Part shown: in pieces, positions 1 through 64,000 of the stretch
How positions within the stretch are numbered: the first letter of the stretch is position 1
How the letters are laid out: each line of letters begins with the position of its first letter
Assembly (NCBI RefSeq): GCF_023158935.1
Contig: NZ_CP096120.1
Location: 1,674,001 to 1,738,000, forward strand
Source: Acinetobacter portensis
Lineage (GTDB): Bacteria; Pseudomonadota; Gammaproteobacteria; Pseudomonadales; Moraxellaceae
Reading direction: 5' to 3'
DNA length: 64,000 bases
The notes under the pieces: generated by a model
Told to the model about the DNA's origin: nothing
The model's database searches: none
Seen by the model: the letters and a program-made list of their open reading frames with translations, nothing else
Program-made: the position numbers and the translations under genes

Positions 1-854
1 AGGGTGCTTTAGCTGGCGTACTTGGTAGTGCACAAAATGAAAACGTGCAAGGCGAAGAACAAAAGAAATTAGACGTTATTTCGAATGATTATTTAATTGA
101 TGCACTTAAAGTACATCCTCATGTTGGCGGTTTAGCTTCTGAAGAATTAGACGAATTCACTCCTGCTCAAGAAAATGGTGAATATCTTGTTTTATTCGAT
201 CCATTAGATGGTTCAAGCAACATTGATATTAATATGTGTGTAGGTACAATTTTCTCGATTTTGCCTGCTAAAAATGCAGTAACAAAAGCTGAAGACTTCA
301 TGCAAGCAGGCGTGAACCAAGTTTCTGCAGGTTATGTACTTTATGGCCCATCTACAATGATGGCGTTAACTGTTGGTGCAGGTACTGTATTCTTCACTTT
401 CGACCCTGAATCTAAAGAATTCCTACTTACTTCAGACAACATTCAAGTTGCTGCAGACACTAAAGAATATGCAATTAATGCATCAAACCAACGTCATTGG
501 GAAGCACCAGTAAAACGTTATATCGACGAATTACTTGCTGGTAAAACAGGTCCTCGCGAAAAAGATTTCAACATGCGTTGGGTTGCGTGTATGGTGGGCG
601 ATATTCACCGTATTCTTTGCCGTACAGGTATTTTCATGTATCCATACGATACGAAAGATCCTCAAAAAGCAGGTCGTTTACGCTTAATGTATGAAGCAAA
701 CCCAATGAGTATGCTTATGGAACAAGCTGGTGGTGCTTCAACAACTGGTCGTTTACGTATTTTAGATATTCAACCAACTGATCTTCATCAACGTGTTCCA
801 GTGATTATTGGTTCTAAAAACGAAGTTGATCTTGTAACTCAATACCACAACTAA
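1..854 (+). CDS. fbp: Fructose-1,6-bisphosphatase class I, 5' end outside the window
   Basis: This cytosolic enzyme hydrolyses fructose-1,6-bisphosphate to fructose-6-phosphate in gluconeogenesis, which matters in a genus that grows mainly on acids and amino acids. The frame is open from base 3, so the start codon lies upstream of the window. Visible family motifs are [14 protein letters not shown], the metal-binding region LASEELDEF, and [13 protein letters not shown] followed by GTIFSI. A late segment, GGRL-like in the family, reads [22 protein letters not shown] and is the expected substrate-binding and active-site region. The C-terminus is complete and ends in TAA. A hairpin follows directly. 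Assignment is secure; only the N-terminus is missing. Confidence 0.95.
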
Positions 855-863
855 TTTCAAAAA

Positions 864-901
864 ATGAAAGTAAGTGATGCAAACCGCATGCTTACTTTCA
901 T
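864..901 (+). terminator. Hairpin after fbp, possible weak terminator
   Basis: ATGAAAGTAAG at 864-874 pairs with CTTACTTTCAT at 891-901, and GATGC/GCAT extend the stem with a small bulge. No uninterrupted U-run follows until about 924, so this may be an attenuator or an RNA-stabilising end rather than a strong terminator. Confidence 0.45.
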
Positions 902-915
902 GGATAAAATCTCCC

Positions 916-1692
916 ATGCCAGCTTTTTTTCTAGATTCTAAAGACAATCCAAAAATTAAACACTTACGTGCTTTAATTGAACAAAATGCTTATCGTAAAA
1001 AGAACCGCCAAACTGTACTTGAAGGCACACATTTAAGTCTTGCTTGGTTAGAGCAAAAGCGTTCTATTACTTCAATTTTTACAACTGAAGCTGCGTATAG
1101 CCACCCAGATTTGGAAAAAATTGTTTCTTTGTATGATGGTAATGTTTTCGTTCTGAGCGAATCTTTATATAAAGATTTAAGCACTTTAGGTACATCTTTG
1201 GCTTGTCTTGCAATTGTAGATTTACCTACATCTCGCGAAGCGCTTAACTTTGCAGAAGACACGCTTATTTTAGACAACATTCAAGACCCAGGTAATGTAG
1301 GCACATTATTACGTTCTGCTGCAGCGGCAGGTATTGAACAAGTTGTTTGTACTAAAGGTTCTGCTTCTATTTGGTCGCCACGTGTTTTACGTGCAGGTAT
1401 GGGTGCACATTTTTCATTAAATACTTATGAAAATGTTGAACTTGAAGATATTTTAAGTAAATTCACCATTCCTGTTTATGTAACAAGCTCACATCAATCT
1501 GAAAGTTTATATAGCAAAAACTTAAGAAAACAGTGTGTGTGGATTTTAGGCAATGAAGGTCAAGGCGCATCTAAATATGCTTTAGAGAAAGCTGAAGCCG
1601 TTGCTATTCCACAACCAGGTGGTCAAGAATCTTTAAACGTTGCAATTGCAGGTTCTATTTGCTTCTTTGAAATGGTTCGTCAACGTCTTTAG
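916..1692 (+). CDS. TrmH/SpoU-family RNA 2'-O-methyltransferase
   Basis: This is a SPOUT-class methyltransferase that would transfer a methyl group from S-adenosylmethionine to a ribose 2'-OH in rRNA or tRNA. With ATG 916 the protein has 258 residues. An N-terminal substrate-binding part (KHLRALIEQNAYRKK, VLEGTHL) precedes the knotted catalytic domain. That domain shows the three SpoU motifs: LDNIQDPGNVGTLLRSAAAAG, a WILGNEGQG stretch, and IPQPGGQESLNVAIA near the end. A GTG 42 bases further upstream is in frame, but it lies inside the hairpin that ends fbp, so ATG 916 is preferred although no clear Shine-Dalgarno is visible. The exact RNA target cannot be told from the sequence. Confidence 0.88.
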   Translation: MPAFFLDSKDNPKIKHLRALIEQNAYRKKNRQTVLEGTHLSLAWLEQKRSITSIFTTEAAYSHPDLEKIVSLYDGNVFVLSESLYKDLSTLGTSLACLAIVDLPTSREALNFAEDTLILDNIQDPGNVGTLLRSAAAAGIEQVVCTKGSASIWSPRVLRAGMGAHFSLNTYENVELEDILSKFTIPVYVTSSHQSESLYSKNLRKQCVWILGNEGQGASKYALEKAEAVAIPQPGGQESLNVAIAGSICFFEMVRQRL

Positions 1693-1834
1693 GAACAGCG
1701 TTATTTTATTTTAAATAAGCTAACTCTTGTTTAAAAATAGATTACACTAGAAAAATAATAACTTGTAATGTCAACCCAACCATTATTTTCAACGTTATAT
1801 AGAGTATGAACTTGTTAATAATGGTGGGGATCCA

Positions 1835-2470
1835 ATGACAGGATTTTCCATCTCTATGGACTCAGCACCCAAACAGTCTCGGACAGAAACACCAAGTGCT
1901 TTAAAAAGCACAGCCGAACTGCGTCTAAAAAACTTCATGAATGAAGTTACAGGACGTGCTTTAGTCATGATGGAAAGTGCAACTCAAGGGCATCATGGAA
2001 TTGCAATGGATTTGGTACAAGAGGCATTTATCTCTTTACATAAGTCCTATTCAGACAAAACTACAGATGAATGGTATCCCCTTTTTTACACCATTTTAAA
2101 TAACAAATTACAAGATTGGCGTCGTAAAGAAGCAAGTCGAGCACAACCCTTTTCTTTTTTTAAGAAAGTTAGCTTAGACGATGATGATATCGAACAACTC
2201 GATATTGTTGATGAAAGTACGCCCAATCCTTTTGATTTTTTAGATCAAGCACTTAGCGCCGAAGAAATACAAGAAGCAATTGCTCAGCTACCAACACGCC
2301 AGCAGCAAGCTTTTATGCTTCGAGCATGGGAAGGTTTTGATACTAAAACCACTGCACAAATTATGAGTTGTACTGAAGGTAGTGTAAAAACCCACTATCA
2401 CCGTGCAATTCAAGCTTTGCGCTTAAGTTTGTCACATATGAATCCATATAAAGGAGGATCATCGGAATGA
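1835..2470 (+). CDS. ECF-type RNA polymerase sigma factor
   Basis: A 211-residue sigma-70-family protein with only regions 2 and 4. Region 2 lies around residues 30-95 (MDLVQEAFISLHKSY, NNKLQDWRR). Region 4 is around 145-200, with LPTRQQQAFMLRAWEGFDTKTTAQIMSCTEGSVKTH-type helix-turn-helix character. A purine-rich Shine-Dalgarno (GGTGGGGA) precedes ATG 1835. Its stop overlaps the next start as ATGA, so the following gene is translationally coupled. By its position, that gene is a candidate anti-sigma factor. The signal it senses is unknown. A role in stress or envelope transcription is inference only. Confidence 0.88.
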   Translation: MTGFSISMDSAPKQSRTETPSALKSTAELRLKNFMNEVTGRALVMMESATQGHHGIAMDLVQEAFISLHKSYSDKTTDEWYPLFYTILNNKLQDWRRKEASRAQPFSFFKKVSLDDDDIEQLDIVDESTPNPFDFLDQALSAEEIQEAIAQLPTRQQQAFMLRAWEGFDTKTTAQIMSCTEGSVKTHYHRAIQALRLSLSHMNPYKGGSSE

Positions 2471-2787
2471 AACAAGATGATTTCTTAAAACAAGTTTCTT
2501 CTAAACTTGATGGACTCGCACAGCATCATCAAAATAAACCTGCTGTGATGAATCATGTTTTGGAAAAAATCCAAGATAAAAAATTATCTAGATATGGCTT
2601 TTTCAAAATGTCTGGATATGCCCTAGCAGCAGCAATTACAGGATTTGTTGTTATTCCTAATGCTTTAGACATTTCAAATCAACCTGAAAATCAGGCAATT
2701 GTGACGCCAAAACTCTCTCCACAAATGGTTGAAGATTTGGAAATGTTAATGGTGATGGGCGAGGATAAAGTTCCACATGGTAGCTAA
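2467..2787 (+). CDS. Small membrane-anchored protein coupled to the sigma factor (DUF3619-like, possible anti-sigma)
   Basis: A 106-residue protein. Residues 1-45 are a polar cytosolic segment, then one hydrophobic stretch at about 48-63 (YALAAAITGFVVIPNAL), then a short acidic outer segment. The topology is that of small anti-sigma factors: N-terminus in, one membrane pass, short periplasmic tail. Its start overlaps the sigma-factor stop by four bases, and its own end overlaps the next gene by 11 bases. I recall this trio from Acinetobacter and Burkholderia genomes as sigma factor, DUF3619 and DUF3106 proteins. The anti-sigma role is inferred from order and topology, not from a recognisable sigma-binding motif. 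Confidence 0.65.
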   Translation: MKQDDFLKQVSSKLDGLAQHHQNKPAVMNHVLEKIQDKKLSRYGFFKMSGYALAAAITGFVVIPNALDISNQPENQAIVTPKLSPQMVEDLEMLMVMGEDKVPHGS

Positions 2788-3181
2788 AAAAAGATTAGTT
2801 CTTACCTTTTGTATACTTGGCTTTTTACAAACAAGCTTTGCTGGTTTTGATCGTTTTTGGATTTTATCTAAAGATGCAAATACTCAAATTGGTGATACTT
2901 GGGACAGTATGAGTGATGAAGAACAACAAGCGCTAATTAAACGCTACCAATCTTTAAATAAAGAGCTACCTGAATCTGCCCGTAATTCATTACAACAACG
3001 TATGGATTGGTTTAGTCAACTTCCAGATGCAGAGAAACAGCAGATGCGTGAAGCTTGGCAAAAAATGAGCACACAAGAACGTAAGGAATTAAGCCAGCGT
3101 TTACAAAAAGCTGAACCTGAAAATCGTGCGCTTATTCGTGAAGAATATATTCAAAAATATAAAACAATTTATAATAACTAA
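2777..3181 (+). CDS. Secreted DUF3106-like protein of the sigma operon
   Basis: A 134-residue protein with an N-terminal signal sequence (positive start, hydrophobic core LVLTFCILGFLQTSFA, likely cleavage after about residue 22). The mature part is helical and charged. It contains two similar segments of the type W..MS..EQQALI.RYQSL and W..L.DAEKQQMREAWQKMS, as in DUF3106 and periplasmic stress proteins of the CpxP/Spy kind. It would act in the periplasm. As third gene of the sigma-factor operon it is a plausible target or modulator of that regulator. A near-perfect palindromic terminator follows. Confidence 0.7.
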   Translation: MVAKKRLVLTFCILGFLQTSFAGFDRFWILSKDANTQIGDTWDSMSDEEQQALIKRYQSLNKELPESARNSLQQRMDWFSQLPDAEKQQMREAWQKMSTQERKELSQRLQKAEPENRALIREEYIQKYKTIYNN

Positions 3182-3206
3182 AAATGTTGGTGAATATACT
3201 GCAAAT

Positions 3207-3232
3207 AAAAAGGTCTCAATTGAGACCTTTTT
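3207..3232. terminator. Bidirectional terminator between the sigma operon and hda
   Basis: A perfect palindrome with A/T runs at both ends (AAAAAGGTCTCA, TGAGACCTTTTT). It lies between convergent genes and can stop transcription from both sides. Confidence 0.85.
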
Positions 3233-3246
3233 AATACTAAATTGAA

Positions 3247-3954
3247 CTATGAATCATATTCATCAATGAGTGCATAAATTTGACGAATATTAGAACCACT
3301 CAATTTAGTTTTTTCGCCTTTTAATAGCTGAATTAATTTATCTATCAATTGCAATAAAACCGAAGTTTGATGTGGGCCATGTGCCAATAAATGATCAACT
3401 ATCTGATGATCCATATGCACACCACGGCGTTCTAAAATTGAATTTACTAAAGCAAGTCGATCGGCAAATAAACTTCCACTAGGAACTTTCACACTTACGG
3501 CTTGAGTTAAACGTGATTGCAAATCTGGAAGTTCTAATTTTAGTTCAATTGGGGCAAATCTTGAGGAGAAAACAAGCTGACCACCCATTTCATCACTATA
3601 GTTAATTAAATGAAATACCGCACGTTGCCAATGTGGTACGCCACTAATTGCTTCAATATCATCTAATGCAACTAAGTCATATTGATCAAGCGAGGTAATT
3701 GCTTCTGTTGGCGCATCTAACAGTTCAAGCAATGAAACATGAATTGCAGTTTTACCAATTTCTAAATAAGAGTCGCATATGGCAGAAAGCAAGTGACTTT
3801 TCCCTGTACCAGCCCCGCCATATACATAGAATCGATTCAAAAGACCTGCATGCAATTGTCTTACAGCATCTACAACATGCCCCCAACCCGGACCCGAAAA
3901 ATCACTAATTCGGGCATCAAGTTGTGGTTCAATGTCTAGCTGCAATTGACGCAT
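3247..3954 (-). CDS. hda: DnaA inactivator Hda
   Basis: A 235-residue DnaA-like AAA+ protein without the DnaA DNA-binding domain. In the family it joins the DNA-loaded beta clamp and stimulates hydrolysis of DnaA-bound ATP, which prevents re-initiation of replication. The N-terminal QLQLDI matches the clamp-binding motif. Walker A is GGAGTGKS at residues 46-53. Walker B is LVALDDIEAI around 92-101. An arginine-rich sensor region follows (LPDLQSRLTQ). The gene lies 15 bases after the end of the permease gene upstream and is probably cotranscribed with it. Length and motifs are typical. Confidence 0.92.
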   Translation of the reverse strand: MRQLQLDIEPQLDARISDFSGPGWGHVVDAVRQLHAGLLNRFYVYGGAGTGKSHLLSAICDSYLEIGKTAIHVSLLELLDAPTEAITSLDQYDLVALDDIEAISGVPHWQRAVFHLINYSDEMGGQLVFSSRFAPIELKLELPDLQSRLTQAVSVKVPSGSLFADRLALVNSILERRGVHMDHQIVDHLLAHGPHQTSVLLQLIDKLIQLLKGEKTKLSGSNIRQIYALIDEYDS

Positions 3955-3969
3955 AAATATATTATATCC

Positions 3970-5190
3970 TTAAGAATCTTTATTATCTGAAGCTTCAATA
4001 TTACCCGATTTTTCACTCTCATGCAGTGCTTTTACTTGAGGCTTTTTCAGTTCTATATCTACATCAATTTCTTGTGTTTCTATATGAATAGAATCTGTCT
4101 GCGCATCTTGTGAAACAGCAACTAATGGCTGATACATTTGGCTGTGTTCGTAGTAATCTCGAAGATGCTTTAACAAGACAACAATTACCGCAGCAACAGG
4201 TAATGCAAGTAGCATCCCTAAGAAACCTGCGAGCTGTGCACCTGCCAATACGGCAAAAACAACAGCAACTGGAGATAAACCAATTTTATCGCCCAATAAA
4301 AATGGTTGAAGAATATATCCTTCTACAGCTTGACCAATCATAAAGACAATAGCAACGAGTAAGAGCTGCATCCAATCCATACCAAATTGGAAGAATGTTG
4401 CAACTGCTGCGGCAATAATTCCAACAGCAAAACCTAAATAAGGAATAATACTTGCAAGTCCTGCAACCATTCCAATAATCAGACCAACTTCCAAGCCAAT
4501 TAACTGCAAACCTACAGCATAAATCACGCCTAAAAGGAACATAACAAGGAACTGTCCTTTCACAAAGGCACCCAAAATATTATGGCATTCACCTACTATT
4601 TTAAGTGTCGATTTTTCATAAGGACGAGGAATTAAACGGCGTAAATTTTCAAGCATTTTGTCCCATTCTAATAGGAAATAGAATGTGATAATTGGAATTA
4701 AAACAACCGTCCCTCCCACTTGAATAAAACTCAATCCAGACTGGGCTAATCGAGCAATAACACTTTGAAGACTATCTGCACTATAGTTTGTTTGGATATA
4801 TTCCATGACAGCAGCAGAAATTTGATCTACATCTAATTCCATTGGCACCAAATCGAATGTTTCTGATGACCAAGGCAAAAATGTATAATTAACCCAGTGA
4901 ATTCCGGCAGGAATACTCGATTTTGCATACATTAACTGTTGCCAAACCAGCGGAGCTAAGTACCACATTGCCCAAGTCACAACGAGTCCTATTCCTATAA
5001 ACACCACACTAATTGCTGCCCAACGTGGTAAGCCAACTTTATGAAGCTTATCTACCAATGGGCTAAATAAATATGCAATTAAAAATGCACCAATAAATGG
5101 AATGAGCACGGGCTTTAATAAATATAGAACCCAAAGAAGTAATGCAATGCCAACAAGGATAAAAATACGACGTAAGGTGCGATCTACCAT
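3970..5190 (-). CDS. AI-2E/PerM-family membrane transporter
   Basis: A permease of about 406 residues with roughly eight membrane segments. An N-terminal pair starts at IFILVGIALLLWVLYLL, a hydrophilic region covers about 100-200, and a C-terminal bundle is rich in GL.SIIPYLG and PVAVVFAVLAG-type motifs characteristic of the AI-2E/PerM family. The last 50 residues are a charged cytosolic tail. The frame continues upstream over the purM promoter, but ATG 5190 (start MVDRTLRRIF) has an AAGGCGAG-type ribosome site and marks where homology begins. Substrates are unknown; some family members export autoinducer-2 or act as Na+/H+ antiporters. It is upstream of, and probably cotranscribed with, hda. 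Confidence 0.85.
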   Translation of the reverse strand: MVDRTLRRIFILVGIALLLWVLYLLKPVLIPFIGAFLIAYLFSPLVDKLHKVGLPRWAAISVVFIGIGLVVTWAMWYLAPLVWQQLMYAKSSIPAGIHWVNYTFLPWSSETFDLVPMELDVDQISAAVMEYIQTNYSADSLQSVIARLAQSGLSFIQVGGTVVLIPIITFYFLLEWDKMLENLRRLIPRPYEKSTLKIVGECHNILGAFVKGQFLVMFLLGVIYAVGLQLIGLEVGLIIGMVAGLASIIPYLGFAVGIIAAAVATFFQFGMDWMQLLLVAIVFMIGQAVEGYILQPFLLGDKIGLSPVAVVFAVLAGAQLAGFLGMLLALPVAAVIVVLLKHLRDYYEHSQMYQPLVAVSQDAQTDSIHIETQEIDVDIELKKPQVKALHESEKSGNIEASDNKDS

Positions 5191-5294
5191 AGGAACTCGC
5201 CTTTTTTCAGTATATTCATTATAGAAAAGTAAAATATTTCGATAAAGATAACATTTTAAGGAATAAATAACATAAGAGTTTCGTATATTCAGGT

Positions 5295-5300
5295 TATAAT
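5295..5300 (+). promoter_or_regulatory. Probable purM -10 element
   Basis: A perfect TATAAT 26 bases upstream of the purM start, in the divergent purM/permease spacer. No good -35 hexamer is visible at normal spacing. Confidence 0.45.
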
Positions 5301-5326
5301 CCCCGCGCGAATGCGGAGACTTCAAT

Positions 5327-6397
5327 ATGAGCAACTCAACTTCTACCCCAAACACTGGTTTAAGCTACAAAGATGCAGGTGTCGACATTGAGGCGGGCGA
5401 CGCTTTAGTCGATCGTATCAAATCTGTCGCTAAGCGCACTGCACGTCCTGAAGTAATGGGCGGTCTAGGTGGCTTTGGCGCACTTTGTAAAATTCCTAAA
5501 GGTTATGAAGAACCTGTTCTTGTATCTGGCACAGATGGTGTTGGTACTAAATTACGTTTAGCATTGAATTTGAACCGTCATGACACAATTGGTCAAGACT
5601 TGGTTGCAATGTGCGTAAACGATCTTCTCGTGTGTGGTGCAGAACCATTATTCTTCCTTGACTACTATGCAACTGGTCACTTAAATGTTGATGTTGCTGC
5701 AAATGTGGTAACTGGTATTGGTGCTGGTTGTGAACTTGCAGGCTGTGCATTGGTTGGCGGTGAAACTGCTGAAATGCCAGGCATGTATGAAGGCGAAGAT
5801 TACGATCTTGCAGGTTTCTGCGTAGGTGTAGTTGAGCAAAGCAAAATTATTGATGGCTCAAAAGTTAAAGCGGGCGACGTTTTAGTTGGTGTTGCATCAT
5901 CTGGTGCTCACTCAAACGGTTACTCACTGCTTCGTAAAATTTTAGACGTTAAAAACGTAGACCTTACTCAAAATGTAGATGGTCGCCCTCTTGCAGATGT
6001 TGCAATGGAACCAACACGTATTTACGTTAAATCTATTCTTGAACTTCTTAAACACGTAGATGTTCACGCAATGGCGCATATTACTGGTGGCGGTTTACCT
6101 GGTAACCTTCCACGCGTATTACCAAATGGCGCACAAGCAATTGTGAATGAGTCATCTTGGGAATGGCCAGAATTATTCAAACTTCTTCAAAAAGAAGGTC
6201 GTGTTGAACAATTCGAAATGTACCGCACATTTAACTGTGGCGTAGGGATGGTTCTTGTTGTAGATGCAAATGAAGCTGACAAAACTGTTGAATTACTTAA
6301 CAGTCTTGGTGAAAAAGCATGGGCAATGGGTCACATTGCAGAAAATGCTGAATCAGTTGCAGGCGCTGACGAAAAAATCCGTGTGATTTTCGCTTAA
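5327..6397 (+). CDS. purM: Phosphoribosylformylglycinamidine cyclo-ligase (AIR synthetase)
   Basis: The fifth step of de novo purine synthesis: ATP-dependent ring closure of FGAM to AIR in the cytosol. The 356-residue protein has the expected features: [20 protein letters not shown] near the start, the conserved GGFG..C segment, [45 protein letters not shown], and a C-terminal [16 protein letters not shown] motif. ATG 5327 is preceded by GGAG. purN follows after ten bases, so the two form the classic purMN operon. Length is standard. Confidence 0.96.
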
Positions 6398-6407
6398 TAG
6401 ATATCTC

Positions 6408-7037
6408 ATGATTAAAATTGCTGTACTTGTTTCAGGTAGTGGTAGCAACCTTCAAGCCTTGATTGATGCAAATCTATCAGGGCAAATTGTTGGTGTTATT
6501 TCTAACAAGCCTGATGCATATGCTTTAGAACGAGCAAAAAAAGTTGGTATTCAAACAGCAGTTATTGAACATAAACAGTATCCTACTCGTGAAGCTTTTG
6601 ATGCCCTAATGCATCAACAACTTCTAGATTGGAATGTTGATTTAGTGATTCTTGCTGGTTTCATGCGAATTTTAAGTGCCAAATTTGTGCAGTCTTGGGA
6701 AGGGAAAATGGTCAACATCCACCCTTCTTTATTGCCAAATTATAAAGGCATGCATACGCATAAACGTGTATTAAATACAGGTGATGTATTTCATGGATGT
6801 ACAGTTCATTATGTAACTGCTGAACTTGATGCAGGTCAAGCACTGGCTCAAGGCGTTGTAAAAGTAGCGCATAGCGATACAGAAATTACACTTGCAAATC
6901 GTGTACATGAACTTGAGCATATTATTTATCCTCAAGTTGTTGAATGGATTTGCACAGGAGCGTTAGAACATACTTCCAATGGTGTGATTTATAGAAATCA
7001 TCCAATGAAAGAGCCTGTTCAATTTTGTAAGTTCTAA
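6408..7037 (+). CDS. purN: Phosphoribosylglycinamide formyltransferase
   Basis: Transfers the formyl group of 10-formyl-tetrahydrofolate to GAR, giving FGAR, in purine synthesis. The 209-residue chain begins with IAVLVSGSGSNLQALID (phosphoribose loop). The catalytic triad region is intact: Asn in VNIHPSLLPNYKG, His in the same motif, and Asp in HYVTAELDAGQAL. It sits ten bases after purM and ends at a strong terminator. It is the folate-dependent enzyme, not the formate-dependent PurT. Confidence 0.95.
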   Translation: MIKIAVLVSGSGSNLQALIDANLSGQIVGVISNKPDAYALERAKKVGIQTAVIEHKQYPTREAFDALMHQQLLDWNVDLVILAGFMRILSAKFVQSWEGKMVNIHPSLLPNYKGMHTHKRVLNTGDVFHGCTVHYVTAELDAGQALAQGVVKVAHSDTEITLANRVHELEHIIYPQVVEWICTGALEHTSNGVIYRNHPMKEPVQFCKF

Positions 7038-7050
7038 AAATTAAAATCAT

Positions 7051-7080
7051 AAAAAAACGCATCCTCGGATGCGTTTTTTA
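7051..7080. terminator. Bidirectional terminator after purN
   Basis: Stem AACGCATCC/GGATGCGTT with a two-base loop, flanked by A and T runs. It separates the converging purMN and hydrolase operons. Confidence 0.88.
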
Positions 7081-7089
7081 TTTTAAGAA

Positions 7090-7890
7090 TTAAGTATTTT
7101 GTTTAATGAGATCTTTCAACATTTGCGCAACTTCAATAGGTCGCTCAAGTGGGAACATATGCCCCCCTTTTTCGATCCTAAAAGGAATACCAAATTTCTT
7201 CTGAGTAATTTGTGGGAATTTACGTGCTAAGAATGGTCCATCTTCCGCAATTACTAATTGCACTGGAACTTTTGGTTTTGCTTGTGGCAACCACCATAAA
7301 GATGGATTGGTACGAAATATTTCCACTTCATCTTCACGTGAAATTGTCAGTTCAACACCACCACGAAGCACATCATCTTTCAAAGCATATTGAATATAGG
7401 CATTAAAACAATCTACATCGAAATGTTGATAAAAACCTTTCGGACGTAATAACTCAGCAGCTTGCTCACGCGAATCCCAATGATCACGACGACGCTTAGA
7501 GAGCCCCGCTGGAGACATTTTATCTAAAGCTTTTAGTTTAAGTAGCTTTGCAATATGAAAAGCAAAACCATCTTTACCGACAATTAATGGCGGATCCAAC
7601 ATAATCACTTGTTCAAATAATTCAGGACGTTGTAATGTTGCCTGAAAAGTAAGAACCGAGCCCAATGAATGTCCTAAGCCAATCACTTTACGACCATTTG
7701 CTTGACGAATAATGCTATCAATAACTTGTTGAGTTAAACTTTTCCAGTGATTATCAATTGGATAACGCTTATCTGGCCCAAGTAATGGCACATAAATAAT
7801 GTCGTAATCATCTTTCAGTGCATCAAACATTTTTTGATACACCTTAGATGGCACGCCATTCGCGTGCGCAAAATGAATTAATGGCTTCAT
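7090..7890 (-). CDS. Alpha/beta hydrolase
   Basis: A 266-residue cytosolic protein of the alpha/beta-hydrolase fold. HFAHANGVPS near the N-terminus supplies the oxyanion region, GLGHSLGS around residue 95 is the nucleophile elbow with the catalytic serine, and EKGGHMFPLERP near the end supplies the histidine. The acid residue is probably in VIAEDGPFLA. The substrate cannot be predicted. It overlaps the S49 peptidase gene by four bases, which points to translational coupling, although no functional link is known to me. Confidence 0.85.
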   Translation of the reverse strand: MKPLIHFAHANGVPSKVYQKMFDALKDDYDIIYVPLLGPDKRYPIDNHWKSLTQQVIDSIIRQANGRKVIGLGHSLGSVLTFQATLQRPELFEQVIMLDPPLIVGKDGFAFHIAKLLKLKALDKMSPAGLSKRRRDHWDSREQAAELLRPKGFYQHFDVDCFNAYIQYALKDDVLRGGVELTISREDEVEIFRTNPSLWWLPQAKPKVPVQLVIAEDGPFLARKFPQITQKKFGIPFRIEKGGHMFPLERPIEVAQMLKDLIKQNT

Positions 7891-8900
7891 TGAATTTTCG
7901 CACTTTGCTCAGTTTGAATTTGCTTAGACAAAGAAGTTGCAAATCCCTCACCAATAGAAGCTCCCATACGATCTAAAATGGAATCGAATGGACTATGCTC
8001 AATGGTGTAGTCTAGAGCTGTATCAATTTTTAAATCACGTTTTAGTGTATTCAAACTACCTGCTTTATCTGCAAGACCCAATTGAATTGCCTGCTCACCT
8101 GTCCAGAATAAGCCTGAGAAAATTGCAGGATCTTGCGATTTTAATTTCGCACCACGACCTTCTTTTACAGCATTAATAAAGTGATTATGAACATTATCTA
8201 GTACACCTTGAACATGCGCTTTTTGTGCTGCATCTACAGGTTGTGTCATTGACAATAATGCTTTGTTCTCACCAGATGTCATGGTTCTATCTTCAACACC
8301 AAGTTTTTGTAGTAATTGATTTACACCATAATTTGGCATAATTACACCAATTGAACCCACAAGACTTGATGGATTTACAATAATCTCATCTGCTGCAGAA
8401 GCAATATAATAAGCACCTGAAGCACCTGTATCGCCAATTACTGCATAGATCTTTTTATCTTTATATTGTTTTTTCAGATATTGAACTTCTTGCCAAATTT
8501 CATCTGACTGAACAGGAGAACCACCGGGCGAGTTGATATTCAAAACAACCGCTTTACTATTTGTATTTTCAAATGCTTTTCGTAATGATTTAATTGTATC
8601 GTTACTATTCACACTTTGTTTATCTGCCGCAATTGTTCCAACAATATTAACAACTGCAATATGTGGTTTTGATGTTGGCGCAGACGCAGTATTTGTACTA
8701 CAGCTTTTCCCCATAATCACCAACAGTAAAAAAATATAACCAAAGGTTAGAAATTTAAAGAAAATTCCCCAACGACGTGCTTTGCGTTGTTCATCAACAG
8801 ACACCAAAATTACCTTTTCGAGTAACTTCCATTCCTCACCCGTAGGTTGTTGCTGAATTTTCTGATTCTCTTCCTGTGGTTTTGGTGGCCAATCCGACAT
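7887..8900 (-). CDS. S49 (SppA-type) signal peptide peptidase
   Basis: A membrane-anchored serine protease that degrades leftover signal peptides in the periplasmic leaflet. The 337-residue chain has a cytosolic N-terminus, one membrane segment at about 46-63, and a single S49 domain. The Ser/Lys dyad is visible as S161 in TGASGAY and K213 in SGENK, 52 residues apart, the spacing known from short SppA enzymes. NSPGGSP around 123-129 is the conserved substrate loop. It is the short, one-domain form, not the 600-residue E. coli SppA. It is the first gene of a two-gene operon. Confidence 0.9.
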   Translation of the reverse strand: MSDWPPKPQEENQKIQQQPTGEEWKLLEKVILVSVDEQRKARRWGIFFKFLTFGYIFLLLVIMGKSCSTNTASAPTSKPHIAVVNIVGTIAADKQSVNSNDTIKSLRKAFENTNSKAVVLNINSPGGSPVQSDEIWQEVQYLKKQYKDKKIYAVIGDTGASGAYYIASAADEIIVNPSSLVGSIGVIMPNYGVNQLLQKLGVEDRTMTSGENKALLSMTQPVDAAQKAHVQGVLDNVHNHFINAVKEGRGAKLKSQDPAIFSGLFWTGEQAIQLGLADKAGSLNTLKRDLKIDTALDYTIEHSPFDSILDRMGASIGEGFATSLSKQIQTEQSAKIQ

Positions 8901-8982
8901 AAAAACATTCCAAAATTTATTAATATTGCCAACATTATATACAATGATGGCGCGTTCTATATTTATACATCACAAATTCCCT

Positions 8983-8988
8983 TATAAT
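8983..8988 (+). promoter_or_regulatory. Probable -10 element of the acyltransferase gene
   Basis: Perfect TATAAT in the divergent spacer. A transcript from it would begin near 8995, after the in-frame TTG at 8991, so translation must begin at ATG 9012 or ATG 9036. No strong -35 is seen. Confidence 0.45.
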
Positions 8989-9011
8989 AATTGAAATCTT
9001 TTCATGCTTTG

Positions 9012-9977
9012 ATGCGTTCTACAAAATCTAAGACCATGGCTCATAAAAATTCAAATTTTTCACGTTTAATTAATTTTGTAAGCCGCCAACCTTTGAGCGT
9101 TGCTCGTTTTACAGCAAAAATTTTAGCTTTATTGGTAAACACTTTTAAGTTAACCAAAACTGCGCATATTATTCGCTTGAATTTAGCAATTGCATTGCCG
9201 CATCTGAGCCAAATTGAAAGAAATAAAATTGGTCAAAATGCGATTCAAAATGAAATGATTTCATATTTTGAGTTTTTTCATATTTGGGGCGCAGAGAATC
9301 AAAAGAATATAAAACGTATTAACCAAGTTCATAATGAACATTTATTTCATAATGCACTTGCTGAAAATAAAGGTTTAGTTTTAGTTATGCCGCATTTTGG
9401 CACATGGGAAATCATGAATGCGTGGCTTGCTCAACACACCCAAATGACCATTATGTATAAACCTATTAAAAATAAATCTGCAGATGATTTTGTTCGTAGT
9501 GCACGTAGTCGAGATCAATCTGTATTAGTACCAACAGATGAGTCTGGTGTACGTCAAATTTTTAGAGCGCTGAAACAAGGTGGTACAACGGTTATTTTAC
9601 CCGATCACTCTCCTGATCATACAGGTGAACTTGTTCCTTACTTTGGCATCCCTTTGTTTTCAAGTAATTTAAGTGCAAAACTCATTCAAAAAACTAAAGC
9701 TGCAACATTATTTATGTACGCACTTCGAAATGAAAATAGTTCATTTGATATTTTTATAGAGGAAATTGATTCTGCAATCTATTCACTTAATGCAGAACAA
9801 GGTACTGAAATTATTCATAAAGCTATTGAATCCTTAATTACTAAAAACCCAGAAAACTATCATTGGAGCTATAAACGGTTTAGTGCAAACCCTGCATTAA
9901 GAAAGGTTTATAACATTTCAACAGATGAAGCTTTGGCATTGGTAGAAAAAGTACGAAATAACGAGATTAATCACTAA
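9012..9977 (+). CDS. LpxL/LpxM-like lysophospholipid (lipid A) acyltransferase
   Basis: An inner-membrane acyltransferase of the HtrB family that adds a secondary acyl chain to lipid A or a similar acceptor. A hydrophobic anchor (FTAKILALLVNTF) precedes the catalytic motif HFGTWE (H-x4-E) at roughly residue 125. ILPDHSPDHTGELVPYFG is the second conserved block. The start could be ATG 9012 or ATG 9036; neither has a strong Shine-Dalgarno. The stop codon overlaps the 3' end of the convergent comEC remnant by 11 bases. Which lipid A position it acylates cannot be told from sequence. Confidence 0.85.
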   Translation: MRSTKSKTMAHKNSNFSRLINFVSRQPLSVARFTAKILALLVNTFKLTKTAHIIRLNLAIALPHLSQIERNKIGQNAIQNEMISYFEFFHIWGAENQKNIKRINQVHNEHLFHNALAENKGLVLVMPHFGTWEIMNAWLAQHTQMTIMYKPIKNKSADDFVRSARSRDQSVLVPTDESGVRQIFRALKQGGTTVILPDHSPDHTGELVPYFGIPLFSSNLSAKLIQKTKAATLFMYALRNENSSFDIFIEEIDSAIYSLNAEQGTEIIHKAIESLITKNPENYHWSYKRFSANPALRKVYNISTDEALALVEKVRNNEINH

Positions 9978-11418
9978 AATCTCTTTTTAGCCATAGTCTT
10001 GTATCTCGCTGTTTATTGATTTCTAAATCGTTATTTTGATGCTGTAAAAACTGGATAGTTCCATTATTAATTGTACTTAGTAATGGTATATTTAATTCTT
10101 TCAAGCGTGCTTGTACAATTTCACTTGGATGACCATAACGGTTATTAAAACCTGCTGAAACAATCGCAATTTCCGGCTGTAGTTTTTCTAAAAAAGCATA
10201 AGAAGAACTATGTTGACTACCGTGATGCCCAAGCACAAGAACATCTACTTTTAAATGTGGATAATCCTGTAAAATTGCATATTCTGTTTCCCAGCCTGCA
10301 TCGCCCATTAGTAAATAGTTTTGATATTTTTTTGCATTCAAAACTTGAACATATAACACACAGGAATTTTCATTTTTATTGTATTTTGCCAAATCTAATT
10401 GTTCTTCTTTAGGCGAAAGAACTTCAATTTTTACATGATGATTAATATTAAAGTTTTGACCTTTCTTACAATATTCAAATTTTGAATTTGGCAATACTTC
10501 TACTTTCTCATTTGAATAAACTTGCTCAAATTTCACCTTGTTTTTCAAATAATCAAATGCACCACTATGATCTTGATCCAAGTGTGTTAAAAACAAATAA
10601 TCTATTGTTCTCACCCCATTTACAGATAAAAATGGCTGAATAATCTGCTGACCTACGCTAAATTTAGTTTCATCATAATATCCACCTGTATCTACCATTA
10701 AAGTTTTGTTTTCACTACGAATAAAAATAGATTGCCCTTGCCCTACATCTAATACTGAAAGCTCAAATAGATAATTTTTATTGTCACTCCAAAGCAGTGG
10801 AAATAAACAAATTCCTGCCCATGCTTTTGGCATAAGCCCCTGTGGTGAAAATAGAATAATCAGCGATAAAATAATACAAATCATGCTCCAAAAATTCATA
10901 GCAACAGGTATTAATTGTGGATGAAAAATTTGATCAATACTTTCCATCATAAACAGCAGCAAACCAATACAAAGATTATTTATTTGAAAAAAAAGCTGAC
11001 TTAATGGTTCGAATAAAAAGTAACTCATCCCCGCTAAAACATCTAAAGGCACAATAACCAAACCAATAAATGGAATTGCGAAAAGGTTGCTTAGTGGCGT
11101 AATCCAAGCGATTTGTTTAAAGAAAATAATCATGAGTGGAAATAATGCGATAAATATTTTCCACTGAGATTCCACTAAAATTTTAAGCGCACTTATGCTC
11201 TTTTGTATTAAAGATTGCTGTTCGAAATTCTGTTCTTGTATCGTTTGATAGATTCTTAAAAGTACAAAGCATGCGCCATAGGACAACCAAAATGCGGCTG
11301 ATAAAATACTGAAAGGATCAAATATTAATAATAACGAAGCACTTAACAATAACAAGCTTAAAGCTTTAATTGGATATTTAAATAAAATCCACACACTCGC
11401 AAGTAAAGTAACAAGCAA
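9967..11418 (-). pseudogene. comEC: comEC remnant, C-terminal fragment
   Basis: This frame carries the C-terminal two thirds of the DNA-uptake channel protein ComEC/Rec2. It holds the competence transmembrane domain from IPALRT onward (the IPALRT codons lie just upstream of the first possible start) and then the metallo-beta-lactamase-like domain. Visible motifs there are GQSIFIRS, TGGYYD, FLTHLDQDHSGA, LLMGDAGWETE and LGHHGSQHSSS. The preceding part of the protein is in another frame 11424-12314. The join between the two is out of frame and appears to lack one membrane segment, so full-length ComEC cannot be made. The C-terminal sequence has no other stop codon, so the lesion looks recent. 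Confidence 0.85.
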
Positions 11419-11423
11419 AGTCC

Positions 11424-12314
11424 TTAATGCGGGAATTTCAAATAAATTTTAGGACAATATTTACGAATTATTCGATGCATTAACCAACACATCATACAAG
11501 CAAAAATAAGTACATGCGGGCCAGATATTGCAAGTAAATGGCTCATTCCAAAACGCTGAAATTGTTCTTCTATTTGCTTATTCAAAAAGCTTTCATCGCC
11601 TGTTAAAAGTGCAAGCGTTAAGCCCTTATGTTGTATTGGTTGTTTCTGAATAAAATATCGAATATCTAAACGTTGAAGCTCCACCCATCTTTTAAATTTT
11701 GCTGTAAAACTATTATTTTTCTTTATATAAGATGCATACCCTAACGCCTTTACTTCATCTTCAGATATAAGCTCAACATGCTTAATCTGAAAATTTCCCA
11801 TCCAATTTTGCTGGATATACCATTGCTCAATATCAAAAACACCTGCTGTTGCATAACTATGAATAGGTGAAACTTTTCCTTGTAGCCGATAATATTGCCC
11901 AATTTTAAGTGGTTCATGCTGTTCAATTTTAAGTGAGCTATTCCAAAGAACTGTTTTTTCAAATTGATTGAGTACAACCAATTGCTGCTGAATCGTTTCT
12001 GGCTTTAACTGGTTAATTGAATTAACAGCAACAATAATTTCAACTTCATTGCTTTGTTGTACGCGATATTTCAAACGCTCCATTAATTGATCATTCGAAT
12101 AATTCAGACCAATAATGCATGCAATAAAAAATGCAAAAACAGCATTTAATAAACGTAAAACAATAGCTTTTATTCGTAGATGGACTACAAACAAAAAAAT
12201 AAGAAGTGCAATTAAAAGATAAAAACTGATTGAGGAAAGTTGTAAGTAATTTTCAATATTTTTGCCTAAAAAACTAATGCCGAATATCCATCCTGCACAA
12301 ATCATTTGAATCAT
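11424..12314 (-). pseudogene. comEC: comEC remnant, N-terminal fragment
   Basis: The N-terminal part of ComEC/Rec2: membrane segments at the start, an OB-fold-like DUF4131 region (LKIGQYYRLQGKV), an ALLTGDESFL motif, and HLLAISGPHV, the signature of the channel domain. Translation then reads CPKIYLKFPH and stops at TAA, while the adjacent frame continues as FEIPALRT, the expected next channel motif. An in-frame TTG at 12347 lies within the U-run after the upstream lolD terminator, so ATG 12314 or ATG 12305 is more likely the original start. In an intact gene this protein passes single-stranded DNA through the inner membrane during transformation. Confidence 0.85.
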
Positions 12315-12339
12315 TATTATTAGCTGTATTTTAATTATT

Positions 12340-12372
12340 ATGCGCAATAATAAAGCCCACCTAAGTGGGCTT
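12340..12372 (-). terminator. Terminator after lolD
   Basis: Stem AAGCCCAC/GTGGGCTT with a CTAA loop, followed on the minus strand by TTTATTATT. It separates the lol operon from comEC. Confidence 0.8.
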
Positions 12373-12398
12373 CAAGGTTACTTGTCGTATTTCTACAA

Positions 12399-13082
12399 TT
12401 ATTCGTTTACCCAAACACCATCTTGCATATGCAAAATTTTATCGGCAGATTGAGCAAGTGCTTCATCATGCGTCACAATCAGCATTGCCATATTAAACTC
12501 ATTACGTAAATCGCTTAATAATTCGAAAATCTTAACCGCTGTTTTACGATCTAAGTTACCTGTTGGTTCATCTGCAAGCATTACCGCAGGCTTAGCAACC
12601 AATGCACGCGCCATAGCAACACGCTGACGTTCACCACCCGAAAGTTCACCCGGCTTATGTGTTAAACGATGAGATAATCCCACGCGATCTAATAAATATT
12701 CTGCCTGCTCTTTTACTTTCTTGTAGCTTGTACCATCACGAAGCATTAAAGGCATTGCAACGTTTTCTAAAGCTGTAAATTCAGGTAATAAATGATGGAA
12801 TTGATAAACAAAACCTAAATGTAAGTTTCGCTGAAAACCACGTTCAGATTCGCCTAAATTATCAAAACGCTGTCCATTTAAAAATACCATACCTTCTGTT
12901 GGGCACTCTAAGCCTCCTAACACATGCAATAAAGTACTTTTACCTGAACCACTTGAACCAACAATAGAAACGAATTGACCTTCTTCAACTTTTAAATCTA
13001 AACCACGGATCACTTCAACTGTGGTTTTACCATCAGTAAAGTGCTTCGATACATTCTTCGCTTCAAGGACTACTTTATTCAT
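12399..13082 (-). CDS. lolD: Lipoprotein-releasing ABC transporter ATPase LolD
   Basis: ATPase of the Lol complex, which extracts lipoproteins bound for the outer membrane from the inner membrane. With ATG 13082 (MNKVVLEAKNVSK) it has 227 residues. Walker A is GSSGSGKST, the signature is LSGGERQRVAMARAL, and Walker B is VMLADEPTGNLD. The MacB/LolD-type sequence FVYQFHHLLPEFTALENVAMP is present around the Q-loop. The start overlaps the permease stop by eight bases. Upstream in-frame codons lie inside the permease gene and are not needed. Confidence 0.95.
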   Translation of the reverse strand: MNKVVLEAKNVSKHFTDGKTTVEVIRGLDLKVEEGQFVSIVGSSGSGKSTLLHVLGGLECPTEGMVFLNGQRFDNLGESERGFQRNLHLGFVYQFHHLLPEFTALENVAMPLMLRDGTSYKKVKEQAEYLLDRVGLSHRLTHKPGELSGGERQRVAMARALVAKPAVMLADEPTGNLDRKTAVKIFELLSDLRNEFNMAMLIVTHDEALAQSADKILHMQDGVWVNE

Positions 13083-14310
13083 AACGTAATGCCTCTGCGG
13101 GTTGAATTTTTGCAGCACGTAAAGCTGGGTAAATGGTTGCTAAGAAGCTTAAAATTAAAGATAAGCTCACAATAACCACAACATCTTGTAACTTTAAATA
13201 AGATGGCAAATAGTTAATGAAATATGCATCAAATAGATTTAAGCCAAATACGCTACTAATCCATCCCACAATACTACTAATACTTGTTGCTAAAATAATC
13301 CCTAGAATTGCACCAGAAACAGTACCAATAACACCAATAACTGTTCCTTGAACCATAAAGATTTTAGTAATTGTGGCAGGTGAAGCACCTAAAGTTCTTA
13401 AAATAGCAATATCAGATTTTTTATCGGTAACAACCATCACCAATGAAGACACAATATTAAATGCTGCAACCAATACAATAAGGAATAAAAGCAAGCTTAC
13501 CATTGCCTTTTCCATTTGAATTGCACTAAACAAATTACCGTGTGTAAATGTCCAATCTGAAGCATAAAAATTAGATGGCAAATCACGCACTATTTCATTT
13601 GAAACAATCGGTGCTTGGAAAATATCATCTAGCTTCATGCGTACGCCTTGAGCGCCATCTGGAAGGCGTAAAAGTGTTGAAGCATCATTGAGTGCGATGT
13701 AGCCCATCATTGAGTCAACTTCTGCGCCAATACTGAAAATACCCACAATTTTAAAGCGTTTGAAACGTGGCACCACACCTGCTGGAGATGGCGTAGCTTC
13801 TGGTAAAACCAGGGTCACGTTATCATTTAGACCTAAGCCTAATGAATCTGTTAATTGCTTACCTAAAACAATACCAAATTCACCCTTTTTTAGGCTATCG
13901 ATACTGCCATCTACCATATGGTTTTGTATGATAGAAACCTTCTTTTCATACTCAGGTTCTATGCCTGTAACCATAATGCCAGACACTTGCCCTTGTGCTG
14001 TTAACATCCCCTGTAATTGCGTGAAAGGTGCTGCACCTGTCACATGTGGATGTTGCTCAATTTTTTTTGCAAGTTCAGGCCAATCTGTTAATATTTGGGT
14101 TGAAGAAACAGTAGCTTGCGGTACCATACCCAAAATACGATCTTTTAGTTCCCGATCAAAACCATTCATTACAGAAAGAACTGTAATGAGTACGGCAACA
14201 CCTAAGGTAAGGCCAATCATTGAGACCAAAGCAATAAAAGAAATAAAATGGTTACTGCGCCGTGCGCGAGTATATCTCAACCCTATATATAGCGAGATTG
14301 GTTTAAACAT
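13075..14310 (-). CDS. Lipoprotein-releasing system permease (LolC/LolE family, LolF-type)
   Basis: The 411-residue membrane partner of LolD. One membrane segment at about 25-48 is followed by a periplasmic domain (about 50-265), then three segments of the FtsX fold (FIVLVAAFNIVSSLVMVV, GVIGTVSGAILGIILA, VSLSLILSFLATIYPAL). The EALRYE end is typical. Only one permease gene is next to lolD, which matches the LolDF arrangement in which one protein forms a homodimer in place of LolC plus LolE. A second permease elsewhere in the genome cannot be excluded from this window. It is first in the operon and divergent from the PilZ-like gene. Confidence 0.92.
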   Translation of the reverse strand: MFKPISLYIGLRYTRARRSNHFISFIALVSMIGLTLGVAVLITVLSVMNGFDRELKDRILGMVPQATVSSTQILTDWPELAKKIEQHPHVTGAAPFTQLQGMLTAQGQVSGIMVTGIEPEYEKKVSIIQNHMVDGSIDSLKKGEFGIVLGKQLTDSLGLGLNDNVTLVLPEATPSPAGVVPRFKRFKIVGIFSIGAEVDSMMGYIALNDASTLLRLPDGAQGVRMKLDDIFQAPIVSNEIVRDLPSNFYASDWTFTHGNLFSAIQMEKAMVSLLLFLIVLVAAFNIVSSLVMVVTDKKSDIAILRTLGASPATITKIFMVQGTVIGVIGTVSGAILGIILATSISSIVGWISSVFGLNLFDAYFINYLPSYLKLQDVVVIVSLSLILSFLATIYPALRAAKIQPAEALRYE

Positions 14311-14333
14311 ACCATCAAGTCCGAGGTAAGATT

Positions 14334-14906
14334 ATGGAAAAATTTCAGCATCAACCAGGTCAAAATGACCGTCGTGTAATGTCGCGTATCGATGCTGCCT
14401 TGAGGGTCAACTATCAGGTCATTTCTGAACATGTTGCGCTAAACGACCCTTATGATCCTAATTTTGTGTTGCCACGTTATTTTCTTCTACTTGCAGAATT
14501 AGATCAGTTTGATCTTGCTTTAGACCACGAAATAGAACAAATATCTGAAAAAGATCAACAGATTGCACGCATATTATCTTTATTTAATCAAAAGTTAAAC
14601 CTCATCACAGGTACTTTATACGATGCAATTGTACAATCCTTGTTACCAGTGCCTGCAAATGTGAATATATCTGAAGGTGGTCTTAGCTTCTATTCAGATC
14701 ATTTAATTGCAGAGAATACTTATATTCATATTACCTTAAGTCATCCAGATAACTTCTTCCATATTGCAGCAATTGCGCAAGTAATTCATTGCCGCGAAGA
14801 AGATAACGGAAAATATAAAACTGGTGCTTATTTTATTACTTTATTGCCTCAAGATCGAAGCAAATTAAGTGAAGCTTTAGAGATTATGCACGCACAACAA
14901 AGCTGA
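14334..14906 (+). CDS. PilZ-like protein
   Basis: A 190-residue soluble protein. NISEGGLSF at about residues 110-118 matches the (D/N)xSxxG half of the PilZ cyclic-di-GMP site. The family's arginine motif could be DRRVMSRID at residues 12-20, but it lies nearly 100 residues before the second motif instead of the usual 20 to 30. A helical insert (about 40-105) separates them. A diguanylate-binding role is therefore plausible but not proven. The gene is divergent from the Lol permease with only 23 bases between starts, so both promoters must overlap neighbouring coding sequence. Confidence 0.65.
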   Translation: MEKFQHQPGQNDRRVMSRIDAALRVNYQVISEHVALNDPYDPNFVLPRYFLLLAELDQFDLALDHEIEQISEKDQQIARILSLFNQKLNLITGTLYDAIVQSLLPVPANVNISEGGLSFYSDHLIAENTYIHITLSHPDNFFHIAAIAQVIHCREEDNGKYKTGAYFITLLPQDRSKLSEALEIMHAQQS

Positions 14907-14907
14907 A

Positions 14908-15819
14908 CTAGTCTCTAGATTCAGCTTTTTTATTCGTACGGCTTTGCATAAAATCTTTATAGAAATAGACTGATAAACCTGTGAGTAAAACGATTGTTCC
15001 TAAAAAAATCATGCCTGTGAGTTTTTCATTATTCAATAAAGCGCCAAACATCAATGCGAGTAATGGCGTCATTACTGTGGTTAATGACAATGTTGTCGCT
15101 TTAATATTCTGTACCAATTTAAAATAACAAAACATTGCAAGTAACGAAGCCATAATGACCGCATAAAACAAACCAACTAAAGATTTTGTACTTGGAATAT
15201 GTGTGGGTGCGTACTGCCAAATAAACGGCAACAAAAACAAAGCAAAAATACTTGAAACTATAATAGAACCTGAAGCCTGAGCCATAGGTTCAAGCGGTGC
15301 ATTAATTTTTTTAATCCAAAAAATAGACATGCAATAAACAAAAACACTGATCAGCATTAAAACAATGCCTATAGGCTGTATATGATGATCGCTCCCCCCC
15401 ATACAAATAATGCTTAAACCCAGCACTGCAATGCACATACCTATCCATTGCATACGGTGTAAACGAATATTAAATACGAAGCGCCCAATAAGCCCTGCCA
15501 TAATTGGTGCTAAACCAAACATCAGCGCAATAATGCCCGAACTTAAATAATCTGTTGCCAAATAAGTAAAAATTTGCGAACCAATAAAACTAAAAGCACC
15601 TGCAATATAGCTATGAATAGAAATTGCATTGAATTTTAAATTTACTTTTAACAATAAGAGCAAACCCAAAGACAAAGGCAATGCAATAAAAAAACGCAAA
15701 GCTAAAGCCCATAAGTTGTGAATGTCTGAAACACTCCAAACTATGGCAAGAGGTGTTGTCGACCATATGAATATAAGTAACACATAAGTCGACATTAAGT
15801 TCGCTTTAGACGGAATCAT
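14908..15819 (-). CDS. EamA/DMT-family transporter
   Basis: A 303-residue inner-membrane protein with about ten hydrophobic segments in two EamA repeats. YVLLIFIWSTTPLAIVWSV at the start and the GLAPIMAGLIGR motif in the first repeat are typical of drug/metabolite exporters, as is [19 protein letters not shown] in the second. Such proteins usually export amino acids or other small metabolites. No substrate is evident. It converges on the PilZ-like gene with one base between their ends and is seven bases downstream of the YaiI-type gene, probably in the same transcript. Confidence 0.85.
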   Translation of the reverse strand: MIPSKANLMSTYVLLIFIWSTTPLAIVWSVSDIHNLWALALRFFIALPLSLGLLLLLKVNLKFNAISIHSYIAGAFSFIGSQIFTYLATDYLSSGIIALMFGLAPIMAGLIGRFVFNIRLHRMQWIGMCIAVLGLSIICMGGSDHHIQPIGIVLMLISVFVYCMSIFWIKKINAPLEPMAQASGSIIVSSIFALFLLPFIWQYAPTHIPSTKSLVGLFYAVIMASLLAMFCYFKLVQNIKATTLSLTTVMTPLLALMFGALLNNEKLTGMIFLGTIVLLTGLSVYFYKDFMQSRTNKKAESRD

Positions 15820-15825
15820 AAATAA

Positions 15826-16293
15826 TTAGGCTGTTTTACGTTTTTGTTTTTGAATGGTTTGATCTAACGAACTTGAAAACTCACGCTTGTCTCGCTCAGC
15901 AAGCGGTGGTGGACCACCTGTTTGTACACCTGCACCACGTAAAGTATCCATAAAATCACGCAAATGCAGACGTGCTTTAATATTAGATATTGTGTACACC
16001 TCACCACGCGGGTTAATTGCCACACCACCTTTTTCAATGACCTGCGCTGCTAAAGGAATATCTTGTGTAATGACAATGTCGTGCTCTTTCATTCGATCAA
16101 CAATTTCTTGATCCGCCACATCTGCACCACTAATGACTTGAATTGAGTTAATACGAACAGATGGTGTAATGCCGACACTTTGATTTGCAACAAATGTAAC
16201 TTCCATTTGATAACGATCCGATGCACGAATAATTACATCTCTTAAAATACGTGGCAGAGCATCAGCATCAACCCAAAGTTTAAATGGCAGCAC
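15826..16293 (-). CDS. YaiI/YqxD (DUF188) family protein
   Basis: A 155-residue protein. It begins [19 protein letters not shown], the hallmark of the UPF0178 family, and contains [32 protein letters not shown]. The fold resembles PIN/NYN-type nucleases, with acidic residues D10, D12 and a later D pair, but the biological role is not established. The last 30 residues are basic (KREF..., KQKRKTA). It lies just upstream of the EamA transporter on the same strand. Confidence 0.88.
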
Positions 16294-16542
16294 AAGTGAT
16301 TCCTAAATATTACGAATGGTCAGTTTATCAAATTTGTTCAACGCACATCATTGATAATCTCTTTCAAAACCTTATATGTAGATTTGTATATGCACTTGCC
16401 ATCAAATCAAATTTTCATTAGTTTTAATGTGAATCTTTTGTTACTTAAAAAAGATAATTTCAGTTTCTTCAAGTCTTTGACTTGAAAATTCCGAATAACC
16501 CTCGATCTAATAGATAAATACAACCCGAAATCAATTGTGCAT

Positions 16543-17472
16543 ATGAAAAATCAAAATAGTCCTGAACGGATCACCATTGAAGATCAAAGCTTCGGTAGTC
16601 ATGTAGAGCATTGGAATTTACTAACAGACCAACCTGCCACAGATGTACCTAAATGGCTTGGTTTGGCACTTGATGCTCCAATTATGCCCATGGGTTTGTG
16701 TAAAGAAGAATGTGAAATGGATGCGCAATCTTGGCTAATTCAAGGTCCAAGCAAAGCAGCCATTTTACTTAACCAAGTTATTGACGTTGAAAATAATAAA
16801 CCCAAAGCAGTTAAAACGGCATTCCCAACATTTGAAAGCCCGTACAAGGTAGATGCGAAAATTGAACGCATTATCTGTGGAAAATCGAATACGCAAGCCG
16901 TTTTACAACTCAATGTAGGCGCAGGCGTTGCTTATGCATTTGACAATTTATATAGCGTAAACCACTTACAGTACGACAAAGAACAAACCTATAACGTACA
17001 ATTTAATGGTTGGGCATATGAATTAGAAGCAGTATCTGATCATGAACAAATTGTTGTTGATGATCCTGCATCTATTAAACACCACCGTGCACTAAATGAT
17101 ATTTTGGCGGAAAATGGTGGCGTTGCTCCTGAAAACTTACAGGAGTTATTAGATGCATGGGAACCGAAAAATGACGATGACAAAGAACCTGTAACTGTCG
17201 ATTTTTCAAAAATGGTTGCTTATCTTTATGGTGAAACAATGGGACAAGAAGATGAAGCTTGGTTCCAAAGTAAGATTGTTGGCAAAACATCTATGAATTT
17301 CATGGATAATGAATATACGCTGTACGATGTCACACTTTTCTTAGAAGAAAATCAACCTGCTGTTCTTGCGCGTATTGCTACAAAAAACCAAGACTATCGC
17401 AACTTTGAAATAGGACAATACATTCGTGGAAATATTTGGCTTCAAGTCAATATTTTTAATAAAAAACAATAA
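16543..17472 (+). CDS. Uncharacterised protein
   Basis: I do not recognise the family. With ATG 16543 the protein has 309 residues, is acidic and soluble, and has no signal peptide or membrane segment. It contains a cluster of acidic residues around 215-228 (PKNDDDKEP). The C-terminal half has alternating strands (YDVTLFLEEN, GNIWLQVNIFNKK) suggestive of a beta-rich domain. GTG 16537 is two codons upstream and also possible. Upstream is a 240-base spacer with no obvious promoter. A terminator follows, so it is transcribed alone. Confidence 0.7.
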   Translation: MKNQNSPERITIEDQSFGSHVEHWNLLTDQPATDVPKWLGLALDAPIMPMGLCKEECEMDAQSWLIQGPSKAAILLNQVIDVENNKPKAVKTAFPTFESPYKVDAKIERIICGKSNTQAVLQLNVGAGVAYAFDNLYSVNHLQYDKEQTYNVQFNGWAYELEAVSDHEQIVVDDPASIKHHRALNDILAENGGVAPENLQELLDAWEPKNDDDKEPVTVDFSKMVAYLYGETMGQEDEAWFQSKIVGKTSMNFMDNEYTLYDVTLFLEENQPAVLARIATKNQDYRNFEIGQYIRGNIWLQVNIFNKKQ

Positions 17473-17484
17473 TTTATATAAATA

Positions 17485-17537
17485 AAAAATCTCGGTTTTG
17501 TTTTGCTTTTGCATAAATAAATACCGAGATTTTTTTA
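17485..17537 (+). terminator. Terminator after the uncharacterised gene
   Basis: AAAATCTCGGT pairs with ACCGAGATTTT around a loop of about 25 bases, followed by a T-run. Confidence 0.75.
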
Positions 17538-17583
17538 TTACTTAATATGAGTGAATAAATTAAATATTGTTTATTTGATTATT

Positions 17584-17693
17584 TTATCCACAATTTTGGA
17601 TTATTTTTTAATCATTTTAAATTCAAAAAATAATAGCTTATCCACAGGTTTAAATTCAATTTCTTGTTTTTAAATTCAAATAATTGTGGATAA
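17584..17693. promoter_or_regulatory. Cluster of three perfect DnaA boxes with interleaved repeats
   Basis: TTATCCACA occurs at 17584-17592 and 17638-17646, and its reverse complement at 17685-17693. The direct repeat TTTAAATTCAA occurs at 17616-17626, 17649-17659 and 17669-17679, interleaved with them. All are seen directly. The surrounding gap 17540-17890 is very AT-rich and otherwise empty. Function as a DnaA-binding locus is inferred. Confidence 0.7.
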
Positions 17694-17894
17694 TTTTTAT
17701 TCTAATTTATTTTTATAAAGATAATCTGAAAGCCTGAATTTACTTGGTTTTTTATAATAATTTGAAATTAAATCTATAAAATAATAACTTTATTAAGTTA
17801 ATTTGAAATAGTACTTTATTTAATCAATATTTTATGTTAAAAATATGACAAACCAATGGAATCAACGATAAATAGATCATCGGAAATAATATCT

Positions 17895-18035
17895 ATGAGA
17901 ATCGTGCAAGAAGAAAATTTACAGCAAGTAGAACATCGAATTGGAAATCGTTACCAGTTAGATCTTATGTCATGCCTATTTTTTGTATTGGGGATGTTTG
18001 TTTCTGCTTATTTATTACACACCTTCGTTTTCTAA
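17895..18035 (+). CDS. Possible small membrane protein, 46 residues
   Basis: An ATG-to-TAA reading frame with a polar N-terminal half (RIVQEENLQQVEHRIGNRY) and one membrane segment (LMSCLFFVLGMFVSAYLL). A GGAAA ribosome site lies about 11 bases upstream, and a strong terminator begins 36 bases downstream. It is alone between that terminator and the AT-rich DnaA-box gap. The composition is protein-like and unlike the surrounding AT-rich DNA, which supports a real gene. The family is unknown to me. Confidence 0.5.
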   Translation: MRIVQEENLQQVEHRIGNRYQLDLMSCLFFVLGMFVSAYLLHTFVF

Positions 18036-18070
18036 GACGTTATTTTTCTCGTCTAGATTCGACCAGATAT

Positions 18071-18099
18071 AAAAAAGCCCATCATTTGATGGGCTTTTT
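18071..18099. terminator. Bidirectional terminator after serC
   Basis: Stem AAAAGCCCATCA/TGATGGGCTTTT with a short loop and T-runs on both strands. Confidence 0.88.
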
Positions 18100-18118
18100 G
18101 CAATTCTAGTTCATTTGA

Positions 18119-19198
18119 TTAAGCATTGCGTTTCGCAAAGTCATCCATGAAGTTTACAAGCGCTTGTACGCCTTCTAATGGTACAGCGTTATAGATACTT
18201 GCACGCATACCACCAACAGAGCGGTGACCCGCTAAGTTAAGAAGATTATTTTCTTCAGCTTCTTGCAAGAATTGTTTTTCCAATTCTGGTTTAGCCAAAG
18301 TAAATGGAACATTCATAATTGAACGGTTTGCTTTAGCAATTGGGTTCGCATAGAAATCGCTTGCATCAATGTAACCATAAAGTAATTTAGCTTTCGCCAT
18401 ATTCGCTTTATGAATTGCTTCCACACCACCCTGCTCTAATAACCATTCAAATACTAAGCCAGATAAATACCATGCATAAGTAGATGGTGTATTTACCATT
18501 GAATCATTTTTTGCTTGATCGCTATATTTCAAAATGCTTGGAATTTCAGGTTTTGCTTGATCAAGTAAATCTTCACGAACAATAACAAGTGTTAAACCTG
18601 CTGGCCCAATATTTTTTTGAGCACCCGCATAAATTAAACCAAACTTTGTTACATCAATTGGTGCAGACAAAATACTTGAAGATAAATCTGCAACTAAAGG
18701 TTTATCTGTTTCAGGAATATTTGCAAATTGGATACCACCAATTGTTTCATTCTCAGCATAATGAACATAAGCTGCATCTGCAGATAAGTTCCACGTGCTT
18801 TGATCTGTAATTGCAAGCTTACCGTCAATTGTTGTACCTGCTTCAATAACATTGATATCGCCATAACGCTGCGCTTCTTTCAATGCCTTTTCAGACCAAA
18901 TACCTGTATGAATGTAATCTGCTTTATTATTTTTCCCTAAAAGATTTAATGGAATTGCAGAAAACTGTAGCGATGCACCACCTTGTAAGAACAATACTTT
19001 ATAGTTCTCAGGAATATTCATGAGTTTACGTAGATCTGCTTCTGCTTTTTCAGCAACCGCAACATAGTCTTTACTACGATGGCTCATTTCCATGATCGAA
19101 AGACCTTTACCTTGCCAATCAAGCATTTCCGCTTGAGCTTTTTCTAGAACAGCAGTAGGTAATGCAGCAGGACCAGCACAGAAGTTGTACGCGCGCAT
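18119..19198 (-). CDS. serC: Phosphoserine aminotransferase
   Basis: A cytosolic PLP enzyme that converts 3-phosphohydroxypyruvate and glutamate to phosphoserine and 2-oxoglutarate. It also serves pyridoxal phosphate synthesis. With ATG 19198 (MRAYNFCAGPAALP) it has 359 residues, and AAAGGA precedes the start. The PLP lysine lies in YAGAQKNIGPAGL. FLQGGASLQF and HRSVGGMRASIYNA are the other family blocks. A further in-frame upstream extension lacks homology and is rejected. It is monocistronic, ending at the terminator 18071-18099. Confidence 0.96.
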   Translation of the reverse strand: MRAYNFCAGPAALPTAVLEKAQAEMLDWQGKGLSIMEMSHRSKDYVAVAEKAEADLRKLMNIPENYKVLFLQGGASLQFSAIPLNLLGKNNKADYIHTGIWSEKALKEAQRYGDINVIEAGTTIDGKLAITDQSTWNLSADAAYVHYAENETIGGIQFANIPETDKPLVADLSSSILSAPIDVTKFGLIYAGAQKNIGPAGLTLVIVREDLLDQAKPEIPSILKYSDQAKNDSMVNTPSTYAWYLSGLVFEWLLEQGGVEAIHKANMAKAKLLYGYIDASDFYANPIAKANRSIMNVPFTLAKPELEKQFLQEAEENNLLNLAGHRSVGGMRASIYNAVPLEGVQALVNFMDDFAKRNA

Positions 19199-19391
19199 GA
19201 TTTTTCCTTTCAGAGTGAAACACAATAAAATGATGGCATTTAACCACATCTAGGCTATATGTGCAGTAGTTAAAGCTGAAGAAATTTCAATCCTACCGGA
19301 TATTTACAATCGAAATTTCAATCAAAATGCTTTGATCACTTTATTGTGTTTATAAAACATAAAAGCAACTTACGGTAGTAAAGATAAATAA

Positions 19392-20807
19392 TTAAACAGA
19401 TTGTTTCGGTTTAACCATATTATTTACAGCCATAACATCCGCTAATATTTGATCTGACAATAGATTTTCAGCTTTGATCAAAGCTAAAACACTTTGACCT
19501 GTTTCATTTGCCAGTTTGGCAATGCGTGTTGTCGTTTCGTAACCCAAATATGGATTGAGTGCTGTAATAATCCCAATCGAATTATCAACATTTTCCTGAC
19601 AATGTTCAGCATTTGCACGTATAGTTTCGATACACTTATGTTGGAACATTTTCATCGCTTTACCAAGTAAATCAATTGATTCATACAATTTAAAAGCAAT
19701 TAAAGGCTCCATCGCATTTAACTGTAACTGCCCTGCTTCTGCTGCTAATGTTATGGCTAAATCATTCGCAATAATTTGATAACATGCAAGATTCATAGCT
19801 TCAGGAATCACAGGATTCACTTTACCAGGCATAATTGAGCTACCTGGTTGACGTGGTTCTAAATAAATTTCATTTATACCTGTACGCGGTCCACTAGAAA
19901 GCAAACGTAAGTCATTGGCAATTTTTGATAATTTAGTCGCGGTACGTTTTAACAAACTAGACAATAAAACGAAATCACCCATATCTGAAGTAGCTTCAAT
20001 TAAGTCGGGTGCGCTGCTAATATTTCGTTGCATAATTTCAGATAATGATGCAATTGCAAGCTCACGATATTTAACTTCTGTATTAATACCAGTTCCAATT
20101 GCTGTTCCACCCAAATTCACCACACTTAAAGCATCTGGCATAATTTGATTAAGCTTATTCAAATCATTTTGTAATGTTGTTGCAAAAGCACCAAACTCTT
20201 GCCCCAAAGTCATTGGTACGGCATCTTGCAATTGGGTACGCCCCATTTTTAGAATATTAGAAAACTCTTCAGATTTGCGTTTAAAACTCTGAATCAAATT
20301 TTCAAATGGCGTATTTAATTGATCAATTGCTGTAATTAAACCAATTTTAATAGCAGTAGGATAAACATCATTTGTAGATTGAGACATATTTACATCATTA
20401 TTTGGATGTAAATATTGATAATCTCCTTTTGCATATCCTAAATGCTCTAAACCAATATTAGCTAGAACTTCATTAATATTCATATTTGTTGATGTTCCAG
20501 CCCCGCCCTGAATCATATCTATCGGAAACTGATCATGATATTTATAATCAAGAATTTGCTGACAAGCATATTGAATTGCATTATTTTTATTGTCATCAAG
20601 ATGATTAAGCTTAAAATTAGCTTGCGCGCATGCTGATTTAACCATTGCAAGTGCATTAATAAAAATAGGAAATTGATTTAATTTATTATTACTAAGATTA
20701 AAGTTTTCTACAGCTCGAAACGTTTGAATACCATAATAAAAATTATCTGGAATTTCTTTATTACCCAATAAATCTTTTTCTGTACGTGTATTAATCTTAA
20801 TATTCAT
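19392..20807 (-). CDS. aspA: Aspartate ammonia-lyase
   Basis: A cytosolic lyase of the fumarase/aspartase superfamily: L-aspartate to fumarate plus ammonia. The 471-residue protein has RTEKDLLGNKEIPDNFYYGIQT at the start. GGAGTSTNMNINEV and the HPNNDVNMSQSTND block follow, and the mobile catalytic loop is GSSIMPGKVNP. The aspartase-type N-terminus separates it from fumarase C. It is divergent from a LysR regulator, and both start near a 15-bp palindrome shared with the nearby symporter promoter. The gene order implies aspartate or fumarate/nitrogen catabolism under LysR control. Confidence 0.92.
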   Translation of the reverse strand: MNIKINTRTEKDLLGNKEIPDNFYYGIQTFRAVENFNLSNNKLNQFPIFINALAMVKSACAQANFKLNHLDDNKNNAIQYACQQILDYKYHDQFPIDMIQGGAGTSTNMNINEVLANIGLEHLGYAKGDYQYLHPNNDVNMSQSTNDVYPTAIKIGLITAIDQLNTPFENLIQSFKRKSEEFSNILKMGRTQLQDAVPMTLGQEFGAFATTLQNDLNKLNQIMPDALSVVNLGGTAIGTGINTEVKYRELAIASLSEIMQRNISSAPDLIEATSDMGDFVLLSSLLKRTATKLSKIANDLRLLSSGPRTGINEIYLEPRQPGSSIMPGKVNPVIPEAMNLACYQIIANDLAITLAAEAGQLQLNAMEPLIAFKLYESIDLLGKAMKMFQHKCIETIRANAEHCQENVDNSIGIITALNPYLGYETTTRIAKLANETGQSVLALIKAENLLSDQILADVMAVNNMVKPKQSV

Positions 20808-20885
20808 TTAAATAAACTCTAATTTATATTAAACTTATATTAAAATGTATTATTCATTTTCTCTAATGTAAAAAAATATTCATGT

Positions 20886-20900
20886 ATGCATTTTTTGCAT
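20886..20900. promoter_or_regulatory. LysR-type operator between aspA and the regulator
   Basis: A perfect palindrome, ATGCA-N5-TGCAT, containing the LysR T-N11-A pattern. It lies 57 bases upstream of the LysR start and 79 upstream of aspA. The same 15-mer, on the other strand, is at 23479-23493. Confidence 0.7.
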
Positions 20901-20956
20901 AATAGGATTATAATTTGAAAATGTATATGCTTAAAAGTATGTATTAAGGGTTTTTT

Positions 20957-21838
20957 ATGACACTAGAAATTCGATGGATCGAAGATTTACTTGCTCTTGA
21001 ACAAGAAAAATCTATTTCTCAAGCAGCAGCAATACGCCACGTTACCCAATCTGCATTTACACGTAGAATTCAAAATATTGAAAGTACACTTGGTTTTCAA
21101 ATTCTAAAACGTCATAGTAAAAACATTGACTTTACTGAAGCTGGTCAAGTTTTGCTCGCATCATCAAAAAATATTAAAAATCAACTAAATACAACAATAA
21201 ATTATTTAGAAAAAAGTGTAAAAAACAATGAACTAACGGTAAAATTTTGTGTATCTCATTCATTAATTACGCAATTTTTTCCTCGGTTTATCCATGAACT
21301 CTCCACCAACATGGAAGATCTAAAACTAGAAATTATTGCAGTAAATCTTAAGCAAGGTATGCGCTTACTGAATGATGGCTCATGCGATTTTTTAATTGGC
21401 TACTCTAGTCAGAAAAACCTACAACTACTTGATCCTTCTTTATTCTTATTCCAGAAGATTTTTGAAATGGAAATATTACCAATAACTGCATTAAATGATG
21501 ATGGTACTCCTAAATACTCACTTGAAAAATCATTTCCGTTATTAGCTTACAGTAAACAAGCATATTTAAGAAGTTGTGTAGATGAAGTCATTGAAAATGT
21601 TTTAGATTATAGAGTTTTATATGAAACAGATAATGCGAGTGATTTAAAAGAATTAGTTTTGCAAGGTTTAGGGATTTCATGGCTACCTAAACTTTTGGTC
21701 GAAAAAGAGATTATTGAAAATAAATTAAAAATAGTTGATTGTGAAAAATATAATATATTTCAAGATGTATACATTATTAGACGAAAAATGATATTTACAA
21801 ACAAGATTAATTACATTTGGAATGAACTAACAAAATAA
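20957..21838 (+). CDS. LysR-family transcriptional regulator
   Basis: A 293-residue regulator. The N-terminal winged helix-turn-helix is clear: IRWIEDLLALEQEKSISQAA, then VTQSAFTRRIQNIESTLGFQILKR at about 25-50. A linker helix and a substrate-binding domain of the periplasmic-binding type (about 90-290) follow. The gene is divergent from aspA and probably controls it, itself and the symporter at 21981, because all three have the ATGCA-N5-TGCAT palindrome upstream. The effector might be aspartate or a C4 acid; this is inference. Start ATG 20957 has a GGG-rich ribosome site about ten bases upstream. Confidence 0.88.
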   Translation: MTLEIRWIEDLLALEQEKSISQAAAIRHVTQSAFTRRIQNIESTLGFQILKRHSKNIDFTEAGQVLLASSKNIKNQLNTTINYLEKSVKNNELTVKFCVSHSLITQFFPRFIHELSTNMEDLKLEIIAVNLKQGMRLLNDGSCDFLIGYSSQKNLQLLDPSLFLFQKIFEMEILPITALNDDGTPKYSLEKSFPLLAYSKQAYLRSCVDEVIENVLDYRVLYETDNASDLKELVLQGLGISWLPKLLVEKEIIENKLKIVDCEKYNIFQDVYIIRRKMIFTNKINYIWNELTK

Positions 21839-21920
21839 AATAGCAAATATCAATTTAAATAAAATCATACAATTAATTATTAAATTAGAATTCATTATAA
21901 AAATAACACAGCATAAGATA

Positions 21921-21968
21921 ATAATGGCATAACCCATAGAATGAGCTATACCATTAATCTTTATTTTA
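21921..21968. terminator. Possible terminator between lysR and the symporter
   Basis: TAATGG(C)ATA and TAT(A)CCATTA can pair around a 15-base loop between the convergent ends, with T-rich flanks. The stem is weak and imperfect. Confidence 0.35.
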
Positions 21969-21980
21969 AACGCTTAAAAT

Positions 21981-23282
21981 TTAATTATTATCTGCCAATC
22001 GATTGATAGGTATGAGTTTATCTTCTACAGCAATAACCTCTTCCTCTGGAAGATCATGTTTATTACCTTCTGTACGCGCAATAACAGCAGTAGCGATACT
22101 ATTTCCTATCACATTTGTTGCAGTTCTTCCCATATCTAAGAATTGGTCTACAGCAAGAAGTAATAAAATACCCGCTTCTGGAAGTTTAAACATCGCAAGC
22201 GTTGAGGCAATCACCACAATAGATGCACGAGAAACACCGGCAATTCCTTTACTCGTAATCATTAATGTCAATAATATCAATGCTTGTTGAGCAAAACTCA
22301 AATCAATATTATAGGCTTGTGCAATAAATAATACAGCAAATGCCATATACATCATCGAACCATCAAGATTGAATGAATACCCTAAAGGAAGAACAAAACT
22401 AGTAATACGCTTCGGCACGCCAAACTTATCTAAAGCTTCCATTGTTTTTGGATATGCAGATTCACTACTTGCTGTTGCAAATGCCAGCATTGTTGGCTCT
22501 TTTACCACGCCCATTAATCTAAAAACATCTTTTTTCAAAAATACATAACCAATAGTGATTAAAATTGTCCAAAGAATTAGTAAGCCAACATAGAATTGTC
22601 CGATAAAAATACTGTAATCGAGGATGAGTTTAGGTCCTTGAACAGTAATAGCTGAAGCAATTGCTGCAAATACAGCAATAGGTGCTAAAGCCATTACATA
22701 ATCAGTAATACGGAACATAACTTTACAAAGCTCATCAATAATTCGACCAATTACTGTAGAACCACTGCTGTGTTGAACAAATGCTAATGCTGAACCAAAG
22801 AAAATTGAAAATACTAGAATTTGTAATATTTCATTATTTGCCATCGCTTCTGCAAAACTACGCGGGAAAATATGCGTAATGAAAGTTTCTAAGCTTAGGC
22901 TACTTGCACTTACCCCAACATTTACAGCTTCTTGCGGGATACTTAAATTCATACCTGAACCTGGTTGGAAATAATTTGCTAACCCCATTCCAAGCAGTAG
23001 TGAAATAAATGATGCTCCAATAAACCAACTCATCGCCTTTAGTGTAATTGATCCTAAAGAAGATGATTTACCCATTGATATTAAGCCAGAAACAATTGTT
23101 GCAAATACCAACGGAGCAATAATCATTTTAATTAATCTTAAAAATACATCTGTAATAATTTTTAAGTAGCCTGCAATTTTTGATATTTGCTCAGGTGACA
23201 AAATACTGTGAAAGATCCAACCAATCAGAATTCCTGAAATCATTGCGATCAAGATATATTTGAGCAATTTTTTTTGGTTCAT
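21981..23282 (-). CDS. Dicarboxylate/amino acid:cation symporter (DAACS)
   Basis: A 433-residue inner-membrane secondary transporter that would take up aspartate, glutamate or C4-dicarboxylates with Na+ or H+. Eight membrane segments and two re-entrant hairpins are expected. The hairpin and ion-site motifs are visible: ASSESAYPKTMEAL, YSFNLDGSMMYM, ITSKGIAGVSRAS and DQFLDMGRTATNVIGN. The common GVPG segment reads GVSRA here, as in the DctA/GltT side of the family. AGAAGGAAC precedes the start. A LysR operator copy lies about 200 bases upstream, linking it to aspA. The precise substrate is not determined. Confidence 0.9.
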   Translation of the reverse strand: MNQKKLLKYILIAMISGILIGWIFHSILSPEQISKIAGYLKIITDVFLRLIKMIIAPLVFATIVSGLISMGKSSSLGSITLKAMSWFIGASFISLLLGMGLANYFQPGSGMNLSIPQEAVNVGVSASSLSLETFITHIFPRSFAEAMANNEILQILVFSIFFGSALAFVQHSSGSTVIGRIIDELCKVMFRITDYVMALAPIAVFAAIASAITVQGPKLILDYSIFIGQFYVGLLILWTILITIGYVFLKKDVFRLMGVVKEPTMLAFATASSESAYPKTMEALDKFGVPKRITSFVLPLGYSFNLDGSMMYMAFAVLFIAQAYNIDLSFAQQALILLTLMITSKGIAGVSRASIVVIASTLAMFKLPEAGILLLLAVDQFLDMGRTATNVIGNSIATAVIARTEGNKHDLPEEEVIAVEDKLIPINRLADNN

Positions 23283-24145
23283 TAAAATAGTTCCTTCTTC
23301 AATCTTTTTTGTATTAAGTTGATAGCCTTAATAACAAGGCATTGATGACTTTCCATGTTGATCAATTTAAGTAAGCTTCATTCTATGAAGCTAGGTGAAA
23401 ATTTATTGATCCAGTAATTAACTGTGGCAAGTTTCACTTTTTTTTGAAGGAAAGGATAATGCAAAATTTTATTGCACCATGCAAAAAATGCATGTTTTTA
23501 GTATTATTCTTATGAATCGAATAACCAATTTACTTCTCATGTTATTAATTTTTACTAATCTATCTCATACATTCTTCTTATTAAATTTATAAAATAATTC
23601 AAATATTCAATACCTTATATTGTTTTACCAGTGAAACTTTTTACAACGTCCCTTTTGCATATTTACAGCATCAACCAAAATACGATTTTCATCAATTTAC
23701 AAAAACGTAATTTATTACATTTAAATTTTTTTGATATTTACCGCTATAAATCAAATAAAAATACAAATCATTTACCGAGCTTTACTCGTATTATATGTGC
23801 GCTTCTAAATAAATTAACTTTGCCTTTCAAAATTTCTATTTCAAATAAATCGCCTGAAAAGCATATCCGTTTGTAATCAATAGTTGCTGATTCATACGAA
23901 AATTAATTTAATAAACTTATTAAGGTTAAAAGAATAATCGAATTATCAACTTAAACTGTTAAATAATTAACCAAACGATCAGCGGTTTACTAAAAACAAC
24001 AGCCTATTTGTTAGATTAACTGCAAAAATACACCCCATCCGAATTCGCTTACATATTTCACATAATATCTTCTTATTTTATAAGAAATCATGATGTGAAT
24101 TTGCTACGGAATTCTTTTACCTAATCTATATTTTCAGAGCTGAGT
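23283..24145. other. Long spacer between two symporter genes
   Basis: This 860-base AT-rich gap holds the LysR operator copy at 23479-23493 and the leader of the symporter transcribed to the left. The leader has a small hairpin, CTTCAT/ATGAAG, near 23370-23385. The right part must hold the gltP promoter, but no consensus -35/-10 pair stands out. A short open frame at 23631-23876 has no protein-like features. Confidence 0.5.
23479..23493. promoter_or_regulatory. Second copy of the LysR-type operator
   Basis: ATGCAAAAAATGCAT is the exact reverse complement of the palindrome at 20886-20900. It lies about 200 bases upstream of the minus-strand symporter start. On that strand, TTGCAT next to it could serve as a -35 region. 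Confidence 0.7.
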
Positions 24146-25435
24146 ATGAAAAGAATTAAGATTAGCCTTGCTTGGCAAATCGTAATTGCCCTTATTGTTG
24201 GTGTATTGGTAGGCTCTTTCCTACATTATTCTCCTGAATATCGCGATGATTTAGTAACGAATTTCTTGAATCCTTTGGGTTCAATTTTCATTACGCTCAT
24301 TAAAATGATCGTTGTTCCACTTGTTGTATCTATGTTAATTCTAGGTATTGCAAATAGTCACGGTCAGAGTCTTGGTAAGCTTGGTTTCAAAACAATTTTA
24401 TATTTTGAAATTATTACAACAATCGCAATTGTTGTTGGTCTTGTTGCTGCAAACGTATTCCAGCCTGGTGCTGGTATTGATATGTCTTCACTAACACAGG
24501 TCGACATTTCTAAATATGCAGAAACAACACATCAAGTTAGCGAAGCACATCATGGTTTAATTCAAACCATTCTTTCAGTGATTCCATCAAACTTCTTTGC
24601 TGCTTTAACTAGCGGTCAAATGCTTCCGATTATTTTCTTCTCGGTAATGTTTGGTATTGGTTTAGGTGCACTTGATCGAGAAGTTAAACAACCATTACTT
24701 AATGTATTAAACGCTGTTTCTGAAACAATGTTTAAAGTTGTTCACATGATCATGAAGTTTGCACCTATTGGTGTATTTGGTCTAATTGCTGCAACTGTTG
24801 CTAACTTTGGTTTCTCATCATTACTTCCATTGTTAAAACTTGCACTGCTTGTTTATGGCGCAATCTTCTTCTTTATTTTTGCTGTTTTAGGTGTTGTGGC
24901 TAAAATTTGTGGCTTCAGCATTTGGACGATTATCAGAATTCTTAAAGATGAATTGATTCTTGCTTATTCAACTGCAAGCTCTGAAACCGTTTTACCACGT
25001 ATTATGGAAAAAATGGAAGCTTATGGTGCGCCAAAACCAGTTACAAGTTTCGTAATTCCGCTTGGTTATTCATTTAACCTCGATGGTTCAACTTTATATC
25101 AAAGTATTGCGGCAATCTTTATTGCTCAGCTCTATGGTATTGATTTAACATTAACTCAAGAAATTACCCTTGTTTTAACTTTAATGATTACTTCTAAGGG
25201 TATTGCAGGTGTTCCTGGTGTTTCTTTTGTTGTGTTATTGGCAACTTTAGGTAGCGTAGGTATTCCACTTGAAGGTCTTGCTTTCATTGCTGGTATTGAC
25301 CGTATTTTAGATATGGCGCGTACTGCGTTGAACGTTATTGGTAATGCTTTGGCAGTACTTGTAATTAGTAAATGGGAAGGCGTATTTGACCAAGATAAAC
25401 GTAAAGAATATGAGCTTGAGTTAAACAGCAAATAA
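24146..25435 (+). CDS. gltP: Glutamate/aspartate:proton symporter GltP-like
   Basis: A second DAACS transporter, 429 residues. Its C-terminal half closely follows the E. coli GltP pattern as I remember it: GYSFNLDGSTLYQSIAAIF, TSKGIAGVPGVSFVVLLATL, GIDRILDMARTALNVIGNA. It would bring glutamate or aspartate into the cell. It is clearly more distant from the neighbouring DAACS gene than a recent tandem duplicate would be: the hairpin sequences differ. Transcribed alone, with its own terminator. Start ATG 24146 has GAGCTGAG just upstream. No copy of the LysR operator was found in front of it. Confidence 0.9.
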   Translation: MKRIKISLAWQIVIALIVGVLVGSFLHYSPEYRDDLVTNFLNPLGSIFITLIKMIVVPLVVSMLILGIANSHGQSLGKLGFKTILYFEIITTIAIVVGLVAANVFQPGAGIDMSSLTQVDISKYAETTHQVSEAHHGLIQTILSVIPSNFFAALTSGQMLPIIFFSVMFGIGLGALDREVKQPLLNVLNAVSETMFKVVHMIMKFAPIGVFGLIAATVANFGFSSLLPLLKLALLVYGAIFFFIFAVLGVVAKICGFSIWTIIRILKDELILAYSTASSETVLPRIMEKMEAYGAPKPVTSFVIPLGYSFNLDGSTLYQSIAAIFIAQLYGIDLTLTQEITLVLTLMITSKGIAGVPGVSFVVLLATLGSVGIPLEGLAFIAGIDRILDMARTALNVIGNALAVLVISKWEGVFDQDKRKEYELELNSK

Positions 25436-25450
25436 TTCTTTGTGTAATAA

Positions 25451-25478
25451 AAAAAGGATGTTTAGGCATCCTTTTTTT
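25451..25478 (+). terminator. Terminator after gltP
   Basis: Stem AAGGATG/CATCCTT with a six-base loop followed by a T-run. Confidence 0.85.
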
Positions 25479-25697
25479 ATTATTTTCTTAAATTGATTGT
25501 CACATATTAAGTTTGATTGTTACGAAAAAATTGTTATTCACCAATTAAAATGTTATTGCGTACAAAAAATCTAGATACTTTATTTCTAGATTTTTTAATG
25601 ATTTTTCACATTTCACGGTCATCAAGCAATTAATATTTCTCAAAATTATTTATAAATCCTTAAAAAACCATCAGAGCATCATGCCAAGTATGAATAA

Positions 25698-25717
25698 CAA
25701 AAAAGGACGCTTCAGCG
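25698..25717. terminator. Left half of a terminator split by the IS element
   Basis: AAAAAAGGACGC plus the loop TTCAGCG ends at the IS boundary. The missing right half, GCGTCCTTTTTT, resumes at 26992-27003 after the element. Removing the IS and one 10-bp target copy restores GGACGC-TTCA-GCGTCC with flanking A and T runs. Confidence 0.8.
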
Positions 25718-26984
25718 CACTGCTGTCCCACAATTTTTATAAGAGGAAGCTCACATGAGCTTCCTCTTGTTTGATGGGGATTTTATCGGGTGAAAATAAC
25801 GCTTTTAAGGTTTTTATTTCAAATAAATTCACCTGAATTATTCTGAGTAAGCGCTGAACTGTCCAGCCTTTTTTCCCTAAATGTTGAGCGAAACTTACTA
25901 GTAAATAGGCGATCATCGCAATCCAGATTTGTGTCTGAATTGCGTTCCTGCTGCGGCCTAGAAACGCTTTTAATTTGAGATTTTGCTTAATCGCCTTAAA
26001 GAACAGCTCAACTTTCCAACGATCTTTATAAATCGCCGCAATGGTGGAGGCGGCTAAATGAAAGTTATTGCTGAGAAAGCTAAAGTGCTTGCCACTTTGC
26101 TGATCTCTATATTCAATTCTTCTTAACACTGGGGCTTTTCTTTTTAGGGCATGTGCGCTATTCAGCTGAATGGTTTCATCTTTTAGAATACCTTTGGATT
26201 CAAGCACTGGATGTTGCTGGATCACCTGATACACAGATTTAGGCCTAAAACGTGTGACAAATCCAATGTTTTGAGCAGTCAGATTTGCATACCATTGGTA
26301 ATCGACATAGCCTTTATCAAAAACTACAATGCTGCCAGCAGGAAACTGGAATTTGCGGCCTTGTACCATGTCATTTTCTTTGCCATTTTCAACTGCAACA
26401 AACTCAGGAATATCATTGCTGTGATTCAATCCTATGCTGAGTTTCATGCTGGCTTTTGAGTCGTGAACTTTGGCCCATTCACATAAGGAAAGCGACAGGT
26501 CAATATGACTGGCATCCAAGGAATACAAGGGATTCTTAAAGCGAAATTTATGAGCTACTTTTGAGTGTTCATAGTATTTAAGCAACTTGTAAAATAGCTG
26601 TTGATACAAGGCAGCAGGCTGCTGCTCATTGATTCGTGCCAGTGTACTTCGGGGTATAGACTTTGCTCCGAGATGACTCAGTTTTTCCTGCTGGCACTCC
26701 AGATTGGATTGAATATCTCTCAGACTTTGCCTGCAGGAAAGTTGAGACATCAATATGGCAATAAACTGATCCCATCTTGAGGCCGCTCTAAATTTCTGTC
26801 CAACATGGTGTACTTTAGCAAGTTGTTCAAAATCCTGTCGCACGACGGGTTTAATCAGCTGATGAAATACGGTATTCTGATGTGACAAAACCTGAATCCT
26901 GGTCGTTAAAGTGTTGGTTCGTACTCATATTTTAACTGTTAGGACTCAGGTTTTTTATTTAAATCAAACTATGGGACAGCAGTG
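25718..26984 (-). mobile_element. IS4-family insertion sequence, apparently complete
   Basis: The 1,267-bp element is bounded by 13-bp perfect inverted repeats, CACTGCTGTCCCA at 25718-25730 and its complement at 26972-26984. The 10-bp direct repeat CGCTTCAGCG flanks it at 25708-25717 and 26985-26994, as expected for this family. One transposase gene fills it. The intact ends, target duplication and open transposase suggest a recent, possibly active insertion. I do not assign an IS name. Confidence 0.93.
25737..26888 (-). CDS. IS4-family transposase with DUF4372-type N-terminus
   Basis: A 383-residue DDE transposase. The N-terminal DUF4372-like region (FEQLAKVHH, WDQFIAILMSQLSCRQSLRDIQ) binds the ends. 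The catalytic residues appear as D in LYSLDASHIDLS, D in VVFDKGYVDYQ, and E in YKDRWKVELFFKAIK. The last contains the IS4 signature Y-(2)-R-(3)-E-(6)-K. The reading frame is uninterrupted. It is transcribed in the same direction as the lipoprotein gene beyond the right end, whose terminator the insertion has broken, so read-through could raise its expression. Confidence 0.93.
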   Translation of the reverse strand: MSHQNTVFHQLIKPVVRQDFEQLAKVHHVGQKFRAASRWDQFIAILMSQLSCRQSLRDIQSNLECQQEKLSHLGAKSIPRSTLARINEQQPAALYQQLFYKLLKYYEHSKVAHKFRFKNPLYSLDASHIDLSLSLCEWAKVHDSKASMKLSIGLNHSNDIPEFVAVENGKENDMVQGRKFQFPAGSIVVFDKGYVDYQWYANLTAQNIGFVTRFRPKSVYQVIQQHPVLESKGILKDETIQLNSAHALKRKAPVLRRIEYRDQQSGKHFSFLSNNFHLAASTIAAIYKDRWKVELFFKAIKQNLKLKAFLGRSRNAIQTQIWIAMIAYLLVSFAQHLGKKGWTVQRLLRIIQVNLFEIKTLKALFSPDKIPIKQEEAHVSFLL

Positions 26985-27021
26985 CGCTTCAGCGTCCTTT
27001 TTTACAAACCATATTTCATTA

Positions 27022-27465
27022 TTAGTTGGTAGATTCACCAAATACAGCAACGTTCAATTTACGAATTTTCGTACTGCCATTTGGCTTATCAAAACTTACA
27101 TCATACTGAACCAAGTTTTTATCATAACTATATTCATAAGTGACCGTATATAAACTTGGCTTATCTGTAGATTTTTCAATTTTCTTAGACACAATTTTCT
27201 TATGCTTAAGCTCAGACTTTGGCAAAACATAAGAAAATTTACGTAAAGTTTTCGTATCTTTATTAAACTCTGCTTGTAATTCAGGTTCCAAATACGTCAG
27301 AAACTCATCAAAATTTTTATCACGTAAATCATTATAAGCATCTACTGCAACCTGTTCCTGTGCAGGACTCGGGTTAGGAATAGCATCCATTGCCTTTTGA
27401 CCAAGCTTGTCACAACCTGCTAAAGCAAACAGACTACTTAAAAGCAATATTTTTACTTTCATCAT
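27022..27465 (-). CDS. Small lipoprotein, DUF3887-like
   Basis: A 147-residue predicted lipoprotein. The signal sequence LLLSSLFALAGC has a clear lipobox (LAGC, Cys18 or 17). Aspartate at +2 is the classic inner-membrane retention signal for Lol sorting in enterobacteria, though the rule is less certain here. The mature part (AYNDLRDKNFDEFLTYLEPELQAEF) resembles DUF3887/DUF4019-type domains. Its terminator has been split by the IS4-family element immediately downstream. Two consecutive ATGs (27465, 27462) could start it. Confidence 0.75.
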   Translation of the reverse strand: MMKVKILLLSSLFALAGCDKLGQKAMDAIPNPSPAQEQVAVDAYNDLRDKNFDEFLTYLEPELQAEFNKDTKTLRKFSYVLPKSELKHKKIVSKKIEKSTDKPSLYTVTYEYSYDKNLVQYDVSFDKPNGSTKIRKLNVAVFGESTN

Positions 27466-27502
27466 TTACACTTTTCATTGAATTTACTATTGCTAAGTAT
27501 AT

Positions 27503-27531
27503 AAAAAAAGGACGCCTAAGCGTCCTTTTTT
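27503..27531 (-). terminator. Terminator after gyrA
   Basis: GGACGC-CTAA-GCGTCC with A/T runs. It is nearly identical to the terminator that the IS element has split at 25698/26992. Confidence 0.88.
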
Positions 27532-27543
27532 ACACAATAAAAC

Positions 27544-30510
27544 TTAATCTTCTGATGGATTTACATCAGTTTCAATTTCAGCTTCATTTACATTTGTTGT
27601 TTCAACTTCTGAAGTTTCACCCTCAACATCTTCAATAAAGTCATCTTCTTCTACAGCTTCTACAGAAACCACACCAACAAGAATTTCTTCATTTCCAAGA
27701 CGAATTAAGCGAACACCTTGAGCATTACGACCCGTTGTTGCAACTTCAGATGCACGTGTACGTACTAATGTACCACCATCTGAAATAAGCATTAACTCTT
27801 TGCTTTCATCAATTGAAACTGCACCAACCAACTCACCATTACGTTCAGATGTCTTAATTGCAATAACACCTTTACCGCCACGTTTCTTCGTTGGGAAGTC
27901 GCCTACTGGCGTACGTTTACCATAACCATTTGCACAAGCACAAAGTACTTCACCAGTTTCTGGAACAACAACCAATGAAACTATACGGCTAATGAATGCT
28001 GAATCTGTATCTTCATCATCTGAATCTACATCTGTTTCAACATCATCTTCTACAATAGATGCTGCAAATGTTACGCGCATACCACGTACACCTTTTGCAG
28101 AACGCCCCATTGAACGTACATCTGTTTCAGCGAAGCGAATTGCTTTACCTTCGTTAGAGAACAACATAATTTGCTGTTCGCCATCGGTAATTGCAACACC
28201 AATTAAGGTATCTTCTTCTTTCAGCTCAATTGCACGTAAACCATTAGAACGAACATTACTAAATTGTTCTAATTCAACACGTTTAATTGTGCCCGATGCT
28301 GTTGCCATAAATACATAGAAGTTTTTACGTACAGCTTCAGCTTGCTGAGCAAAGTCATTAACAATTTCATCGTCAAGATCGGTTGTAGATAACTCCAAAC
28401 CAAGCTGTTTCAACTGAATGCGTAATGCATCAGAAATATCATCAGCACCATCTTCAGACTCAGTTAAGGCTGCTTCAAGCTCTGTATAATGACTATTAAT
28501 CACTTCGTTTGTTTGCAATGTTGCAGCATTAGTTTTCACAAATGCTTTGAAATCTGCCAAACGTTCTTTAAATTTCTTCGGTGCATCAACTACAGGTAAA
28601 ATTGCTGTAATTGTCTCGTTTTCATCCAGTGGTAATAAGTTCACCATTGGGCGACCTTTTGAACCACGAGATGCTTGAGGCACATCATACACTTTCAGAC
28701 GGTACACTTTACCTACGTTGGTAAAGCAAAGAACCGTTGCATGGTTAGATGTCACAATAAGATGTTGAATGTAATCATCTTCTTTCATTGACGTTGCAGA
28801 CTTACCACGACCACCACGACGCTGTGCGGCATAGTCAGACAATGGTTGAGTTTTCGCATAACCCGTCTTAGAAACGGTAAGCACCATTTGTTCTTCAGGA
28901 ATCAAATCTTCACGAGAGAAGTCGATACGTGATTCTACAATTGCTGTTTTACGTGCATCACCATATTGCTGAAGAATAAGTGCTAATTCTTCACGAATAA
29001 CATCCATCAATAAATTGAAGTCATTCAAAATTGCAGTTAATTCAGCAATTGTTGCAAGAATTTCGCTATATTCTGCATGTAACTTGTCTTGTTCAAGACC
29101 TGTTAAACGATGCAAACGAAGTTCCATAATCGCATTAACTTGCGCTGGTGATAAACGGTATACATTGCCCGCTAAACCAAATGGACGACTTGGATCTTCA
29201 CCTTCAATTTCGTCAGGACGAATTGAAATTGAGCCTGCTTTTTCAAGTAGCGCAACAACACCACCACCAGCCCACTCACCCGCTTGTAAACGCTCACGTG
29301 CTTCTTGCGGATTTGCAGATGTTTTGATGGTTTCAATAATTTCATCAATGTTTGCTAAAGCAACTGTCAAACCTTCTAAGATATGACCACGCTCACGTGC
29401 TTTACGTAATTCAAACATCGTACGACGTGTTACCACTTCTTGACGATGACGAATAAATGCAGCAATGATATCTTTCAAATTCATCAACTTAGGTTGACCA
29501 TTATCTAGGCAAACCATGTTAATGCTGAATGAATTTTCTAACTGAGTATTTTGGAATAAGTTGTTCACAATTACTTCAGCATTTTCACCACGTTTTAAGT
29601 CAATGGCAATTCGCATGCCATCTTTATCTGACTCATCACGAAGCTCTGAAATACCTTCAAGTTTTTTCTCTTTAACCAATTCAGCAATACGCTCAATGGT
29701 TTTTGCTTTGTTTACTTGATAAGGGATTTCAGTAAACACGATCGTGGTACGACCTGTTTTTTGATCTTCTTCAAAATGGTATTTGCCACGGATATGTAGA
29801 CGACCTTTACCTGTACGGTAAGCATCTATAATGCCCGATTTACCATAAATAATGCCGCCTGTAGGGAAATCTGGACCAGAAATGTGTTCCATCAATCCTT
29901 CAATGCTAATATTTGGATTATTGGCATAAGCTAAACACGCATTCACAACTTCAGTCATGTTATGCGGTGCCATATTCGTTGCCATACCAACTGCAATACC
30001 TGTTACCCCATTGATGAGTAAGTTAGGTACACGTGTTGGCATTACTTGAGGAATACGCTCAGAACCGTCGTAGTTGTCTTCCCATTCAACAGTATCTTTT
30101 TCAAGATCTGCCAAAAGTTCATGGGTAAGTTTACGCATACGAACTTCGGTATAACGCATTGCTGCTGCACTGTCACCATCGACAGAACCGAAGTTACCCT
30201 GACCATCAACCAATTGATAACGTAAACTAAAATCTTGTGCCATACGAACAATTGTTTCGTATACAGCAGAATCACCATGCGGGTGATATTTACCGATTAC
30301 GTCACCCACCACACGAGCAGACTTTTTGTACGCTTTGTTGTAGTCGTTGCCCAATTCGTGCATTGCGAAAAGTACACGACGATGAACTGGTTTTAAACCA
30401 TCTCGTACATCAGGCAAAGCACGTGAAACAATCACGCTCATTGCATAATCGAGATATGAGCTTTTAAGTTCATCCTCAATGGCAATCGGTCTAATTTCCG
30501 ATACGCTCAT
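27544..30510 (-). CDS. gyrA: DNA gyrase subunit A
   Basis: The DNA-cleaving subunit of gyrase, 988 residues. The catalytic tyrosine is Y120 in [10 protein letters not shown]. The quinolone-resistance region reads [13 protein letters not shown] with Ser81 and Glu85, the unmutated state in this genus. The GyrA box is QRRGGRG. The C-terminal wrapping domain is interrupted by about 90 extra residues (about 637-728, rich in charged and helical sequence) between ETITAILPV and [11 protein letters not shown]. The tail is strongly acidic. It is longer than E. coli GyrA (875 residues) because of that insert and the tail. AAGGAG precedes the start. Monocistronic. Confidence 0.96.
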
Positions 30511-30518
30511 GCATACTC

Positions 30519-30531
30519 CTTGTTATACAAG
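30519..30531. repeat. Palindrome at the gyrA ribosome-binding site
   Basis: CTTGTTATACAAG is a 13-base inverted repeat immediately next to the AAGGAG site in the gyrA leader. It could be a small hairpin that affects translation; no function is known. Confidence 0.4.
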
Positions 30532-30618
30532 CAGAATTCTGCCCGCATTTATATATCGTCAAATCAGTAAAAAGTTAGCCTAAAACAGACCAACTAAAAA
30601 ATAAAAACATAGCCAGAT

Positions 30619-30627
30619 ATTATAGCA
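30619..30627 (-). promoter_or_regulatory. Extended -10 promoter, probably for gyrA
   Basis: TGCTATAAT on the minus strand (TGn plus a perfect -10) lies about 110 bases before the gyrA start. The -35 region is poor, as is common with extended -10 promoters. Confidence 0.5.
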
Positions 30628-30768
30628 TAGACACTCTTTTTTGTGTGTTCTGACACCAATTTATCTTATCAATTTTCTTAAATATTTAGATGTTTTTTAT
30701 ACAATATTTTGTATTTTTCACTTAGTTATTTTTTTCCGTGAGTAAGTTCAAAAATTTGTAATCTAGAT

Positions 30769-30801
30769 AAAAAAACATGCGCCAAATTTGCGCATGTTTT
30801 T
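30769..30801 (-). terminator. Terminator after the membrane protein gene
   Basis: Stem AAAACATGCGC/GCGCATGTTTT with a seven-base loop and T-run. Confidence 0.87.
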
Positions 30802-30815
30802 ATCACATTTTTTAA

Positions 30816-31469
30816 TTATTTTTCGAATTTAAAGTTTCTATAACTCAATACAGCCACAATAAGTAAAACTGGCAATAACATCTCAAAAGACTCTTCCGCA
30901 GTCATAATGGCAACCTGTGTAGAACGAATTAACTGAATATCAAACAATTCGTTTAACTGAGATGTCATACGGTCTAATACCTTACTTAAAGCCGCAATAC
31001 CTATCGTAAACACAACATAAATATATGAAATATCTAAATCTTGTTTAATGTTACGTAAAACTTTATAAAAACGTTTCGCTAAAGCCACAAGAACATAAAT
31101 CATCACCATTAACAGTGTAAAACCTAGTAATTTATCTGTTAATGCAATATCAGGGCTTTTATAGAAGTTGGTTTTAATGAAGCTCATTTCAAACAAGCTT
31201 TTATGCAAATCCATTTCGCGCAAACCAAGCATAAGCGCAGCAAGTGCTGTCAATATCCGCGTACTAAATTGCAACTTAAGCTTCACAAGACAAAGAAACG
31301 CCAATACAAACCACAATAAAGGGCTAAATACTTCATACGCCCCTTGTTCACTAAATAGATATTCTGTAACAACCAAAGGCGCCGTAAAAGCAGTATGGAG
31401 AGAAATACCTATATATATAAATATTAATAATAAAGAGATACCAATAACGCGGAGTAAATTTACAGACAT
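30816..31469 (-). CDS. Uncharacterised integral membrane protein
   Basis: A 217-residue inner-membrane protein of unknown family. About six hydrophobic segments are visible: 8-30, 48-63, 69-80, 113-130, 148-165 and 190-207. The motif LREMDLHKSLFEM lies between segments three and four, facing one side of the membrane. No enzyme motif is evident. It is transcribed alone toward gyrA and ends in a strong terminator. The spacer beyond its start (31470-31766) is AT-rich and I see nothing in it except its likely promoter. Confidence 0.7.
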   Translation of the reverse strand: MSVNLLRVIGISLLLIFIYIGISLHTAFTAPLVVTEYLFSEQGAYEVFSPLLWFVLAFLCLVKLKLQFSTRILTALAALMLGLREMDLHKSLFEMSFIKTNFYKSPDIALTDKLLGFTLLMVMIYVLVALAKRFYKVLRNIKQDLDISYIYVVFTIGIAALSKVLDRMTSQLNELFDIQLIRSTQVAIMTAEESFEMLLPVLLIVAVLSYRNFKFEK

Positions 31470-31766
31470 TTGTAATAAGTGATATAAAAGAATTTAAGTA
31501 ATTGTAACATATTTGTATTGTTTGTTTTAAAATCAATAAGAGTTAAAAGTATTACTCGTTTAAAATCAATAATTTAAATAAAAAACAACCTTAAGGAAAT
31601 AAAAACCAATTAGAATTAGATTCTAGTGACTCAACAAATAAATCGACTTAACTATTTATTTAAATTAAAGAATAATAAGAAAATTTAAATTATGAGATGT
31701 ATGTATTTATTCGTTTCCCCCCAATAAATACGGTAAAAATTTATGTCTCAATTTTATTTTCACAAC

Positions 31767-31798
31767 AAAAAAAGCACTCAAAAATGAGTGCTTTTTTA
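31767..31798 (-). terminator. Terminator after etfA
   Basis: Stem AAGCACTCA/TGAGTGCTT with a short loop and A/T runs. Confidence 0.87.
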
Positions 31799-31813
31799 TA
31801 CATTATTCAAGAA

Positions 31814-32746
31814 TTAGATTTTAGAAACCAATTCAGGAACAACAGTATTCAAGTCGCCTACTAACCAGTAATCAGCTACTGAGTTAATTGGCGCTTCTTC
31901 GTCTTTGTTAATCGCAACGATTACTTTAGACTCTTTCATACCTGCCAAGTGCTGAATTGCACCTGAAATACCAACAGCGATGTACAAGTCAGGAGCAACG
32001 ATTTTACCTGTTTGACCAACTTGCATATCGTTTGGTACAAAGCCTGCATCTACCGCAGCACGTGAAGCGCCTTGAGCAGCACCAAGCTTATCTGCTAATG
32101 GATCAAGTACAGCGTGATAGTTCTCACCTGAACCTACACCACGACCACCAGACACAACAATACGAGCAGCTGTTAATTCAGGACGTTCTGATTTAACAAT
32201 TTCTTCGTTAATGAACTTAGAAATACCTGCGTCGCCTTGTGAAGTAGCCGCTTCAACGCTAGCTGCACCACCTTCAGTAGCAACAGGATCGAATGCTGTA
32301 CCACGAATAGTAGCAACGACAATTGCTTCACCAGATTCTACAGTCGCAATTGCGTTACCTGCATAAATTGGACGTTTGAAAGTTTTAGCACCATCAACAG
32401 CAATTACATCAGTAATCATGCTTACATCAAGAAGCGCAGCCGCACGTGGAAGTACGTTTTTGCCTGTTGTTGTAGAGGCAGCAAGAATATGCGTATAACC
32501 TTTGCCTAATTCAGCTACTAATTTAGCTACGTTTTCAGCCAATTGGTTTGCGTAAGCAGCATCATCAGCAAGTAAAACTTTGCTTACACCAGCAACTTTC
32601 GCCGCTTGATCAGCAACTGCTTGAGCGCCAGAACCAGCAACCAATACAGTGATATCACCACCAATTTTTTGCGCAGCAGCAACAACGTTTAAAGTTGCAC
32701 CATTAAGTGCTTTGTTGTCGTGCTCAGCGATAACTAAAATACTCAT
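31814..32746 (-). CDS. etfA: Electron transfer flavoprotein alpha subunit
   Basis: The FAD-binding subunit of the soluble electron carrier that links acyl-CoA and related dehydrogenases to ETF-ubiquinone oxidoreductase. The 310-residue protein has the N-terminal ETF domain, then the C-terminal FAD domain with SGGRGVGSGENY, LADKLGAAQGASRAAVDAGF, GQTGKIVAPDLYIA, GISGAIQHLAGM and VAINKDEEAPI. etfB is directly upstream with an 18-base gap. Both are long standard-length subunits. Confidence 0.96.
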   Translation of the reverse strand: MSILVIAEHDNKALNGATLNVVAAAQKIGGDITVLVAGSGAQAVADQAAKVAGVSKVLLADDAAYANQLAENVAKLVAELGKGYTHILAASTTTGKNVLPRAAALLDVSMITDVIAVDGAKTFKRPIYAGNAIATVESGEAIVVATIRGTAFDPVATEGGAASVEAATSQGDAGISKFINEEIVKSERPELTAARIVVSGGRGVGSGENYHAVLDPLADKLGAAQGASRAAVDAGFVPNDMQVGQTGKIVAPDLYIAVGISGAIQHLAGMKESKVIVAINKDEEAPINSVADYWLVGDLNTVVPELVSKI

Positions 32747-32764
32747 GATTTTTATCCTTCTGTA

Positions 32765-33517
32765 TTAGATCACTTTCGCTTCGTTTTTAAGTTTTTCAAC
32801 AAGCTCATCTACAGACTTCACTTGTACGCCAGCTTTACGTTCAGCAGGAGCTTCAACTTTAACTGTTTTAAGTTTAGTTGTAGCTGTAACGCCAAAATCA
32901 GCAGGTGACTTAGTTTCAAGCGGTTTTTTACGCGCTTTCATAATGTTTGGAAGAGCTGCATAACGTGGCTCGTTCAAACGTAAGTCAGTTGTGATGATTG
33001 CTGGAAGCGCAAGTTCAACAGTTTGTAAACCACCGTCAATTTCACGAGTAACTTGTACTTTGTCGCCTTCAACTTTAACTTCTGAAGCGAATGTACCCTG
33101 ACCTGCACCAAGAAGTGCACCAAGCATTTGACCTACTTGGTTAGAGTCATCATCAATTGCTTGCTTACCAAGAAGAACCAATTGAGGTTGTTCAGCGTCT
33201 ACAACGCCTTTAAGAATTTTAGCAACTTCAAGAGCACCAAGTTGGCTGTCATCAGCTTCAACTAAGATACCGCGGTCAGCACCAAGTGCCATAGCCGAAC
33301 GGATTTGTTCTTGAGCTTCTTTAGGACCAATAGAAACAACAACTATTTCTGAAACAGTTCCTTTTTCTTTTAAACGAACCGCTTCTTCCACTGCGATTTC
33401 ACAGAATGGGTTAATTGACATTTTAACGTTAGTAAGGTCAACCCCACTATTATCTGGTTTAACGCGAACTTTAACGTTGGCATCAACCACACGTTTTACA
33501 GCAACAAGAGCCTTCAT
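32765..33517 (-). CDS. etfB: Electron transfer flavoprotein beta subunit
   Basis: The AMP-binding partner of EtfA. The 250-residue chain starts [20 protein letters not shown] and contains [25 protein letters not shown], and the signature [22 protein letters not shown]. It also has [28 protein letters not shown], the conserved ETF-beta motif. It is the first gene of the etfBA operon. The upstream spacer 33518-33967 (about 450 bases) should hold its promoter; I see no convincing consensus hexamers and no riboswitch-like structure there. Confidence 0.96.
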
Positions 33518-33967
33518 GTAATCCTCGGCTGTTTTAGCAAATGTAAATGTTGAGAAGAATTTTACAACTCTTCACTTAAATTTTTTAGGTGTCCTATCTT
33601 GCAATGCGTATGGCATTTCGGTCAAGTCACAATTCAATAAAGACCTGTAAAAATGCGTAAAAATCCTTGAACGATGCGTTCACACTTTTATTTTGGTGAT
33701 ATTTTAAAACGAGAAATAATAAATTTAGCTAATTTTTAACCATTGATTTATATTATGTTTTTATTTGATTTACCTCATCAAAACTATTGATTCATTTAAG
33801 CCACAAAATACATCTCATTTAATATCTTTTAAAACTAAAGCTTTGGCAGAAAAAGCAAATCAACATTTTTAGACTCATTTATTTATATTGAGCATCCTAT
33901 TTTTCTAACTAAAAAGAATATCTTCCAGTTTTGTTCGCTTGCATAACTTCATTATTCTGCGACCAAA

Positions 33968-33999
33968 CAAAAAAAGCACATCATGATTGATGTGCTTTT
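33968..33999 (-). terminator. Terminator after the LysE-type gene
   Basis: Stem AAGCACATCA/TGATGTGCTT with a TGAT loop region and T-run. Confidence 0.87.
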
Positions 34000-34021
34000 A
34001 TACTATTTCTGTTTCTTCGGC

Positions 34022-34627
34022 TTAATTAATAATGAGCCATGTTGCCGCGGCTGCCAATAATCCACCAGAAGTTCCATCAATTATTTTTTGTTTACGTTCA
34101 TCTATTTGAGTTTTTTGCGTAATTTTGGCGAAAATAACACTTAAAGCGCAATACACCACAAATATCAATGTAATGAAAATTAAAGATAAAATTAAACCTT
34201 GGCTCACTGTATTCCCGGACTTATCTATAAATTGCGGTAAAATTGCAAAATAAATAAGCATGCCTTTGGGGTTTAAAAGCGCAGTGAAAAAACCTTTCTT
34301 AATTGGGTTAGATGTACTTTTTTGCTCAATCTTTAGTTTCTTGGTGCTAAATACAGATTTAAGTAAATTCGCAGATAAATAAAGAAGATAAGCGATACCT
34401 AACCAACGAATTGTTTCGAACAAAATAGGAAACGAAACAATGATGGCTGCAATACCTAAAGCAACTAAAATCGAGTGTACCAAATAGCCTGAACATACAC
34501 CTACAGTTGCCATCATGCCCGCTTTTGCATTCTTACCCATCACTTGTGACAGGATAAAAAGCATATCTGGTCCTGGTGTGAAAATAAGTGGAATTACCGT
34601 TAAGGCAAACAATGCAAATACAGACAT
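34022..34627 (-). CDS. LysE-family amino-acid exporter
   Basis: A six-segment inner-membrane translocator of the LysE/RhtB family, about 201 residues. The family start is clear: FALTVIPLIFTPGPDMLFILSQ, then the G.K.G..A..G...G..VH pattern in the second segment. LLNPKGMLIYFAILPQFI in the middle is the second conserved block. ATG 34627 has an excellent AAGGGAAAGGA site; an upstream in-frame codon is less likely. It is divergent from an Lrp-type regulator, a common arrangement in which the regulator senses an amino acid and turns on export. The exported amino acid is unknown. Confidence 0.9.
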   Translation of the reverse strand: MSVFALFALTVIPLIFTPGPDMLFILSQVMGKNAKAGMMATVGVCSGYLVHSILVALGIAAIIVSFPILFETIRWLGIAYLLYLSANLLKSVFSTKKLKIEQKSTSNPIKKGFFTALLNPKGMLIYFAILPQFIDKSGNTVSQGLILSLIFITLIFVVYCALSVIFAKITQKTQIDERKQKIIDGTSGGLLAAAATWLIIN

Positions 34628-34740
34628 ATCCTTTCCCTTTATCAAACGTCTGAAAGTTGAAATAGTATCTGCGAAAAGCTTTAAAATAGGATTTCAAATA
34701 TTCTATAATTAATATTATTTTTCGAATTATATTCTAATTT

Positions 34741-35235
34741 ATGAAGATTATATCTAAGTCTATTTCAGTAAAGCTTGATCGAATCGATAAAAGTATCATC
34801 TCTGAACTACAAAAAAATGGTCGCATCCAAAATAATGATTTATCTCGTGAAATTGGCTTATCGCCATCTTCATGTTTACGCAGAGTAAAATTATTAGAGG
34901 AAGCAGGCGTAATTCAGGGTTACACCACAATTGTCGATCAACATAAAATTGGTTTTAAACTCATTTTATTTTCTCGCATTTGGTTGGTTGCACAAGATGC
35001 TGAAACCATTGATACCTTTATTGAGGCAATGAAAGAGCTTCCTCAGGTAATGGAATGCTATATTATTTTAGGTGAGTGTGATGCAATGCTAAAAGTCATT
35101 GTTCCCGACTTAGAAAGTTACCGTAAATTTCAATCGACACATTTAACCAAAAAGAATGGCATCACTAGTGTAAAAACAGATTTACCAAGTCAAATTATTA
35201 AACAAAGTACAGAGCTACCACTTAATGACCTTTAA
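34741..35235 (+). CDS. Lrp/AsnC-family transcriptional regulator
   Basis: A 164-residue regulator. The helix-turn-helix region is LDRIDKSIISELQKNGRIQNNDLSREIGLSPSSCLRRVKLLEEAGVI at about residues 12-58. The RAM ligand-binding domain covers about 70-150 (VMECYIILGECDAMLKVIVPDLESYRKF). It lies next to a divergent LysE exporter and very probably controls it in response to an amino acid. No Shine-Dalgarno is visible before ATG 34741, which is the only good start. The 113-base spacer is AT-rich with repeated AATATT-type half-sites. Confidence 0.9.
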   Translation: MKIISKSISVKLDRIDKSIISELQKNGRIQNNDLSREIGLSPSSCLRRVKLLEEAGVIQGYTTIVDQHKIGFKLILFSRIWLVAQDAETIDTFIEAMKELPQVMECYIILGECDAMLKVIVPDLESYRKFQSTHLTKKNGITSVKTDLPSQIIKQSTELPLNDL

Positions 35236-35258
35236 AGAAAATGAATGATCATCAAAAC

Positions 35259-35290
35259 AAAAAAAGCATAGTTTGAACTATGCTTTTTAT
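35259..35290. terminator. Bidirectional terminator after the Lrp-type gene
   Basis: Stem AAAGCATAGTT/AACTATGCTTT with a very short loop and A/T runs between convergent genes. Confidence 0.87.
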
Positions 35291-35314
35291 TAAATATTTA
35301 TTAAATAGATTGAA

Positions 35315-35686
35315 TTACGCTGTAACCGACTCTAAAAAATCACGATGCACATGACTTAAATCGATAAGTTCATATTGTTCTAAACCAAAAGTTTCCCAAA
35401 CTGCAATCGCATCTTCTTTTAAATCAATATTTTCAGTTGCAATAGGACGTTCTTGCCAATTTAGGTCTGAAATCCACAAATATGTTTGCTTTGTAACTGG
35501 ATTAATTGCTTGAACTTTTCCTTCAGCATTAATTCCTTGAACCTGCGCGCCATCAGGTAATGCAGCCTCAATTTTAGGCAAGCTAATTTCAACAAAATGC
35601 TTCACTTGACGTAAGCCATAACCAACAAAAATTTCTTTTTGCGCTGGTGATAATTGATCATACTTTTCTTGAACGTCTGAAATCAT
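35315..35686 (-). CDS. Uncharacterised small cytosolic protein
   Basis: With ATG 35686 (AAGG eight bases upstream) the protein has 123 residues and no signal peptide. The N-terminal half is helical (YDQLSPAQKEIFVGYGLRQVKHFVEI). The C-terminal half contains WISDLNWQERPIATENIDLKEDAIAVWETFGLEQ. It is acidic and probably cytosolic. I do not recognise the family. Single gene between terminator 35259-35290 and an AT-rich spacer. Confidence 0.65.
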   Translation of the reverse strand: MISDVQEKYDQLSPAQKEIFVGYGLRQVKHFVEISLPKIEAALPDGAQVQGINAEGKVQAINPVTKQTYLWISDLNWQERPIATENIDLKEDAIAVWETFGLEQYELIDLSHVHRDFLESVTA

Positions 35687-35901
35687 TTTTATACCTTGTT
35701 TTAAAAACAATTATTTATCAATACATCCAGTGGAACGAAAAAACTATAGTCATGTTTTATGCAACCACTTTCACTAATACCTTTATACCTTAAAAATTGA
35801 CTTCTTTTTATTCTACGTTAGTTCAAAAAGCCATCTTTTCTGACTTTTACAATAACATTACTTTTATTTAAATAGCACCGACAAAATTTGTTTATTTGTT
35901 A

Positions 35902-36822
35902 CTATTTTTTAGCTTGCGCTCTAGGATGTGCTTGATCGTAAACATGCGCCAAATGGTCAAAATCGACATGCGTATAAATTTGTGTTGTGGTTAAATTACT
36001 ATGTCCAAGCATTTCTTGTACAGCACGTAAATCCCCACTATTTGACAACATATGACTTGCAAAACAATGTCTTAATAAGTGAGGATGCAAATCTACATTA
36101 ACACCTGCCCTTTGCGCTTGGAATTTCACACGATTTTCAATTTGTCTTGCACCTAAAGGATTTCCTTTTTGCGTAATAAATATATTGGCTTCAGGTACAA
36201 AATCTCCATGCCAAGATGGATACAATTGCAACCATTGTATTACTGCATTTTTCGCTTTATCACCAAATGGAACAACGCGGGTTTTATTGCCTTTACCTGT
36301 AATTCTAAGCAATTGACGATTAAAATCGACATCTCGAATAGTTAAACCCTGAACTTCCGCCAAGCGTAAACCACTCGAATACAACAACTCTAAAATCGCT
36401 TTATCTCGAATCCATAATTGTTTTTGAACTTCAGATTCAGGTTCTGGCTGATCTAAAATTTGATTAATCGTTTCAATATCAATCATACCTGGCAAAGGTC
36501 GTGGCTGACGCTTGAGCTGAAAATCGTCCGTTGCATTAAAAGCTAAATATTGCCCTTGCTCTGCCCACTTCATAAATTGTCGAATAGATGAAAGCATGCG
36601 CTGCAAACTACTTGAACTTAATTGATGTCGTTCAACTTTATTTGCCAAGTAACTACGTAAATCTGTTGTTTCTATATTATTTAATTCTAATTTTTGATTT
36701 TCACAATAATTTAAAAAGTCAGACACATCTCGAAAATATGCTTGCAATGTATGTTTAGATTGATTTTGAATTTCTCGTTCTTTTAACCACATGGAGAGTA
36801 GTTGCATAGCTTGTTGTTGCAT
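35902..36822 (-). CDS. xerC: Tyrosine recombinase XerC
   Basis: Site-specific recombinase that with XerD resolves chromosome dimers at dif. The 306-residue protein has an N-terminal SAM-like domain (about 8-90) and a catalytic domain. The active-site residues are visible: R153 (SSGLRLAE), K around 177-180 in TGKGNK, H248 and R251 (HLLRH), H274 (LGHS) and Y283 (IYTH). ATG 36822 has a strong GGAGG site. It is the last gene of the lptM-lysA-dapF-xerC group, the dapF-xerC linkage known from many gammaproteobacteria. A terminator between dapF and xerC suggests separate or partly separate transcription. Confidence 0.93.
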   Translation of the reverse strand: MQQQAMQLLSMWLKEREIQNQSKHTLQAYFRDVSDFLNYCENQKLELNNIETTDLRSYLANKVERHQLSSSSLQRMLSSIRQFMKWAEQGQYLAFNATDDFQLKRQPRPLPGMIDIETINQILDQPEPESEVQKQLWIRDKAILELLYSSGLRLAEVQGLTIRDVDFNRQLLRITGKGNKTRVVPFGDKAKNAVIQWLQLYPSWHGDFVPEANIFITQKGNPLGARQIENRVKFQAQRAGVNVDLHPHLLRHCFASHMLSNSGDLRAVQEMLGHSNLTTTQIYTHVDFDHLAHVYDQAHPRAQAKK

Positions 36823-36902
36823 CTAAACATCCTCCATTTCAATCTAATTTAATATAAAAAGTGAGTGTAACAAATTTATATCTAGTTCATTTTTATTTCA
36901 TA

Positions 36903-36933
36903 TAAAAAAGCCCCGAGAAATCAGGGCTTTTTT
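36903..36933 (-). terminator. Terminator after dapF
   Basis: Stem AAAAGCCC(C)GA/TC(A)GGGCTTTT with a GAAA loop and T-run; one mismatch. Confidence 0.8.
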
Positions 36934-36944
36934 AATACTTTTAA

Positions 36945-37790
36945 TTAAGGTTGGAAATAACGTAAATCTATACGTCCTTCAAAAACAGTTGCTGTTGGAC
37001 CTGTCATCCAAACAACATCTCCTTCTTTCCATTCAATTAAAAGCTTACCACCCGCTAATTCAATTTCAACTGAGCTTGCTAACAAACCACGGCGCATACC
37101 TGAAACAGCAGCAGCACATGCCCCTGTACCACAAGCAAGTGTTTCACCTACACCACGTTCAAACACACGTAAACGTGCATGTTTTTCATCAATAATTTGC
37201 ATGAAACCCGCATTTACACGCTGTGGAAAACGCTCATGAGATTCAACTTGTGGTCCAATAGTAGCTACATCAGCAGTTAACACATTTGGAACAACTGTAA
37301 CCGCATGCGGATTTCCCATATTTACAACATCAATGGTCAACTTTTCATTATTGAGCAAATCTATGTCATAAAGATTTTCAGGCTCATCTGCAAAAAATGG
37401 AATTTCTTGCGGTAAAAATTTTGGGTAACCCATATTCACACGAACCCAGCCATTTAGACCAAGTTCAGGCTCAACAATGCCTGCTTTCGTTTGAACTTTA
37501 ATTTTGGTTTTTGTTGTTAATTTTCGCTCATGCACAAAACGAGCAAAACAACGTACACCATTACCACATTGCTCAACTTCAGAACCATCTGCATTAAAAA
37601 TACGATATTTAAAATCTGCATTTGGTACATCTGGTGGTTCAACAATTAATAGTTGATCGAAACCAATACCAAAATGACGATCTGCTAAACGCTGAATAGT
37701 CACCGTATCTAAAAATGCTTTTTGGCTAATGAGGTCAATCACCATAAAATCATTGCCTAAGCCATGCATTTTAGTGAATTCTAATAACAT
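36945..37790 (-). CDS. dapF: Diaminopimelate epimerase
   Basis: Converts LL- to meso-diaminopimelate for lysine and peptidoglycan. The 281-residue protein starts with [15 protein letters not shown]. The two catalytic cysteines are in [12 protein letters not shown] and [23 protein letters not shown] and FERGVGET are the other conserved blocks. It begins 13 bases after the lysA stop, so lysA-dapF is one operon that runs the last two steps to lysine. Confidence 0.96.
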
Positions 37791-37803
37791 TTAGAATTAC
37801 TCC

Positions 37804-39048
37804 TTAAGGCAATAAACGTTCATTTTCCCATAATGATTCAATTGTTTCACGTTCACGAATTACGTAAGCTTGATCACCACTCACCATAATTTCTGCTGCA
37901 CGTCCACGACTGTTATAGTTCGAACTCATTACAAAACCGTATGCGCCTGCACCTAAAACTGCAAGAACATCATTTTCTTGAAGTGCAAGCTTACGCTCTT
38001 TACCTAAGAAATCGCCAGTTTCACAAATTGCACCTACAACATCCCACTCTTTGGCTTCAACGTCTGTACGTGGTGTAACTTCTTGAATATCCATCCAAGC
38101 TTCATACAAAGCAGGACGAATTAAGTCATTCATTGCAGCATCAATAATGGCAAAGTTACGATGATTCGTTGGCTTCAATAAGTCCACTTTAGTTAGTAGC
38201 ACACCTGCATTTGCAGAAATACTACGACCAGGTTCCATATATACTTTTAAGCCTAACTTTTCTAAAGCTGGTTTAAGTGCGTTGGCATATTCTTGAACTG
38301 TTGGCGGAGTTTCATCTTTATACGTCACACCTAAACCACCACCAATATCGATGTGTTTAAGCTCAATACCCATTTCTTTAAGCTTATCGATCATTACAAT
38401 TACACGATCTAAAGCATCTACAAAGGGTTGAGTTTCAGTCAACTGAGAACCAATATGGCAGTCGATACCAACCACATCTAAGTTAGGTAAAGATGCTGCA
38501 TATTTGTATGTTTCAAATACTGTATCAGATGGAATACCAAATTTATTTTCTTTTAATCCTGTAGAAATATAAGGATGTGTTTTTGCATCTACGTCTGGAT
38601 TCACACGTAATGAAATCGGTGCTTTTTTACCTAATTCAGCAGCAACTTTTTGAATGCGATCAAGTTCTGCATAAGATTCTACATTAAAACAGGCAATACC
38701 TACTTCTAATGCTTTTTTAATGTCTGCTTCCGATTTACCTAAACCAGAAAATACAATTTTAGATGCGTCGCCGCCCGCTTTTAAAACACGAGCAAGCTCA
38801 CCACCTGTCACAATATCAAAACCCGCACCAAGCTTGGCTAATACATTTAATACCGCAATATTTGAGTTTGATTTAACTGCAAAACAGATTTGATGATCAA
38901 TAAAACTAAACGCACGATCCATGTCTAAAAAATGTTTTTCAAAAGTTGCTTTTGAATAAACATAGAGCGGTGTACCAAATTGCTGCGCTAACGATTGTAA
39001 TGAACATTGCTCTGCGTGCAATACCCCATTAATGCGGGTGAAACTCAT
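37804..39048 (-). CDS. lysA: Diaminopimelate decarboxylase
   Basis: PLP enzyme giving L-lysine from meso-diaminopimelate. The 414-residue chain has the PLP lysine in CFAVKSNSN, GFDIVTGGEL, the glycine-rich GGGLGVTYK, EPGRSI around residue 270 and the second-subunit cysteine motif GAICETGDFL. The C-terminal GAYGFVMSSNYN is typical. It follows lptM by 24 bases and precedes dapF by 13. Confidence 0.96.
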   Translation of the reverse strand: MSFTRINGVLHAEQCSLQSLAQQFGTPLYVYSKATFEKHFLDMDRAFSFIDHQICFAVKSNSNIAVLNVLAKLGAGFDIVTGGELARVLKAGGDASKIVFSGLGKSEADIKKALEVGIACFNVESYAELDRIQKVAAELGKKAPISLRVNPDVDAKTHPYISTGLKENKFGIPSDTVFETYKYAASLPNLDVVGIDCHIGSQLTETQPFVDALDRVIVMIDKLKEMGIELKHIDIGGGLGVTYKDETPPTVQEYANALKPALEKLGLKVYMEPGRSISANAGVLLTKVDLLKPTNHRNFAIIDAAMNDLIRPALYEAWMDIQEVTPRTDVEAKEWDVVGAICETGDFLGKERKLALQENDVLAVLGAGAYGFVMSSNYNSRGRAAEIMVSGDQAYVIRERETIESLWENERLLP

Positions 39049-39072
39049 GAATGTATCCTTGCGTTGGTTGAG

Positions 39073-39300
39073 TTAAGGTGTTTGTGTATCAGAATTTGAT
39101 GGAGCAGCAAACTGTTGCTGTACAGGTACTTCAACTTGTTCTTTTTTCTGTTCTTTCAATTCAGAATCTGAATAAATTAAATATTTTGCACGTTTATCAT
39201 AATTTTGATCTTTGGCTAACTGCAATGCACCAGATTGACCACAACCCGTTAGCGCGAAACTTGTCACTAAAACACCGATGCCGCAAATGACTAAACGCAT
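39073..39300 (-). CDS. lptM: LptM/YifL-like small outer-membrane lipoprotein
   Basis: A 75-residue lipoprotein with signal sequence and lipobox (FALTGC, Cys20). After the cysteine, GQSGAL resembles the GLKGPL segment of E. coli LptM, a small lipoprotein that assists LptD oxidation and the LPS translocon. The remainder is polar with a low-complexity tail. Its place just upstream of lysA-dapF-xerC matches the yifL-dapF-xerC order in enterobacteria, which supports the call. The sequence match beyond the lipobox is short. Confidence 0.75.
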   Translation of the reverse strand: MRLVICGIGVLVTSFALTGCGQSGALQLAKDQNYDKRAKYLIYSDSELKEQKKEQVEVPVQQQFAAPSNSDTQTP

Positions 39301-39387
39301 CTGACCACCTATCCATTAATTTTGATAAAGTATACCGTGATCATGTCGATGACCAAAGCATTAAACGTAAGAGATTATCTTTAGAAA

Positions 39388-39419
39388 TAAAAAAACGCCA
39401 GCGAAGTACTGACGTTTTT
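39388..39419 (-). terminator. Terminator after cycA
   Basis: Stem AAAACG(C)CAG/CTG(A)CGTTTT with a seven-base loop, one mismatch, and T-run. Confidence 0.8.
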
Positions 39420-39431
39420 GAACATTTAATT

Positions 39432-40838
39432 TTATTTATTTCGAGGTTTATAGAAACCGAAATAACCAATAATTAAAATAATGAACCAAATTGGGCTCAC
39501 CATTAATGCTTTACGCGTATCTTCTTCAAGTGCAAGAATTCCTATCGTACCAATAAAGAACACCACAACCACCGCACAAGTGAACAAACCACCAGGCAAT
39601 TTGAATGTAGATTTTGCATGAAGCTCAGGACGTGTTCTGTAATAAACCACATAGCTCCAAATAATCATCAACCAAACACAAATAAATAGAATTGTTGATA
39701 ATGTAGTTGCTAAGGTAAATGCCAAAACTGTATTAGGAACAAAGTATTGAAGCGCTGCACCCAATAACAAACATACTGTAGAGAAATATAAAGCATTTGC
39801 AGGAACAGCACGTTTATTCAATTTACCCAATGCATCTGGTGCCTGATTTTCACGAGACAAACCAAACAACATACGGCTTGTAGAGAAAACTCCACTGTTC
39901 ATAGATGACATTACTGATGAAAGAACAACAAAATTCATAATAATGGCAGCAGCAGCAATACCTGCTTGGCTGAATAAGTTTACAAATGGACTAATTGACG
40001 GATCAATTTTATTCCACGGAGTTACAGACATTACAATAACCAATGCCAAAACATAGAAAATAATGATTCGGATTGGAATAGAGTTTACTGCTTTAGGTAA
40101 ATTCTTTTCAGGATCTTTAGTTTCAGCAGCTGTTGTACCTACAAGCTCTACACCCACAAAGGCAAATATGGCAATTTGGAAGCCTGCTAAGAATCCAGTA
40201 AAGCCTGTTGGGAACATCCCGCCATGACTCCACAAGTGTCCAAATGAAGCAACCTCACCTGCTGTAGATGTAAATCCTGTGAAGATCATCCATCCACCAA
40301 CAGCAATAAGGACAATAATCGCAACGATTTTCACCATTGCAAACCAGAACTCCATTTCACCAAATAGTTTTACTGTTGCTAAATTCAGACAAGTAATAAA
40401 TAAAATCGAAGCGACGCTAATTAACACACCTTCTAAAGGTGAGAATGAGACGCCCCCATTAAAGAATTGTAAATAATAAATAATGGCTGACAAATCTGCG
40501 ATACCAATCGTGATCCAGCATAACCAATACGTCCAACCTACAAAATAACCAGCCCAAGGGCCAATTAAATCAGTTGAAAAGTCGATAAATGATTTGTAAT
40601 TAAAGTTTGAAAGTAGCAATTCTCCTAATGCACGCATTACAAGAAAAACCATGAAACCAATAATCATATAAATAAATAAAATAGATGGTCCAGCTAAACT
40701 TATTGTTTTCCCTGAGCCCATGAAAAGCCCTGTTCCTATGGCTCCACCAATCGCAATCAACTGTAAATGTCGATTAGATAAACTTCTTTTTAAATCGCCG
40801 TCTCCTACGGCAGGCGAATTTATTTTTTGCTCTGTCAT
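39432..40838 (-). CDS. cycA: D-serine/D-alanine/glycine permease CycA-like
   Basis: An APC-superfamily permease, 468 residues, about twelve membrane segments. Large blocks follow E. coli CycA as I recall it: LSNRHLQLIAIGGAIGTGLF, MGSGKTISLAGPS, GEMEFWFAMVKIVAI, FVGVELVGTTAAETKDPEKN, NSGVFSTSRMLFGL. It would import D-alanine, D-serine and glycine by proton symport. Divergent from an alanine/glycine symporter, so the pair covers the same small neutral amino acids with different coupling ions. Its own promoter is not obvious. Confidence 0.88.
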   Translation of the reverse strand: MTEQKINSPAVGDGDLKRSLSNRHLQLIAIGGAIGTGLFMGSGKTISLAGPSILFIYMIIGFMVFLVMRALGELLLSNFNYKSFIDFSTDLIGPWAGYFVGWTYWLCWITIGIADLSAIIYYLQFFNGGVSFSPLEGVLISVASILFITCLNLATVKLFGEMEFWFAMVKIVAIIVLIAVGGWMIFTGFTSTAGEVASFGHLWSHGGMFPTGFTGFLAGFQIAIFAFVGVELVGTTAAETKDPEKNLPKAVNSIPIRIIIFYVLALVIVMSVTPWNKIDPSISPFVNLFSQAGIAAAAIIMNFVVLSSVMSSMNSGVFSTSRMLFGLSRENQAPDALGKLNKRAVPANALYFSTVCLLLGAALQYFVPNTVLAFTLATTLSTILFICVWLMIIWSYVVYYRTRPELHAKSTFKLPGGLFTCAVVVVFFIGTIGILALEEDTRKALMVSPIWFIILIIGYFGFYKPRNK

Positions 40839-41093
40839 TTTTTAATTCACCTTCAATGTATAGCAAGATTAACTTAAATTTTGAATAAAACAAAAGAAAT
40901 TAACTTATGATCTGTTTTTCCCTATTTATAGTCTTTATTGATTTATTTTACTTATCTGAATTTTTTAGTGATTAGTACAACTATATTTTATTTTTTAAAG
41001 TGCACGCCCTCTTGTAATCTTCGTATATCTGTGTAAAAACTAAACATATATAAAGTTATTCAAGCTACTTTATATGTGCATTAAATAATAAAT

Positions 41094-41109
41094 TGGCATA
41101 GTGATTGCT
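41094..41109 (+). promoter_or_regulatory. Sigma-54 promoter of the alanine/glycine symporter
   Basis: TGGCATAGTGATTGCT matches the -24/-12 consensus TGGCAYRN4TTGCW at every fixed position, with GG and GC exactly ten bases apart. Transcription would start near 41120. Confidence 0.7.
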
Positions 41110-41148
41110 TTAATTAAATAACGAATAATCAGGATGAGAATAATATAT

Positions 41149-42507
41149 ATGCAAAATTTACAATCGTTTATGGAAACACTAAGTGGTTTGGTCTGGGGAC
41201 CATATATGTTGGTACTCATTGTAGGTACTGGTATATTTTTAACCTTCCGACTACTTTTTTGGCAATTTAGAATGTTGCCTTTAGCATTCAAACAAGTTTT
41301 TGGGAAACATCCAGATAAAAAAGATTCAGGTGATATTTCACAATTTGCATCACTCATGACTGCGCTATCTGCAACCATTGGTACAGGTAATATTGCAGGT
41401 GTAGCAACAGCTTGTGTTTTAGGTGGTCCTGGTGCTGTTTTCTGGATGTGGATGACTGCATTATTTGGTATGGCAACAAAATACGGCGAAGGTGTTCTCG
41501 CTGTTAAATATCGTCATAAAAATGAAAAAGGCGAAATGAACGGTGGTCCGATGTATTACATCGAGCGTGGCCTTGGTTCAAAGTGGAAATGGCTTGCTGT
41601 TTTATTTGCCTTATTTGGTACCTTAGCTTCATTTGGTATTGGTAGCTCTGTTCAATCAAACACTGTAGCACTTGCTGTTGAAAACAGTATGGGTATTGAA
41701 ACTTGGATAACAGGTGTCGTAATTACTGCTTTCTCTGCCTTGGTTATTTTAGGTGGTATTAAAACCATTTCTAAAGCATCTTCTGTCATTGTTCCTGTTA
41801 TGGCAATTGGTTATGTAGCTGGTGGTTTGGTTATTATTTTCAATAATCTAGAGTTAGTTGCGCCTGCACTTAAAATGATTTTCACATATGCATTTACAGG
41901 TGAAGCTGCCGTTGGTGGTGCGATTGGTGCTGCAATTCGTTACGGTGTTGCACGTGGTGTATTCTCAAATGAAGCAGGTATGGGTTCTGCACCTATTGCC
42001 GCTGCTGCTGCAAAAACTGACCACGCTGCCCGTCAAGGCTTAGTGTCTATGACAGGTACTTTCATCGATACGATTATTGTTTGTTCTATTACAGGTATTG
42101 TGCTTGTAATGGGCTATATCATGGCTGGAAATACATTTGGTGGAGAAACAGGTGCGGTTCTTACCATTCACGCCTTCGATAAGCTATTACCTGGTGTTGG
42201 TGGCTGGGTTGTGACTTTCGGTATTATTTTCTTCGCATACTCAACTATTTTAGGCTGGAGCTACTACGGCGAAAAATGCTGTACTTACCTATTAGGTGAA
42301 AAGTATGTATTAATTTACCGTCTTATCTACATTGCTTCTGTATTTGTAGGATGTGTAGCAACGCTTGACCTTGTATGGCTATTTGCAGATACATTCAACG
42401 GCTTAATGGCTGCACCAAACTGTATCGCTTTATTATTACTTTCAGGCATTATTGCCAAAGAATCGAAAGACTTTATTGCAAAACGCAAATCAGGCGAATT
42501 GTATTAA
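41149..42507 (+). CDS. Alanine/glycine:cation symporter (AGCS family)
   Basis: A 452-residue Na+ (or H+) coupled transporter with about eleven membrane segments. Family motifs include GTGIFLTFR, MTALSATIGTGNIAGVATA, GGPGAVFWMW, MYYIERGLG, and ARGVFSNEAGMGSAPIAAAAA, the AGCS signature. ATG 41149 is chosen because AGGATGAG lies 12-19 bases upstream; ATG 41134 is in frame but directly abuts the ribosome site. A consensus sigma-54 promoter lies 40 bases upstream, so expression should rise under nitrogen limitation. Divergent from cycA. Confidence 0.92.
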   Translation: MQNLQSFMETLSGLVWGPYMLVLIVGTGIFLTFRLLFWQFRMLPLAFKQVFGKHPDKKDSGDISQFASLMTALSATIGTGNIAGVATACVLGGPGAVFWMWMTALFGMATKYGEGVLAVKYRHKNEKGEMNGGPMYYIERGLGSKWKWLAVLFALFGTLASFGIGSSVQSNTVALAVENSMGIETWITGVVITAFSALVILGGIKTISKASSVIVPVMAIGYVAGGLVIIFNNLELVAPALKMIFTYAFTGEAAVGGAIGAAIRYGVARGVFSNEAGMGSAPIAAAAAKTDHAARQGLVSMTGTFIDTIIVCSITGIVLVMGYIMAGNTFGGETGAVLTIHAFDKLLPGVGGWVVTFGIIFFAYSTILGWSYYGEKCCTYLLGEKYVLIYRLIYIASVFVGCVATLDLVWLFADTFNGLMAAPNCIALLLLSGIIAKESKDFIAKRKSGELY

Positions 42508-42530
42508 GTTTAAAAGCGAATCTAAATATT

Positions 42531-42560
42531 AAAAAAGCCACCTTCCGGTGGCTTTTCTTT
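42531..42560. terminator. Terminator after the AGCS gene
   Basis: Stem AAAAGCCACC/GGTGGCTTTT with a short loop; it also serves the convergent gene. Confidence 0.85.
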
Positions 42561-42576
42561 TATATCAACTTCTATT

Positions 42577-42993
42577 TTAAGATGGCGTACCGTTCCAAGT
42601 ATCATCTTCAAAATCTGTATCTGCATTCATGACACGTTCAGCTTGAAGTTCAATGGCTGTTTCTAAATATAAAACAAAGAAATAGACACCTTCAATTTTC
42701 ATTACACCTTCTTCATCTTCCAAGTAATCGCTCAGAATTTGATATTGCTCATTCTCTAAATCAAATGGCACATCAATATAAATATCGCCCCAATAGCTAT
42801 CGATTGAGCCTTCTTCTTCAAGTCCCATACATTTTTCATAAGGAATGTTATTTTGCTCTAACCAGCTCAATACATCTTGACGATTTGAATCTGGGTTTTG
42901 TTCATTCTCTTCATAATCTTCAAAATGTACAAAAAGTACATCACGGTTCTTTTCGCGTGCGATCGCATCAATATGTTGCAACAATTGCGGCAT
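42577..42993 (-). CDS. Uncharacterised acidic protein
   Basis: A 138-residue, strongly acidic, soluble protein of unknown family. It starts MPQLLQHIDAIAREKNRDVLFVHF, has a middle part WLEQNNIPYEKCMGLEEEG, and ends in a mainly helical segment and an acidic tail. I see no catalytic motif, signal or membrane segment. It is divergent from radA. Its start is well supported by position, about 190 bases before the radA start on the other strand. Confidence 0.7.
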   Translation of the reverse strand: MPQLLQHIDAIAREKNRDVLFVHFEDYEENEQNPDSNRQDVLSWLEQNNIPYEKCMGLEEEGSIDSYWGDIYIDVPFDLENEQYQILSDYLEDEEGVMKIEGVYFFVLYLETAIELQAERVMNADTDFEDDTWNGTPS

Positions 42994-43182
42994 GATGTAT
43001 TTTCCATTTCAAAATAATGAGGCACATATTATAGAACGTGGTGAGCACTTAATGTCAGATCAATTTTGTTTAAACGCCAAAGCTTGTCGCAAATCGATAT
43101 TTTTTCATACGAAAGACTTGGTTTTAATCTACGTTCACCGCTATGCTGTTCAATAATTTCGAACAATAACTTCATCATCATT

Positions 43183-44568
43183 ATGGCAAAAGCAAAAAGT
43201 GTTTATCGTTGTGAGCAATGTGGTACAGACCATCCCAAATGGGCAGGTCAATGTTCAGATTGCGGCGAATGGAATTGCTTAACTGAAGTCAGTATTGCAC
43301 CCACTGTTACCCACCGTGCTCAATCTAAAATGGGTGGCGGTTATGCAGGACAAGCCGCAAATGTTACAACATTAAATCAAATTACTGTTTCACATGAATC
43401 ACGTTTAGCTACAGGTATTGGCGAGTTTGACCGTGTATTGGGTGGTGGTTTAGTTACAGGTTCTGTTGTTTTAATTGGCGGTGACCCTGGCATTGGTAAA
43501 TCAACTATTCTTTTACAAACTGCAACTCATATGGCTGCGGCAAAAAATTCTGCGCTTTATGTAACAGGTGAAGAATCATTATCTCAAGTAGCTTTACGTG
43601 CAAATCGTTTAGACTTACCTACAGATAAACTTCGTGTGATGGCTGAAACTTGTGTTGAACGTATTTGTGATGTTCTAGCACATGAACGCCCTGCTGTTGC
43701 CATTCTAGATTCTATTCAAACTTTATATACAGAAACTTTGCAATCTGCTCCCGGTGGCGTATCGCAAATTCGTGAATCTGCGGCAATTTTAACGCGCTTT
43801 GCAAAAAATAGCGGAACTGCTTTATTTATTGTCGGTCATGTAACCAAAGAAGGATCTCTTGCAGGCCCTCGTGTTTTAGAACACATGGTCGATTGTGTTT
43901 TATATTTTGAAGGTCAGTCCGATTCGCGCTACCGTATGATTCGTGCCGTTAAAAACCGTTTTGGTGCAGTGAATGAACTTGGCGTTTTTGGCATGACAGA
44001 TAAAGGTTTAAAAGAAGTTGCGAATCCATCTGCCATTTTCTTAAGTCGTTACGATGAAGCGATTCCCGGCTCTATTGTAATGATCAGCCGTGAAGGAACT
44101 CGTCCGCTTTTAGTTGAAGTACAAGCTTTAGTTGATGATGCTCACGGTCAGCCAAGACGTGTTGCGCTTGGTTTAGAACAAAACCGTTTAAATATGCTAC
44201 TTGCCGTTATGCATAGACATGGCGGTGTACAAACATCAGGACAAGATGTTTATGTCAACGTTGTAGGTGGTTTGAAAATTACCGAAACTGGTTCGGACTT
44301 AGCTGTTCTTTTAGCATGTGCTTCAAGTTTACGCGGCAAAGCCTTACCACAACAGCTTGCTGTATTTGGTGAGGTTGGGTTATCAGGTGAAATTCGCCCT
44401 GTTCCAAACGGTCAAGAACGCTTAAAAGAAGCGGTAAAACATGGTTTCAAATATATTATTTTACCAAGAGGCAATGCGCCACAAAAACCAATTCCAGGTG
44501 TTCAAATTATTGCAGTTGCACGTTTACATGAAGCACTCACTGAAGCCATTAATTTAAACGATGAGTAA
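43183..44568 (+). CDS. radA: DNA repair protein RadA
   Basis: A RecA-like ATPase for branch migration and recombination-intermediate processing, 462 residues. The N-terminal zinc finger has CEQC and CSDC pairs (YRCEQCG, GQCSDCGEW). Walker A is GGDPGIGKST, followed by TGEESLSQV. The RadA-specific KNRFGAVNELGVF motif is present. The C-terminal third is the Lon-protease-like domain (QDVYVNVVGGLKITETGSDLAV). A longer in-frame extension to 43066 has no homology, and homology starts at MAKAKSVYRC, so ATG 43183 is used. Confidence 0.95.
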   Translation: MAKAKSVYRCEQCGTDHPKWAGQCSDCGEWNCLTEVSIAPTVTHRAQSKMGGGYAGQAANVTTLNQITVSHESRLATGIGEFDRVLGGGLVTGSVVLIGGDPGIGKSTILLQTATHMAAAKNSALYVTGEESLSQVALRANRLDLPTDKLRVMAETCVERICDVLAHERPAVAILDSIQTLYTETLQSAPGGVSQIRESAAILTRFAKNSGTALFIVGHVTKEGSLAGPRVLEHMVDCVLYFEGQSDSRYRMIRAVKNRFGAVNELGVFGMTDKGLKEVANPSAIFLSRYDEAIPGSIVMISREGTRPLLVEVQALVDDAHGQPRRVALGLEQNRLNMLLAVMHRHGGVQTSGQDVYVNVVGGLKITETGSDLAVLLACASSLRGKALPQQLAVFGEVGLSGEIRPVPNGQERLKEAVKHGFKYIILPRGNAPQKPIPGVQIIAVARLHEALTEAINLNDE

Positions 44569-44575
44569 AACCCAT

Positions 44576-44604
44576 ATTGATTAAATTACAATCAATCTAA
44601 AAAA
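44576..44604 (+). terminator. Possible terminator after radA
   Basis: ATTGATT at 44576-44582 pairs with AATCAAT at 44590-44596; the downstream run is A-rich, so termination is uncertain. Confidence 0.35.
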
Positions 44605-44687
44605 TATTCATTATTAGTTGTTGAAAAACTTCTAAAATGACTGCATAAATACAAACGTATTACTTATTATTTTATTAGGAAACTTTA

Positions 44688-45698
44688 ATGGAAGTTCGAC
44701 AGCGTGGTTTGATTGCTGGTTTTTTAACAGCAGCATTATTGGTAGCACCTTTAGCAGCAGAAGCAAAACGTGCAGGTGGCGGTAAAAGTCATGGCATGAG
44801 TCGTCAAGCAGCTCCTTCTCAGTCTTACCAACAACCTCGTCAAGCGACTCCTGCTCAACAGCCTGCTGCTCCAGCGACTGCTCCTGCTAAATCAGGCCCA
44901 GGTGTTGGTGGCATGGTTGCGGCTGGTGTTGCTGGTGCTGCTATTGGCGCAGTTGCTGCAAATGCTTTAGCAGATGATAAAGCACCTGCCGCGTCAGAAG
45001 CTCAAGTAGCTCCTCAACAAGAAGAGGAAAAAGGCGGTATTCCAAGTTGGATTTGGATCTTACTTGCTGCAGCTGCTGCCTTCTTCGTTTTCCGTAAGAT
45101 GGGCGCAAAAAAAAAATTAGCAGCTAACAACCCGTATGCGCCAAATAGCGGTACAAATAATGCACCGTTTGGTCAAGCACCAACTGCAGGTCGTCCATCA
45201 AACGACAACAGCAATATTTTTGGTCAAAATGTAGGTGGTTCTGCGCCAACAAATAATGCACCATTTGGTTCTGCTCCTGTAAACAATGCTCCTTTTGGTG
45301 CTGCGTATACAAATAGTGGCAACCAATTACCTGATGGTTCTGAACCTGCAACGTTCTTACGTGTTGCTCGTCAGCGTTTTAATCATATTCAATCTATGAA
45401 TACGGCTAGTAATATTGCAGAAATTCAGCGTTACTTAACGCCTGATCTTTACCAGTCTATGTATAACGACATTATGGCGAATCAAGATCAAGACGTTGCT
45501 GAGTTTTCTAACTTAAATGCAATGGTTGCAGATTCAGCAACAGAAAATGGTCAATATGTTGTAAGCGTTCGTTTTACAGGTACTGTAAGCGAAGACTTAA
45601 ACAGCTTGCCACAACCATTTGCTGAAGTTTGGCATTTTGTTAAACCTGCTGGTTCAAGCCAAGAATGGTTAGTTGCTGGTATTCAACAAGAAAGCTAA
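44688..45698 (+). CDS. Tim44-like domain protein
   Basis: A 336-residue envelope protein. It has a cleavable-type N-terminal signal (GFLTAALLVAPLAAEA), then a proline/alanine/glutamine-rich linker (about 30-75). A glycine-rich hydrophobic patch and a second membrane segment (SWIWILLAAAAAFFVFRK) follow. Next is an Asn/Gly/Pro-rich region with three NAPFG repeats (about 155-205). The last 130 residues (FLRVARQRFNHIQSMN, then strands ending EVWHFVKPAGSSQEWLVAGIQ) are a Tim44-like/NTF2-fold domain. In bacteria such proteins are of unknown function. AGGAAA precedes the start. Confidence 0.82.
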   Translation: MEVRQRGLIAGFLTAALLVAPLAAEAKRAGGGKSHGMSRQAAPSQSYQQPRQATPAQQPAAPATAPAKSGPGVGGMVAAGVAGAAIGAVAANALADDKAPAASEAQVAPQQEEEKGGIPSWIWILLAAAAAFFVFRKMGAKKKLAANNPYAPNSGTNNAPFGQAPTAGRPSNDNSNIFGQNVGGSAPTNNAPFGSAPVNNAPFGAAYTNSGNQLPDGSEPATFLRVARQRFNHIQSMNTASNIAEIQRYLTPDLYQSMYNDIMANQDQDVAEFSNLNAMVADSATENGQYVVSVRFTGTVSEDLNSLPQPFAEVWHFVKPAGSSQEWLVAGIQQES

Positions 45699-45718
45699 GT
45701 CTATTAATAAATAGATCA

Positions 45719-45749
45719 AAAAAAGCGAGCCTAGAGCTCGCTTTTTTTA
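45719..45749. terminator. Bidirectional terminator after the Tim44-like gene
   Basis: Stem AAGCGAGC/GCTCGCTT with a CTAGA loop and T-runs. It overlaps the last codons of the racemase pseudogene. Confidence 0.85.
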
Positions 45750-46440
45750 TTCATCATTCCAATAAAATCGACCAATTTATTCACATGAATTTCCGTTGAA
45801 TCAAAAAGAGGAATAGAAACACCATCTTTAGACAATAGCATACCAATTTCCGTACAGCCCAAAACAACACCCTGCACGCCATCTGCAATAGCATCATGAA
45901 TAATTGAAATGTAGTCTTGTTTAGACTTTTCCAATATTTTACCTAAACATAACTCATCATAAATAATGGAATGTACAATTTTTTGTTGATTCATATTCGG
46001 AACAACAACCTCAATGCCTTTCAAATTCAACTTATTTTTATAAAAGTCTTTTTGCATTGTAAATTTTGTACCTAACAATAAAACTTTGGTTTTATTCGCC
46101 TGATTTATCTGGTCTGCAACAGCATCAGCTATGTGAAAAAACGGAATAGAAATATGATTTGATATTTCAGGGGCAACTAAGTGCATTGTATTGGTACATA
46201 AAGCAATCGCATCAACACCTATGAACTCAAGCTTTTGAGCAATTTCTTTTAAATATGCAGCTGCATCATTCCAATGACCTTGTGATTGCATGTGCTCTAT
46301 TTCTTGAAAATTCACACTATATAAAATGAGATGTGCCGTATTTAAACCGCCCATTTTTTCATTGACCAATTTATTGATTTTTTAATAATACAAATCTGAT
46401 GACTCCCAACTCATCCCACCAATCAATCCAATTTTTTCAT
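45731..46440 (-). pseudogene. Aspartate/glutamate racemase family gene, inactivated
   Basis: The frame 45731-46369 gives the C-terminal part of a YgeA/RacX-type racemase. LCTNTMHLV and VLGCTEIGMLL, holding the two catalytic cysteines, are intact. The original 5' end is readable upstream: a GAGGGTG ribosome site, ATG 46440, and codons for KIGLIGGMSWESSDLYY followed by KINKLVNEK. Two lesions break it. The A-run after the ATG (46432-46437) is one base short of the reading frame, and TAA at 46382-46384 replaces a sense codon. The remaining frame starts only at TTG 46369 and lacks the N-terminal active-site loop, so a working racemase is very unlikely. Confidence 0.85.
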
Positions 46441-46476
46441 TCTTTTTCACCCTCTACTTAATAAATATATTTGTAA

Positions 46477-46505
46477 TAAAAAAGCTCCTATTTAGGAGCT
46501 TTTAA
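46477..46505 (-). terminator. Terminator after the DegS-like gene
   Basis: Stem AAAGCTCCTA/TAGGAGCTTT with a short loop and T-run. Confidence 0.85.
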
Positions 46506-46534
46506 AATTTGATAAGATCTAATTTACATGATAT

Positions 46535-47719
46535 TTACTGTTTAGGCAGTGGTATAAACTGCTTATCTTTATTGCTTTGAGATTTACGCTCACCAATAAC
46601 AACAGATAAAGTTAGGCTCTCATCGCCACGGTTAACAACGACAGAAACGGTACTGGTAGGTACTTGAAGTGCAACATAATTAATTAACTGTGCTGGTGTA
46701 GAAATTGCCTCACCATTCACACTCATAATAATATCACCACGTTTCAATCCCGCTTTTGCCGCTGGGCCATCTCTTAAAACATCGGCAACCACAACACCAT
46801 TTTGCTCAGGGACTAAAATATCATCTTGCTTAGATGGCAATAAGCTTATACCTAACCATCCACGAACAACACGACCATCTTTTAAAATTGAGTTTAAAAC
46901 TTGCTGACAAATTTTAGCAGGAATGGCAAAACCAATTCCCATAGAACCACCAGATTGCGAGAAAATTGCAGTATTTACACCAATTAAATTACCTGCAACA
47001 TCAATTAAAGCACCACCCGAATTACCTGGGTTAATTGCAGCATCGGTTTGAATAAAATCTTCATAGGTATTAATACCTAAATCTGAACGACCTGTTGCAG
47101 AAACAATACCTTGAGTGACTGTTTGTCCAACACCAAATGGATTTCCAATGGCTAAAACAACATCACCTACCTCATTACCACTTAATTTAAATGGCAATAC
47201 AGGTAAATCATCTAATGCAATTTTAATCACTGCTAAATCTGTATCTGGGTCTGTACCTATTACTGCAGCAACAGCACGACGACCATCATGCAATGCAACA
47301 ACAATTTGATCTGCCTGAGAAATCACATGATTATTCGTTAAAATATATCCATCTTTACGAACAATAACGCCAGAACCTAAACTATTTTCGTTTGGACCTT
47401 GTTTAAGCTGATCGGGTAATTCATTACCAAAAAATTCGCGAAATGCAGGATCGTCCAATAAAGGATGATTCATTTGCTTCACTTTTTGCGTTGTAAAAAT
47501 ATTAACAACCGCAGGTGCAGCAACTTTCACTGCTTCACTATATGAAACCACACCACCAGTACGTGTTGTGTTAATCAGTGGTTCTACTTTTTCTGCTGGC
47601 ATTTTTATCCCATCTGAAGCGATAGGTGCTTTTGGCTTCTGCATAAACTGCCAGCCTAAAAAGCCCAAAATGACAATAATAAGTAACACCCACGGTAACC
47701 AAGTCAATGTACGGCGCAC
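46535..47719 (-). CDS. DegS/AlgW-type periplasmic serine protease
   Basis: An inner-membrane-anchored trypsin-like protease of 394 residues. The N-terminal anchor is at 9-25 (PWVLLIIVILGFLGWQF). The protease domain has the triad H131 (TNNHVIS), D161 (DPDTDLAVIK) and S234 (NPGNSGGAL). One PDZ domain follows (about 290-375, LPSKQDDILVPEQNGVVV and GLKRGDIIMSVNGEAI). One anchor plus one PDZ is the DegS/AlgW pattern; those proteases cleave an anti-sigma factor in response to misfolded outer-membrane proteins. It is transcribed alone and divergent from the Nif3-like gene. Confidence 0.9.
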   Translation of the reverse strand: MRRTLTWLPWVLLIIVILGFLGWQFMQKPKAPIASDGIKMPAEKVEPLINTTRTGGVVSYSEAVKVAAPAVVNIFTTQKVKQMNHPLLDDPAFREFFGNELPDQLKQGPNENSLGSGVIVRKDGYILTNNHVISQADQIVVALHDGRRAVAAVIGTDPDTDLAVIKIALDDLPVLPFKLSGNEVGDVVLAIGNPFGVGQTVTQGIVSATGRSDLGINTYEDFIQTDAAINPGNSGGALIDVAGNLIGVNTAIFSQSGGSMGIGFAIPAKICQQVLNSILKDGRVVRGWLGISLLPSKQDDILVPEQNGVVVADVLRDGPAAKAGLKRGDIIMSVNGEAISTPAQLINYVALQVPTSTVSVVVNRGDESLTLSVVIGERKSQSNKDKQFIPLPKQ

Positions 47720-47887
47720 GGTTTTGTCCTCTTAAATATTTTAATTCGTTGATGACTAAAGTAATTTATGCACTATTGTAAAGCGAAACACAATTAGATA
47801 CATAAAAAAGCCCAATAGTTTTGTCTTGCTTTAGTTACAATTTAAACTGTATGTTGATCGTTATATTTTTTAAGGCTTTATAAATTT

Positions 47888-48646
47888 ATGGCAAAGCTGA
47901 ATGACATTATTAATTGGTGTAATAGCACATTAAAATCTTCGGAATTTAAAGATTACGCACCAAATGGTCTTCAAATTGAAGGCGCTCAAGAAGTGACTAA
48001 AATTTTATGCGCAGTAACCGCCTCGCAAGATGCTATTGATGCAGCTATTGCACAAAATGCAGATTTACTTTTAGTGCATCATGGCTATTTTTGGAAAGGC
48101 GAAGCCTACCCAATTACAGGAATGCGCGGCAATCGTATTCGCAGCTTAATTAAAAATGATATTTCTTTAGTTGGCTATCACCTGCCTTTAGACTCACATC
48201 CTACTTTAGGAAATAATGCTGCTATTGCAGAAATTCTTGAACTCGAAAATATTGAAGCTTTAGATGAAAGTGAACGACATCCTATTGGAAATATTGGCTA
48301 TTTAAAACAAGCCATGACACCTGAAGGCTTTAAAAAATATTTAACTGAACGTTTAGGATTTGACACAATTCATCTAAATGCTGACAAAAACACCATCCAA
48401 AAAGTTGGTTTTTGTACAGGTGCAGCACAAGACTATATTACGAAAGCATATGAACAAGGTTGTGATGCTTTTATTTCTGGCGAAGTAAGCGAACGTACTT
48501 TCTATGAAGCTAAAGAATTGAATGTTCATTACTATGCTTGTGGACATCACGCTACAGAAAGATACGGTGTTCAACGCTTAGGAAAAGCAATTTCAGATCA
48601 ATTTAATATCGAATACAGTTATTTCGAACTGAATAATCCTATTTGA
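47888..48646 (+). CDS. Nif3-like dinuclear metal centre protein
   Basis: A 252-residue member of the YbgI/NIF3 family, which forms toroidal hexamers with a two-metal site. Metal ligands are visible as HH in LLLVHHGYFWKG, D and H in VGYHLPLDSHPTLGN, and H and E near the end in ACGHHATERYGVQ. The biochemical role is not settled; GTP cyclohydrolase-like and nucleotide-related roles have been proposed. Upstream of sodB but with a 160-base spacer, so probably independent. Confidence 0.9.
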   Translation: MAKLNDIINWCNSTLKSSEFKDYAPNGLQIEGAQEVTKILCAVTASQDAIDAAIAQNADLLLVHHGYFWKGEAYPITGMRGNRIRSLIKNDISLVGYHLPLDSHPTLGNNAAIAEILELENIEALDESERHPIGNIGYLKQAMTPEGFKKYLTERLGFDTIHLNADKNTIQKVGFCTGAAQDYITKAYEQGCDAFISGEVSERTFYEAKELNVHYYACGHHATERYGVQRLGKAISDQFNIEYSYFELNNPI

Positions 48647-48807
48647 TAAAAAAGCATCAAATATTTTTACAATAAGCTACCCTTATTCGAATATATTTAT
48701 GCTTTATTCTCTATTGTTATTAGCACTCAATGCGCAATTTTAGCTAAGAATCTATTACAATAAGACCACTAACTGTCAAAACCCAGCAAAATGCAAGGAA
48801 TTGAAAA

Positions 48808-49434
48808 ATGACTACGATTACTTTACCAGCATTACCATATGGCTACGAAGATCTTGCTCCTCATATCAGCAAAGAAACTTTAGAATTCCATCATGACAAA
48901 CACCACAATACTTATGTTGTTAACTTAAACAACTTAGTTAAAGGTACTGACCTTGAAGGTAAATCTTTAGAAGAAATCATCACTGCTTCTGCTGGCGATG
49001 CTTCTAAAGCAGGTATTTTCAACAATGCTGCACAAGTTTGGAACCACACGTTCTACTGGAACTGTATGGCTAAAAATGGCGGTGGTGCTGCAACTGGCGC
49101 TTTAGCTGCTAAAATTGATGAAGCTTTCGGTTCTTACGAAAAATTTGCTGAAGAGTTTGCTGCTGCTGCAACAACTCAATTCGGTTCAGGTTGGGCTTGG
49201 TTAGTTGCTGATGAAGTAAACGGCAACCTTTCTATTCTTAAAACTGCAAATGCTGATACACCAATGGCTCATGGTAAAGTTGCTGTATTAACAATTGACG
49301 TTTGGGAACATGCTTACTACATCGATTTCCGTAACGCACGTCCTGTTTACATCAAAACTTTCTTAGAAAGCCTTGTAAACTGGGATTACGCAAACGCTAA
49401 ATATGCAGGTCTTGCTGCTGGCGTTGAAAAATAA
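48808..49434 (+). CDS. sodB: Iron superoxide dismutase
   Basis: A 208-residue cytosolic dismutase of the Fe/Mn family. Metal ligands: the histidine in LEFHHDKHHNTYV, the histidine in VWNHTFYWNCM, and the DVWEHAYY motif with Asp and His. HTFYWNCM and the AQFGSGW-type segment (TTQFGSGWAWLV) support an iron enzyme. AAGGA precedes ATG 48808. It ends at a strong terminator. Confidence 0.95.
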   Translation: MTTITLPALPYGYEDLAPHISKETLEFHHDKHHNTYVVNLNNLVKGTDLEGKSLEEIITASAGDASKAGIFNNAAQVWNHTFYWNCMAKNGGGAATGALAAKIDEAFGSYEKFAEEFAAAATTQFGSGWAWLVADEVNGNLSILKTANADTPMAHGKVAVLTIDVWEHAYYIDFRNARPVYIKTFLESLVNWDYANAKYAGLAAGVEK

Positions 49435-49461
49435 GATTTAAATATTTCTTATTTTTAGTCT

Positions 49462-49490
49462 AAAAAATCACCCTTTTCGGGTGATTTTTT
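49462..49490 (+). terminator. Terminator after sodB
   Basis: Stem AATCACCC/GGGTGATT with a TTTTC loop and a T-run. Confidence 0.88.
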
Positions 49491-49591
49491 ATTTTTTAAG
49501 CAATAAACGAATACTTATAAAGCAAACAATACATTTCTTTAGATTCTCTGGTTGACGGCTTGTCATTTCATCCCTAAAATGCGCATCAGAT

Positions 49592-49667
49592 TCTCCAATA
49601 GCTCAGTCGGTAGAGCGACGGACTGTTAATCCGCAGGTCCCTGGTTCGAGCCCAGGTTGGAGAGCCA
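49592..49667 (+). tRNA. tRNA-Asn(GTT), copy 1
   Basis: A 76-base cloverleaf. The acceptor stem TCTCCAA pairs with TTGGAGA, the anticodon loop CTGTTAA has GTT, and the T-loop is GGTTCGAGCCC. CCA is encoded at 49665-49667. Confidence 0.95.
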
Positions 49668-49672
49668 TCTAT

Positions 49673-49748
49673 TCTTCCATAGCTCAGTCGGTAGAGCGAC
49701 GGACTGTTAATCCGCAGGTCCCTGGTTCGAGCCCAGGTGGAAGAGCCA
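49673..49748 (+). tRNA. tRNA-Asn(GTT), copy 2
   Basis: A 76-base tRNA five bases after copy 1. The body is identical, but the acceptor stem is TCTTCCA/TGGAAGA, with both sides changed so pairing is kept. CCA is encoded. Confidence 0.95.
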
Positions 49749-49755
49749 AGATTCT

Positions 49756-49789
49756 AAAAAGCCCAAGCATTATGACTTGGGCTTTTTTT
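49756..49789 (+). terminator. Terminator after the tRNA-Asn pair
   Basis: Stem AAGCCCAAG/CTTGGGCTT with a loop of eight bases and a long T-run. Confidence 0.88.
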
Positions 49790-49894
49790 ATATCTATATA
49801 TTTAGGTACCTTTCTAATAACAGCTCTATATATTGTTCATTTCTTGCTTTTTCGCTATCTTAAAAATAATCAATAAAATGAATGATTAAAAATT

Positions 49895-50200
49895 ATGGAT
49901 ACACCTTGGTTAAAGTCTCTTATTTTTTGGGCGATTGTAATTACCGTTATTTTTGCAGTTTTTCAATGCTAGCAAAAAACAGAAAATAATAAACAAGCCT
50001 CTGCCCTCATGTATGAACGTCTGTACCAATGTACACGTGACTTAAAAACTGAACATAAAGTGCTACTAAATTCTATTCAGCAAAAATTAACAGAAAATTT
50101 AAACCAGCAAGACATGGTAAAACTCATTAATGAATGTAGAAAAGTAAATCCATCCAAACCACGTGAATATTATATTCAAGCTATTAAATCGAGTAATTAA
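49895..50200 (+). pseudogene. Small membrane-anchored protein gene split by an amber codon
   Basis: One frame runs from ATG 49895 to TAA 50200 with a single TAG at 49970-49972. The first 25 codons give a membrane anchor (WLKSLIFWAIVITVIFAVFQ) ending in Cys. After the TAG come 75 codons of polar helical sequence including YERLYQCTRDLK and NECRKVNPSKPREYY. The body continues in frame and keeps protein-like composition, so CAG-to-TAG mutation of a 101-codon gene is the simplest reading. Family unknown. The downstream part could restart at ATG 50009 (63 codons) but would lack the anchor. Confidence 0.65.
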
Positions 50201-50313
50201 GATCATTAAATTGTCGTTGCGTTTACTTTTAAATCAATTAATTCAAAAATATGGTGTTTTTTCCAATTCTTGCTTGACCTTGTAGCATTTGCCACATAGA
50301 ATTCGTTTCAGAT

Positions 50314-50389
50314 TCTCCAATAGCTCAGTCGGTAGAGCGACGGACTGTTAATCCGCAGGTCCCTGGTTCGAGCCCAGGTTGGAGAGCCA
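50314..50389 (+). tRNA. tRNA-Asn(GTT), copy 3
   Basis: Identical in sequence to copy 1, including the acceptor stem TCTCCAA/TTGGAGA and the encoded CCA. It lies 565 bases after copy 2, beyond the broken small gene. Confidence 0.95.
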
Positions 50390-50395
50390 AATTCT

Positions 50396-50427
50396 AAAAA
50401 CCCACTCATTACGAAGTGGGTTTTTTA
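50396..50427 (+). terminator. Terminator after the third tRNA-Asn
   Basis: Stem AAACCCACT/AGTGGGTTT with an eight-base loop and a T-run. It overlaps an upstream GTG (50416) of the next reading frame, which argues against that GTG as a start. Confidence 0.85.
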
Positions 50428-50445
50428 TTGCTTAAAGATCCTGCC

Positions 50446-50898
50446 GTGTTTGAATCAATTCAATTTACTTTCTTTCTTATAGGATGTATTGCCTCTTTGG
50501 CTTTATTTATCCTTGTTGTTCAGCGCTATGTGCGACCAACTCAAAAATATTACCCCCGTCCTGTAATTACAAATTTTGAAAGTAAGATGTTTGCTCGTCT
50601 TAACCAAAGTTTTCCTGAATATCACATACTTGCACAAGTTGCATTTAGTGCGCTTATCACCCATCACAATATGAAAGTTCGCGCTAAGTTCAATCGTAAA
50701 GTAACCGACTTTGTAATTTTAGATAAGAAGTTGCAAGTCATTGCAATCATCGAACTGGATGATCCAACACATATAGGCAAAGAACAAGAGGATGCTGAAC
50801 GTGACGCTATGCTTTTACAAGCAGGCTATCAAGTTTATCGCTATACCAATATCCCAAGTCCACAAAGCTTAAGACGCGACATCTTAAATCACTCTTAA
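50446..50898 (+). CDS. DUF2726-domain membrane-anchored protein
   Basis: One N-terminal membrane segment (FFLIGCIASLALFILVV) precedes a DUF2726 domain. Its features are ARLNQSFPEYHILAQVAFSALI, then FNRKVTDFVILDKKLQVIAIIELDDPTH, and DAERDAMLLQAGYQVYRY. The strand-D-strand-E pattern (DFVILD, IELDD) resembles a restriction-endonuclease-like core, which is how this family is usually described. Its function is unknown. GTG 50416 lies in the preceding terminator, so GTG 50446 or TTG 50428 is more likely. Confidence 0.8.
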   Translation: MFESIQFTFFLIGCIASLALFILVVQRYVRPTQKYYPRPVITNFESKMFARLNQSFPEYHILAQVAFSALITHHNMKVRAKFNRKVTDFVILDKKLQVIAIIELDDPTHIGKEQEDAERDAMLLQAGYQVYRYTNIPSPQSLRRDILNHS

Positions 50899-50912
50899 TC
50901 TTTTATAGATAT

Positions 50913-50940
50913 AAAAAAAGCGACCTTTAAGTCGCTTTTA
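50913..50940. terminator. Bidirectional terminator after the DUF2726 gene
   Basis: Stem AAAAGCGAC/GTCGCTTTT with a short loop between convergent genes. Confidence 0.87.
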
Positions 50941-50956
50941 AAATTTCATAAAATTA

Positions 50957-51181
50957 TTAATCAGCCTTTGCTAAAGCTTCAGAAGCAGCACGCTCTCGCG
51001 CTTCCCTTTCTTTCACTTTTTGCATAATTTCTTCACGTTGCTGTTTATACTTTTCCTGATTCTTTGCATCACCATTTACCGCAAGAAATGCCATACCAAC
51101 CAAAAACAAAGGAATAATTAATCCTAAGCTTGCTAAAAATATTGTCTTTTTAGAAAGTGGCTTCTTTGTAGATTGCGTCAT
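50957..51181 (-). CDS. Small single-pass membrane protein
   Basis: A 74-residue protein: a lysine-rich N-terminus, one membrane segment at about 15-34 (FLASLGLIIPLFLVGMAFLA), and a charged helical C-terminal tail with coiled-coil character (EEIMQKVKEREARERAASEALAKA). The family is unknown. It lies between two terminators and is transcribed alone. Confidence 0.6.
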   Translation of the reverse strand: MTQSTKKPLSKKTIFLASLGLIIPLFLVGMAFLAVNGDAKNQEKYKQQREEIMQKVKEREARERAASEALAKAD

Positions 51182-51245
51182 TTAAAATCCAGTATGCAAG
51201 GAACAAAAGGTTATTCAATATACTTGAAACAAAATATCATTCAAT

Positions 51246-51273
51246 AAAAAAGCATCCTTTTTAGAATGCTTTT
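51246..51273 (-). terminator. Terminator after ubiA
   Basis: AAAAGCAT pairs with ATGCTTTT around an imperfect loop region, with a T-run on the minus strand. Confidence 0.7.
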
Positions 51274-51290
51274 CTTTAAAAATTCGCTGC

Positions 51291-52169
51291 TTATTGTAAA
51301 GCGACAACAATACCAATAAAAATGATTAACCCTACCCATCTATTGTGTCTAAATGCCCAAAAACACAATTGTGGATCTCTATCTTTCGTTTTCGTCCATT
51401 GATAAATAAAATCGGCAGCAACGCATAATAATGCGATTACACCAAATGGAATAAGTAAGTTTTCGATATATAACGCTGTACCAATTAAAATAATACTGAG
51501 TAACTGTAGCAGTGAAATAATTTCAATGTCGTACTTACCAAATAAAATTGCGGTAGATTTCACACCAATTTTTAAATCGTATTCACGGTCTGTAATGGCG
51601 TACTGCGTGTCATAAGCCACTGTCCAAGCCAAATTACCCAAATAAAGTAACCAACAAGTTAAACCTAATTCAGCCCCTACAGCGGTATATGCCATAGGAA
51701 TAGACCATGAAAAAGCAGCACCTAAAAATACTTGTGGTAAATGTGTGTAACGCTTCATAAATGGATAAATAAACGCTAAAAACAATGCACCAAATGAACA
51801 ATAGAACGTTTCTATTGGTAAAAAGAACAACATACATGCGCTTGCAGCAACTAGAAATAGAAACACATAAATAGCTTCTTTTGCGCTAATAATTCCTGTT
51901 GCAAGTGGTCGATTTTTCGTGCGTTCTACCGCACCATCTACCTTTCGGTCTGCAAAGTCATTAATTGCACAACCTGCTGCACGCATAAAAATAGTCCCTA
52001 AAATCATTGGAATTAAAATTCCAATTTCAGGCATACCTTTATTTGCAATCCAAAGCGCCCACATGGTTGGCCAAAACACCAACTCTGTACCAATTGGCTT
52101 ATCAAAACGGCACAAATAATAATAAGCTTCTAAACGCTCACGCCATGTGATCTGCTGCGCAACAGACAT
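51291..52169 (-). CDS. ubiA: 4-hydroxybenzoate polyprenyltransferase
   Basis: The integral membrane enzyme that prenylates 4-hydroxybenzoate in ubiquinone synthesis. The 292-residue protein has about nine membrane segments. The two aspartate-rich motifs that bind magnesium and diphosphate are NDFADRKVDG (about residues 70-79) and DTQYAITDREYD (about 190-201). It follows ubiC by nine bases, so the gene order matches the pathway: UbiC makes the substrate of UbiA. Confidence 0.95.
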   Translation of the reverse strand: MSVAQQITWRERLEAYYYLCRFDKPIGTELVFWPTMWALWIANKGMPEIGILIPMILGTIFMRAAGCAINDFADRKVDGAVERTKNRPLATGIISAKEAIYVFLFLVAASACMLFFLPIETFYCSFGALFLAFIYPFMKRYTHLPQVFLGAAFSWSIPMAYTAVGAELGLTCWLLYLGNLAWTVAYDTQYAITDREYDLKIGVKSTAILFGKYDIEIISLLQLLSIILIGTALYIENLLIPFGVIALLCVAADFIYQWTKTKDRDPQLCFWAFRHNRWVGLIIFIGIVVALQ

Positions 52170-52178
52170 ATATATCCT

Positions 52179-52670
52179 TTAACCTTGCTGAATAAACTGC
52201 TCAAAGGCAGGTAAAAACGTTTCTTGAACTATAAATTTACAATCGTGCCAAGTATAGCAACTTTGGCGTGTCCATCCTTCATCTAATAAAATTACGCGTC
52301 TTTCACAGCTTGGGTTAGTTCGATCAAATAGGAATTTACCAATTGGTTTTTTTCCAATATGTTGAAATAGTCGTGCTTTACCCTGCAAACTTAAAATCGG
52401 AAATATGCTTTTTGCTTTTACCCAAGCTTCAGCTTCAGAACCATATAATAAAGTTTCACGAACCCAAGATGTATGATGTATTGGAGACTTCATCCACATC
52501 GCATCTTCACGTTTTAATCGCTGGAAATACTCTTTCGTTGGTTGTACTTTAAATTGTCCTTTCCCCAACTCTGTAAGCTGTTGAGTCAGTGAACCTGATG
52601 CATACAACCAATGACGTAATTCAGGCGAAATTCTTTTATCTTTAAGTTCAAGTTCTCGCTTATTACGCAT
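52179..52670 (-). CDS. ubiC: Chorismate lyase
   Basis: Makes 4-hydroxybenzoate and pyruvate from chorismate. With ATG 52670 it has 163 residues. LRHWLYASGSLTQQLT, then WVRETLLYG with the catalytic arginine region, and IGKKPIGKFLF with the product-contact glutamate/lysine area are the family blocks. The upstream TTG at 52688 adds six residues with no support. First gene of ubiCA. Confidence 0.92.
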   Translation of the reverse strand: MRNKRELELKDKRISPELRHWLYASGSLTQQLTELGKGQFKVQPTKEYFQRLKREDAMWMKSPIHHTSWVRETLLYGSEAEAWVKAKSIFPILSLQGKARLFQHIGKKPIGKFLFDRTNPSCERRVILLDEGWTRQSCYTWHDCKFIVQETFLPAFEQFIQQG

Positions 52671-52747
52671 ATATTCACAGCTCTTCAAAATATTCTATTT
52701 AATCTAATACAACACATTTCAAGATATTTTCATCTTAAATAATGTAT

Positions 52748-53026
52748 TTAGCTTGCTTCTGTTTTAGCAATAACCTGAAATTTACCTTGTGCATTTTTAA
52801 TTAAAATTAAGCCTTCTGCACTTAAATAAAACTCTTCAGGATAATCAAACTCTAAAGCCAATTCAGGATGACGAAGCGCAATAAACTGCGCGTGCTTATA
52901 TCCCTCTAAAGTACGCCCTACTTCTAAATAAGTAACTTCTGAAAAATTTAGCTTAAAACCTTTTTCCTGATCTTGCGGATCTATCCAAGGAAAAAAACTC
53001 GTATGCTTTTTACGTGGTTTCGCCAT
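52748..53026 (-). CDS. Uncharacterised small protein
   Basis: A 92-residue soluble protein. The basic start MAKPRKKHTSFFPWIDPQDQ is followed by an alpha/beta-looking segment (YLEVGRTLEGYKHAQFIALRH). No signal, membrane segment or catalytic motif is seen. The family is unknown to me. It is on the same strand as, and about 80 bases upstream of, ubiC, and could share its transcript. Confidence 0.6.
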   Translation of the reverse strand: MAKPRKKHTSFFPWIDPQDQEKGFKLNFSEVTYLEVGRTLEGYKHAQFIALRHPELALEFDYPEEFYLSAEGLILIKNAQGKFQVIAKTEAS

Positions 53027-53073
53027 AATGACTTTAATTCAATAATCTTTTCATTATATTAACCCAAGATACA

Positions 53074-53102
53074 AAAAAACCCGCAACTCGTGCGGGTTTT
53101 TT
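53074..53102 (-). terminator. Terminator after glnA
   Basis: Stem AAACCCGCA/TGCGGGTTT with a five-base loop and T-run. Confidence 0.88.
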
Positions 53103-53123
53103 ACAGTGAAATTCTAAAAAGAA

Positions 53124-54539
53124 TTACAAGCTGTAGTACATATCAAATTCAACTGGGTGAGTTGTCGTGTTCAAACGACGAACTTCTTCAGTTTTAAGCT
53201 CGATATAAGCATCTAGCATTTCTTTAGAGAATACACCACCTTTAAGCAGGTAGTCATGATCCGCTTCAAGAGCTTCAAGAGCCATATCTAAGCTGTGAGC
53301 AACTGTAGGGATTTTCGCTTCTTCTTCAGGAGGAAGATCGTACAAGTTTTTGTCAGCAGCTTCACCTGGGTGAATCTTGTTTTGAATACCGTCAAGACCA
53401 GCCATTAACAATGCAGCGAAACCTAAGTACGGGTTCATCATTGGATCTGGGAAACGTGCTTCAATACGTTTGCCTTTAGGGCTAGAAACGTAAGGAATAC
53501 GAATAGAAGCAGAACGGTTACGTGCTGAGTAAGCAAGCATAATTGGTGCTTCGAAATGCGGAACTAAACGCTTGTACGAGTTTGTAGAAGGGTTAGTTAA
53601 TGCATTCAATGAACGAGCATGTTTGATAATACCACCAATGAAGTACAACGCCATTTCAGAAAGGCCTGCATATTCATCACCAGCAAACAAGTTCTTGCCA
53701 TCTTTAGAGATAGACATGTGAACGTGCATACCAGAACCGTTATCGCCAACCATTGGTTTAGGCATAAACGTAGCTGTTTTAGCATATTGATGAGCAACGT
53801 TCCAAACAGCATATTTAAACTGTTGTACTTCGTCTGCTTTACGAACCATAGTGTTGAAGCTTACACCAATTTCTAATTGGCAAGATGCAACTTCATGGTG
53901 ATGTACTTCTACACGACCAGGGCCCATTATATCTTCAATTTTTTGACACATGTCAGCACGCATGTCATGTGAAGAATCTACAGGAGGAACTGGGAAGTAA
54001 CCGCCTTTAACACGTGGACGGTGACCAGAGTTACCGCCTTCGTAGTCTTTATTTGTAGACCAAGCAGCTTCTTCAGCGATTAATGTATGGCGAGCGCCAG
54101 ACATATCGATGTCCCATTTAACTTCGTCAAATACGAAGAATTCTGGTTCTGGACCAAAGAATGCTGTATCACCAATACCAGTAGACTTTAAGTATTCTTC
54201 TGCACGGCGAGCAATCGAACGTGGGTCACGGTCATAACCTTGACCTGTTGAAGGCTCAATTACGTCACAAGTTACAACGACAGTTGGTTCTGCGAAGAAC
54301 GGGTCTAAGAAACATGTTTCCGCGTCTGGGCGTAAAATCATGTCTGAAGCTTCGATACCTTTCCAACCAGCAATTGAAGAGCCGTCAAACATTTTACCGT
54401 CTTCAAATGTATCTTCGTCAATTGTATCTGCTGGGTAAGTTACGTGTTGCTCTTTACCCTTAGTATCAGTAAAGCGAAAATCGACCCATTTTGCGCCACT
54501 TTCTTGGATGAGTTGAAGGACCTTGTTCGCCATGCTCAT
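53124..54539 (-). CDS. glnA: Glutamine synthetase type I
   Basis: ATP-dependent synthesis of glutamine from glutamate and ammonia, the entry point of nitrogen. The 471-residue protein has [18 protein letters not shown], the ATP motif [14 protein letters not shown], and [11 protein letters not shown]. The adenylylation tyrosine is in NLYDLPPEE, so activity is probably controlled by GlnE. GGAG precedes ATG 54539. Transcription is set by a sigma-54 promoter and an upstream NtrC-type palindrome. No ntrBC genes follow within the window: a terminator ends the transcript. Confidence 0.97.
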
Positions 54540-54560
54540 TTTGCTCCGATGTTTTTTGTT

Positions 54561-54575
54561 GCACTTGTGAAGTGC
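54561..54575. repeat. Small hairpin in the glnA leader
   Basis: GCACTTGTGAAGTGC can form a six-base-pair stem with a three-base loop just upstream of the glnA ribosome site. Function unknown. Confidence 0.4.
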
Positions 54576-54598
54576 GTGTTAGTAGTTGGTTAGTATTA

Positions 54599-54614
54599 AG
54601 CAAGTACCATACCA
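54599..54614 (-). promoter_or_regulatory. Sigma-54 promoter of glnA
   Basis: On the minus strand TGGTATGGTACTTGCT fits TGGYAYRN4TTGCW exactly, with GG and GC ten bases apart. It starts transcription about 45-50 bases before ATG 54539. Confidence 0.75.
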
Positions 54615-54762
54615 ACTTTTAAAACCAATACCAGAATACCGAATTCCTTATCAGAAAACATGCAATATGGGCTTGGCTTAGACGCTATTATACTGTTTGA
54701 AAAAGGAAATGCACCATATTCAAACACTCTTCATCACATTTGTTGAAAAAGATTTTCCGATA

Positions 54763-54777
54763 GCACTAATTTAGTGC
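54763..54777. promoter_or_regulatory. NtrC-type enhancer palindrome upstream of glnA
   Basis: GCACTAATTTAGTGC is a palindrome of the GCAC-N7-GTGC type, the spacing of NtrC sites. It lies about 150 bases upstream of the sigma-54 promoter, a normal enhancer distance. A TGCACCA half-site is at 54710-54716. Confidence 0.65.
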
Positions 54778-54873
54778 ACCGATTGATTTAATCTAATAAT
54801 AAATGACGATTATTTTCCAATTTTAAAGATATTTATCATAAAAATTATTCAGGTATATTTTAAAATCTTATTA

Positions 54874-55730
54874 GGGTCTGTTGACATTTCAAGTATAGAA
54901 TTTACCCGATAAAGGTAGCCAAATAAATATACAAGCTAATGCAACTGCCCCCTCATAGCTACACTTTAGCTTATCATATCGTGTTGCTATTCCTCTGAAC
55001 TGCTTTAACCTACAAAATGCATTCTCAACTAAGTGTCTGATTTTATAGAAATGCCAATCCATATGATCATTATTTGACTGAGTATTTGCTTTTCTTGGAA
55101 TATTCGCTTTAGTTTTTTTCGCAGATATTTGTTCTCTTAATGATTCAGAGTCATATCCTTTGTCTGCACAACATACTTCCGTTTCGCTCAAATCAAGTTT
55201 TTCAATCATTTTGGGAGCAATCTTGACATCATGTATCGTTCCATCGGAGATAATAATTTCGATTGGATTGCCATCCGCATCAACAGCTAAGTGTATTTTA
55301 GAACTATTTCCACCAATGCTTTTAGAAATATCCTGATCTTTTATTCCAGCAGAATGTTGGTGTGCCCGAACATGACTACCATCAATAAAAACCCATTCCA
55401 TATCAGCATTTGAAGAAATTAATTTAAATATTTTCATTAACTTATCATTTTTACACCAACGATTATATTTTTTAAAGATTGAGTTATACGAACCAAATTC
55501 TTTAGGCAAATCACGCCATGGGCAGCCTGTTCTTATTCTATAAAGTATTGCTTCGACAAAATTTCTCAAATTAGATTTGAAATAGATATCAAAATTTCGG
55601 AAAATAGAAAGTAACTTAGACCAGTGTTGATCATTCAGCATTGTACGAGGCATAGCGAGAAGTAAATTTGGTTTGGCGATTAAATTTTACTTTCTCGCTA
55701 TTTTTTTGAACAGAAAATGTCAACAGACCC
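54874..55730 (-). mobile_element. IS5-family (IS427-like) insertion sequence, apparently complete
   Basis: The 857-bp element is bounded by 16-bp perfect inverted repeats, GGGTCTGTTGACATTT at 54874-54889 and its complement at 55715-55730, with a 2-bp TA duplication on each side. The transposase gene is open throughout. It is inserted upstream of the NtrC-type palindrome of glnA and appears to leave that control region whole. I do not give it an IS name. Confidence 0.9.
54889..55653 (-). CDS. IS5-family transposase
   Basis: A 254-residue DDE transposase. The N-terminal helix-rich domain (DLPKEFGSYNSIFKKYNRWC) is followed by the catalytic residues D in FIDGSHVRAHQHSAG, D in CCADKGYDSESL, and E in HLVENAFCRLKQFRGIATRYDK. 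Here both domains are in one unbroken frame; many relatives in the IS427 group need a frameshift between two frames. It runs toward glnA, so read-through could enter the glnA promoter region. Confidence 0.92.
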   Translation of the reverse strand: MPRTMLNDQHWSKLLSIFRNFDIYFKSNLRNFVEAILYRIRTGCPWRDLPKEFGSYNSIFKKYNRWCKNDKLMKIFKLISSNADMEWVFIDGSHVRAHQHSAGIKDQDISKSIGGNSSKIHLAVDADGNPIEIIISDGTIHDVKIAPKMIEKLDLSETEVCCADKGYDSESLREQISAKKTKANIPRKANTQSNNDHMDWHFYKIRHLVENAFCRLKQFRGIATRYDKLKCSYEGAVALACIFIWLPLSGKFYT

Positions 55731-56207
55731 TAATCATTTACTAAGATTAAACATTTGGTTAAATATAGAGATGCATCATTTTGGTTCATCGTTTTTAAAT
55801 CTTAGTTTTTATGCATGTTTTTAATAATATAGAATGCTTTTAGCGAGAAAAATAAAAAATACGCACATACATTAAAAGTGAATTAAACACAGTAATCAAT
55901 AAATTTCATTCGACAAAATAATCGATGTATTAATTGATTATTTCATACTTCAATAACACATTATATTTCACAATATTTTTATGAAGATAAAGTGCTTATG
56001 CAGTACAACTCATAAGTCATAACAATCATTATCATATAAATAGTTGAGCCGAAAATGAATATTTTTTGTTATGATGATTCGCAATTCATTTTGAACCGAT
56101 GAATATCAACAACATGTGAAAATATTAATGACTTTTCATGTTGAAAAATGAATATCAATCCAAACAATTAAAATGCAACACTTGCATATATTTCAATAGG
56201 TTAGCTC
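55731..56207. other. Spacer before trpG
   Basis: This 475-base AT-rich gap should contain the trpGDC promoter. AATCATTATC within 56017-56035 resembles one half of a Fur box (14 of 19 positions by eye) but lies before no iron gene. No trp leader peptide with Trp codons or attenuator hairpin is visible. Confidence 0.4.
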
Positions 56208-56792
56208 ATGCTTTTAATGATCGACAACTATGACTCTTTTACTTATAACATCGTCCAATACTTTGGCGAGTTAAATCAAGAAGTGAAAGTAGTACGTAAT
56301 GATGCCGTGACATTGGAAGATATTGAGCGATGGCAACCAAAGTATTTAGTGATTGGCCCTGGCCCTTGCTCACCATCTGAAGCAGGTATTTCTATTCCTG
56401 CAATTCAACATTTTGCAGGAAAAATTCCTATTCTTGGTGTGTGTTTAGGGCATCAAAGTATTGGGCAAGCTTTTGGTGGCGATGTCGTTCGTGCAAAACG
56501 TGTTATGCATGGTCGTTTATCTGACATGTACCACAGCGACAAAGGCATTTTCAGCAACTTGCCTTCTCCATTTTCAGCAACTCGCTATCACTCTTTGGTC
56601 ATTGATCAAGCGACTTTGCCTGAATGCTTAGAAGTAACCTGCTGGACCAATGAAACAGATGGCTCAATGGAAGAAATCATGGGTGTTAAACATAAGACAT
56701 TGCCTGTAGAAGGCGTGCAGTTCCACCCCGAATCTATTTTGAGTGAGCATGGTCACCAAATCTTTAAAAACTTCTTAGAAATTTATGCATAG
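56208..56792 (+). CDS. trpG: Anthranilate synthase component II (glutamine amidotransferase)
   Basis: Supplies ammonia from glutamine to anthranilate synthase. The 194-residue class I glutaminase has the nucleophile cysteine in [16 protein letters not shown], and the His/Glu pair in GVQFHPESI. The oxyanion region is [12 protein letters not shown]. It may also serve 4-aminobenzoate synthesis as PabA. It begins the trpGDC operon, with 15 bases before trpD. trpE is not in the window. Confidence 0.95.
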
Positions 56793-56807
56793 AGCGTATT
56801 TAGAAAT

Positions 56808-57854
56808 ATGAATATTCAACAAGCTTTAAACAACATCACGAAAAACATTCACTTAACTCAAGAACAAATGGAAGACGTAATGCGTAGCATTATGTCGGGT
56901 GAAACAACAGATGCACAAATTGGTGCATTATTAATCGGCTTACGCTTAAAGGGCGAAAGCATTGATGAAATGACCGCTGCTGCACGTGTTATGCGTGAAT
57001 TTGCAACAAAAATTGATGTTAGTGATACACCTTATTTAGTAGATATTGTAGGTACAGGTGGAGATGGTCAAAATATCTTTAACGTATCTACAGCATCTGC
57101 ATTTGTTATTGCTGCCGCAGGCGCAACAATTGCAAAACATGGTGGTCGTGGTGTTTCAGGAAAATCTGGTTCTTCAGACTTGTTAGAACAAGCAGGTATT
57201 AGCTTAGAACTGAATATGCAACAAACTGAACGTTGCATTCGTGATATTGGCGTAGGTTTCTTATTTGCTCCAAATCATCACAAAGCGATGAAATATGCTG
57301 CTGCGCCACGTAAAGAATTAGGCATTCGTACATTATTCAACCTACTTGGCCCGCTTACGAATCCGGCTGGTGTAAAACGCTTTGTGATTGGCGTTTTTTC
57401 AAATGAATTATGTCGCCCAATGGCTGAAGTTTTAAAACAACTTGGTGCTGAACACGTGATGGTTGTTCACTCTAAAGATGGTTTAGACGAAATTAGTTTA
57501 GCTTCAGCAACTTATGTTGCAGAGTTAAAAAATGGCGAAATTAATGAATGGATGATTCAACCTGAAGATGTAGATATCGAATCTCAAACATTGGTTGGCT
57601 TAACCATTGATAGTCCTGCTGAAAGCTTAGCGCTTATTAAAAATGCATTAGGTAAAAAGAAATCTGACATTGGTGACAAAGCTGCCAATATGATTGCGCT
57701 TAATGCAGGTGCAGGTATTTATGTTTCTGGTTTAACAAGTACATATAAGCAAGGTGTTGCCCTTGCCCATGACATTATTTATGGCGGACAAGCTTTAGAA
57801 AAAATGGATGTGCTTTCTGAATTCACAAAAACATTAAAACAGTACGAAGCTTAA
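56808..57854 (+). CDS. trpD: Anthranilate phosphoribosyltransferase
   Basis: Second step of tryptophan synthesis. The 348-residue chain has the phosphoribosyl-diphosphate loop [17 protein letters not shown], then [18 protein letters not shown], and [15 protein letters not shown]. TrpD and TrpG are separate proteins here, unlike the E. coli fusion. trpC follows after 18 bases. Confidence 0.96.
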
Positions 57855-57872
57855 GATTTAAGGAACATTGTC

Positions 57873-58679
57873 ATGGTTGATATTGCAAATACGATCTTAG
57901 GTAAAATTGTCGATCGTAAAAAAGAAGAATTTGCAGTTCGTTTAAAACAACATAGCTATAAAGATGTTGAAGAACTCGCTTCAGGTGCATCACCTGTTCG
58001 TGGTTTTGCACAATCTTTATTAGGCAAACGCCCAGCCGTCATTGCTGAAATTAAAAAAGCATCACCATCTAAAGGGATTATTCGTGAAAACTTTAATCCT
58101 GCGGAAATTGCACAACAATATGAAGATGCAGGCGCTGCATGTTTATCTGTTTTAACTGATGTCGATTTTTTCCAAGGTGCAGATGAAAACATTCTAATTG
58201 CACGTAACAATTGTGCCCTTCCTGCACTTCGTAAAGACTTTTTAATAGATCCTTACGGTGTCATTGAAGCACGTGCATTACATGCAGATTGTATTTTACT
58301 TATTGTTGCTTGTTTGTCCGATCAGCAACTTGAGGAAATGTCTAAAACTGCATTTGAGCACAATTTAGATGTACTTGTAGAAGTACATGATGAAAAAGAG
58401 CTAGAACGTGCTTTACGCCTTTCAGATCGTTGTTTATTAGGTGTGAATAACCGTAACCTTAAAACTTTTGATGTCGATTTAAATACATCTTTACGTTTAA
58501 AAGCATTACTTGAACCATCTCGTTTATTGGTTACTGAAAGTGGTATCGCAACGCCTGCCGATGTTGCCATGATGCAAGAGAATGACATTCATGCATTTTT
58601 AGTTGGTGAAAGCTTCATGAAGCAACCACGCCCTGATCATGCATTTAAAGAACTATTTGGCGTTCCAACAACTATATAA
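57873..58679 (+). CDS. trpC: Indole-3-glycerol-phosphate synthase
   Basis: Closes the indole ring from CdRP in the fourth step of tryptophan synthesis. The 268-residue (beta-alpha)8 barrel has AEIKKASPSKGIIRENFNP with the catalytic lysine, SVLTDVDFFQGADENI, RKDFLIDPYGVIEARALHAD, LGVNNRNLKTF and TESGIATPAD. There is no fused PRA isomerase domain. Last gene of the operon, with AAGGAAC upstream of its start. Confidence 0.96.
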   Translation: MVDIANTILGKIVDRKKEEFAVRLKQHSYKDVEELASGASPVRGFAQSLLGKRPAVIAEIKKASPSKGIIRENFNPAEIAQQYEDAGAACLSVLTDVDFFQGADENILIARNNCALPALRKDFLIDPYGVIEARALHADCILLIVACLSDQQLEEMSKTAFEHNLDVLVEVHDEKELERALRLSDRCLLGVNNRNLKTFDVDLNTSLRLKALLEPSRLLVTESGIATPADVAMMQENDIHAFLVGESFMKQPRPDHAFKELFGVPTTI

Positions 58680-58688
58680 GTCATAAGA

Positions 58689-58717
58689 AAACTCAGGGTG
58701 CTCGCATCCTGAGTTTT
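58689..58717 (+). terminator. Terminator after trpC
   Basis: Stem AAACTCAGG/CCTGAGTTT, extended by TGC/GCA, with a short loop. The tail has TTTT rather than a long run. Confidence 0.75.
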
Positions 58718-58979
58718 CAAATACAAAATCACAATGCATAGAAAAATTATTAACTTTTATAAATATAATCAAAATTAGTAGAGTTACTATCGTCAAAAGT
58801 CGCTTATCTATTACCTAATATATATGTCCTGAAATTGCACTATTAGTATAAATCGTTATTTGAATAGTCATGACTATGTTATAAAACACTATCATTTTAG
58901 TGAATAAATAACCTAATTTATAATTTCACTTTTAAATTTTAACATCAAATTTATTGCAGAATTCTTTGGAGTATTTATC

Positions 58980-59453
58980 TTGAATCGTAAATTGCTAACT
59001 GCTGAAGGCTACCAACGCTTACAAGATGAATTGAATGATTTAGTACGTAAAGAGCGCCCAGAAATTACTAAAATTGTGTCATGGGCAGCCAGTCTCGGCG
59101 ATAGATCTGAAAACGCTGACTACCACTATAATAAAAGAAAGCTACGCGAAATTGACCGCAGAATTAGATACTTAACTAAACTTTTTGAAGTTGCACATAA
59201 AGTAGAATATAGCCCTGAACAAGATGGAAAAGCATATTTTGGAGCATGGGTTGGATTAGAGAATGATGATAGCGAAACCATCAAGTTTCGAATCGTAGGA
59301 GACGAAGAAATCTATGGTCGTAAAGATTATATTTCTCTGCAATCACCAATCGCAAAAGCCTGTTTAGGTAAGTCTGTAGATGATGAAATTAAAGTACATA
59401 CACCTAAAGGTGAAAATATTTGGTATATAATTGATATTACATATTGTATTTAA
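58980..59453 (+). CDS. greB: Transcription elongation factor GreB
   Basis: Rescues backtracked RNA polymerase by stimulating transcript cleavage. The 157-residue protein has an N-terminal coiled coil with the acidic tip, ASLGDRSENADYHYNKRK (Asp and Glu reach the polymerase active site). The GreB-specific REIDRRIRYLTKLFE follows, then an FKBP-like C-terminal domain. The start is TTG 58980, supported by GGAG 10 bases upstream and by the absence of any nearby in-frame ATG. The 260 bases upstream hold no gene. Confidence 0.94.
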   Translation: MNRKLLTAEGYQRLQDELNDLVRKERPEITKIVSWAASLGDRSENADYHYNKRKLREIDRRIRYLTKLFEVAHKVEYSPEQDGKAYFGAWVGLENDDSETIKFRIVGDEEIYGRKDYISLQSPIAKACLGKSVDDEIKVHTPKGENIWYIIDITYCI

Positions 59454-60231
59454 TTTGATGAAAAACACATAAGAAAAAATCATAAGATATGAAAGCATTC
59501 ATTTTATTGTTTCCCTTCCTTAGAAAAACATGAACTATTATGCTTCATCTATATCGTAAAATTCATCATTTTCATCAATTCCAAAGCATTACATAGGTCT
59601 ACATTTTTATCTTAAAATTTATATCAAATCTTTGACCATTTGCTCACTAAATTGAATTATTTTTTCATTTCCTAAATCAACAGAATTGGACATCATTTAT
59701 CCACTATATTTTACTCAATTGCTTAAAATTTGGCTAAAAATTATGAATATGCAAACCCAATATTCCATTACGTTTTTAGGAAATTTAAAACTTAACTTTA
59801 TCTGATGAACCCTTTAATTTAGCAGTATGCGAACCGTTTCCCTATAAAGCTCATTAAGTTTGATTTCATGATTTCCTCGTAAAGTTATTACACTTTTATA
59901 GCATTAAATATACAGTTTTTATAATGAAATTCATAAAATGCAAAATTACTAAAAAATATATCTATTAATTTCAATACATTACAACCACTTTAAAAAAATA
60001 TTTATGCACAAAATTTGACATATTAATTTTACATCTTTATTATTCGATCAACTTTTACATTAGCTCGCTTTTTAAACAATGTAGTTTTTCTACATTTTAT
60101 CCATTAATCCCATGTCATTTTGAATGACGTCATGACTGCCCAACCCCTTATTGAATTTATCAAACTTTAAAAAGATGGAAGCTTTTTTTAGCTTTACTTT
60201 TTGGGCATAAATTACTTGTAGCGGAGACAAC
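59454..60231. other. Long AT-rich spacer with one clear promoter
   Basis: No gene is supported in these 778 bases. The right end holds a promoter at 60015-60043 and a leader of about 180 bases with several small hairpins (TGTAG/CTACA near 60080-60094, TCATTTTGAATGA near 60115-60127). Confidence 0.55.
60015..60043 (+). promoter_or_regulatory. Sigma-70 promoter of the MltF-like gene
   Basis: TTGACA at 60015-60020 and TATTAT at 60038-60043 are separated by exactly 17 bases. Transcription should begin near 60050. Confidence 0.65.
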
Positions 60232-61347
60232 ATGCACAGTAGTTCAACACCTGGGTCGAGGCTTTGCCTTAACTCTAATAAACTCTCTCTCTCTTTAAAA
60301 GCACTTGCATTAACTAGCCTTATTTTTCCATTTCACGCAATTAATGCAAGTAAAGCAACATATCAATTTGACAACGTTGTTAATCAAAATAAATTAACTG
60401 TTGTTTCTGTTGCTAATCCATCTGCAGTATTTGAAGATGGCGATTATTTTCACGGTTTCGGCTACGATTTAGTCCGTAACTATGCAAATAACCTAAACGT
60501 ACAATTAGAGTTTAAAACAGTAGACGACAATGCTACTGCTTTAAAAATGGTTGCCACTGGTAAAGCAAATTTTGCAATGACCACCGCAAATACTCAAACC
60601 ATTGAAACTAAAAAACTAACTTCACTTCCTGCAACATGTGGCGATTTGAACAGTTTAGAAAAAAATGGTTTAAACACTGAATTAAATTGGGTGTTTAAAC
60701 ACGCAGATGATCCACTTACTCAAGCAGCAAGTGGCTTTATTTGTAAAAGCAAACAAAATGGCTCTTTAAACCAACTTGCTTCTTTTTATAACCGCAATGT
60801 CGTTAAAGAAGAATTTTGGGATGATATCCAGAGCGATCTTAGTAAACGTATGCCTATATATAAGGCTAGTTTCAAAAAGACTGCTCAGCAATACGATTTA
60901 GACTGGCATTTACTTGCTGCTATTGGTTATCAAGAATCTTATTTAAAACCAACCTCTGTTTCTCCCACAGGTGTTCGTGGTTTAATGATGCTAACCAACA
61001 GCACTGCAAAAGCTATGGGTGTAAATGACCGTAGTAATGCCACTCAAAGTATTCAAGGTGGTGCGAAGTACTACGACTTAATGTTAAGCCGTTATGATGA
61101 CATACCTTTCCCAGATCGCAATTGGTATGCATTAGCAGCTTACAATATGGGACCTGGTACTGTTAACCAGATTCAAAAACGTATTAAAGCTCAAGGGAAA
61201 AACCCAAATAACTGGGTGAATTTCTATGCTTACTTAGACCGTAACAAAGCAAGTAATGGTCAATATAGACAAGCGGTGCAATATGTAACACGTATTCGAG
61301 CTTATCTTGAGCATATTAAAACAACGCCTCAACTTGTAAATATCTAA
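60232..61347 (+). CDS. MltF-like lytic transglycosylase
   Basis: A periplasmic or membrane-bound muramidase that would cleave peptidoglycan to 1,6-anhydromuropeptides. The 371-residue protein has a signal-type N-terminus (ALALTSLIFPFHAINA, about 24-39). An SBP-bac-3-like domain follows (about 50-185; FHGFGYDLVRNYANNL, MVATGKANFAMTT). The SLT catalytic domain (about 205-360) has E235 in GYQESYLKP, SPTGVRGLMMLT and YNMGPGTVNQI. It is much shorter than E. coli MltF (518 residues), mainly in the binding-protein half. GCGGAGA precedes ATG 60232. Confidence 0.87.
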   Translation: MHSSSTPGSRLCLNSNKLSLSLKALALTSLIFPFHAINASKATYQFDNVVNQNKLTVVSVANPSAVFEDGDYFHGFGYDLVRNYANNLNVQLEFKTVDDNATALKMVATGKANFAMTTANTQTIETKKLTSLPATCGDLNSLEKNGLNTELNWVFKHADDPLTQAASGFICKSKQNGSLNQLASFYNRNVVKEEFWDDIQSDLSKRMPIYKASFKKTAQQYDLDWHLLAAIGYQESYLKPTSVSPTGVRGLMMLTNSTAKAMGVNDRSNATQSIQGGAKYYDLMLSRYDDIPFPDRNWYALAAYNMGPGTVNQIQKRIKAQGKNPNNWVNFYAYLDRNKASNGQYRQAVQYVTRIRAYLEHIKTTPQLVNI

Positions 61348-61376
61348 ACTTAGTTTAGATATTCGTATTTTGAAAA

Positions 61377-61411
61377 TAAAAAAAGCTTACCAATGGGTAA
61401 GCTTTTTTTAT
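61377..61411. terminator. Bidirectional terminator after the MltF-like gene
   Basis: Stem AAAAGCTTACC/GGTAAGCTTTT with a short loop and A/T runs between convergent genes. Confidence 0.88.
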
Positions 61412-61422
61412 GCAAAGCATTA

Positions 61423-61806
61423 TTAAGAAGTTTGTTCTAAAACTTTCTTGAATAAGTCTTTTTGTTCTTGGCTAGGTCTTGCAGTTTGTAATGCCATCAA
61501 TTGTGACATATCGCCTTGAACTTTTATTTTACCTGTCATGAATGCTTGCATAGCAGCAGCCATATCAAATTCTAGAAAAACTTTACGTAAAGTTTCACCA
61601 TCCATATTCAATGTTGTTTTCGCATTTGAAGATAGACCTTTTTTAATTGCCCCACCATCCAAAGACAATTCAGTATTACCTGAAGCATCAGCAACCACTA
61701 AATTAATTGCAAGATTTGCAAGTGCAGGTGGCAAATTTAAATTACCAGCTTGTGCAGTAAGCGTTTCTACAGTTGAAAACCAATCATCAGTTAAAAAAGC
61801 AGGCAT
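61423..61806 (-). CDS. SCP2 sterol-binding domain protein
   Basis: A 127-residue single-domain protein of the SCP2 fold. The conserved core is ADASGNTELSLDGGAIKKG, then KTTLNMDGETLRKVFLEFDMAAAMQAFMTGKIKVQGDMSQLMALQ. Bacterial members bind hydrophobic ligands such as acyl chains; UbiJ and UbiT belong to the wider family. Whether this one serves ubiquinone synthesis is not known. Transcribed alone. Confidence 0.85.
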   Translation of the reverse strand: MPAFLTDDWFSTVETLTAQAGNLNLPPALANLAINLVVADASGNTELSLDGGAIKKGLSSNAKTTLNMDGETLRKVFLEFDMAAAMQAFMTGKIKVQGDMSQLMALQTARPSQEQKDLFKKVLEQTS

Positions 61807-61987
61807 GATCTTTCCTCAATTTATTTATTCATCTTGTTGTCTATCCAGACAACATAGTTATAAAGCAAATTTTTGCTTGTCGCTTGTTATAGCACGTAAT
61901 TTTGAAATAAGGATAAGAAAATATGTACGAAGCGTTCAATTTTTGATGCTTTAGTTTTTATTATTTATAAATCTGTATTTGAAAATA

Positions 61988-62013
61988 GACACTACTTCCG
62001 TAGAAATAGTGTC
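61988..62013 (-). terminator. Hairpin after ttcA
   Basis: AGACACTA pairs with TAGTGTCT around a 10-base loop. The following run on the minus strand is mixed A/T, so it may be a weak terminator. Confidence 0.55.
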
Positions 62014-62025
62014 TAAATATAATGC

Positions 62026-62964
62026 TTACTCGGCTGCGAAACCTAAGTTCACCATATTAATACGCTTACTGCCTTCTTCCTCACCTTCAGTAGAACAGCT
62101 TTCTTTGAAGTCAAATTCACGTTCTGAATCTAGCTTTTCAAAGTCAAACAAGTCACGGTCAGCAAGTTGTGAAGGAGATACGTTTTGCAATGCACCAAAA
62201 ATACTATGTAAACGTTTTGGATATTCTTTATCCCAAGTGCGTAACATGTCATTTAAAATTGCACGTTGTAAGTTTTCTTGAGAACCACATAAGTTACACG
62301 GAATAATTGGGAACTTACGCATTTCTGCATATTTGATAATGTCTTTTTCTTCGACATAAGCCAAAGGACGAATCAAAATATTCTTTTTGTCCGATGACAA
62401 CAGTTTTGGCGGCATCGCTTTTAAGCTACCACCATGGAATAAGTTTAAGAAGAACGTCGCCAAAATATCATCGCGGTGGTGACCCAACGCCACTTTAGTT
62501 GCACCAATCTCTTGTGCAAAACCATAAAGTGAACCACGACGTAAACGAGAGCACACAGCACAATACGTTTTACCTTCAGGTGTTAAACGTTTCGTAATGC
62601 TGTACGTGTCTTTTTCAAGAATATAATAAGGAATATTATTTTCTTCTAAATAACGTGGCAAAACATCTTCAGGAAAGCCCGGTTGTTTTTGATCTAGGTT
62701 TACAGCAACCACATCAAAATTAATTGGTGCAATACGTTTAAACTGCAACAATATATCTAACAAGGTATAACTGTCTTTACCACCAGAAATACACACCATG
62801 ACTTTGTCACCTTCTTCGATCATTTTAAAATCACGAATAGCATGACCGACTTGACGGCGAAGTTTTTTCAACAAACGATAATATGCCGAACTTGTTGGCA
62901 ATTCAGGTTTGAAATTAAATCCTTGTTCGGACTCAACTGGTGAGAACATAGACAGATTAACCAT
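62026..62964 (-). CDS. ttcA: tRNA 2-thiocytidine synthetase TtcA
   Basis: Thiolates cytidine 32 of several tRNAs, using ATP and an iron-sulfur cluster. PP-loop SGGKDS activates the base, and the cluster cysteines are in [11 protein letters not shown] and [23 protein letters not shown] and [11 protein letters not shown] are family blocks. The acidic C-terminal tail ([14 protein letters not shown]) is less conserved. Start ATG 62964 or ATG 62949 ([10 protein letters not shown]) is likely; the further upstream extension has no homology. Neither has a strong ribosome site. Confidence 0.94.
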
Positions 62965-63120
62965 AATAAAAATACTGCGCAATTTTAGCGGAAATAGTGC
63001 CAAATCGCACCAAAAGAATGTAATAAAAAAATTATTGCTTTTGTCATAAAAATGTCTTCAAAAATTTGTAAATTTGAACGTTAGCGTTCACTTTTTATGC
63101 AAGATGCTTATGTTTTAGAC

Positions 63121-63191
63121 TTTTCCACAGTTGTCCACAAAAGCTGTGGATAACTTTGTGGATTTAAAACTACTTGACAAGGTTATGCACC
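63121..63191. promoter_or_regulatory. Second cluster of DnaA-box-like sites
   Basis: TGTGGATAA at 63145-63153 is a perfect box. TTTTCCACA (63121-63129) fits the relaxed TTWTNCACA pattern. TTGTCCACA (63131-63139), TGTGGATTT (63158-63166) and TTATGCACC (63183-63191) each differ by one or two bases. The flanking 63195-63420 is AT-rich and empty of genes. Confidence 0.6.
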
Positions 63192-63429
63192 CTGAAGTTA
63201 AGGCTTTTATTTAAATTGGTTGTTTTTTGATCAATTTATTTAATATTAAATATCAATGACTTAAGCATGTCAAGCAATGCTCATTAAAAAAAAATAAATA
63301 TTTTTTTTGATTACTGAATCAACAAAGTGACTTGATTTTTGCAAATAAGTAATCCAAAAAAACGACTTTAGTGCTTCTATTTATATTTTTATTTGTTAAA
63401 CTTGATTGTATTAATGTTGCTGTATAAAA

Positions 63430-64000
63430 ATGTTCATACTGCTAATGATTAAAAATTTAAGATTTGTTTCACTTTTTCTAATGGGGTCTACTACTGCTAT
63501 TTCTTTAATGGCATTGTCTACGCATGCCGGTCAAGTCTATATGTATAAAGATAGCCAAGGTAGCACTCTTCTTACCAATAAAAAAAGTTCAGATAGATCT
63601 TTGCAGCGTGTCAAAATTACCTATTACCCAGATAGTAATATTCATCGTTATTCCAATTGGGGTGCTACCGAAGCATCTGTAAGACCAAGTTTTAATAAGA
63701 ATAAAGATGCTTTTGACCATATCATTAAACAAGCTTCATCTACACACGGTGTATCTGAAGGTTTAATTAAAGCAGTAATGCACACAGAATCTGGCTTTAA
63801 TGTAAATGCTCGCTCCCCTGTTGGCGCACAAGGTCTTATGCAGCTTATGCCTGCAACAGCGCGACGCTTTAATGTTTCAAATGCCTATGATCCTCAGCAA
63901 AATATTATGGCTGGTGCAAAATATTTAGCTTGGTTGTTAAAAAGATTTAATGGTGATCAATCTTTAGCACTTGCAGGCTACAACGCAGGTGAAGGTAACG
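63430..64000 (+). CDS. Lytic transglycosylase with DUF4124-like N-terminus, 3' end outside the window
   Basis: The frame is open from ATG 63430 (or ATG 63445) to the window end, 190 codons so far. A signal sequence (FVSLFLMGSTTAISLMALSTHA) precedes a short DUF4124-like segment (VYMYKDSQGSTLLTNK). The SLT domain begins near residue 100: IKQASSTHGVSEGLIKAVMHTESGFN with the catalytic glutamate, then SPVGAQGLMQLMPATA and YNAGEGN. It would cut peptidoglycan in the periplasm. It is a second, different enzyme of this class in the window, and lies next to a DnaA-box cluster. Confidence 0.88.
   Translation, partial: MFILLMIKNLRFVSLFLMGSTTAISLMALSTHAGQVYMYKDSQGSTLLTNKKSSDRSLQRVKITYYPDSNIHRYSNWGATEASVRPSFNKNKDAFDHIIKQASSTHGVSEGLIKAVMHTESGFNVNARSPVGAQGLMQLMPATARRFNVSNAYDPQQNIMAGAKYLAWLLKRFNGDQSLALAGYNAGEGN

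Follow-up and report, generated by a model that had tools for sequence, protein, structure and literature searches.

In Escherichia coli, Dam/SeqA control of oriC and dnaA depends on orphan adenine methylation around DnaA boxes. DnaA is also reactivated at the DARS loci and inactivated at datA. According to the parts of PMC5742627 covered here, the DARS core comprises three boxes with equal spacing in both DARS, with box I opposite to boxes II and III, and a minimal datA consists of same-direction boxes together with an IHF site.

Acinetobacter has an orphan adenine methyltransferase of its own, AamA, for which TTTRAATTYAAA was proposed as the target in A. baumannii ATCC 17978 (Yang et al. 2023; PMC10483419, parts covered). 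The chromosome of this strain carries 66 sites of the subtype; two runs showed 59 and 41 of them to be methylated, compared to none in the mutant. Methylation is dense in region 1 (29 sites; 29 and 28 methylated) and in region 2, located 5' of dnaA (9 sites; 9 and 9 methylated), and an AamA-methylated site lies at the promoter of the trmD operon. The sites are mainly extragenic, and loss of aamA alters the expression of neighbouring genes such as rpsP/trmD, the trmD operon being lower in the mutant. The mutant also grows slower and shows a 1.5-2.4-fold increase of rnpA, dnaA and pitA. Complementation did not restore the growth, filament and dnaA phenotypes, and filaments, seen in one medium, occurred in both the mutant and the complemented strain (all PMC10483419, parts covered). 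Partial m6A at TTTRAATTNA and TNTNAATTNAAA was found in every A. baumannii strain tested, with AamA named as a possible cause (Vesel et al. 2023; PMC10287943, parts covered), and a 2026 paper has the same motif among the A. baumannii methylation motifs (PMC13227989, parts covered). The motif was thus published in 2023 with a few dense clusters, and the covered parts of PMC10483419 give no account of their placement; its main text names DnaA five times and oriC never, and DnaA boxes are not mentioned in these parts. In the covered parts of the publications carrying the AamA motif we found no connection to DnaA boxes, and among the matches listed no title names AamA/DnaA-type control in Acinetobacter. 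A literature search for RAATTY with Acinetobacter returned a Campylobacter paper alone.

We analyzed a stretch of 64,000 nucleotides from A. portensis, hereafter the window, which corresponds to C1:1674001-1738000 of a 3.03-Mb genome. As the preliminary description had reported, it contains three perfect TTATCCACA DnaA boxes, two direct and one inverted (+,+,-), within 110 bp (C1:1691584-1691693), together with three TTTAAATTCAA repeats. The coordinates of both were confirmed, and all three repeat copies (17616, 17649 and 17669) lie inside the span set by the outer boxes. The site had been placed in the gap between an uncharacterised gene and serC, where it indeed lies, but this gap is not empty, since it contains a 46-codon ORF that we call P3. 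The surroundings are as AT-rich as described, with 17.8% GC in the 422-bp gap between the uncharacterised gene, here P2, and P3 (17473-17894). The features of the region are as follows.

16543..17472, plus strand: upstream gene P2, 309 aa; 94% identical to an A. portensis protein
17484..17535, plus strand: intrinsic-terminator-like hairpin 3' of P2, -22.6 kcal/mol, z -7.5, with a T run; putative function
17584..17592, plus strand: DnaA box 1, TTATCCACA, perfect
17616..17627, no strand assigned: match to the AamA methylation motif, upstream copy, TTTAAATTCAAA, perfect 12-mer
17638..17646, plus strand: DnaA box 2, TTATCCACA, perfect
17649..17660, no strand assigned: match to the AamA motif, middle copy, TTTAAATTCAAT, 11/12, 2 bp past box 2
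17669..17680, no strand assigned: match to the AamA motif, third copy, TTTAAATTCAAA, perfect 12-mer, also present in the named A. portensis locus L181
17685..17693, minus strand: DnaA box 3, TTATCCACA inverted, perfect
17812..17844, plus strand: conserved promoter-like block 5' of P3, with at most 4 mismatches to a 31-base consensus in 42/52 regions and at most 7 in 51/52
17895..18035, plus strand: P3, 46-codon ORF, a small protein with a hydrophobic C-terminal half
18119..19198, minus strand: serC, TIGR01364

P2 has no Pfam or NCBIfam match and P3 no protein-family match. P3 matches (E 0.01 or better) were found in 102/114 loci, window included, and the identity is 60-76% where the composite of box and AamA site is near, 38-40% in five loci with the composite farther, and lower elsewhere. 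A simple terminator scan reported none at the hairpin 3' of P2, and in the promoter-like block no strong match to the sigma-70 consensus was seen. With Rfam, the DnaA boxes had no match, and four matches near serC stayed below threshold.

The TTTAAATTCAA repeat matches the AamA target TTTRAATTYAAA, so that the locus carries two perfect 12-mers and one 11/12 copy in 110 bp. When box and repeat were searched as a composite across the genus, the repeat variants were TTTAAATTTA, TTTGAATTTA and TTTAAATTCA, which correspond to TTTRAATTYA. The preliminary description had taken the layout of boxes and repeat as that of a datA or DARS locus or an origin-like unwinding region. For the repeat, this was not supported: the literature match replaced the unwinding-element reading, and by itself an AamA motif says nothing for any of the three, although oriC does hold it. 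This methylation half, which had gone unrecognised, would link the site to oriC and to a published methyltransferase. A D12-class methyltransferase (PF02086, with FAGSG and DPPY motifs) is encoded between ribD and ribE and is the sole PF02086 match in the genome; matches were present in 117/119 genomes. We take this gene as the candidate AamA, an assignment made by family, catalytic motifs and context. The two genomes lacking a match are G128 (99%-complete) and G043 (65% complete). In G128 the count of box plus AamA composites equals the reversed control (4 vs 4, one genome), which is suggestive of a possible natural loss of the methyltransferase.

A three-box cluster is not expected in such DNA. 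When the 422-bp gap was shuffled 20,000 times with dinucleotides preserved, no shuffle had more than one box or more than two TTTAAATTCAA copies, and three of either were never reached; two perfect AamA 12-mers, as in the real gap, occurred in 6/20,000. Genome-wide, perfect DnaA boxes number 42 against 36 in a reversed control (3.03 Mb), and perfect AamA motifs 26 against 19. Hence, neither motif is far above its control, and clustering and pairing alone stand out. Overall, the genome shows no richness in the box. Only this site and oriC have at least three perfect boxes inside 200 bp. Four other clusters in this genome consist of one motif only, either boxes or AamA sites. Across four genomes, 11 of 160 perfect boxes outside oriC lie at most 150 bp from an AamA site (G012 and G081 left out, G000 counted from contig C1 only), compared to 0.19 by uniform placement, an expectation that overstates the enrichment because it ignores the AT-richness that both motifs favour.

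Conservation was addressed in 119 genomes with serC, 118 besides the window's own. From these, 113 neighbouring regions were taken (none from G087, G130, G045 (contig end), G043 and G044; L087 and L101 are shortened by contig ends), which gives 114 loci with the window. The P2-serC gap was long in 54 of them, window included, and short in 50; the 10 loci without a P2 match are excluded from the long/short counts, and two of these, L050 and L132, carry a box near an AamA core. Among the long-gap loci, a perfect box was found in 41/54, the AamA 10-mer core in 41/54, and both within 45 bp of each other in 37/54, against means of 0.35, 4.6 and 0.000, respectively, in shuffled copies. Short-gap loci had neither the box (0/50) nor the core (0/50), and consequently not both (0/50).

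The conserved unit starts with a box and an AamA site, followed by the second box and, 2 bp after it, another AamA site. Of 52 long intergenic regions, counting the window, 36 contain its second half, box 2 with the adjacent AamA site, with at most 4 mismatches in 22 positions; in the shuffles it was recovered in 0/52 over 40 rounds. These 52 are the regions in which P2 and P3 both matched and the gap length is at least 150; distances were taken from 34 loci and column counts from 22 dereplicated lineages. Since the 22 lineages were picked on this half (at most 4 mismatches), the agreement inside it is partly by construction: 20-22/22 agree at 19 of 20 specified positions and 16/22 at the last, compared to 11.3/22 on average in the flanking columns. 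The same selection applies to box 2, perfect in 18/22 and with one mismatch in 4/22, and to the RAATTY core of the downstream site, intact in 22/22 (upstream site, 20/22). At the Y position of the downstream site, C is found in 15 lineages, T in 7 and a purine in 0. Box 1 and the upstream AamA site played no part in the selection. Box 1 was perfect in 15 of the 22 lineages, 51-54 bp 5' of box 2, had one mismatch in 4 and was worse in 3; the 19/22 with at most one mismatch compare to a shuffle mean of 0.1 and a maximum of 2 of 22. The best match to the upstream AamA site lay 21-24 bp 5' of box 2 in 21/22 and had at most 2 mismatches in 20/22 (shuffles: mean 1.6, maximum 5 of 22). The general part of the site is the same-direction core of box 1 and box 2, 51-55 bp apart. 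Box 3 is kept in A. portensis and L072, degenerate in L085, and not general.

In a midpoint-rooted tree of the P2 protein, all site-bearing loci (40/40) fall into one clade of 58 with a support of 0.84, and presence and absence of the site require 10 state changes. Because it is absent from 50/50 short-gap loci, because 17/54 long-gap loci have no perfect box within 45 bp of the core and because of these 10 changes, the site is dispensable. It is a property of part of the genus and has decayed several times. Where it is kept, it occupies the same place (36/52 long regions), and this conservation makes the observation stronger than first stated. On the sequence side, the refuting sign named in the preliminary description, a lack of conservation among relatives, was thus not borne out. 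Among 50 named records, chosen by P2 similarity, 9 carry the site; they come from A. portensis, A. terrestris, A. lwoffii, A. pseudolwoffii and A. pecorum. One of the 50, L226, is not judgeable because its sequence stops within P2. Neither motif was found at this place in A. pittii, A. nosocomialis, A. calcoaceticus, A. baylyi, A. haemolyticus, A. venetianus, A. ursingii, A. soli, A. dispersus and A. gyllenbergii.

The dnaA start codon is the first base of contig C1, and the last 220 bases of C1 hold four perfect DnaA boxes (C1:2568300-2568436). We therefore take oriC to lie at the junction of C1. The site is 877 kb from it, which is 34% of C1 (31 and 30% of the chromosome in two other genomes), in line with the earlier suggestion that it is probably not oriC. 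To the left and right of the site alike, GC skew stays mostly below zero, as inside a replichore. Four dif-like sequences lie on C1, the best placed of them at C1:1243962; if this one is right, the site lies at 66% of the left replichore.

Of the 26 perfect TTTRAATTYAAA sites in the genome, 11 are found within 436 bp (L171 3654-4089; C1:2548653-2549088). This hub is located 19.6 kb from dnaA, between a gene for an MltB-type transglycosylase and purK, and has no perfect DnaA box and one with a mismatch. The remaining perfect motifs include three at C1:188.5k and three at C1:285.9k, both clusters without DnaA boxes, two at the site and one at oriC, 180 bp from the nearest perfect box. Five other genomes have a cluster at 18-25 kb from oriC that combines 8-14 AamA motifs with 1-4 perfect boxes, and their oriC has 2-4 AamA motifs and 4-7 boxes (the oriC stretches of G012 and G081 end at the contig end). 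In these genomes the hub was recognised by motif density and distance to oriC, flanking genes being checked in G000 only. Perhaps the hub corresponds to region 1 of A. baumannii (PMC10483419, parts covered).

Pairing of the two motifs was found throughout the genus. The pattern of a box, 0-24 bases and TTTRAATTYA has 399 occurrences in 108/119 genomes (overlapping matches counted apart), and the reversed pattern 19, in 10 genomes. A gap of 2 bp is the commonest single value (20) among 150 of the 399 matches, in which orthologues are counted repeatedly; no helical spacing rule is drawn from this sample.

Several other places with boxes or AamA sites were noted. Located 5' of rpsP in the trmD operon (L150 about 3103-3123; C1:280102-280122) is a DnaA box next to a near-AamA site, the composite having 3 mismatches. 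A TTATCCACAnnTTTGAATTTA composite recurs in more than ten relatives. An inverted DnaA-box pair with an 8-nt loop, CTTGTGGATAA-n8-TTATCCACAAG, is found at L033 990-1015 (C1:2023689-2023714), and pairs of this orientation and spacing occur also in G007 (three), G010, G048 and G081; it may act as an RNA hairpin rather than a DnaA site. Two perfect boxes with near-copies in repetitive-looking coding sequence (L034 928-1017; C1:2034387-2034416) are probably not regulatory. About 7 kb right of the contig start, G081 has three perfect boxes (L247 614-757) and G012 one (L243 787-923), each with two AamA sites; neither motif is found at this place in the window's own genome. On contig C4 (64.6 kb), a perfect box and a perfect AamA motif are 80 bp apart (L178 3242-3333), possibly in a plasmid origin region. 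Of 26 XerCD-type (pdif-like) sites genome-wide, the smaller contigs C4 and C6 account for 11 and 10, or 21 together.

We favor, with slightly less than even confidence, the reading that this site, roughly one third of the chromosome away from oriC, is a control locus which binds DnaA and which AamA methylation tunes. Two (here three) boxes of predicted high affinity would then have AamA target sites between and beside them. DnaA would bind the two same-direction boxes, and on box 2 it would sit against two methylatable palindromes, which AamA would methylate. Passage of the fork would leave the AamA sites hemimethylated, making the newly replicated locus unlike the mature one, and the methylation state could alter DnaA occupancy, either directly or via a reader protein. 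Capture and release of DnaA would thereby be tied to replication of the locus and to AamA activity. By itself, the site would be a modest DnaA sink or a timing mark, alongside oriC and the hub with their larger sets. This reading is built on the boxes, the motifs and their near-fixed spacing, on the pairing that other species show at oriC and at the hub, and on the genus-wide candidate AamA gene, all of which we observed; DnaA binding and methylation at this site, and an effect of methylation on binding or initiation, we infer. Methylation of the motif and the higher dnaA transcript in the aamA mutant are in print for A. baumannii only (PMC10483419, parts covered).

More speculatively, and as a rather doubtful extension, AamA could mark oriC, the hub about 20 kb off and also the serC-side locus in that part of the genus which has it, such that fork passage and methylation would set DnaA capacity and initiation timing as a counterpart of Dam/SeqA. 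The pairing of AamA sites and DnaA boxes at oriC, hub and a mid-chromosome locus suggests a direct hypothesis on why the aamA mutant grows slowly and has more dnaA transcript, and it offers a testable route into replication control in Acinetobacter. The bacterium may use the AamA mark to tune where or when DnaA binds.

The main rival, possible though not probable, places the function in transcription: the site would be the upstream control region of P3, in which DnaA and AamA form a methylation-sensitive switch with no role in initiation. Box 2 lies 241-284 bp 5' of the P3 start (254 +/- 9.5 bp, 34 loci) and 170 +/- 21 bp from P2, and the steadier distance to P3 fits local gene control. Box 2 also sits between the terminator-like hairpin of P2 and the promoter-like block. 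Precedent exists in that AamA sites are mostly extragenic and loss of aamA shifts rpsP/trmD expression (PMC10483419, parts covered), and a box with a near-AamA site is likewise present 5' of rpsP. However, the start of box 2 and the end of box 3 in the window are 174 and 119 bp, respectively, 5' of the promoter-like block, a long way for DnaA to act as a simple switch. In L070, L078, L079, L082 and L088, about 445 bp separate the composite from P3, and other species have boxes and AamA sites paired at oriC and the hub as well.

Alternatively, the AamA sites could be the functional unit, acting in segregation, in nucleoid organisation or through a reader that sequesters hemimethylated DNA, with the boxes being secondary. 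The hub points this way, as it has 8-14 AamA sites and only 0-4 perfect boxes in six genomes, and so do the box-free AamA clusters at C1:188.5k and C1:285.9k. At the serC-side locus, however, boxes 1 and 2 recur with the AamA sites, and we consider this explanation unlikely.

That the site is a bona fide DARS or datA in the E. coli sense appears quite improbable. For the presumed titration or reactivation locus of the preliminary description, the conserved, non-chance box cluster holds, whereas a general three-box DARS core and a conserved datA IHF site were not found. Like DARS and datA, the site is a non-coding box cluster away from oriC, and it is kept in relatives at a similar distance to oriC. 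Read on the minus strand, the boxes of the window are ordered +,-,-, as given for DARS boxes I-III (PMC5742627, parts covered). This order fits the window and, with a one-mismatch box 1, the named A. portensis locus; the third box, however, is not general. The two general boxes share one direction like the essential datA boxes, but no IHF-like site is conserved next to them. With WATCAANNNNTTR, which we take to be the IHF consensus, an exact match fell within the 118-bp span in 1/36 loci, and matches with at most one mismatch fell between the boxes in 6/36 (without a shuffle control), a search that could miss a diverged IHF site.

Finally, chance motifs or an ectopic or relic origin are very improbable: the gap has 17.8% GC and both motifs are present at oriC, but the shuffles and the conserved footprint oppose chance, and an origin is opposed by the lack of an adjoining replication gene among the listed ORFs and by the mostly negative GC skew on either side, as within a replichore.

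Returning to the favored reading of a DnaA-binding locus tuned by methylation, the site resembles several described systems in part. Like E. coli datA, it is a non-coding cluster of same-direction, predicted high-affinity boxes off oriC; unlike it, it has no conserved IHF site, which datA needs, and no methylation motif is given for datA in the covered parts of PMC5742627. With DARS1 and DARS2 it shares a non-coding, three-box cluster off oriC, but the general core here consists of two same-direction boxes instead of the three of DARS (PMC5742627, parts covered). Membership in either class is not claimed. The DnaA-box clusters of B. subtilis and Streptomyces coelicolor are also chromosomal and are reported to repress untimely initiation, while no methylation partner is named there in the same parts of PMC5742627. 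Regions 1, 2 and 10 of A. baumannii ATCC 17978 have the same TTTRAATTYAAA, with dense sites in regions 1 and 2 (PMC10483419, parts covered), whereas the serC-side site is missing in the species of the A. calcoaceticus-baumannii complex that were sampled (A. pittii, A. nosocomialis and A. calcoaceticus). With Dam/SeqA (PMC13201069, parts covered), the locus shares putative orphan adenine methylation near boxes, and hemimethylation could mark newly replicated DNA. The differences are that another methyltransferase, a 12-bp palindrome and few, partly clustered sites (26 perfect) would be involved here. In its action, the site may be comparable to a DnaA-box cluster that bears a Dam-like mark.
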